DNA from: a virus
Direction: 5' to 3' (one strand)
IMG/VR virus record: IMGVR_UViG_3300046011_005684
Coordinates: 1-20,448 of that record
Length of the DNA stretch: 20,448 nt
In this document: piece by piece, positions 1 to 20,448 of the stretch
How positions within the stretch are numbered: position 1 is the stretch's first letter
Layout: the number at the start of each line of letters is the position of its first letter
The notes under the pieces: model-generated
The model's input: the letters and a program-made list of their open reading frames with translations, nothing else
Told to the model about the DNA's origin: nothing
Databases searched by the model: none
Translations under genes and position numbers: made by a program

Positions 1-45
1 CTTGAATGTCTTAAAAAATTAATAGAAATAGTTAAAGAAAAATAG
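1..45 (+). CDS. C-terminal end of an upstream gene (partial)
   Basis: Frame 1 is open from the first base and ends in TAG at 43-45, giving the last 14 residues of a protein (ending IEIVKEK). The stop overlaps the AGTT that precedes the next ATG, the same tight packing seen throughout the window. Too short to identify; it could also be chance. Confidence 0.4.
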   Translation, partial: LECLKKLIEIVKEK

Positions 46-47
46 TT

Positions 48-659
48 ATGGAAGTTAAAATTTACAGAGAGCCTGAAAATGAAGCTCTAATCTTAAATGA
101 AGAACAGTTAGCAGAGTATCATGAGTTAACTGCTGAATTAGGATTACAAACTGTTGAGCAATCTCAAGAACAGAAAGTACCAAATGTATATGCTTTTCTA
201 AACTTAGCTATGACTAAGCAATTACATGCTATATGTCCTAAACATGTTGAGGTAGGAAATTATAGAAAATCTACTATACCTGTAGAGGTATTAAAAGTGT
301 TAAAGTTTGCTAAAGATAATAACATGTACGAAGGATATGAAATTTGGTATAATGATGTTGAACCTGATCCATTATTAATTGGGTGGAATTACTCAAGTGA
401 TAATGCTAGAGAAAAACAATATGGTTGGCAGAAAGACAGATTCTTAATGGCTAGATGGGGTGATTGCGCTATGGAATTACCTGAATTACTACAAGTAGGG
501 TTTGATAAATTAAAACAAGAATTAATTGATAAAGCTAAGCAAGCCATATCAACTTGTAACTCAGTAATTAACGACCCGGACATTTACGTTAGAAAAATAT
601 TAAGTGAGCAAGCAGTTAATATTGATTTAACTACTACTTCATCAAATACAATTTATTAG
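48..659 (+). CDS. Unknown 203-aa phage protein
   Basis: Not recognised as a named family. The 203-residue protein starts at an ATG in the GTT-ATG context typical of this region, three bases after the upstream stop. The N-terminus (about 1-45) is acidic and helical. The middle is rich in aromatic residues (YEIWYND near 97-103, IGWNY near 111) and is followed by RFLMARWGDC around 131-140 and a helical, lysine-rich stretch (about 145-168). No signal peptide or membrane segment is visible, so it is probably cytoplasmic. It has no promoter of its own in the window and is likely co-transcribed with the upstream gene. A GC-rich hairpin directly follows the stop. Function unknown. Confidence 0.85.
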   Translation: MEVKIYREPENEALILNEEQLAEYHELTAELGLQTVEQSQEQKVPNVYAFLNLAMTKQLHAICPKHVEVGNYRKSTIPVEVLKVLKFAKDNNMYEGYEIWYNDVEPDPLLIGWNYSSDNAREKQYGWQKDRFLMARWGDCAMELPELLQVGFDKLKQELIDKAKQAISTCNSVINDPDIYVRKILSEQAVNIDLTTTSSNTIY

Positions 660-663
660 AATT

Positions 664-680
664 AGGGGGCTTTGCCCCTT
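664..680 (+). terminator. Hairpin terminator after the 203-aa gene
   Basis: GGGGC (666-670), loop TTT, GCCCC (674-678), with a weaker outer G-T and A-T pair, followed by AAATTTTTC. It sits 4 nt after the stop codon. The TTTG used as the -33 element of the next promoter (671-674) lies in its loop and 3' arm. Confidence 0.7.
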
Positions 681-699
681 AAATTTTTCTTCGTATATT
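671..699 (+). promoter_or_regulatory. Bacteroidetes-type promoter P1
   Basis: TTTG at 671-674, 19-nt spacer ending in CTTCG, TATATT at 694-699. The ATG of the next gene is 18 nt downstream of the -7 element. Confidence 0.75.
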
Positions 700-716
700 A
701 AATCAAATAAAAAGTT

Positions 717-857
717 ATGACAGATAGTACAAAATCACCAGCATCTAAAGAGTATCAATTATGGTGGGAAGCTAATCAGGAGCGAATATTAGCTCAAGAT
801 AGGCTTAACCATGATATGGATTACAAATCAGCATTAGTTAAACATTTAAAACAATAA
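717..857 (+). CDS. 46-aa unknown mini-protein
   Basis: ATG in GTT-ATG context just downstream of promoter P1; ends TAA. The peptide is hydrophilic and probably helical (KEYQLWWEANQERI at about 11-24), with no membrane segment or cysteine motif. It is followed after 3 nt by another mini-gene with the same start context, so the two form a small transcription unit that may run into the ligase gene. Support comes from promoter, start context and spacing rather than homology. Function unknown. Confidence 0.65.
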   Translation: MTDSTKSPASKEYQLWWEANQERILAQDRLNHDMDYKSALVKHLKQ

Positions 858-860
858 GTT

Positions 861-1007
861 ATGTGGGAAATTAAATTAAAAGACGGGAGTGTTCAATGGA
901 TTAATGAACGTATAATAATGAAAATCTCCCAAAATGAGGATGGTACTTTTACATTAGAGCATTTTAATAATTCTAAAATAATAATTAAAGGTTTTTCAAA
1001 ATTATAA
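861..1007 (+). CDS. 48-aa unknown mini-protein
   Basis: Starts 3 nt after the previous stop in GTT-ATG context and ends TAA, 16 nt before the ligase ATG. The sequence alternates charged and hydrophobic residues (MWEIKLKDGSVQWI, later IIIKGF), consistent with a small beta-sheet domain; it starts and ends with strand-like stretches. No signal peptide. Co-transcribed with the upstream 46-aa gene by position. Function unknown. Confidence 0.65.
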   Translation: MWEIKLKDGSVQWINERIIMKISQNEDGTFTLEHFNNSKIIIKGFSKL

Positions 1008-1023
1008 TTTAAAAATAAAGGTT

Positions 1024-2145
1024 ATGATAAAATTTCCATCGCTGTATAAGCGTTCAAACAGTAAAGACCACATTAATGAGTGGCAAATCGAAGTTGATGG
1101 TCATATGTTTAGAACTACAACTGGATTTGTAGGAATGAAAATGTTTACAGGTGATTGGACAACATGTTCTCCTAAAAACGTAGGTAAAAAAAATGGAACC
1201 ACTGCTGAACAGCAAGCATTAGCTGAAGCACAAGCGTTATGGCAGAAACGTAAGGATTTAGGTTATTGGGAGGATGTTAATGACTGTGATAAGAAAGTGT
1301 TTTTTCAACCAATGTTAGCTCAAGACTATGATAAACGTAAAGATAAAGTTAAATATCCTATCTTATCTCAACCTAAACTAGATGGTGTTAGATGTATAGT
1401 TAAATCTGATGGAATGTGGTCCCGTAATGGTAAAGAAATTATATCTGCGCCTCATATATTCGAGAATCTAAAGCATATCTTTGAGAATCAACCCGACCTA
1501 GTATTAGATGGCGAATTATATACTTCAAATAGGGACGTTGATTTTAACACAATTATCTCATGTGTTAGAAAAACTAAACCAACACAAAGTGATTTAGACT
1601 TATCAGCTAAATACATTGAGTATTGGATGTATGACATAATTAATGATAAGGATCAGGGTTATGAAGAACGATATGAGGATTTAATTGAATTAAAACAAGA
1701 ATTTAATTTAGACCCATTTATGTTTCATGTAATAGCAACTTTTGAATTACCTGATGAAAAACATGTTATGGAACAATTAAGTCATTATATTGAACAGGGT
1801 TTTGAAGGTCAAATACTAAGATATCCTGATTCGTTTTATGAAAATAAACGTTCAAATGGTTTATTGAAACATAAAACGTTTCATGATGAAGAGTTTAAAA
1901 TACTATCCATTAATGAAGGTGGAGGTAAGTTTGCTAATAAAGCCGCTACAATGTCATTCCAAACATCAATTGGTGTTAAATTTGATGCTACTATTAATGG
2001 TACAATGGAGTACTTAGAGGAGGTTTGGGCTAATAAAGACAAATTAATAGGTAAGTTAGCAACTGTTAAGTATTTTGAAGAAACAACTGACGGTTCATTA
2101 CGTTTTCCTAAAGTAATTAATATTGATAGAGCTAGTTATGAATAA
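1024..2145 (+). CDS. ATP-dependent DNA ligase
   Basis: Seals nicks in duplex DNA using ATP, through a lysyl-AMP intermediate, during phage replication and repair. The nucleotidyltransferase motifs are visible in order: motif I KLDGVR with the adenylated lysine at K118; motif III LDGELY (161-166); motif IIIa-like IEYWMYDII (198-206); motif IV EGQILR (261-266); motif V LLKHK (280-284). An OB-fold-like C-terminus runs from about 340 to 368 and ends in a typical RFPKV. Residues 1-85 (EWQIEVDG, GDWTTCSPKNVGKKN, then a helix ending YWEDV) resemble a WGR-type DNA-binding domain, a known N-terminal addition in compact phage ligases. At 373 aa it is smaller than T4 gp30. The ATG at 1024 has the GTT-ATG context. 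The last codons overlap the next start by 8 nt, implying translational coupling. Confidence 0.95.
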   Translation: MIKFPSLYKRSNSKDHINEWQIEVDGHMFRTTTGFVGMKMFTGDWTTCSPKNVGKKNGTTAEQQALAEAQALWQKRKDLGYWEDVNDCDKKVFFQPMLAQDYDKRKDKVKYPILSQPKLDGVRCIVKSDGMWSRNGKEIISAPHIFENLKHIFENQPDLVLDGELYTSNRDVDFNTIISCVRKTKPTQSDLDLSAKYIEYWMYDIINDKDQGYEERYEDLIELKQEFNLDPFMFHVIATFELPDEKHVMEQLSHYIEQGFEGQILRYPDSFYENKRSNGLLKHKTFHDEEFKILSINEGGGKFANKAATMSFQTSIGVKFDATINGTMEYLEEVWANKDKLIGKLATVKYFEETTDGSLRFPKVINIDRASYE

Positions 2146-2518
2146 GTTTATATTAACAATAATAGTATTACTAAGTTTAACTTGTAATACACAACGAAAA
2201 AATAAAGCATTTGACCGTAGATACTTTTATCATTGGGAATCAGTTAACCCACAACAATTTGATATGGAAATTATCATCTATAAAGAGAGTGGTAAAGCAT
2301 ATGTAACTGAATTTAAAGCAGATCATGATGGTAAGTTAGGTGGAGGAATTTTATATGCTACAGTTTATGTTTGTAGGAATAAAAAAGGTAGAATGGCTGT
2401 AGAGACAATTGATCCTTCTACATTACAAATTATAGATAGTGAATATATTCTCACTAAGGATAAACAACTACTAAGAGTAACACAAAACGATACAATCACA
2501 TTTAAAAGAAGACATTAA
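2138..2518 (+). CDS. Small phage-encoded lipoprotein (predicted)
   Basis: 126 aa with an N-terminal lysine, a hydrophobic stretch (about 4-14) and LSLTC, a lipobox-like end with Cys16 as the putative lipidated residue. T at -1 is a departure from the classic A/G. The rest is soluble, beta-rich and charged, consistent with an envelope-anchored protein. Start chosen at ATG 2138 (GTT-ATG context); a TTG 15 nt upstream would spoil the signal peptide. It overlaps the ligase stop by 8 nt. Phage lipoproteins are often superinfection-exclusion or envelope-modifying factors; here that is inference only. No specific family recognised. Confidence 0.75.
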   Translation: MNKFILTIIVLLSLTCNTQRKNKAFDRRYFYHWESVNPQQFDMEIIIYKESGKAYVTEFKADHDGKLGGGILYATVYVCRNKKGRMAVETIDPSTLQIIDSEYILTKDKQLLRVTQNDTITFKRRH

Positions 2519-2519
2519 T

Positions 2520-2642
2520 ATGATACGAGCAATAGTAGGAGCGATAGCAGCAGGATTAGTTTTAAGTGGATTTGTAATAGGTTTTACTTTAATTATACAA
2601 GGTATAACAAAAGACATACGTAAAAATGGAAAAAACAGGTAA
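2520..2642 (+). CDS. 40-aa single-pass membrane peptide
   Basis: ATG one base after the lipoprotein stop. It encodes a short N-terminal MIRA, a long hydrophobic segment (about residues 5-27, rich in A, G, I, V, L) and a basic tail (KDIRKNGKNR), so a membrane span with a cytoplasmic basic end is likely. It overlaps the next gene by 17 nt. Function unknown. A peptide of this kind could be a holin-like or inner-membrane effector, but nothing specific shows that. Confidence 0.6.
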   Translation: MIRAIVGAIAAGLVLSGFVIGFTLIIQGITKDIRKNGKNR

Positions 2643-2895
2643 TACTGAAAAACTCAAATACGAATTTGAGACTGCTGCTAATTTAGAAGTGTTTATGCCT
2701 AACTTAAAGGATTGGTATAGAGTAACCGCAAGAGAATTCCGTTCATTCACAGGAAAACGACGTATAAACAACGTGGAATATGATGGTGATGTGTATCTGT
2801 ATGGAACTAATAAGTTAGCTGATTTAAAAACTGTTATTCAAGATAGATTAGCAGGGTTTAGTTGGGTTTCTAAAAGAAGACCTGGAGAAGATTAG
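2626..2895 (+). CDS. Unknown 89-aa protein
   Basis: Begins inside the end of the membrane-peptide gene, with TAAAAATGG context rather than GTT-ATG, and ends TAG. The protein is basic and mixed alpha/beta, with aromatic clusters (NLKDWYRVTAREFRSF at about 26-41, YDGDVYLYG at about 53-61). No known motif or membrane segment. The stop codon lies inside the TTAG of the next promoter. Function unknown. Confidence 0.75.
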   Translation: MEKTGNTEKLKYEFETAANLEVFMPNLKDWYRVTAREFRSFTGKRRINNVEYDGDVYLYGTNKLADLKTVIQDRLAGFSWVSKRRPGED

Positions 2896-2921
2896 GAGAA
2901 TTAAAAATTTTTTAGTATATT
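2892..2921 (+). promoter_or_regulatory. Bacteroidetes-type promoter P2
   Basis: TTAG at 2892-2895, 20-nt spacer ending TTTAG instead of CTTCG, TATATT at 2916-2921. Drives the gene starting at 2943. Confidence 0.6.
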
Positions 2922-2942
2922 TAAATCATCAAATAATAAATA

Positions 2943-3125
2943 ATGACAGAAAAATATTATCAAATATTATTGAAAACAGGAAAAGTTCATCCATCACTTT
3001 ATGTTAATCTTCAAACAGCCATTAGAAAGGTAGGAGTAGAAAATGTTAAGGAAATTAAGGAAATTAGAGCAGAATTAGTTAATGCCAAGTACAACGAAAT
3101 AGTGGGAACAATTAATATAGAATAG
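2943..3125 (+). CDS. Unknown 60-aa protein
   Basis: ATG 22 nt after the -7 element of P2, in TAATG context (one of the few non-GTT starts here). A small helical protein (YYQILLKTGKVHPSLYVNLQ, then EIKEIRAELVNAKYNEIVG) with no cysteines or membrane segment. First gene of a three-gene unit with the two mini-genes that follow. Function unknown. Confidence 0.7.
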   Translation: MTEKYYQILLKTGKVHPSLYVNLQTAIRKVGVENVKEIKEIRAELVNAKYNEIVGTINIE

Positions 3126-3126
3126 T

Positions 3127-3267
3127 ATGTCTAAAACATCATCAAAAAATAAGTATGAGCAATTAATGGCCTGGTTACCAACATTAAATCAGCCTAAAAC
3201 AAAAGTAGAACAATCAACAACTAAATTCAGCAAAGCTGATCATTACAAATCTAAAGGAGTAAAATAA
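3127..3267 (+). CDS. 46-aa unknown mini-protein
   Basis: ATG 1 nt after the previous TAG. Encodes a lysine- and serine-rich peptide (SKTSSKNKYEQLMAWLPTL, later FSKADHYKSKGVK). Its TAA stop shares its last A with the ATG of the next gene (TAATG), so the two are translationally coupled. No function can be assigned. Confidence 0.6.
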   Translation: MSKTSSKNKYEQLMAWLPTLNQPKTKVEQSTTKFSKADHYKSKGVK

Positions 3268-3428
3268 TGAGTGAAAGAAAGCAGATTATTAGTCAAGTAA
3301 AAGAGTTAGGTATTAAAACAAACAAACCTGCTCACATGTGCACTACAACTTATCTTAAAGGATTGTTACCTAAAGAAGAAGTTAAGATTGGGTTTTTTAA
3401 GAGGGTTTTAAGAAGATTAGGCTTTTAA
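3267..3428 (+). CDS. 53-aa protein with KPAHxCxTxYL motif
   Basis: Overlaps the previous stop by one base (TAATG). Residues 5-34 (KQIISQVKELGI, NKPAHMCTTTYLKGLL) match the N-terminus of the AT-hook protein encoded at 9300 (EIIAEVKKLGL, EKPAHQCKTEYLQELL). The pattern is xIIxxVKxLGxxTxKPAHxCxTxYLxxLL, probably a small helical domain. Here it is followed only by a basic tail (FFKRVLRRLGF) instead of AT-hook repeats, so this may be a minimal or truncated paralogue. The stop lies in a small palindrome upstream of the DUF932 gene promoter. Confidence 0.7.
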   Translation: MSERKQIISQVKELGIKTNKPAHMCTTTYLKGLLPKEEVKIGFFKRVLRRLGF

Positions 3429-3446
3429 AGCCTTTCTTCGTATATT
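3417..3446 (+). promoter_or_regulatory. Bacteroidetes-type promoter P3
   Basis: TTAG at 3417-3420, 20-nt spacer ending CTTCG, TATATT at 3441-3446. It precedes the DUF932 gene ATG by 29 nt. Confidence 0.75.
3419..3433 (+). terminator. Small palindromic hairpin at gene end
   Basis: AGGCTTT-T-AAAGCCT, a perfect inverted repeat that includes the stop codon of the 53-aa gene and is followed by TTCTT. The tight loop and AT-rich half make it a weak terminator candidate. Confidence 0.4.
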
Positions 3447-3475
3447 AGGGTATTATTAATTTAAAAATAAAGGTT

Positions 3476-4273
3476 ATGAGTTTAAAAGCATTATCAAAAG
3501 AGGAGTTAAAATCATTAGCACCTCAAACATTCAATCATGTAGTTAGTTCAAATTTAACTAGCAAGTATGTTCACATTCCAACAGACACTATTGTTGAGGA
3601 CATGGAAGCATTAGGATGGTTTCCATTTAATGTTAAAACTGTTAAAGCAAGAAAGAAAAATGCTCAAACAGCTAAACACTTAATTCAGTTTTTTAATCCT
3701 GATATTGTTATTAATGATGAGGAGGGTAAAGCTGATATGGTTCCAACATTATTGTTAATCAACTCACATGATGGTTCCACAGCTGTTAGGTTTGAAATGG
3801 GTGTGTTTCGTTTTGTATGTGAAAATGGTTTAGTTGTTAAATCAAAGGACTTTGGTGGGTTCAAAATGAAACACATGGGTTACACATTTGAAGACTTAAG
3901 AGTTCACATCAATAACATGGTAAAGGAATTACCAACTGTAGTTGCTAACTTAAACAAGTTCTCACAAGTTGAAATGACACCTGAACAACAACATGAGTTT
4001 GCTATTAAGGCGGTTGAGGCTCGTTTTGGAGAAGAAAAACAACTAAATGATGAAGAAATTAAAAACTTATTAGTAGCTGAACGTAAGGAAGATGTTGGTA
4101 ATAATGTTTGGGTTGTATTGAATCGAGTGCAGGAAAAATTAACAAGTGGTGGGTTTAGTTACTTAGGTGTTAAAGGTAAACCAAGAAAAGCACGAGCGGT
4201 TAAGAATTTCACACAGGACGTTGAAATGAATACCAAATTATGGGAATTAGCTGAGACATATTTAGTTAATTAA
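3476..4273 (+). CDS. DUF932 family protein
   Basis: 265 aa; recognised from the DUF932 / phage-plasmid-like protein pattern: an N-terminal segment about recognising TxxxVEDMEALGWFPF (near 37-52), a central FRFVCENGLVV (about 111-121), and NVWVVLNRVQEKLTSGGF (about 205-222). The family is widespread in phages and plasmids and has no firmly established biochemical activity; it is sometimes linked by context to anti-restriction or recombination. No membrane segment, so cytoplasmic. It has its own promoter (P3), the GTT-ATG start and a strong hairpin after the stop, and is therefore monocistronic. Length is within the family range. Family assignment is confident, role is not. Confidence 0.88.
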   Translation: MSLKALSKEELKSLAPQTFNHVVSSNLTSKYVHIPTDTIVEDMEALGWFPFNVKTVKARKKNAQTAKHLIQFFNPDIVINDEEGKADMVPTLLLINSHDGSTAVRFEMGVFRFVCENGLVVKSKDFGGFKMKHMGYTFEDLRVHINNMVKELPTVVANLNKFSQVEMTPEQQHEFAIKAVEARFGEEKQLNDEEIKNLLVAERKEDVGNNVWVVLNRVQEKLTSGGFSYLGVKGKPRKARAVKNFTQDVEMNTKLWELAETYLVN

Positions 4274-4277
4274 TAAA

Positions 4278-4301
4278 AAGGGGCCTAGTATTAGGCCCCT
4301 T
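4278..4301 (+). terminator. Hairpin terminator after DUF932 gene
   Basis: A 10-bp stem AAGGGGCCTA / TAGGCCCCTT with a GTAT loop, 5 nt after the stop. The 3' arm supplies the TTAG (4291-4294) used as -33 by the next promoter. The following tract is AAATTTGAC, not a clean T-run. Confidence 0.75.
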
Positions 4302-4320
4302 AAATTTGACTTCGTATATT
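4291..4320 (+). promoter_or_regulatory. Bacteroidetes-type promoter P4 (overlaps hairpin)
   Basis: TTAG at 4291-4294 inside the hairpin 3' arm, 20-nt spacer, ACTTCG, TATATT at 4315-4320. Confidence 0.75.
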
Positions 4321-4345
4321 AAGGCATAATTAAAAATAAAAGGTT

Positions 4346-4789
4346 ATGGAAAAATTATTTAAAGATGTAGATTATTTTATTATTGAAGCATCAAATCGTA
4401 CACACACTGAATTTGAATTAGACTTTGTGGATGTTATTGAAGTATTTGATGCAAATTCTATAACATTAACTACTGAAGATGGTAAATCATTAAAAATTAC
4501 TTATGATGAAAGAGGTTACTTTAAATCTTACTTTGTAGATGTAGAACCTATTACTCATCTAATGAGTCAATCATCTTATATTGAAAGTCAAGTAAAAGAC
4601 ATTATCAAAACTCTAAAACATTTAACATATAATGGTCAAAGTGTTGATGGTGAAACTATGCAATACATTCTAGAGAAGGTAGGTATGCAAGACCAAATGC
4701 TAAAACAATTAGTAATGTCTCAACCAATAGAGGAGGTTAGGTATGTGTTTGAGGAGAGAGAAGAATTAGAAGAATTTAATAAAAAATAA
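4346..4789 (+). CDS. Unknown 147-aa acidic protein
   Basis: Own promoter (P4) and GTT-ATG start. The first half (about 1-70) is beta-rich and acidic (YFIIEASNRTHTEFELDFVDVIEVF, then SITLTTEDGKSLKITYD). The second half is helical and glutamate-rich, ending YVFEEREELEEFNKK, and may be a coiled coil. No catalytic motif or membrane segment recognised. Followed after 7 nt by another gene in the same unit. Confidence 0.82.
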   Translation: MEKLFKDVDYFIIEASNRTHTEFELDFVDVIEVFDANSITLTTEDGKSLKITYDERGYFKSYFVDVEPITHLMSQSSYIESQVKDIIKTLKHLTYNGQSVDGETMQYILEKVGMQDQMLKQLVMSQPIEEVRYVFEEREELEEFNKK

Positions 4790-4796
4790 TTAAGTT

Positions 4797-5195
4797 ATGA
4801 GAAAAGTAATAGTTAAGTACAAAGACAGTGAACAAGCACTAACATACAACATTGTTAGTTTTAAAAATGACAAACGTCAAATTCTAGTTGAACATTTAAA
4901 AGAATTCTTAGCAAACCCAAGAGTAGAATCATACAAAATTGTAGACATATCAGGACGATTATCAGACCCTGATAAAGAAAGTAAATCATACGAGTCAAAA
5001 TACGAACGGGAAAGTAATAAACTGCCTAAAGTAATTGCTAATGAGGTAACACAAGTTGCTACTACATTAAAGGGTTGTACTAAGGAAACTGTTGATAAAT
5101 GGAATAAACATCTCGATTTTGATTTACATACAAAATTAAATGGTGAGTACGGGTTTACAGGTGCTAAAAGGTTATATAACATATTTGGCTTGTAA
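4797..5195 (+). CDS. Unknown 132-aa protein
   Basis: GTT-ATG start, 7 nt after the preceding stop, so probably co-transcribed from P4. Basic, mixed alpha/beta: KVIVKYKDSEQALTYNIVSF (about 3-22), a helical central region, and a C-terminal GEYGFTGAKRLYNIFGL. No recognised motif. Its last codons and stop are embedded in the next promoter (TTTG at 5184 belongs to the IFGL codons). Confidence 0.8.
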   Translation: MRKVIVKYKDSEQALTYNIVSFKNDKRQILVEHLKEFLANPRVESYKIVDISGRLSDPDKESKSYESKYERESNKLPKVIANEVTQVATTLKGCTKETVDKWNKHLDFDLHTKLNGEYGFTGAKRLYNIFGL

Positions 5196-5213
5196 AATTT
5201 AACTTCGTATATT
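5184..5213 (+). promoter_or_regulatory. Bacteroidetes-type promoter P5
   Basis: TTTG at 5184-5187 within the end of the previous CDS, 20-nt spacer ending AACTTCG, TATATT at 5208-5213 followed by TAAG. Confidence 0.8.
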
Positions 5214-5239
5214 TAAGTATAATTTAAAAAATAAAGGTT

Positions 5240-6016
5240 ATGATAGTAATTCAAGCATTAGAAGAACAAAAAGCTGTCTTCAAAACACAAAAGAATGAAC
5301 TAGAAGAAGCTAGATCTGAAATCTACACAAGAAAGGAACAAGCAATGAGTGATGCTTTAATCCCTTACTTTGAAGGGTTCAATCCCGATGTTTACATTGA
5401 GGTAACAAGAGGATCTATTTATTTTAAAATGGACCACTCCGAGTTAAATCGTAGAAAGGAATTATTTACCCTTTATTTAAGAGAAAGATATTTTGAAGAA
5501 GGGCAACGTTATGATGGAGTTGATTTATCTTATTATACAACTTCAACAAAAGGAGATGATGAATGGGAATTAAAGAGATTGAGAATATTAGGTGACATAG
5601 CTGATGTTGTATTAAAGCGTCAACATGATATAGTTGACACTGCCAATTATACTTCAAATCTTTTTAAAGATGAGTTTACAAGAAGTTATAATCAAATGAA
5701 TCTAATAAACAAAGCTATTAGAGAATTAGATGAAAAAATCTCAGTTATTAGTAAAGAGAAAATTGCATTCGATTTGAAGAATGGAGGAATTCAATTTAAA
5801 GAAACAGCTTATATTGACTTAAAACATAATTACACTCCTAGAGTTAACAGCATTAAATTAATTGATTTCTCACCTTCAGGTAAAAAAGCAACTGCTGTAT
5901 TTACATGGGCACATGGTGGTCAAGAAGGTAGAGAAGAAGGTGTAAATGTAGGTAGAGTAACTGATCAGGTAGTAGGATATGCTAATATTATTATTAAAAA
6001 AGAATTGGCTAATTAA
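5240..6016 (+). CDS. Unknown 258-aa protein with N-terminal coiled coil
   Basis: One of the longer unknowns here. Residues 5-40 are charged and helical (EEQKAVFKTQKNELEEARSE), likely a coiled coil. A second helical stretch with DEKISVISKEK lies around 160-180. The C-terminal third (about 185-258) is beta-rich and glycine-containing (KATAVFTWAHGGQEGREEG) and ends IIIKKELAN. There is no signal peptide, membrane span or known catalytic motif. Monocistronic, with its own promoter P5 and GTT-ATG start. The last codons carry the next promoter's ATTG. A cytoplasmic or virion-associated structural role is possible, but nothing specific supports it. Confidence 0.85.
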   Translation: MIVIQALEEQKAVFKTQKNELEEARSEIYTRKEQAMSDALIPYFEGFNPDVYIEVTRGSIYFKMDHSELNRRKELFTLYLRERYFEEGQRYDGVDLSYYTTSTKGDDEWELKRLRILGDIADVVLKRQHDIVDTANYTSNLFKDEFTRSYNQMNLINKAIRELDEKISVISKEKIAFDLKNGGIQFKETAYIDLKHNYTPRVNSIKLIDFSPSGKKATAVFTWAHGGQEGREEGVNVGRVTDQVVGYANIIIKKELAN

Positions 6017-6033
6017 ATTTAACTTCGTATATT
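6004..6033 (+). promoter_or_regulatory. Bacteroidetes-type promoter P6
   Basis: ATTG at 6004-6007 (inside the previous CDS end), 20-nt spacer ending AACTTCG, TATATT at 6028-6033. Confidence 0.78.
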
Positions 6034-6060
6034 AAGACATAATTAATAAAATAATAAGTT

Positions 6061-6321
6061 ATGATAGTAGAAAAATTATTACAAGAAACAGCTAACAAGC
6101 GAATCTTTTCAGTTACGTTCATTAAACGTACAACAAAGGAGGTCAGAAAAATGAACGCTATGAGAGGTGTTCGTAAGGGAGTCAAAGGTGTTGGTTTACC
6201 ATTTGAAGCATCAGAAAAAAACCTATTAACGGTCTATGACATGAAGAAAAAAGGATTCAGACATATCAATTTAAATGATGTGTTAGAATTTACTGCTAAC
6301 AAACAAAAACATGTAAAGTAA
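6061..6321 (+). CDS. Small SH3-like beta-barrel protein (WYL_2/DUF2693-like)
   Basis: 86 aa. The layout (short N-terminal helix, then FSVTFIKRTTKEVRKMNAMRG, a basic loop, LLTVYDMKKKGFRHINLNDV, then EF) matches a family common in Bacteroidetes phages: a strand-loop-strand start 'VTFxKxDGxxRxM' and a later 'VYDxxKxGFRxxNxxxV'. That family is annotated as an SH3 beta-barrel fold or WYL_2 domain. Its role is unknown; WYL-type folds can bind nucleic acid or nucleotides, and the protein is strongly basic. Own promoter P6, GTT-ATG start, followed after 2 nt by the zinc-ribbon gene. Family recognition is moderate. Confidence 0.75.
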   Translation: MIVEKLLQETANKRIFSVTFIKRTTKEVRKMNAMRGVRKGVKGVGLPFEASEKNLLTVYDMKKKGFRHINLNDVLEFTANKQKHVK

Positions 6322-6323
6322 TT

Positions 6324-6473
6324 ATGAGCTTAGTTAGTGATTGCTGTGGAGCATATTCAGAATATGCTGGTGATATAGACATTTGTCCTGATTGTTATGA
6401 ACATTGTGAGTTTTATGATGATGAAGAGGAGGATGAGGTTGAAGATTTAAGAGATCCTAATGGAGAAAATTAA
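6324..6473 (+). CDS. 49-aa zinc-ribbon-like mini-protein
   Basis: ATG 2 nt after the previous stop. The N-terminal half holds CCGAY at 7-11 and CPDCYEHC at 21-28: two cysteine pairs spaced like a small zinc-binding ribbon, with a His and an extra Cys nearby. The C-terminal half is extremely acidic (about residues 32-44, mostly D and E). Small CCGA...CPxCxxHC proteins are frequent in large phages and thought to bind zinc; function is unknown. Too short for usual ORF length cut-offs. Confidence 0.75.
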   Translation: MSLVSDCCGAYSEYAGDIDICPDCYEHCEFYDDEEEDEVEDLRDPNGEN

Positions 6474-6481
6474 ATAAAGTA

Positions 6482-6511
6482 ATTGGCTAAATAAAATAGT
6501 CTTCGTATATT
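6482..6511 (+). promoter_or_regulatory. Bacteroidetes-type promoter P7
   Basis: ATTG at 6482-6485, 20-nt spacer ending GTCTTCG, TATATT at 6506-6511 followed by TAAAC. Confidence 0.78.
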
Positions 6512-6539
6512 TAAACTGTTAATTTAAAAATAATAAGTT

Positions 6540-6743
6540 ATGTTTAAAACAGAAAAAGCAAGAGAGTTATTTAGTCAATTACTAGATGTTAATTGGAAAA
6601 TTGATAATAAAGAGTATCGTTCACTTGAAGAACGAGTTGAATTAAATACTGAGTATCATAAGTTATATCAGGGATTAATGTTAGAAATGGGTACAAAGGA
6701 GTTTACTGAGTTTATGGAGATGGGTAATAAATTGTTTAATTAA
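6540..6743 (+). CDS. Unknown 67-aa helical protein
   Basis: Own promoter P7 and GTT-ATG start. The sequence is charged and almost entirely helix-forming (KARELFSQLLDVNWKID, SLEERVELNTEYHKLYQGL), consistent with a small helical bundle. No cysteine, membrane or DNA-binding motif recognised. Followed after 11 nt by a second small gene. Confidence 0.78.
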   Translation: MFKTEKARELFSQLLDVNWKIDNKEYRSLEERVELNTEYHKLYQGLMLEMGTKEFTEFMEMGNKLFN

Positions 6744-6754
6744 AAATAAAAGTT

Positions 6755-6943
6755 ATGACATTACAGGTTATCAATACTAAAAAGGAAAAATTCAATCAAA
6801 TTCGTTCAACAAAAGAAACATTATTTGCTGATGTAAAATCTCAAGGTTGGAATCTTCAAGATTGTAAAGTAACAGAACTAAAAGAAGAATTAGTTTATAC
6901 TTTATATAGAAGTGCTGACGGTAAAAATTCAGCAAATTATTAA
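6755..6943 (+). CDS. Unknown 62-aa protein
   Basis: GTT-ATG start; probably the second gene of the P7 unit. N-terminal strand MTLQVINTKKEKF, then a helical part and KEELVYTLYRSADGKNSANY at the end. No known motif. The stop lies 7 nt upstream of the tRNA-like gene, which would therefore be co-transcribed with these two genes unless it has a promoter that I do not see. Confidence 0.75.
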   Translation: MTLQVINTKKEKFNQIRSTKETLFADVKSQGWNLQDCKVTELKEELVYTLYRSADGKNSANY

Positions 6944-6950
6944 ATAAAAA

Positions 6951-7096
6951 AGTCAGGTGGCGGAATTGGTAGACGCTACGCAATTATACTTACGAGTAAA
7001 CTACCACCATAAATCTAAATTAGGTTGTACAGAAACGATTTAGTAAGGGTAAGTTGATAAAAGGTTTACATACAGGTTCGATTCCTGTCCTGACTA
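6951..7096 (+). tRNA. Abnormal class II tRNA-like gene, 146 nt, anticodon unclear
   Basis: A perfect 7-bp acceptor stem (AGTCAGG 6951-6957 with CCTGACT 7089-7095), U8-G9, a leucine/serine-type D arm (GCG 6960-6962, loop with TTGGTAGA, CGC 6974-6976) and a perfect T arm (ACAGG, TTCGATT, CCTGT, 7072-7088) are present, with discriminator A7096 and no encoded CCA. Between D and T arms there are 95 nt where a class II tRNA has about 35-40. No canonical 5-bp anticodon stem forms at the expected place. Other helices are possible: GTAAAC 6996-7001 with GTTTAC 7064-7069, TACC 7002-7005 with GGTA 7048-7051, TAAATC 7010-7015 with GATTTA 7037-7042, or ACTTAC 6988-6993 with GTAAGT 7049-7054. It could be a tRNA with an intron or insertion, a giant variable arm, a tRNA mimic or a decayed tRNA. 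The insert is too short for a normal group I intron. Confidence 0.6.
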
Positions 7097-7106
7097 CTAT
7101 TACAAC

Positions 7107-7129
7107 ATAAGTGTTTCATAACCACTTAT
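7107..7129 (+). terminator. Hairpin terminator after tRNA-like gene
   Basis: ATAAGTG (7107-7113) and CACTTAT (7123-7129) form a 7-bp stem with a 9-nt loop, followed by the T-rich TATTTTTAATT. Ten nt after the tRNA-like 3' end. Confidence 0.6.
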
Positions 7130-7151
7130 TATTTTTAATTATACCCGTGAT

Positions 7152-7169
7152 TAGCCCCGAAAGGGGCTA
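7152..7169 (+). terminator. Strong GNRA-loop hairpin
   Basis: TAGCCCC / GGGGCTA, a 7-bp stem closed by a GAAA tetraloop (7159-7162) and followed by TTTACATTATTT. It is a second terminator between the tRNA-like gene and the next promoter. Confidence 0.75.
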
Positions 7170-7178
7170 TTTACATTA

Positions 7179-7208
7179 TTTGGTTAATTAAAAAAGACTT
7201 CGTATATT
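7179..7208 (+). promoter_or_regulatory. Bacteroidetes-type promoter P8
   Basis: TTTG at 7179-7182, 20-nt spacer ending GACTTCG, TATATT at 7203-7208. Confidence 0.82.
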
Positions 7209-7238
7209 AAAGCATATTAATAAGTTAAAACAAATGTT

Positions 7239-7478
7239 ATGGAACCTAAAGTAATAAAACAGAAAATGACTGAATTTATTAAAGAAAATTCTTTATTAAT
7301 TCAAGAATTGAAAGATGAATATGGTAGAAAATATTGGATGGAGGAATTTTATAATGAAAGTAAAGTTCAAACATTTATGAACTCCTTTATCCTCACTAAA
7401 GAGGAATTAGAAGATTATGGACATGGGTGGACGGATGAAAAAGATGAGATGTTTTATGAATTACTTAATAAAAAATAA
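7239..7478 (+). CDS. Unknown 79-aa acidic helical protein
   Basis: Own promoter P8 and GTT-ATG start. The protein is helical and charged (KVIKQKMTEFIKENSLLIQEL) with a tryptophan/tyrosine-rich centre (YGRKYWMEEFYNES) and an acidic C-terminus (GHGWTDEKDEMFYELLNKK). No membrane span or catalytic motif. The next promoter's TTTG begins 12 nt after its stop, so it is monocistronic. Function unknown. Confidence 0.8.
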   Translation: MEPKVIKQKMTEFIKENSLLIQELKDEYGRKYWMEEFYNESKVQTFMNSFILTKEELEDYGHGWTDEKDEMFYELLNKK

Positions 7479-7489
7479 CTTATAAAAAA

Positions 7490-7519
7490 TTTGGATAGTA
7501 TTAAATTACTTAGTATATT
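7490..7519 (+). promoter_or_regulatory. Bacteroidetes-type promoter P9
   Basis: TTTG at 7490-7493, 20-nt spacer ending ACTTAG (CTTAG replaces CTTCG), TATATT at 7514-7519. Confidence 0.72.
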
Positions 7520-7551
7520 AAATCATATTAATAATAAAAATAATAAAGGTT

Positions 7552-7674
7552 ATGACAGAAAAAGAATGTAGAGAAGCTTGGGAAAAGTATCAACAAACTG
7601 CTCACCCTGAAGACATGATGTCTTATATGGAGTTTAGAAGTGAAATGGGAATTGAGGACGAAGAGGAGTATTAG
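7552..7674 (+). CDS. 40-aa acidic mini-protein
   Basis: GTT-ATG start downstream of P9; ends TAG, which also forms the TTAG of the next promoter. The peptide (TEKECREAWEKYQQTAHPED, then MEFRSEMGIEDEEEY) is acidic and helical. It is flanked by its own promoter and the next one, the same single-gene arrangement as its neighbours, which supports it as real despite its length. Function unknown. Confidence 0.65.
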   Translation: MTEKECREAWEKYQQTAHPEDMMSYMEFRSEMGIEDEEEY

Positions 7675-7700
7675 GCTTATTAAATTAGTCTTCGTATATT
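7671..7700 (+). promoter_or_regulatory. Bacteroidetes-type promoter P10
   Basis: TTAG at 7671-7674, 20-nt spacer ending GTCTTCG, TATATT at 7695-7700. Confidence 0.75.
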
Positions 7701-7728
7701 AAAGTATAATTAAAAAATAATATAAGTT

Positions 7729-8088
7729 ATGGCAACAAGAAGTAGAATTGGAATTCAAGACGAGAATGGAACAATACGTTCAATCTATTGTCACTGGGAT
7801 GGTAACCCTGATGGAGTAGGAGCTACATTAGAAGAGCATTACTCAAACCGACAAAAACTAAACATGCTAATTAATTTAGGTGATATTAGTATATTAGGTG
7901 AGAACATAGCTACAATGGATGAACATTCATTTAACAACCCTAAAGAAGGTGTAACAGTAGCTTATCATAGAGATAGAGGTGAAGAATTAAAACCGGCCCG
8001 AGTTGATATTTCATTAGACACATTTTATGTATCTGAAAAGTATGGTTATGTTTATACTCTAGAGGGTAAATGGGTAACTTTTAGTTAA
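7729..8088 (+). CDS. Conserved phage protein of the MATRSRIG type, 119 aa
   Basis: The N-terminus MATRSRIGIQDENG followed by IRSIYCHWDGNPDGVGATL and a helix containing LINLGDIS is a pattern I recognise from many phage hypothetical proteins (ATRSRIGxxxxDGxxxSIYCHWDGxPxGVGxxL). The conserved Cys-His-Trp-Asp-Gly cluster (about 21-25) suggests a binding or catalytic site, but the family's biochemical role is not established to my knowledge. The rest has AYHRDRGEEL (about 78-87) and a beta-rich C-terminus (YVSEKYGYVYTLEGKWVTF). Own promoter P10, GTT-ATG start, cytoplasmic by appearance. Confidence 0.88.
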   Translation: MATRSRIGIQDENGTIRSIYCHWDGNPDGVGATLEEHYSNRQKLNMLINLGDISILGENIATMDEHSFNNPKEGVTVAYHRDRGEELKPARVDISLDTFYVSEKYGYVYTLEGKWVTFS

Positions 8089-8089
8089 G

Positions 8090-8119
8090 TTTGGCAGTTA
8101 ATTAATTTCTTCGTATATT
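8090..8119 (+). promoter_or_regulatory. Bacteroidetes-type promoter P11
   Basis: TTTG at 8090-8093 immediately after the previous stop, 20-nt spacer ending TTCTTCG, TATATT at 8114-8119 followed by TAG. Confidence 0.82.
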
Positions 8120-8139
8120 TAGATGTAAATAATAATAAA

Positions 8140-8283
8140 ATGAAAGTAGTACAATTTACATTACAAGAAAGATGGGCTGCATCTAAACACATGGTTCAAA
8201 AGAACAAGAAGAAATACAACCGTAATGAAAAGCATAAAAAGGATTCTAATAAGAGTCCTTATTTAGTTTCTTTGAGTGTATAA
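8140..8283 (+). CDS. 47-aa basic mini-protein
   Basis: ATG 21 nt after the P11 -7 element in AAAATG context. The peptide is very basic in the middle (QKNKKKYNRNEKHKKDSNK, about 20-38), which could bind nucleic acid, and ends YLVSLSV. It has its own promoter upstream and another (P12) starting inside its last codons. Function unknown. Confidence 0.65.
   Translation: MKVVQFTLQERWAASKHMVQKNKKKYNRNEKHKKDSNKSPYLVSLSV
8239..8260 (+). terminator. Possible hairpin inside the end of the 47-aa gene
   Basis: AAGGATTC (8239-8246) and GAGTCCTT (8253-8260) pair over 8 positions, with one G-T, around a TAATAA loop, followed by ATTTAGTTTC. It lies within the coding sequence, so a terminator role is uncertain. 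Confidence 0.35.
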
Positions 8284-8299
8284 ATTAGCTTCGTATATT
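8271..8299 (+). promoter_or_regulatory. Bacteroidetes-type promoter P12
   Basis: TTTG at 8271-8274 within the previous CDS, 19-nt spacer ending AGCTTCG, TATATT at 8294-8299. Confidence 0.78.
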
Positions 8300-8326
8300 A
8301 AAGTATAATTAAAAATATAAAAGATT

Positions 8327-8527
8327 ATGAAAAAATTTATTAAGGGTTTATTTAATACTAATACAGGGTATTTTATAAATACAATTTCATACTACTATGA
8401 AGGTAAATATTATACAGGGTACATTTTATGTAAAGGTTTTATTATATTTGGGATACCGGGATATGATCGAATAGAAATATTTCTTAATAAAAATGAGGCT
8501 GAGACTTCTTTAAATAATTTAAAATAA
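8327..8527 (+). CDS. Unknown 66-aa aromatic-rich protein
   Basis: Downstream of P12, start in ATT-ATG context. It begins MKKFIKGLFN and is rich in Tyr, Phe and Gly (FINTISYYYEGKYYTGYILC, then GFIIFGIPGYDRIEIFL), suggesting a small beta-sheet domain or a weakly membrane-associated protein; no clear transmembrane helix is seen. Followed after 7 nt by another gene. Function unknown. Confidence 0.75.
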   Translation: MKKFIKGLFNTNTGYFINTISYYYEGKYYTGYILCKGFIIFGIPGYDRIEIFLNKNEAETSLNNLK

Positions 8528-8534
8528 TAAAGTT

Positions 8535-8777
8535 ATGCCAAAAGGACAAGGAACAATCAATTATTGGGGAGTAGATATTGATATTGAATATTACTATGAA
8601 CCATTAGTAAGAGGTAGAATGTATATGGACAATGGTGATCCAGGTTATCCTGATGAGGGAGGTGAATTCTGTATTGAAAAAGCATTTATTGGGGGTCAGG
8701 ATGTAACTGAATTACTAGAAGATAAACTAGAAGCAATAGGGAATGCTTATTATGATCAATGTGATGGGGAATTTTAA
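8535..8777 (+). CDS. Unknown 80-aa acidic protein
   Basis: GTT-ATG start, second gene of the P12 unit. Strongly acidic and rich in Gly and Tyr (INYWGVDIDIEYYYEP at about 8-23, MDNGDPGYPDEGGEFCIEKAF at about 31-51), ending in a helical LLEDKLEAIGNAYYDQCDGEF. Two cysteines (about 46 and 76). Acidic surface proteins of this size in phages are sometimes DNA mimics; here that is speculation. No known family. Confidence 0.8.
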   Translation: MPKGQGTINYWGVDIDIEYYYEPLVRGRMYMDNGDPGYPDEGGEFCIEKAFIGGQDVTELLEDKLEAIGNAYYDQCDGEF

Positions 8778-8784
8778 TACCCCG

Positions 8785-8814
8785 TTTGGCAAGTATAAAT
8801 TAACTTCGTATATT
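8785..8814 (+). promoter_or_regulatory. Bacteroidetes-type promoter P13
   Basis: TTTG at 8785-8788, 20-nt spacer containing TATAAA and ending AACTTCG, TATATT at 8809-8814. A weak GGGG/CCCC hairpin (8766-8769 with 8780-8783) lies just upstream. Confidence 0.82.
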
Positions 8815-8846
8815 AAATCATATTAATAATTAAAAATAATAAAGTT

Positions 8847-9206
8847 ATGAACAAAACGCAAACAATCGATTTATTAAAAAGTCAAATGCCTGGATTCTAT
8901 TCAGTAGAACAAGTTATCAATCTTATCGAAAAGATTGAAGAAGAAGAACAACAAGCAACTGCTAAACTTACTTTCGATCAAGTTAGAGAACTTACTCGAA
9001 GTATTGTTAATGCAATTGAAGAAGAAGCTCAAAGAGATAACATCGTTAATTTTGAAGATGTTGAATTTGAATTAGGTTGGGATAGAAAAATTGAAGTAAC
9101 AGACGTTCCAATTAATTTTGATGCAATTAGAGATTGTGTTGAAGAACAATTGATTGAGTTCTTTGAAATAGAATCTTTATTCATATCTTTAGGTATCAAT
9201 AATTAA
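8847..9206 (+). CDS. Unknown 119-aa acidic protein
   Basis: Own promoter P13 and GTT-ATG start, hairpin after the stop. The N-terminus (KTQTIDLLKSQMPGFYSVEQ) is a helix-turn-helix-like amphipathic stretch, followed by an acidic coiled segment (LIEKIEEEEQQ), then a middle helix (VRELTRSIVNAIEEEAQR) and an acidic C-terminal half ending EFFEIESLFISLGINN. Net charge is strongly negative. No catalytic motif or membrane segment. Function unknown. Confidence 0.82.
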   Translation: MNKTQTIDLLKSQMPGFYSVEQVINLIEKIEEEEQQATAKLTFDQVRELTRSIVNAIEEEAQRDNIVNFEDVEFELGWDRKIEVTDVPINFDAIRDCVEEQLIEFFEIESLFISLGINN

Positions 9207-9210
9207 AATG

Positions 9211-9232
9211 AGGGGCCATGTATTTGGCCCCT
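9211..9232 (+). terminator. Hairpin terminator with TGTATT loop
   Basis: AGGGGCCA / TGGCCCCT, an 8-bp stem with loop TGTATT, shortly after the 119-aa gene. The loop-stem junction TTTG (9223-9226) is the -33 of the following promoter. No T-run follows. Confidence 0.7.
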
Positions 9233-9252
9233 ATAAAATAGCTTCGTATATT
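9223..9252 (+). promoter_or_regulatory. Bacteroidetes-type promoter P14 (overlaps hairpin)
   Basis: TTTG at 9223-9226 in the hairpin, 20-nt spacer containing TATAAAAT and ending GCTTCG, TATATT at 9247-9252. The leader to the next ATG is unusually long (47 nt from the -7). Confidence 0.8.
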
Positions 9253-9299
9253 TAGAATGTTAAAAAAATAAAAATAAGTTTAATTAAAATTTAAAGGTT

Positions 9300-9701
9300 A
9301 TGAACAGAAATGAAATTATCGCAGAAGTAAAAAAACTAGGTTTAACAACAGAAAAACCAGCACATCAGTGTAAAACAGAGTATTTACAAGAATTACTCAA
9401 TTCACAATACTTTATTGTGACAGAGGTAAAACGTAAAGGTAGACCAGTAAGTGAAAACAGTAACCGACAAAAACGAATTGCTGAATTAGAAGCAAAACGA
9501 GCTGCTGGTGAATTAAGAAAAGGTAGACCGGTTGTTGAAGGAAGTAATCGCCAAATAAGATTATCACTTAAAGGTACTCTTAAATTAGGTAGAAAACCAA
9601 ATCCTGAAAGTGCAGCTTACAAACGCAGAATGGAATTAGAAGCTAAACGTGCAAATGGTGAATTAAAGAGAGGTAGACCAGCACAAGTAAAAGCAGAGTA
9701 A
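9300..9701 (+). CDS. AT-hook-type DNA-binding protein with internal repeats
   Basis: 133 aa, highly basic. Residues 5-34 form the small KPAHxCxTxYL domain shared with the 53-aa protein encoded at 3267. After it come AT-hook cores: KGRP at 46-49, KGRP at 74-77, a GRKP variant at 97-100 and RGRP at 124-127. They are separated by repeated linkers (ELEAKRAAGEL at 62-72 and ELEAKRANGEL at 112-122; SNRQ at 54-57 and 82-85). AT-hooks bind the minor groove of A+T-rich DNA, so a role in compacting or silencing AT-rich phage or host DNA, or regulating the array of AT-rich promoters, is plausible inference. Own promoter P14, GTT-ATG start, strong hairpin after the gene. Confidence 0.85.
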   Translation: MNRNEIIAEVKKLGLTTEKPAHQCKTEYLQELLNSQYFIVTEVKRKGRPVSENSNRQKRIAELEAKRAAGELRKGRPVVEGSNRQIRLSLKGTLKLGRKPNPESAAYKRRMELEAKRANGELKRGRPAQVKAE

Positions 9702-9712
9702 TTAAATTAAAA

Positions 9713-9738
9713 GGGGTATAATGATGATATTATACCCC
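9713..9738 (+). terminator. Hairpin terminator after AT-hook gene
   Basis: GGGGTATAAT (9713-9722) and ATTATACCCC (9729-9738), a perfect 10-bp stem with a GATGAT loop, 11 nt after the stop. Only CATCCC follows, so there is no T-run. Confidence 0.7.
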
Positions 9739-9764
9739 ATCCCTTAACCATTAATCAGTATATA

Positions 9765-10004
9765 TTGAAAAAACATACAGTAATCAATAAAAAATACGTT
9801 AAATTATACAAAAATCAGCCTAAATTTAAACCTAAATCATGTTATGTGATAGGTTGTGTTTACTATGGTAGAAATCGTTCAAATCACTTAAAATTAGGTG
9901 TATTAATGGAGTTAGGTGATAAAACATCTACACTTAAATTAAAAGATGGTACTAAAGTTAAAGTTAAAAATATAACTTTAAAAAGTGCTCAAATAGGGAA
10001 ATAA
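9765..10004 (+). CDS. Unknown 79-aa basic protein, TTG start
   Basis: No in-frame ATG exists upstream, and the first internal ATG would remove more than half the protein, so TTG at 9765 is the likeliest start. It is the only non-ATG start I assign with reasonable confidence. Very lysine-rich (KKHTVINKKYVKLYKNQPKF) with beta-type segments (CYVIGCVYYGRN, LKLGVLMELGDKTSTLKL), consistent with a small nucleic-acid-binding beta-barrel; inference only. It lies between a strong hairpin and promoter P15 and lacks a standard copy of the repeated promoter: the local GTATATATTG resembles the -7 but would overlap the start codon. Confidence 0.68.
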   Translation: MKKHTVINKKYVKLYKNQPKFKPKSCYVIGCVYYGRNRSNHLKLGVLMELGDKTSTLKLKDGTKVKVKNITLKSAQIGK

Positions 10005-10029
10005 GGAGTATAAAATTTCTTCGTATATT
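10000..10029 (+). promoter_or_regulatory. Promoter P15, without a TTTG-like -33
   Basis: CTTCG then TATATT at 10024-10029, with the AGTATAAAAT block seen in other copies, but AATA where TTTG is expected (10000-10003). It shares AAGG(A/G)GTATAAAATTTCTTCG-type flanks with P21. Confidence 0.65.
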
Positions 10030-10061
10030 AAAGCATATTAATAATAAAAAATAATAAAGTT

Positions 10062-10409
10062 ATGACAAAAATTAAAGTAAAAATTACTCACAAAACATTA
10101 ATGATGAGTATGGAGTTTCCACTTGAAGTAGGACAAGTAAAAATGGATGCTGAATGTCAAGTGTTTGTTTACAAAGACAGAGAATCAGGGTATTTAACTG
10201 GTGATTTTGATTTCATGGATTACAAAAATACCACATACATGGGTATGCCGATTGATGGTTATAAGGGAATGCAAAAGTTAAGAGATTTCCATACTGAATT
10301 AGGAATTGATCTACAGAAATTAATTAATGATGAATTTTATAAAATCATTAATGAAGAATTTCAAGCTGATTTTGTATCACAATTTGATATTAAAGATTTT
10401 GAGTACTAA
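10062..10409 (+). CDS. Unknown 115-aa protein
   Basis: GTT-ATG start downstream of P15; strong hairpin after the stop. The N-terminal half is beta-rich (KIKVKITHKTLMMSMEFPLEVGQ, QVFVYKDRESGYLTGDFDF). The C-terminal half is helical and acidic (MQKLRDFHTELGIDLQKL, INEEFQADFVSQFDIKDFEY). No cysteine pairs, signal peptide or known motif beyond this alpha/beta layout. Monocistronic. Confidence 0.82.
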   Translation: MTKIKVKITHKTLMMSMEFPLEVGQVKMDAECQVFVYKDRESGYLTGDFDFMDYKNTTYMGMPIDGYKGMQKLRDFHTELGIDLQKLINDEFYKIINEEFQADFVSQFDIKDFEY

Positions 10410-10414
10410 TAAAG

Positions 10415-10436
10415 TAGGACCCAGTATTGGGTCCTA
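10415..10436 (+). terminator. Hairpin terminator with GTAT loop
   Basis: TAGGACCCA / TGGGTCCTA, a 9-bp stem with loop GTAT, followed by TATTTTTTC. ATTG at the loop-3' arm junction serves as -33 of P16. Confidence 0.8.
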
Positions 10437-10455
10437 TATTTTTTCTTCGTATATT
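10426..10455 (+). promoter_or_regulatory. Bacteroidetes-type promoter P16 (overlaps hairpin)
   Basis: ATTG at 10426-10429, 20-nt spacer ending TTCTTCG, TATATT at 10450-10455. Confidence 0.78.
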
Positions 10456-10483
10456 AAATCTGTTAATTTAAAATAATATAGTT

Positions 10484-10666
10484 ATGAAAGAAGTTAGAGA
10501 ATACTTTGAAAAGAATTATGGTTATGTAAATCTAGATGAGTTGACAGATGTATTTATTCAAAAGTATTTGGATCAACCATGGATTACTAATTTACCATTT
10601 GAAAGAAAGATGGATTGTTTATATGATTATATTCTATCACAGGATTTATGCGATATTCAAGAATAA
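10484..10666 (+). CDS. Unknown 60-aa acidic protein
   Basis: Own promoter P16, GTT-ATG start. Acidic, helical and aromatic (VREYFEKNYGYVNLDELTDV, then FIQKYLDQPWITNLPFERKM, DYILSQDLCDIQE). The spacing of helices suggests a small globular helical domain. No motif recognised. Followed by an imperfect hairpin (ACTCAAAT with ATTTG..GAGT) that again contains the next promoter's TTTG. Confidence 0.78.
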   Translation: MKEVREYFEKNYGYVNLDELTDVFIQKYLDQPWITNLPFERKMDCLYDYILSQDLCDIQE

Positions 10667-10682
10667 AACTCAAATGAGAGTA

Positions 10683-10712
10683 TTTGGGGAGTTAAAATAA
10701 TCTTCGTATATT
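10683..10712 (+). promoter_or_regulatory. Bacteroidetes-type promoter P17
   Basis: TTTG at 10683-10686, 20-nt spacer ending ATCTTCG, TATATT at 10707-10712. Confidence 0.82.
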
Positions 10713-10739
10713 AAGACATAATTAATAAATAATAATGTT

Positions 10740-11000
10740 ATGACAAGACAAGAATTTGAAAACGGTACACCTTTTAGAGTAAAAGGTATTCACAACGACA
10801 AAGGTAGTTCAACTTATTACTTCCATGATGGAACAATTTCCAAACAAATAAGAAGTAATATTGATGAAAGAACATTAACAGATGACTATCACCTAAATGT
10901 AGATGAGGTATCAAATAAATGGTTTAGTGGGTTTGTGTATGTGATGACTAAGAAAGTAACTGTTAAGCATAAGTTTGAAGACCTAGTAGTGTTTGAATAA
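10740..11000 (+). CDS. Unknown 86-aa protein
   Basis: Own promoter P17, GTT-ATG start. It begins TRQEFENGTPFRVKGI and has a beta-rich body (SSTYYFHDGTISKQI, KWFSGFVYVMTKKVTVKHKF) ending EDLVVFE, consistent with a small beta-barrel. No catalytic residues recognised. Hairpin terminator follows directly. Function unknown. Confidence 0.82.
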   Translation: MTRQEFENGTPFRVKGIHNDKGSSTYYFHDGTISKQIRSNIDERTLTDDYHLNVDEVSNKWFSGFVYVMTKKVTVKHKFEDLVVFE

Positions 11001-11005
11001 TAATA

Positions 11006-11027
11006 AAGGGCCATGTATTTGGCCCTT
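11006..11027 (+). terminator. Hairpin terminator with TGTATT loop
   Basis: AAGGGCCA / TGGCCCTT, an 8-bp stem with loop TGTATT, nearly the same core as the hairpin at 9211, followed by ATATTTTAAC. Confidence 0.75.
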
Positions 11028-11047
11028 ATATTTTAACTTCGTATATT
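11018..11047 (+). promoter_or_regulatory. Bacteroidetes-type promoter P18 (overlaps hairpin)
   Basis: TTTG at 11018-11021 in the hairpin, 20-nt spacer ending AACTTCG, TATATT at 11042-11047. Confidence 0.82.
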
Positions 11048-11079
11048 AAATCATATTAATAATTAAAAATTTAAAGGTT

Positions 11080-11385
11080 ATGTTAAATACAACTTATTTA
11101 GGTAGAGAAATTGTAAGACGTGATAACGTCAAAGTAGAAGGTACATTCGCATCGGTTCATGAAGCTGAAGAACGCTTGAGAAAGATGGGGTACATGATAG
11201 GAAGCATGTGTGGAGATGAACCAATAGGATTCGCATGTAAAGAAAAATATGATTATATAGCGAAATGGAGAAACATAAACCCGAGTGATAGAAATAAAGT
11301 GGAAGGAGTGATGATCAGTACTGATTGGAGAGAGGGTAGTGTGGATATAATATGGTTCGAAGAACCTAAAACAGCAATTGGATAG
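11080..11385 (+). CDS. Unknown 101-aa protein
   Basis: Own promoter P18, GTT-ATG start. N-terminal TTYLGREIVRRDNVKVEG, then a helix (SVHEAEERLRKMGYMIGSMC), GDEPIGFACKEKYDYIAKW and a C-terminal beta part (GSVDIIWFEEP). Two cysteines (about 44 and 53). Codons here use more G and C (for example CGT, GTC, GTG) than adjacent genes. The ATTG of P19 lies in its last codons. Function unknown. Confidence 0.8.
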   Translation: MLNTTYLGREIVRRDNVKVEGTFASVHEAEERLRKMGYMIGSMCGDEPIGFACKEKYDYIAKWRNINPSDRNKVEGVMISTDWREGSVDIIWFEEPKTAIG

Positions 11386-11406
11386 TATAAAATAACTTCG
11401 TATATT
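11377..11406 (+). promoter_or_regulatory. Bacteroidetes-type promoter P19
   Basis: ATTG at 11377-11380, 20-nt spacer with AGTATAAAAT ending AACTTCG, TATATT at 11401-11406. Confidence 0.8.
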
Positions 11407-11433
11407 AAATCATAATAATAAAATAATATAGTT

Positions 11434-11607
11434 ATGACATTAGAGCAAATGAATGCCGAGAATAAGTTAGTGACCGAAAAACATATGGTGGTGAAAGAAT
11501 TAATAAACCACTTACATGAAGCACAATTCGATAGAACTACACGTACAAGTGTGATGTTGACAGAATTGATGAAAAAAATAAATGAAATGTTGAAAAATGA
11601 TTTTTAA
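11434..11607 (+). CDS. 57-aa helical mini-protein
   Basis: GTT-ATG start between P19 and P20. Fully helical by composition (MTLEQMNAENKLVTEKHMVV, KELINHLHEAQ, then LTELMKKINEMLKNDF), with heptad-like leucine/methionine spacing, so it may form a short coiled coil or oligomerise. No membrane segment. Function unknown. Confidence 0.7.
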   Translation: MTLEQMNAENKLVTEKHMVVKELINHLHEAQFDRTTRTSVMLTELMKKINEMLKNDF

Positions 11608-11614
11608 TACTTTA

Positions 11615-11644
11615 ATTGGAGTGTATAAATTAACTTCGTATATT
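11615..11644 (+). promoter_or_regulatory. Bacteroidetes-type promoter P20
   Basis: ATTG at 11615-11618, 20-nt spacer with GTGTATAAAT ending AACTTCG, TATATT at 11639-11644. Confidence 0.8.
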
Positions 11645-11672
11645 AAATTTATAATTAATAAATAATATAGTT

Positions 11673-11954
11673 ATGAGAAAAGGTACAGTTACAGGTGAAT
11701 TAAAATCTATTTTTGAAGAATTAAATATAAAGTATACTGGATGTTACTCCGATACTTATAATTTAAAAAATGGGGATGATGTTAATTTAAAAAGAGTAGG
11801 AGTAAAATTTATGGGTGTATACCTAACTCAAGAACAAATTAATATAATAAAAGATAAAATGGGTAAAAAAGGATTTACTTATGATTTTATTAAAGAGAAT
11901 AGAGGTAAAAGTTTATATGGTACTAATGGTACTAGGTTTTGTTTTAAGTATTAA
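11673..11954 (+). CDS. Unknown 93-aa basic protein
   Basis: Own promoter P20, GTT-ATG start. Basic alpha/beta protein: RKGTVTGELKSIFEELNIKY, CYSDTYNLKNGDDV, VGVKFMGVYLTQEQINIIKD, then GFTYDFIKENRGKSLYG and TRFCFKY. Two cysteines near 24 and 90 are too far apart to suggest a metal site. No motif recognised. A structured non-coding stretch follows. Confidence 0.8.
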   Translation: MRKGTVTGELKSIFEELNIKYTGCYSDTYNLKNGDDVNLKRVGVKFMGVYLTQEQINIIKDKMGKKGFTYDFIKENRGKSLYGTNGTRFCFKY

Positions 11955-12180
11955 ATAATATAATGTGGAATACACCTCCTAATATAATATAACAATGAAC
12001 AAATGTTCCTAAGTTAATATAATGGGGGTGTGTTGTATATGGAAACCGGAATGAGTTAGGGTGAATACAGGGAACAGGGTTCCGCACCCACGTGTATGTC
12101 ATGAATGAGTTTTTAACCAACTCACCTCGTATATACACTCTTAAAACCATTTTAAATAAAGATATAAGGGGTATAAAATT
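11955..12180 (+). other. Structured intergenic region A, possible ncRNA or leader
   Basis: No gene. Several inverted repeats: ACACCTCC 11972-11979 with GGGGGTGT 12024-12031 (one G-T); a nested stem GGGTG 12059-12063 with CACCC 12085-12089 enclosing GGAAC 12071-12075 / GTTCC 12079-12083; and TGAGTT 12106-12111 with AACTCA 12119-12124. A second TGAGTT at 12052-12057 could compete for the same AACTCA, giving two exclusive folds. A promoter-like CTCGTATATACAC follows at 12126. It shares TTCCGCACC and CACGTGT with region B at 13.0-13.2 kb. Could be a small RNA, a terminator cluster or a replication/packaging site. Confidence 0.45.
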
Positions 12181-12192
12181 TCTTCGTATATT
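12163..12192 (+). promoter_or_regulatory. Promoter P21, without a TTTG-like -33
   Basis: CTTCG then TATATT at 12187-12192, with the GTATAAAAT block but TATA in place of TTTG at 12163-12166, resembling P15. Confidence 0.65.
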
Positions 12193-12219
12193 TAATTATA
12201 ATTTAAAAATATAAATGTT

Positions 12220-12381
12220 ATGAAAAAGTTTTTATTAAATGTTAAGTATTTTGGGATCTGGGGTATAAATAAAATTTATTCTTTAAAGTATTTAAGGTTA
12301 GATACTCCAATATCACTACCCACCACAATAATTGTTATATGTGTTTGGTTTGTATTGTTAACTTATATATTAGTTCTATAA
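12220..12381 (+). CDS. 53-aa membrane mini-protein
   Basis: GTT-ATG start downstream of P21. A basic N-terminal half (MKKFLLNVKYFGIWGINK, YLRLDTP) precedes one hydrophobic transmembrane segment (about residues 34-53: TTIIVICVWFVLLTYILVL) reaching the C-terminus. Topology is probably N-in by the basic residues. Function unknown; small phage membrane peptides often act on host membranes, but nothing specific is seen. Confidence 0.7.
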   Translation: MKKFLLNVKYFGIWGINKIYSLKYLRLDTPISLPTTIIVICVWFVLLTYILVL

Positions 12382-12388
12382 TACCTGG

Positions 12389-12418
12389 CTTGGAAAGTAT
12401 AAAATAGCTTCGTATATT
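12389..12418 (+). promoter_or_regulatory. Bacteroidetes-type promoter P22
   Basis: CTTG at 12389-12392, 20-nt spacer with AGTATAAAAT ending GCTTCG, TATATT at 12413-12418. Confidence 0.78.
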
Positions 12419-12446
12419 AAGGTATAATTAATAAATAATAAACGTT

Positions 12447-12683
12447 ATGAAAGTAAAAGATTTAATTGACAGATTAAGTAAGTGTGATCCTAACCAAAGA
12501 GTAATTTTAGAATACACCGACCATACTGATTGGGTATATAAAATGGAGTTTGGTGAAGATGAAATTTTAGATGATTTTGAAATGTTTGTTGGTATAAATA
12601 ATGAGGATGAAGATGTATTTGAAAAAGTTGTATTAATTGAGTGTAAAGAAGAAAATGACGTTCAAGATAATTTTTCAAGTTAA
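12447..12683 (+). CDS. Small phage protein of the LIxxLSxxDxxxRVV type
   Basis: 78 aa. The N-terminus VKDLIDRLSKCDPNQRVILEY matches a pattern common in phage small proteins (vKxLIexLsxxdpdxxVv); the gene at 14286 has the same start (IKELIETLSTLDSELRVVTRGY). The remainder is very acidic (GEDEILDDFEMFVGINNEDEDVF). The family's function is not known. Own promoter P22, GTT-ATG start. I treat it as a distant relative of the 14286 product, not a proven paralogue. Confidence 0.8.
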   Translation: MKVKDLIDRLSKCDPNQRVILEYTDHTDWVYKMEFGEDEILDDFEMFVGINNEDEDVFEKVVLIECKEENDVQDNFSS

Positions 12684-12702
12684 TTAAAACCATTAAACAT
12701 TA

Positions 12703-12732
12703 TTTGGAGTGTATAAATATTCTTCGTATATT
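12703..12732 (+). promoter_or_regulatory. Bacteroidetes-type promoter P23
   Basis: TTTG at 12703-12706, 20-nt spacer with GTGTATAAAT ending TTCTTCG, TATATT at 12727-12732. Confidence 0.82.
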
Positions 12733-12761
12733 ATATTATAATAATTAAATAATAATAAGTT

Positions 12762-12998
12762 ATGAAAGCAAAAGTGCAAATTAAATCAGTGTTTGAACAA
12801 ATCGCCAACAACGTATTTACAATGAAAGATGTTAACCAAGCCAAGGTATTCATCACCGAATTTATCACCAGTAAAGGTATAGACGGTGTAGATAAAAATA
12901 CTATTGTGAATAACGTTAGCAGATGTACTAATATTAATCAATTACAACGTTACGTGTGTAATTCGTTATTGATGTACGAAGGAATGGGAGTTAGTTAA
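12762..12998 (+). CDS. Unknown 78-aa protein
   Basis: Own promoter P23, GTT-ATG start. Helical and mildly basic: KVQIKSVFEQIANNVFTMKD, AKVFITEFITSKGI, TIVNNVSRCTNINQLQRYVC and LLMYEGMGVS. Codons here (ATC, AAC, GCC) are somewhat more GC-ending than in neighbours. The stop TAA lies inside a strong hairpin terminator. Function unknown. Confidence 0.82.
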   Translation: MKAKVQIKSVFEQIANNVFTMKDVNQAKVFITEFITSKGIDGVDKNTIVNNVSRCTNINQLQRYVCNSLLMYEGMGVS

Positions 12999-13004
12999 AC
13001 TCCC
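12986..13004 (+). terminator. Intrinsic terminator at the end of the mini-gene array
   Basis: GGGAGTT (12986-12992) and AACTCCC (12998-13004), a 7-bp stem followed by GTTTTTTTAC and a further T-run. The stop codon is in the loop and 3' arm. This is the most canonical intrinsic terminator in the window. Confidence 0.85.
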
Positions 13005-13270
13005 GTTTTTTTACTTTTTTTTGAAATAAAATTTGAGGGGACACCCTACCCGAACGGGCATGCACCACACACGAACGGGCACGGGTTGGTGTCGAATGCC
13101 CACACGTCGTTGCTGTCCGTACACGAGATGGTGTCGAACACGTGTAAAATTTCCGCACCTTTCAGATCGAAAACGATCTTTCACCCAGGCCCTCATATAT
13201 ACTCATATACTAAAACAAATGTAGGTCTCCCCCTATTCCATATACTTATAGGAAATTAAAATTAAATAAA
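13005..13270 (+). other. GC-rich structured intergenic region B
   Basis: No credible gene. From about 13037 to 13190 the DNA is far more GC-rich than its surroundings (34 of 60 bases in 13081-13140). It has exact direct repeats CGAACGGGCA (13051, 13072) and TGGTGTCGAA (13087, 13129). Nested inverted repeats are GGGCAT 13056-13061 with ATGCCC 13096-13101 and CACCA 13063-13067 with TGGTG 13087-13091; also ACACG 13121-13125 with CGTGT 13141-13145, and AGATCG-AAAA-CGATCT 13164-13179. CCTAT 13232-13236 with ATAGG 13248-13252 lies just before the next gene. A structured RNA or cis-acting DNA site is likely; which one cannot be told. Confidence 0.55.
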
Positions 13271-13501
13271 ATGAAACAGATCAAAACCTTAACCTCTATG
13301 AGTGAAACGCTTGTTCTCCTATTGGAAGATCTAACCAACTTATTAAATGATATCGATAATGGTGATTTAGTAAGGGAAATCGAGAATAACGTTGTTTCTC
13401 CCATGGAAGACGCTCAAGCCCAATTGGATATTATCTTAGATGATATTGATGATGGAGTGTATGATGAACATTCAGAAGAAGAATTTGAAGAGTGGGAATA
13501 A
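13271..13501 (+). CDS. Unknown 76-aa highly acidic protein
   Basis: ATG in TAAAATG context, without a CTTCG-type promoter. Strongly acidic and helical: KQIKTLTSMSETLVLLLEDL, LLNDIDNGDLVREIENNVVS, AQLDIILDDIDDG and a tail dominated by Glu (HSEEEFEEWE). Codons are more GC-rich than usual here (ACC, CTC, CCC). Together with the GC-rich stretch upstream this hints at a separately acquired segment from about 13.0 to 13.5 kb. Possibly a DNA-mimic or a partner of basic proteins; speculation. Confidence 0.75.
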   Translation: MKQIKTLTSMSETLVLLLEDLTNLLNDIDNGDLVREIENNVVSPMEDAQAQLDIILDDIDDGVYDEHSEEEFEEWE

Positions 13502-13597
13502 CCCTTTTGGAAAGTTTTTCCTAGAATGTAAAAATCTCTTTTAAAAAAGTTTTTTGGGAAGTCGAGCATATATACTACTTAAACTAATAAATTAGTT

Positions 13598-13641
13598 GAA
13601 GCTGTTAATCCCTAGCCTAAAGTTAGGGATTATTTGGCTTC
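13598..13641 (+). terminator. Long two-part hairpin before promoter P24
   Basis: Inner stem TAATCCCTA 13606-13614 with TAGGGATTA 13624-13632 and outer stem GAAGC 13598-13602 with GCTTC 13637-13641. It separates the acidic gene from the next operon and again contains the TTTG of the following promoter. It may be a terminator or a small structured RNA end. Confidence 0.6.
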
Positions 13642-13662
13642 CTAACCTTTTCTTCGTATGTT
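13633..13662 (+). promoter_or_regulatory. Promoter P24, variant -7 (TATGTT)
   Basis: TTTG at 13633-13636, 20-nt spacer ending TTCTTCG, TATGTT at 13657-13662 instead of TATATT. The next ATG begins only 8 nt after the -7 element, so the transcript may be leaderless or nearly so. It probably drives the operon to about 15.64 kb. Confidence 0.72.
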
Positions 13663-13669
13663 AATTATT

Positions 13670-13858
13670 ATGAGAAAATTATATTATAAATTAGTTATGT
13701 TCATAGGTTATACAATCATAATTCATGATCACTACAACCCAGAAACATTTGAATTAGAAAAGAAATATGCCTATATAGGGATTTATAAGTACCTAGGTAA
13801 TTTTAAACACGACGGAAGTTTAAAGATGATTAGAGTTTGGGAAATTAAAATAAGATAG
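13670..13858 (+). CDS. Unknown 62-aa protein
   Basis: Start chosen at ATG 13670 (ATT-ATG). An in-frame ATG at 13658 lies within the -7 box of P24 and cannot be in its transcript. The product MRKLYYKLVMFIGYTIIIHDH, then PETFELEKKYAYIGIYKYLG and MIRVWEIKIR is basic and aromatic. A short hydrophobic patch (about 6-17) could associate with membrane but is short for a span. Function unknown; first gene of the operon. Confidence 0.7.
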   Translation: MRKLYYKLVMFIGYTIIIHDHYNPETFELEKKYAYIGIYKYLGNFKHDGSLKMIRVWEIKIR

Positions 13859-13887
13859 TTATGTAGCAAACAGCAGTAGAATGGTTA

Positions 13888-14082
13888 GTGAATGAAATTA
13901 TGACTAAGCATGATAAATCATTTCTTGAATTTTATGGTTCAGAAGTTACACAAGCCAAAGAAATGGAAAAGCAACAGATTATTGATGCACATGGTAATCA
14001 ACAAAAAAAATCAGGTGGTGTTTCTAATTACACTTATATTTTAACAGGTGAAAAATACTATAACGAGACTTTTAATAAATAA
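13888..14082 (+). CDS. QTAVEWL / AKEMEKQQI phage protein with an amber codon at position 2
   Basis: The natural start appears to be ATG 13861, in the usual GTT-ATG context, but the next codon is TAG. Reading on in the same frame gives QTAVEWLVNEIMTK, then QAKEMEKQQIIDAHGN and YYNETFNK. That matches a common phage small-protein pattern (M(K)QTAVEWLxxxx, AKEMEKQQIxxA, YYNETF), so the frame is real. An A-to-T change in an AAG lysine codon would explain the TAG. Translation might restart at GTG 13888 (used here) or ATG 13900, or the gene may be dead. TAG is an ordinary stop elsewhere in this phage. The family has no known biochemical role to my knowledge. Confidence 0.7.
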   Translation: MNEIMTKHDKSFLEFYGSEVTQAKEMEKQQIIDAHGNQQKKSGGVSNYTYILTGEKYYNETFNK

Positions 14083-14085
14083 GTT

Positions 14086-14286
14086 ATGATAAAAGTAAGA
14101 TTAATACTAATGTTTCAAGGAAGGGTAGAACACGACATTGAAACCGAAATGATAAGACCTAGATTAAAAGAAACAATTACTCTACATGAACGTGGAGGAC
14201 ATTATAAAATAAAGTTTATCCAACATATGTTTAATGATAAAGGAGAATTTGAATCTCTAATGGTAACAGGAATAAAAAAAGTATAA
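14086..14286 (+). CDS. Unknown 66-aa protein
   Basis: GTT-ATG start, 3 nt after the previous stop, ending TAATG so that it overlaps the next start by one base. Beta-rich and basic (MIKVRLILMFQGRVEHDIET, RPRLKETITLHERGGHYKIK, SLMVTGIKKV), consistent with a small beta-barrel. This is the last gene in the window with the GTT-ATG context. Function unknown. Confidence 0.78.
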   Translation: MIKVRLILMFQGRVEHDIETEMIRPRLKETITLHERGGHYKIKFIQHMFNDKGEFESLMVTGIKKV

Positions 14287-14525
14287 TGAATATTAAAGAA
14301 CTAATAGAGACTCTTTCCACATTAGATTCTGAACTAAGAGTTGTAACTCGTGGTTACGAAGGAGGCTATGACGATATAGAATGGCCTGTAGGTAAAGATT
14401 CTCCTAATGTTATTGATTTGGCACTTCATGTTAATCCAGCATGGTATTATGGTAACCATGAAATGGTAAGTGAAGATCATCAGTATGGAACTAACGTTGA
14501 AGTAGTTAAAGCAATTGTATTATAA
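14286..14525 (+). CDS. Conserved small phage protein (GYEGGYDD type)
   Basis: 79 aa. MNIKELIETLSTLDSELRVV followed by TRGYEGGYDDIEW is a pattern frequent in phage hypothetical proteins (xxVKELIexLxxxdxxxxVvxxGYEGGYdDv). The later YGTNVEVVKAIVL fits the usual C-terminal strand of that family. Function not established. The start overlaps the previous stop by one base (TAATG), giving translational coupling. It shares its N-terminal pattern with the product encoded at 12447. Confidence 0.83.
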   Translation: MNIKELIETLSTLDSELRVVTRGYEGGYDDIEWPVGKDSPNVIDLALHVNPAWYYGNHEMVSEDHQYGTNVEVVKAIVL

Positions 14526-14536
14526 AATTTCTCCTA

Positions 14537-15166
14537 ATGTCTAAAATAATCCAATATACACAGGCTAAAGAAATGGAAATTAACGGCGATCTAATTATCT
14601 ATGATACAGATCGAGTAGTTACTCCTTTAAACCAAAATTCCAATTCTTCTTTATGGAAAGAAAATTTCCAAAAATTAAAACAAAAATTTAAAAAGGTTCC
14701 TCTTCACAAACTAATAGAATTTCTTGATTTCGATTATGTTATAGAATATAAACATCAAGAACAAGGAGATACTCCTACTACTATCTGGTCTTACTCATAT
14801 GGTAAAACTCCTAGTAGTGCTTATGTATTAGAAAAATCTTTTAATAAAGGTAAATATGTGTACATACTTACTAATGAGGCATATCCAAATATATGTAAAA
14901 TAGGAAAAGCAATTCAACCTACTTACCGTGTAACTAAAGTTAACGGGTCAGGAACAGTCTCTGAATGGCAACTGCGTTGGGCTTTACCTGTGTCTGATGA
15001 TTATAAAGTGGAGAGTGTAGTACATAAAACTTTAGAGCATCTACGTATGAATTCGTTTCAAGGATCATCTAGGGAATTTTTCTCTATTTCCTTAAACGAG
15101 GCTATTAAAGTTATTGAGGATTTAGGACAAGAATTTAAAACAGATAAAGGGGTTTATTATGAGTAG
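14537..15166 (+). CDS. T5orf172 / GIY-YIG-like domain protein
   Basis: 209 aa. Residues about 104-195 match the T5orf172 (GIY-YIG-related) layout: GKYVYILTN (105-113) and ICKIGKA (119-125) in place of the GIY and YIG strands; R131 as the usual arginine; a helix with VVHKTLEHLR (161-170); and SREFFSISLNEAI (178-190) carrying the conserved Glu (E180). GIY-YIG nucleases cut DNA with such a Tyr/Arg/Glu set, but many T5orf172 proteins have no demonstrated activity. Residues 1-100 are a separate unknown domain beginning IIQYTQAKEME, echoing the QAKEMEKQQ motif of the gene at 13888. Start ATG 14537 follows CTCCTA, not a GTT context. Overlaps the next gene by 8 nt. Confidence 0.82.
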   Translation: MSKIIQYTQAKEMEINGDLIIYDTDRVVTPLNQNSNSSLWKENFQKLKQKFKKVPLHKLIEFLDFDYVIEYKHQEQGDTPTTIWSYSYGKTPSSAYVLEKSFNKGKYVYILTNEAYPNICKIGKAIQPTYRVTKVNGSGTVSEWQLRWALPVSDDYKVESVVHKTLEHLRMNSFQGSSREFFSISLNEAIKVIEDLGQEFKTDKGVYYE

Positions 15167-15362
15167 TGTGATTTTGTTGTATATATGGATTTGTGTTAAG
15201 GCGTATTTACAAGTGGGGTTGTTTATGTCCTCTATAATTTTAATAATGACAATTGTAAATGATACTGTAGATCGAACATGGTTTAGGGATTTTCTCTTTA
15301 CTCTTTTCCTTCATCCTATAGTAGTTTATTACCTTATAAAAGAATTAACTGATGGAGAATAA
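15159..15362 (+). CDS. 67-aa membrane protein, two or three spans
   Basis: Begins inside the end of the T5orf172 gene and overlaps the next gene by 11 nt. Hydrophobic: VILLYIWICVKAYLQVGLFM and SSIILIMTIV, a charged loop (NDTVDRTWFRDF), then LFTLFLHPIVVYYLI and a polar KELTDGE tail. Two to three membrane spans are likely, in the inner membrane. A holin-like or envelope role is possible but not shown. Confidence 0.75.
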   Translation: MSSVILLYIWICVKAYLQVGLFMSSIILIMTIVNDTVDRTWFRDFLFTLFLHPIVVYYLIKELTDGE

Positions 15363-15642
15363 TTTAGATAAACAATTAGTTCCGTATATGGAACATGTTA
15401 TTGGGCAAACTTTGAATATGGTTGAATCTATATCTAAAGAGAAAGGTTTTAATAAAAAAGAAATGGGGAAATTAATTTCTGAATTGAATAATGAATTTGG
15501 AGATTATCTTACATTACTATCTCCGCAAATCCAGGGCAGAATAATGGAGATTAACCACTATATGTTAAATGATGATAAGGTATATGAAGAGTCAAATGAC
15601 CAACCTAATATCCAACCTTTTGAGGATAATGCAAAAGAATAA
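15352..15642 (+). CDS. Unknown 96-aa acidic helical protein
   Basis: Overlaps the membrane-protein gene by 11 nt, so coupled to it. MENNLDKQLVPYMEHVIGQT, then NMVESISKEKGFNKKEMGKL and ISELNNEFGDYLTLLSPQIQ form long amphipathic helices; the C-terminus is acidic and disordered (ESNDQPNIQPFEDNAKE). No membrane span. Last gene of the P24 operon; promoter P25 follows. Function unknown. Confidence 0.78.
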   Translation: MENNLDKQLVPYMEHVIGQTLNMVESISKEKGFNKKEMGKLISELNNEFGDYLTLLSPQIQGRIMEINHYMLNDDKVYEESNDQPNIQPFEDNAKE

Positions 15643-15670
15643 AAGACTTTTAAAGACTTCTGCAAAAAGG

Positions 15671-15702
15671 CTTGGCTTGCAGGAAAACATTTCGTATTTT
15701 TG
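15671..15702 (+). promoter_or_regulatory. Promoter P25 with textbook Bacteroidetes -7 (TATTTTTG)
   Basis: CTTG at 15671-15674, 20-nt spacer ending ATTTCG, then TATTTTTG at 15695-15702, the only exact TAnnTTTG match among the 25 sites. It precedes the operon containing the glutaredoxin-like, HD, sigma and structural genes. Confidence 0.75.
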
Positions 15703-15729
15703 GAGTACGGGAAAAGAAAATGAACAAAG

Positions 15730-16032
15730 ATGAGAGATAAAGAGATAATAGCGTTCACGATAGAGGGATGTAGGTACTGTGAGGAATTGGAGGGTAAATT
15801 GGATAATGAAGAGATAAAGTACAGGAATATAGATGTAAGTAGGAATAGTGAGATAGGGGATATGATTGAGGATACTTATAAATGTACTAAATATCCAATG
15901 GTAATACTTCATAGTTCTGATCGTTCTATAGTTTGGTTATCTGAAACAGAATTATTAACTTCAATTAACATTAGAATTTATAATAATATTAATCAAATAA
16001 TAACAGAAATAAAAAATGAATTTAACAGCTGA
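15730..16032 (+). CDS. Glutaredoxin/thioredoxin-fold protein
   Basis: 100 aa. The N-terminal strand (EIIAFTIEG) leads to CRYC (C14-C17), the CxxC redox motif at the start of a helix, followed by KYRNIDVSRN and KYPMVIL with the cis-proline P56 typical of the fold. Likely a dithiol oxidoreductase that could supply electrons to ribonucleotide reductase, as T4 NrdC does; no reductase gene is in this window, so the partner is unknown. The C-terminal region is extended compared with classical glutaredoxins. The first 45 codons use AGG, GAG and ATA more than the rest of the gene. Start ATG 15730; an upstream ATG at 15720 opens only a 6-codon frame. Overlaps the HD gene by 17 nt. Confidence 0.85.
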   Translation: MRDKEIIAFTIEGCRYCEELEGKLDNEEIKYRNIDVSRNSEIGDMIEDTYKCTKYPMVILHSSDRSIVWLSETELLTSINIRIYNNINQIITEIKNEFNS

Positions 16033-16771
16033 AAAAATAAATGATAATTGGGGTACTCTAATATCTAGAATAGATACTTATATTACTGAGCCAAGATGTA
16101 CTCAATTAAAAGAATTTTATGAGAAATATCAAGAACGTATTGCTTTAATGCCTGCTTCATATAAAAAAGAATATCATAATGCTTTTCCTGGAGGATATGT
16201 TGATCATGTTATAAGAGTTATAGATGGTGCTCTTAAATTAAATGAGGTATGGAATGAAATGGGAGTAGATCAAGGTACTTATACTACTGAAGAATTAGTA
16301 TTTTCAGCTTTAAATCATGACTTAGGTAAAATAGGAGATGAAAATCATGAATCATATATCCCTCAGACTGACCAATGGAGAAAAGATAAACTAGGAGAGG
16401 ATTATATGTTTAATGATGCTTTAGCATTTGCCTCAGTTCCAGATCGTTCTTTATTTTTACTTCAACAAAATAGTATTCCTTATACTTTTAATGAAATGGT
16501 AGCAATTCAGATACATGATGGTATTTATGATGAGGGAAATAAAAAGTATTTAGCTACATTTAATCCAGGACAAAAACCTAGAACATCTTTACCTTACATC
16601 TTACATCAGGCTGATTTAATGGCTTCACGTATTGAGTTTGAAAGAGAATGGTTACCTAAATTTAGAGGTGAAAAGAAAGTAGAAGTTAAAGCGTCTAAAC
16701 CCACAATAAAACAACAGCCTAAATTGTCTAACGCAAGCGCACCGTTTGCAAATTTATTAAATAACATATAA
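16016..16771 (+). CDS. HD-domain metal-dependent phosphohydrolase
   Basis: 251 aa. HD-superfamily metal-binding residues are visible: H54 and H64 in YHNAFPGGYVDHVIRV, the HD pair H101-D102 in LNHDLGKIG, H167 in IQIHDGIYDEGN and D200 in YILHQADLMASRIEF. HD proteins hydrolyse nucleotides or phosphodiesters; the substrate here is unknown (nucleotide pool or second messenger are options). The arrangement resembles HD proteins found beside late sigma genes in marine T4-like phages. The C-terminal tail (about 220-251) is Lys- and Pro-rich and probably disordered. The start overlaps the glutaredoxin gene by 17 nt. Cytoplasmic. Confidence 0.88.
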   Translation: MNLTAEKINDNWGTLISRIDTYITEPRCTQLKEFYEKYQERIALMPASYKKEYHNAFPGGYVDHVIRVIDGALKLNEVWNEMGVDQGTYTTEELVFSALNHDLGKIGDENHESYIPQTDQWRKDKLGEDYMFNDALAFASVPDRSLFLLQQNSIPYTFNEMVAIQIHDGIYDEGNKKYLATFNPGQKPRTSLPYILHQADLMASRIEFEREWLPKFRGEKKVEVKASKPTIKQQPKLSNASAPFANLLNNI

Positions 16772-16772
16772 T

Positions 16773-17051
16773 ATGATATTAATTTATATTAATATTGGAG
16801 TAATTGTTCTAGGAGTTATAGGATACATTATTTGGAATTTACTTAGAAAAGTAGAAAAACTAGAAAATACTATAAACGTACAAGAAAAATACATTCTTGA
16901 TTTTTATGATCTAGTAAAGACTTCAGAAGATAAAATTAAAGAAATTGACTCTAAACAATTATTTCAATCAGATGATGAAGTAGGTTTTTTCTTTACTAAT
17001 TTAAAAACAATCCAAGAAGCACTTTCGGATTATATCAAATTTATCAAATAA
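16773..17051 (+). CDS. Membrane-anchored coiled-coil protein
   Basis: 92 aa. One N-terminal transmembrane segment (about 2-22: LIYINIGVIVLGVIGYIIW), a basic stop (LLRKVEK) and a coiled-coil-like helix (about 28-65), followed by FQSDDEVGFFFTNLKTIQEAL and YIKFIK. Proteins with a TM, a helix and an FQSDDExGxFFxxxKxIQExL motif occur next to the late sigma gene in related phages as I remember them; function unknown. Sits 1 nt after the HD gene and 1 nt before the sigma gene. Confidence 0.82.
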   Translation: MILIYINIGVIVLGVIGYIIWNLLRKVEKLENTINVQEKYILDFYDLVKTSEDKIKEIDSKQLFQSDDEVGFFFTNLKTIQEALSDYIKFIK

Positions 17052-17052
17052 T

Positions 17053-17853
17053 ATGGAGGTATTAAATTCCGAAATTAAAATACTTCATGTTCCACAAGAA
17101 GAAACAGAAGTTCAATATACTAAAAAAGGAACAGTTAGAAAGAGAAAACCTAAAGAAAAAAAGCAATACTTTACTCAAGATACAGAAGATGCTATTGTAG
17201 AATATTTAACTACAACAGATCAACATACTCGAAATAAGATTTATAATGAACGTATTAAATATGCTTTTCATAAATTAACTGAAAATATAATTCATACTTT
17301 TAAATTTTATTATACTGAAGTAGAAACAATAGCTGAATTACAACATGAAGTGACAGCATTTTTACTTGAAAAACTTCATTTATATAACCAGTCAAAAGGT
17401 AAAGCTTATTCTTATTTTGGTACTATTGCTAAACGTTATTTAATTCTTTATAATAATAAAAATTATGAGAAATTAAAAGGCAAAGCAGAAGTAGCTGATA
17501 TAGATGAAGATAGAACTATTGTTTCTAATATAGTAAATGATTCTGAAAGCATAGATGATCCATTAATGGGTGAAAATTATTTTATAGATAAATTTATCCA
17601 ATATATGGACCTTTACTTATTCAGAGTATTTCCAGAGATTGAAGATGCTAAAACAGCCGATGCTATTATGCAACTTTTTAAACATAGAGAAAGTTTAGAT
17701 ATTTTTAATAAGAAAGGAATTTACATTTATATTAGAGAACAAACAGATCAAGATACTCCTCAAATAACTAAAATAATAAAAAGGTTAGAGAAAGTTTATA
17801 AACGTTTACATTACCAATATCTAGATTATGGGTATGTTAGCTTGAATTATTAA
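17053..17853 (+). CDS. T4 gp55-like late-transcription sigma factor
   Basis: 266 aa. Directs RNA polymerase to late phage promoters. The N-terminus is basic (TKKGTVRKRKPKEKKQYF, about 23-40). Residues about 60-140 match the conserved sigma region-2-like part seen in T4-type gp55 proteins of marine phages (RNKIYNERIKYAFHKLTENI, then LYNQSKGKAYSYFGTIAKRY and LILYNNKNYEKLKG). The C-terminus (about 224-258: IYIREQTDQDTPQITKIIKR and following) looks like a region-4/HTH-type DNA-binding end. T4 gp55 is about 185 aa, so this protein is longer. It lies directly upstream of structural genes, as expected for a late regulator. The late promoter it would recognise is not identified here. Confidence 0.82.
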   Translation: MEVLNSEIKILHVPQEETEVQYTKKGTVRKRKPKEKKQYFTQDTEDAIVEYLTTTDQHTRNKIYNERIKYAFHKLTENIIHTFKFYYTEVETIAELQHEVTAFLLEKLHLYNQSKGKAYSYFGTIAKRYLILYNNKNYEKLKGKAEVADIDEDRTIVSNIVNDSESIDDPLMGENYFIDKFIQYMDLYLFRVFPEIEDAKTADAIMQLFKHRESLDIFNKKGIYIYIREQTDQDTPQITKIIKRLEKVYKRLHYQYLDYGYVSLNY

Positions 17854-17891
17854 AAAATTTATAAGTCCTATATTTATAACAAAAATATATT

Positions 17892-18257
17892 ATGGATTTT
17901 AACAATGTAGTCTTATTTGGTAAAAAGACTTTTGCCGATTTATTAAAAGAGATACATACTAATTCCTCTACTAAAGAAAAGGAAATTAGAATAATGATAG
18001 AACAATTAAAACCCTTTATCAATTCAGCTGGTGACGCAGTTATAATTGTTCCTCTTATTAAAGATTATTTAGATGTATCAGTTAAAAATGATGACTTACT
18101 AATTAAAATGGCTGGTATTGTTCAAAGAGCATTAAATAATACTTCAAATGGAGAAGATTTAATGATTAGTGAGGATGAGAAACAAGCCTTATTAGAGACT
18201 ATTAATCAATTAGATAAGCAAGTAGAAGAAATACCTGTAAGAAAATTAAATGAGTAG
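17892..18257 (+). CDS. Unknown 121-aa protein upstream of baseplate genes
   Basis: 38 nt after the sigma gene stop and overlapping the next start by 8 nt. It begins MDFNNVVLFGKKTFADLLKE and continues with a helical, charged region (SSTKEKEIRIMIEQLKP), a conserved-looking GDAVIIVPLIKDYLDVSVKN and IKMAGIVQRALN, and an acidic end (EDEKQALLETINQL). I recall similar proteins in the same position in T4-like phages of marine bacteria, without a known role. Probably a virion-assembly or regulatory helper; inference. Confidence 0.8.
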   Translation: MDFNNVVLFGKKTFADLLKEIHTNSSTKEKEIRIMIEQLKPFINSAGDAVIIVPLIKDYLDVSVKNDDLLIKMAGIVQRALNNTSNGEDLMISEDEKQALLETINQLDKQVEEIPVRKLNE

Positions 18258-19101
18258 TTTATATCCTAGTTTACAAGGTAGTATATCAAACATAGCATCG
18301 AGTAAAGGAAATGGAGGTAAAAGTCTATTTTTCTTTGCTCGGGTTAATGATATTGTTTTGTCAACTGAGACTAAAACTACTAATTTTTTTAGAGAAGCAG
18401 GAGGATGGGCTGGATTAGGCTCAATTAAATTTACTCCTATAAATTCTAAACCTGATAATGATAAACCTGCTAACTTAATAGCTAAGCCTTTATTCAATAA
18501 TATTTCTAAATATCCTATTTTAGAAGAAATTGTTTTAATATTAAATGCTCCTTCATATGATTTAAATGAGCAACCCAATGCTAAAACATTTTATTATTTA
18601 ACTACAGTTGGTTTATGGAATAGTATTCATCATAATGCTTTTCCTGATATCCAGACATATAATGGTGGTAATTTAAATTTTGGTAATACATTTACTGAAA
18701 AAGAAAATATAAGAAGTTTATTACCTGAAGAAGGAGATGTAATATTTGAGGGAAGATGGGGTAATTCAATTCGTTTTTCTTCTACAACCAAGCAAAAAGC
18801 CATAAACAATCCTTGGAGTTCACAAGGTGATGTTGGAATGCCTATTACTATTATTAGAAATGGACAATCTAATGTTGACATAAATCCGGATCCATGGGTT
18901 CCTGTTTATGAAGATCCTAATAATGATGGAACTTCAATCTACTTATGTGCGGGTCAAGAAATACCTTTAGATTACGCTTCTAAAAATTTACAATCATATA
19001 GTGTAACTCTAGGTTCAGCTTTTAATAGTTCATTACAAATTCCTGATCCTCCATTCCCTTCTCCTGATGTATCACCTAAACAAGCAGATAACTTAAACTA
19101 A
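18250..19101 (+). CDS. Virion structural protein, probable baseplate hub/OB-fold component
   Basis: 283 aa. The N-terminal region (about 1-60) is Ser/Gly-rich. The core has LEEIVLILNAPSYDL (about 96-110), YYLTTVGLWNSIHHNAFPD (about 117-135) and a conserved EEGDVIFEGRWGNSIRFSST (about 159-178), a signature I associate with structural proteins of T4-like phages encoded next to the gp5-type spike. The C-terminal tail is Pro-rich and disordered (PDPPFPSPDVSPK). The order of motifs fits an OB-fold domain like gp5's N-terminus, but the lysozyme domain of T4 gp5 is absent. It overlaps the preceding gene by 8 nt. Structural role fairly confident; the exact baseplate position is inferred. Confidence 0.75.
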   Translation: MSSLYPSLQGSISNIASSKGNGGKSLFFFARVNDIVLSTETKTTNFFREAGGWAGLGSIKFTPINSKPDNDKPANLIAKPLFNNISKYPILEEIVLILNAPSYDLNEQPNAKTFYYLTTVGLWNSIHHNAFPDIQTYNGGNLNFGNTFTEKENIRSLLPEEGDVIFEGRWGNSIRFSSTTKQKAINNPWSSQGDVGMPITIIRNGQSNVDINPDPWVPVYEDPNNDGTSIYLCAGQEIPLDYASKNLQSYSVTLGSAFNSSLQIPDPPFPSPDVSPKQADNLN

Positions 19102-19102
19102 T

Positions 19103-19537
19103 ATGGCATCTTCTTATAAACCTGAATTCCCTTACTTAGGAGATCATTTAATATTAAATTCTGGTAGAGTTACTATTAACTCTAAAGATGATTCTATAAT
19201 GTTATTTGCTAAGGAATCTATTAGTTTCTCTTCAGCAGGTACTATTCATTTTAATAGTGATGACAATTTAATAATTAATTCACCTAAAATTTATTTAGGA
19301 TTAGAAACAGATGTTAATAAACCAGAACCCGCTATTAAAGGGGAAAAATTATTTGATGCTTTAAGTTTTTTAGCAGAGGCCTTAATAAATTTAGGAGAAG
19401 GTTTATCATATGCTACAGATAGTAATGGTATAGGGATTCCTTCAGTATCAGTATCTGGAGAAAGTTTAATGGTTGATTCTTTACAATTGCAGAATTTATT
19501 AGATAAAATTAGATCTGAAAAAACCTTTTTATTATAA
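19103..19537 (+). CDS. Beta-helical spike-like protein (gp5 C-terminal/VgrG-like)
   Basis: 144 aa. Residues about 15-75 contain strand-turn repeats (LNSGRVTINSKDDSIMLF, SISFSSAGTIHF, NLIINSPKIYLG) typical of the triple-stranded beta-helix of T4 gp5 C-terminus and VgrG spikes. They are followed by EPAIKGEKLFDALSFL, which matches the usual 'PAxxGxxL' after such helices. It would form the membrane-piercing needle of the tail baseplate as a trimer. Starts 1 nt after the preceding gene and overlaps the next ATG by one base. No lysozyme domain is attached, so the spike may be split over separate genes. Confidence 0.8.
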   Translation: MASSYKPEFPYLGDHLILNSGRVTINSKDDSIMLFAKESISFSSAGTIHFNSDDNLIINSPKIYLGLETDVNKPEPAIKGEKLFDALSFLAEALINLGEGLSYATDSNGIGIPSVSVSGESLMVDSLQLQNLLDKIRSEKTFLL

Positions 19538-20448
19538 TGGCAGTACCTAAAGGATTATCTAGAATATTATGTGATGTAGCTCCTAAAAGAATTAGTAAGG
19601 CTACTAATTCAATACTTAAAATTTTATTTAAAATTAATAATGTTTTAAGTGAAATAAATTCTATTGATTTTTGTAATCCTTTAGGATATATTATATCTAA
19701 AGCTTTACCTCCTGGAGGACTTTTAGAAGCTAAACTTTTAAAATATGGAAAGGATGCTTTAGACTTTGTAAATAGAACAGGTGATAATTTAAATCCTTTA
19801 AGATTAGAAAGTGAAACTCCTCAATCTGGAGATACACCTGAACAAATAGCAGCTAAAGATAAAGCATATAAAGATAGAATTCAATCATATCAAGCATCTA
19901 TTGAAGAAATTAGACTAGCTTTAGAAGATATAATTCCTCCTGATGATTTAATTGAAATTATACCCGGTGGAGAAGGATTAACTAAAACAATACAACAAGT
20001 AAATTTAGCATTAGTAGCCACAAGTGATACTATAGACCCAACTCAGTCTATAATAACTAAAATTACTATATTACAATCATTTGCTAGAAAATTAACTCCT
20101 TTCTTATCTCCAATTAATATAGCTACTTTAGCTTTAGGAGGACAAGAAGCCGAAATAAATAAAAAATTAGCAGGTATAATTAAACCTGAAAGATTTAAGG
20201 AAAGTGTTGGATTTTTAGTTAAACAAGTAAAAGCAGTTGATAAAGCTATTGTTCAAATACAAGCTACTGTTAAATTAATTAATACTATTGTAAGAATTAT
20301 TAATGTTTTAACTAAAGTATATAAATTTGTAGTTAAAATACTAAAACGTTTAAATACTCCTTTGGCAGTAGGAGGAGGAGGTTCACCTGTAATTTCACAA
20401 ACTAATGCATCAACTAATACACAAGCAGATACTATTTCTAAAAGTAAC
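19537..20448 (+). CDS. Virion structural protein, baseplate-associated (3' end beyond window)
   Basis: The frame is open for 304 codons to the window end without a stop, so the C-terminus is missing. MAVPKGLSRILCDVAPKRIS begins at ATG 19537, sharing its A with the previous stop. The sequence is helical and Ala/Ile/Lys-rich, with FCNPLGYIISKALPPGGLLE near 46-65. Further on are EIIPGGEGLTKTIQQV, LTPFLSPINIATLALGG and a tail GGGGSPVISQTNASTN. I recall this CNPLGYxxxKALPPGG start from structural proteins beside gp5-type genes in T4-like phages. Probably a tail or baseplate component; exact role unknown. Confidence 0.8.
   Translation, partial: MAVPKGLSRILCDVAPKRISKATNSILKILFKINNVLSEINSIDFCNPLGYIISKALPPGGLLEAKLLKYGKDALDFVNRTGDNLNPLRLESETPQSGDTPEQIAAKDKAYKDRIQSYQASIEEIRLALEDIIPPDDLIEIIPGGEGLTKTIQQVNLALVATSDTIDPTQSIITKITILQSFARKLTPFLSPINIATLALGGQEAEINKKLAGIIKPERFKESVGFLVKQVKAVDKAIVQIQATVKLINTIVRIINVLTKVYKFVVKILKRLNTPLAVGGGGSPVISQTNASTNTQADTISKSN

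Follow-up and report, generated by a model that had tools for sequence, protein, structure and literature searches.

A predicted non-decoding RNA on a tRNA scaffold in a tailed phage, and a phage-borne family of RNA genes with changing payloads

We propose that positions 6951-7096 of the window (that is, the complete virus record of 20,448 bases analysed here) encode a non-decoding, structured RNA built on a tRNA scaffold, and on comparative sequence grounds we put the probability of this reading at roughly 0.65-0.7. The comparison with related phage genes demonstrates that pairing within the scaffold is constrained, that the genes are carried by phages and often stand in arrays, that the anticodon arm is missing and that payloads change on a steady scaffold. 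What a preliminary description had presented as one odd gene is one of hundreds. The overall reading given there held in part: the tRNA-like fold, the missing anticodon arm and the giant arm stood, and the options of an intron and of a decayed tRNA fell away.

The element at 6951-7096 and its genomic setting

The whole gene, 146 nt without CCA (6951-7096, plus strand, as are all features of the element), is matched over its full length by the Rfam tRNA model RF00005 (cmscan, 34.3 bits against a gathering score of 29), compared with which it contains a long insertion, and it shares its scaffold with hundreds of phage elements. Its acceptor stem pairs at 7/7 positions between AGTCAGG (6951-6957) and CCTGACT (7089-7095). 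The 5' strand is followed by U8, G9 and a Leu-type D arm (6958-6976; read directly and in the Rfam alignment), with the stem GCG 6960-6962/CGC 6974-6976, the loop GAATTGGTAGA, and A14 and A15 at 6964 and 6965. On the other side lie the T arm ACAGG-TTCGATT-CCTGT (7072-7088; strands ACAGG 7072-7076 and CCTGT 7084-7088, 5/5 pairs, also in the Rfam alignment) and the 3' acceptor strand with the discriminator A73 at 7096 (7089-7096, read directly), after which CCA is not encoded. The argument of the preliminary description for a selected tRNA-like fold, which was drawn from the 7/7 acceptor, the Leu-type D arm and the perfect T arm, is supported.

Equally correct was its observation that 95 nt (6977-7071) separate the D and T arms and that no stem forms between positions 27-31 and 39-43: an anticodon stem of 5 bp with a 7-nt loop and U33 is absent from the window element. 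Where the anticodon arm would be expected to start there is a 19-nt spacer (6977-6995), of which 6980-6995 is unpaired in the minimum-free-energy (MFE) structure. It is followed by a predicted giant variable-type arm on a 7-bp basal helix, GTAAACT 6996-7002/GGTTTAC 7063-7069, which is found in the MFE structure and agrees with the family-wide count of helix positions given below. Within the arm an inner hairpin (7010-7044) is formed in the MFE structure of this single sequence by ATTAGGTTGT 7019-7028 and ACGATTTAGT 7035-7044, with TAAATC 7010-7015/GATTTA 7037-7042 as an alternative pairing. The nested helices from which a giant variable arm had been suggested (GTAAAC 6996-7001/GTTTAC 7064-7069, TACC 7002-7005/GGTA 7048-7051 and the TAAATC/GATTTA pair) are all present. 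The arm is joined to the T stem by an AT linker (7070-7071), in which T7071 corresponds to U48, the expected Levitt partner of A15 at 6965; relatives also combine A14A15 with T48.

Over its whole length the element has an MFE of -35.0 kcal/mol and a z of only -1.7, which makes the complete fold just modestly more stable than shuffled sequences. A possible crossing helix, ACTTAC 6988-6993/GTAAGT 7049-7054, is not above chance in the window (p 0.73), and as crossing helices of at least 6 pairs are not significantly in excess across the family (15 against 10.4 expected) we do not claim it. The sole relative of the window payload is a 99.99% identical contig (L003/L299), and for this reason the window helices are without covariation support of their own.

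The element shares with class II tRNAs (tRNA-Leu, RF00005) the 7-bp acceptor, the D arm with A14/A15 and GG, the 5-bp T arm with its TTCRA loop, A73, A15-U48 and a variable-arm helix (GTAAACT/GGTTTAC) that ends 2 nt before the T stem. It differs from them in lacking an anticodon arm, in its length of 146 nt against about 85, and in an arm that, as a structured insert of 74 nt (6996-7069), far exceeds ordinary tRNA size. All the features that define the wider family occur in it, namely an AGTCAGG-type acceptor, the Leu-type D arm, ACAGG-TTCRANN-CCTGT, A73 and a non-anticodon insert. Default ARAGORN makes no call in the window; a tRNA is reported by Rfam and by ARAGORN in intron mode. A tmRNA was considered and dropped, with ARAGORN -m negative on the window and no tmRNA match in Rfam.

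The intron-mode call, a tRNA-Tyr(ata) with a 50-nt intron, would favor the suggestion that a tRNA-Leu or tRNA-Ser is split by a small intron of unknown type, ~50-60 nt long, and matures by splicing, as would tRNA-Leu genes elsewhere (L002, L090 and Caulobacter phage Cr30, L151) whose anticodon stem is clean and whose anticodon loop holds an insert of 40-75 nt. However, the Tyr(ata) call contains an A-A mismatch in the stem, and ARAGORN makes intron calls about equally often for real elements (124/137) and for copies with shuffled inserts (574/685). When every single excision was tried in the window, 0 left a canonical anticodon arm with U33, and there is neither a group I core nor an Rfam intron match (E up to 1). 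Moreover, given the scaffold shared within an array, splicing would yield many copies of nearly one tRNA. We accordingly regard an intron as highly improbable.

The window is a fragment of a tailed phage akin to Flavobacterium phage immuto (78% DNA identity over a short stretch, and shared genes), and among its other genes are those for an ATP-dependent DNA ligase and further phage proteins. Directly upstream is a 62-aa open reading frame (ORF; 6755-6943, plus strand, from the ORF list; 79% amino acid identity in the stretch L300), whose 3' untranslated part holds the element, and downstream of the element stands an intrinsic terminator-like hairpin, TAGCCCCGAAAGGGGCTA, with a TTTA tail (7152-7169, plus strand); a similar hairpin is found in the same place in L300. 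This 168-kb stretch is the nearest distinct relative (ligase 83% identical at the amino acid level): it keeps the flanking gene and the similar terminator and is missing the equivalent of window positions 6944-7097 (~154 nt), the insertion point being flanked by TATTA on either side. Where an ordinary tRNA-Leu or tRNA-Ser in a relative had been named as evidence against the preliminary description, the nearest relative thus offers a clean empty site with no tRNA. At another shared site L300 and a further relative, L301, carry other tRNA-like elements that are mutually non-homologous. What these comparisons show is cassettes being gained and lost, and not one tRNA slowly decaying.

The same pattern bears on a DNA-level explanation, in which the element would copy tRNA gene ends as a site of integration or recombination, or would be a selfish cassette with recombination-site ends. 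It would account for the ~154 nt cleanly present or absent relative to L300 with TATTA flanking the insertion, for the differing elements at one site in L300 and L301, and for constant ends around variable middles, which resemble gene cassettes. Yet the TATTA repeat sits in A+T-rich DNA; integrases and recombinases are not prominent among the commonest neighbors of such elements, although a cluster of HNH-type ORFs is among them; the elements are strongly co-oriented with their flanking genes; and compensatory changes maintain RNA pairing in the acceptor and T stems. This explanation is hence quite improbable in our estimation, though a little less so than the intron.

Two further observations concern the window at large. 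Repeated sequences of ~50-85 nt with CTTCGTATATT-like cores lie upstream of many of its genes (e.g. 6478-6542, 7490-7555, 8785-8850 and 10007-10070) and are probably promoters of this phage. Positions 12991-13259 hold several overlapping ORFs on both strands, with translations that seem unlike the rest of the window.

Scaffold pairing, arrays and payloads across the phage family

A first pattern (D arm, 76-105 nt, T loop) recovered 8 viral stretches, one of them (L003) near-identical to the window element and several diverged. A looser pattern gave at least 120 matches. Both patterns were composed of only the D-arm and T-loop motifs, with no acceptor stem required; among the matches listed, 111 are unique, and acceptor pairing is 7/7 in 87/111, with 48 different acceptor sequences, and among those listed with acceptors other than AGTCAGG it is 7/7 in 53/71, as against ~2% after random re-pairing of the halves. 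In a search that used the 3' end alone (the T loop plus CCTGACTAC), AGTCAGGTR occurred at most 215 nt upstream of 126 of the 153 ends found, compared with 159/10,170 random stretches (~1.6%). Finally, a scan of the fetched loci (1.2 Mb) for the scaffold geometry (U8, a 7/7 acceptor and a 5-bp T stem within 100-230 nt) returned many dozens of matches, against 1 in Markov-shuffled sequence and 0 there with a D arm, which places the tRNA-like ends far beyond chance.

All fetched loci together contain 371 elements (329 unique, in 247 payload clusters), a set that was in part selected for the AGTCAGG acceptor and in which a few long members are probably chance pairings. This acceptor is present in 284 elements and A73 in 333 of the 371, the predominant shared scaffold being AGTCAGG...ACAGG-TTCRANN-CCTGT-CCTGACT-A with differing payloads. 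Counted by exact 3' ends, single phage contigs hold arrays of 11 (on a 251-kb contig), 8, 8 and 7, and in L038 11 elements are packed into a 13.9-kb stretch. Genes flanking the elements are co-oriented on both sides in 135/159 cases and opposed on both sides in 2/159; no protein partner is conserved among the neighboring genes. Across ~85,000 bacterial and archaeal species genomes the scaffold 3' end turned up in 15 stretches only, mostly metagenome-assembled contigs, many from Bacteroidota, with a few being without a partner acceptor or ordinary tRNAs. The scaffold family hence appears to be essentially phage-specific. Taken together, acceptor pairing, arrays, co-orientation and rarity in cellular genomes argue for phage RNA genes under pairing selection, neither pseudogenes nor products of chance.

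A decaying tRNA pseudogene with random insertions might still be invoked for the window, whose payload has no close homolog beyond the near-identical contig and whose nearest distinct relative lacks the gene. Against this, its acceptor, D and T arms are perfect, whereas stems would be the first to suffer from decay; pairing at 7/7 persists over 48 acceptor sequences in the family; and payload types are kept across contigs of many samples (13 and 28 stretches for the two types described below). Decay, one of the options in the preliminary description, is thereby relegated to the same very low standing as the intron.

With respect to anatomy, a canonical anticodon arm is found in 3 of 101 non-redundant oversized elements, just as chance predicts (2.8). 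A helix of at least 6 pairs whose end lies exactly 2 nt ahead of the T stem is present in 35 of these 101, against 7.5 expected; at an offset of 3 nt the excess is weaker (19 against 8.1), and at other offsets there is little or none. It is 2 nt before the T stem that the variable arm of class II tRNAs ends. This count, along with compensatory changes in sister payloads, lends support to the giant variable arm of the preliminary description. T at position 48 accompanies A14A15 in 241 oversized fetched elements, as the Levitt pair needs, and the tRNA core therefore seems to be kept. Some payload words are weakly enriched (GAGTAA, 18 against 6.3; GATAAC, 13 against 3.7); TAGACG and similar words were discarded as leftovers of the D arm. 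The elements themselves match only tRNA in Rfam, with no Rfam family found for the payloads.

Two payload types illustrate how payload and scaffold change. In the L006 type (13 stretches) most members have the basal helix GTCAAC/GTTGAC, replaced by ACCAAC/GTTGGT in L078 and L158. Separately, a direct reading of L030 against L071 reveals compensatory changes in two helices, the basal one and a crossing one. In the L022 type (28 stretches) the payload is largely constant while the scaffold varies, with acceptors AGTCAGG/CCTGACT, AGTGAGG/CCTCACT and AGTAGAG/CTCTATT and T stems ACAGG/CCTGT, ACAAG/CTTGT and GTAGG/CCTAC. As the payload is retained while the scaffold covaries, the two evolve as separate modules.

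The scaffold is not exclusive to non-decoding RNAs, since a few ordinary-looking tRNAs also use it; one in L231 (from 13031, minus strand) is Lys(UUU)-like and combines the AGTCAGG scaffold with a perfect anticodon arm. An alternative is that the window encodes a working non-canonical tRNA with a giant variable arm, which would be charged, for instance by the leucyl-tRNA synthetase (LeuRS), and would decode, frameshift or suppress through an unrecognised anticodon in the spacer. Consistent with it are the Leu-type D arm, A73, A15-U48, the helix at the variable-arm position, and the anticodon hairpins of the same scaffold, namely the Lys(UUU)-like one and the 6-bp stems with the loop TAATGAAT in L231 and L195. 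It is countered by the 98/101 oversized elements without a 5-bp/7-nt arm at the right place, the remainder being at chance level, by the window spacer, which is unpaired in the MFE structure, and by payloads that vary between elements with no kept anticodon. We consider such a tRNA unlikely, albeit the least so of the alternatives to a non-decoding RNA.

A pseudoknot RNA of cultured phages and one payload type

The core of the L022-type payload weakly matched (blastn, E 0.2) gaps without annotation in cultured phages, in two cases within tRNA clusters. With an improved query, about 60 cultured phage records were found to carry what we term motif M, nearly always unannotated; they belong to T5-like and T4-like enterobacterial phages, Klebsiella vequinta-like phages, and large phages of Rhizobium and Erwinia. 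Motif M appears as a pseudoknot RNA of ~90-110 nt, often in tRNA clusters, with a closing stem P1 and a pseudoknot P2/P3. Representative loci are L333:2497-2587 (phage mogra), L334:1492-1591, L304:1463-1560, L335:993-1090, L302:1467-1559, L337:996-1084, L338:963-1060, L339:965-1059 and L303:1459-1566, and permuted forms occur in RHEph12 (L336) and in L317. In mogra, a phage of E. coli K-12, tRNA-Met and tRNA-Arg are separated by a gap that the unannotated motif fills. It has no matching family in Rfam (E up to 2).

Over 12 different P1 and 14 different P2 sequences pairing is complete (81/81 and 87/87), as against 0.40 (P1) and 0.47 (P2) when strands are matched across different phages; as the strands were chosen by eye, these figures express consistency and are not a blind test. 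On the tRNA scaffold the blocks of motif M stand in circularly permuted order, cut in the loop between P2-5' and P3-5'. On the tandem-duplicated L022 insert, an HMM built from the linear form reaches 16.5 bits, with at most 5.4 in shuffled controls, and the structure-aware score of L022 (37) is above that of every other payload. The circular permutation indicates that at least once the tRNA body took up a complete independent RNA, giving it new ends.

By eye the window payload itself resembles a further permutant of motif M (ACGAGTAAAC, AACGATTTAG, TGATAAAAGGTTT and two crossing helices), a reading that we reject. There is no HMM match between the two on tandem-duplicated inserts. Under a descriptor made of the P2/P3 pseudoknot and the blocks ACGCUCUUAG, CGAAUAA, GAGU and GAAAGACCC in any circular order, the window score is reached by 90/300 shuffles, even though the descriptor was written after seeing the window, which would have favored it.

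Proposed action and known counterparts

We posit that the window element is transcribed within the 3' untranslated stretch of the small phage gene, ahead of the terminator, and that host RNase P and tRNA 3'-processing enzymes would cut out its tRNA-like ends, with CCA then added, in line with established tRNA maturation. The acceptor, D and T arms would form a tRNA-like core, with A15-U48 kept, that probably stabilizes and protects the RNA and presents the payload in place of the anticodon and variable arms; in the window this payload would be a long arm that stands on a 7-bp helix where class II tRNAs have their variable arm, with no anticodon arm for decoding. The payload would act in trans, and our best guess is that it baits or inhibits host proteins by which tRNA-like RNA is bound or attacked, a role that would include counter-defence. 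This guess derives from the fast turnover of payloads, the common presence of several per genome and the near absence of the scaffold from bacterial genomes. By itself, a bait or anti-defence action remains a tentative suggestion, with the odds against it. Equally tentative is the composite picture in which phages carry arrayed, exchangeable, tRNA-scaffolded RNA cassettes, processed by the host, with at least one payload a circular permutant, and in which these cassettes bait or inhibit host systems that depend on tRNA or target it. As the anticodon is not read by LeuRS, such RNAs could be leucylated. Phage tRNAs are known to counteract defences that target tRNAs (PMC10264068; PMC11555353).

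Several known RNAs offer parallels. RNAC and RNAD (species 1 and 2) of phage T4, stable phage-coded RNAs of 139 and 119 nt from its tRNA region, come closest as a precedent in their size and location and in having no known function (PMC3014915; PMC9697503). We regard them as analogs from a comparison of sequences by eye: RNAC has a comparable T arm, CCGGG-TTCGAAT-CCCGG, but by eye its acceptor makes 5/7 pairs and a Leu-type D arm is not visible. Motif M has no match in the RNAC/RNAD region. A foreign structured RNA is likewise protected inside a tRNA body in the scaffold of RNA biotechnology of the Ponchon and Dardel type (PMC3753655), which is artificial, whereas the phage form is natural, phage-borne and arrayed.

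In murine gammaherpesvirus 68, a DNA virus, the TMERs form arrays of tRNA-like non-coding RNAs, a feature they share with the phage family; they differ in belonging to a eukaryotic virus, in being transcribed by RNA polymerase III and in being fused to microRNA hairpins. tmRNA resembles the window element in its tRNA-like ends and missing anticodon arm, but it lacks a D stem and, at a length of about 350 nt, includes a reading frame like that of an mRNA. A review of non-canonical tRNAs makes no mention of phages (PMC7609411), and we found no earlier description of phage tRNA-scaffold RNAs in the openly licensed literature, so that one elsewhere is possible. Judged by this literature and by Rfam, which has nothing closer than the generic tRNA model, the hundreds of phage elements with differing inserts probably constitute a class of viral RNA that has yet to be described.

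If correct, this would imply a large class of phage non-coding RNAs that gene finders have missed or misnamed, and a tRNA body that acts as a natural general chassis for other RNAs. The long-standing question of stable RNAs of the RNAC/RNAD type (PMC9697503) would gain a comparative frame with hundreds of examples. A cultured system would also be on offer in phage mogra, in the form of the pseudoknot RNA related to one payload type and located between two tRNA genes. Among cultured phages, Lactobacillus phage Satyr, which grows on L. plantarum, has a candidate scaffold gene near L129 2505-2615.

Other tRNA-like genes were encountered in the same loci and in other phages. The 6-bp anticodon-like stems mentioned above carry an 8-nt loop, TAATGAAT in L231 (from 11541, minus strand) and L195 and TAGCGAAT in L139 (from 4643), on the stems CCTTGC/GCAAGG and TACCAC/GTGGTA; these are possibly frameshift-type anticodon loops. 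A second T-arm-like hairpin (e.g. CTGGTTCGATTCCAG) lies in the D/anticodon region of elements in L139 (from 3307 and 3672), L205 and L228. Class II tRNA-like genes in L041 (minus strand, 7501-7651 in reversed coordinates), L058, L023, L043 and L123 keep an anticodon-like loop, CTGTCTC, on varying stems, with a variable arm of ~60-75 nt. The tRNA-Leu genes with 40-75-nt anticodon-loop inserts, found at L151:1494-1650 (Cr30, unannotated), in L002 and L090 and in L040/L091, possibly contain very small introns. The Rfam freshwater-1 RNA (RF02979) is found near tRNA and tRNA-scaffold arrays at L006:74-135 and L041:8501-8562, both on the minus strand. Lastly, in T7-like cyanophages a 5' piece of tRNA-Leu directly follows the integrase gene (L148 ~797-843 in S-TIP37; L149 ~797-839 in S-TIP28), and is probably the attachment site.
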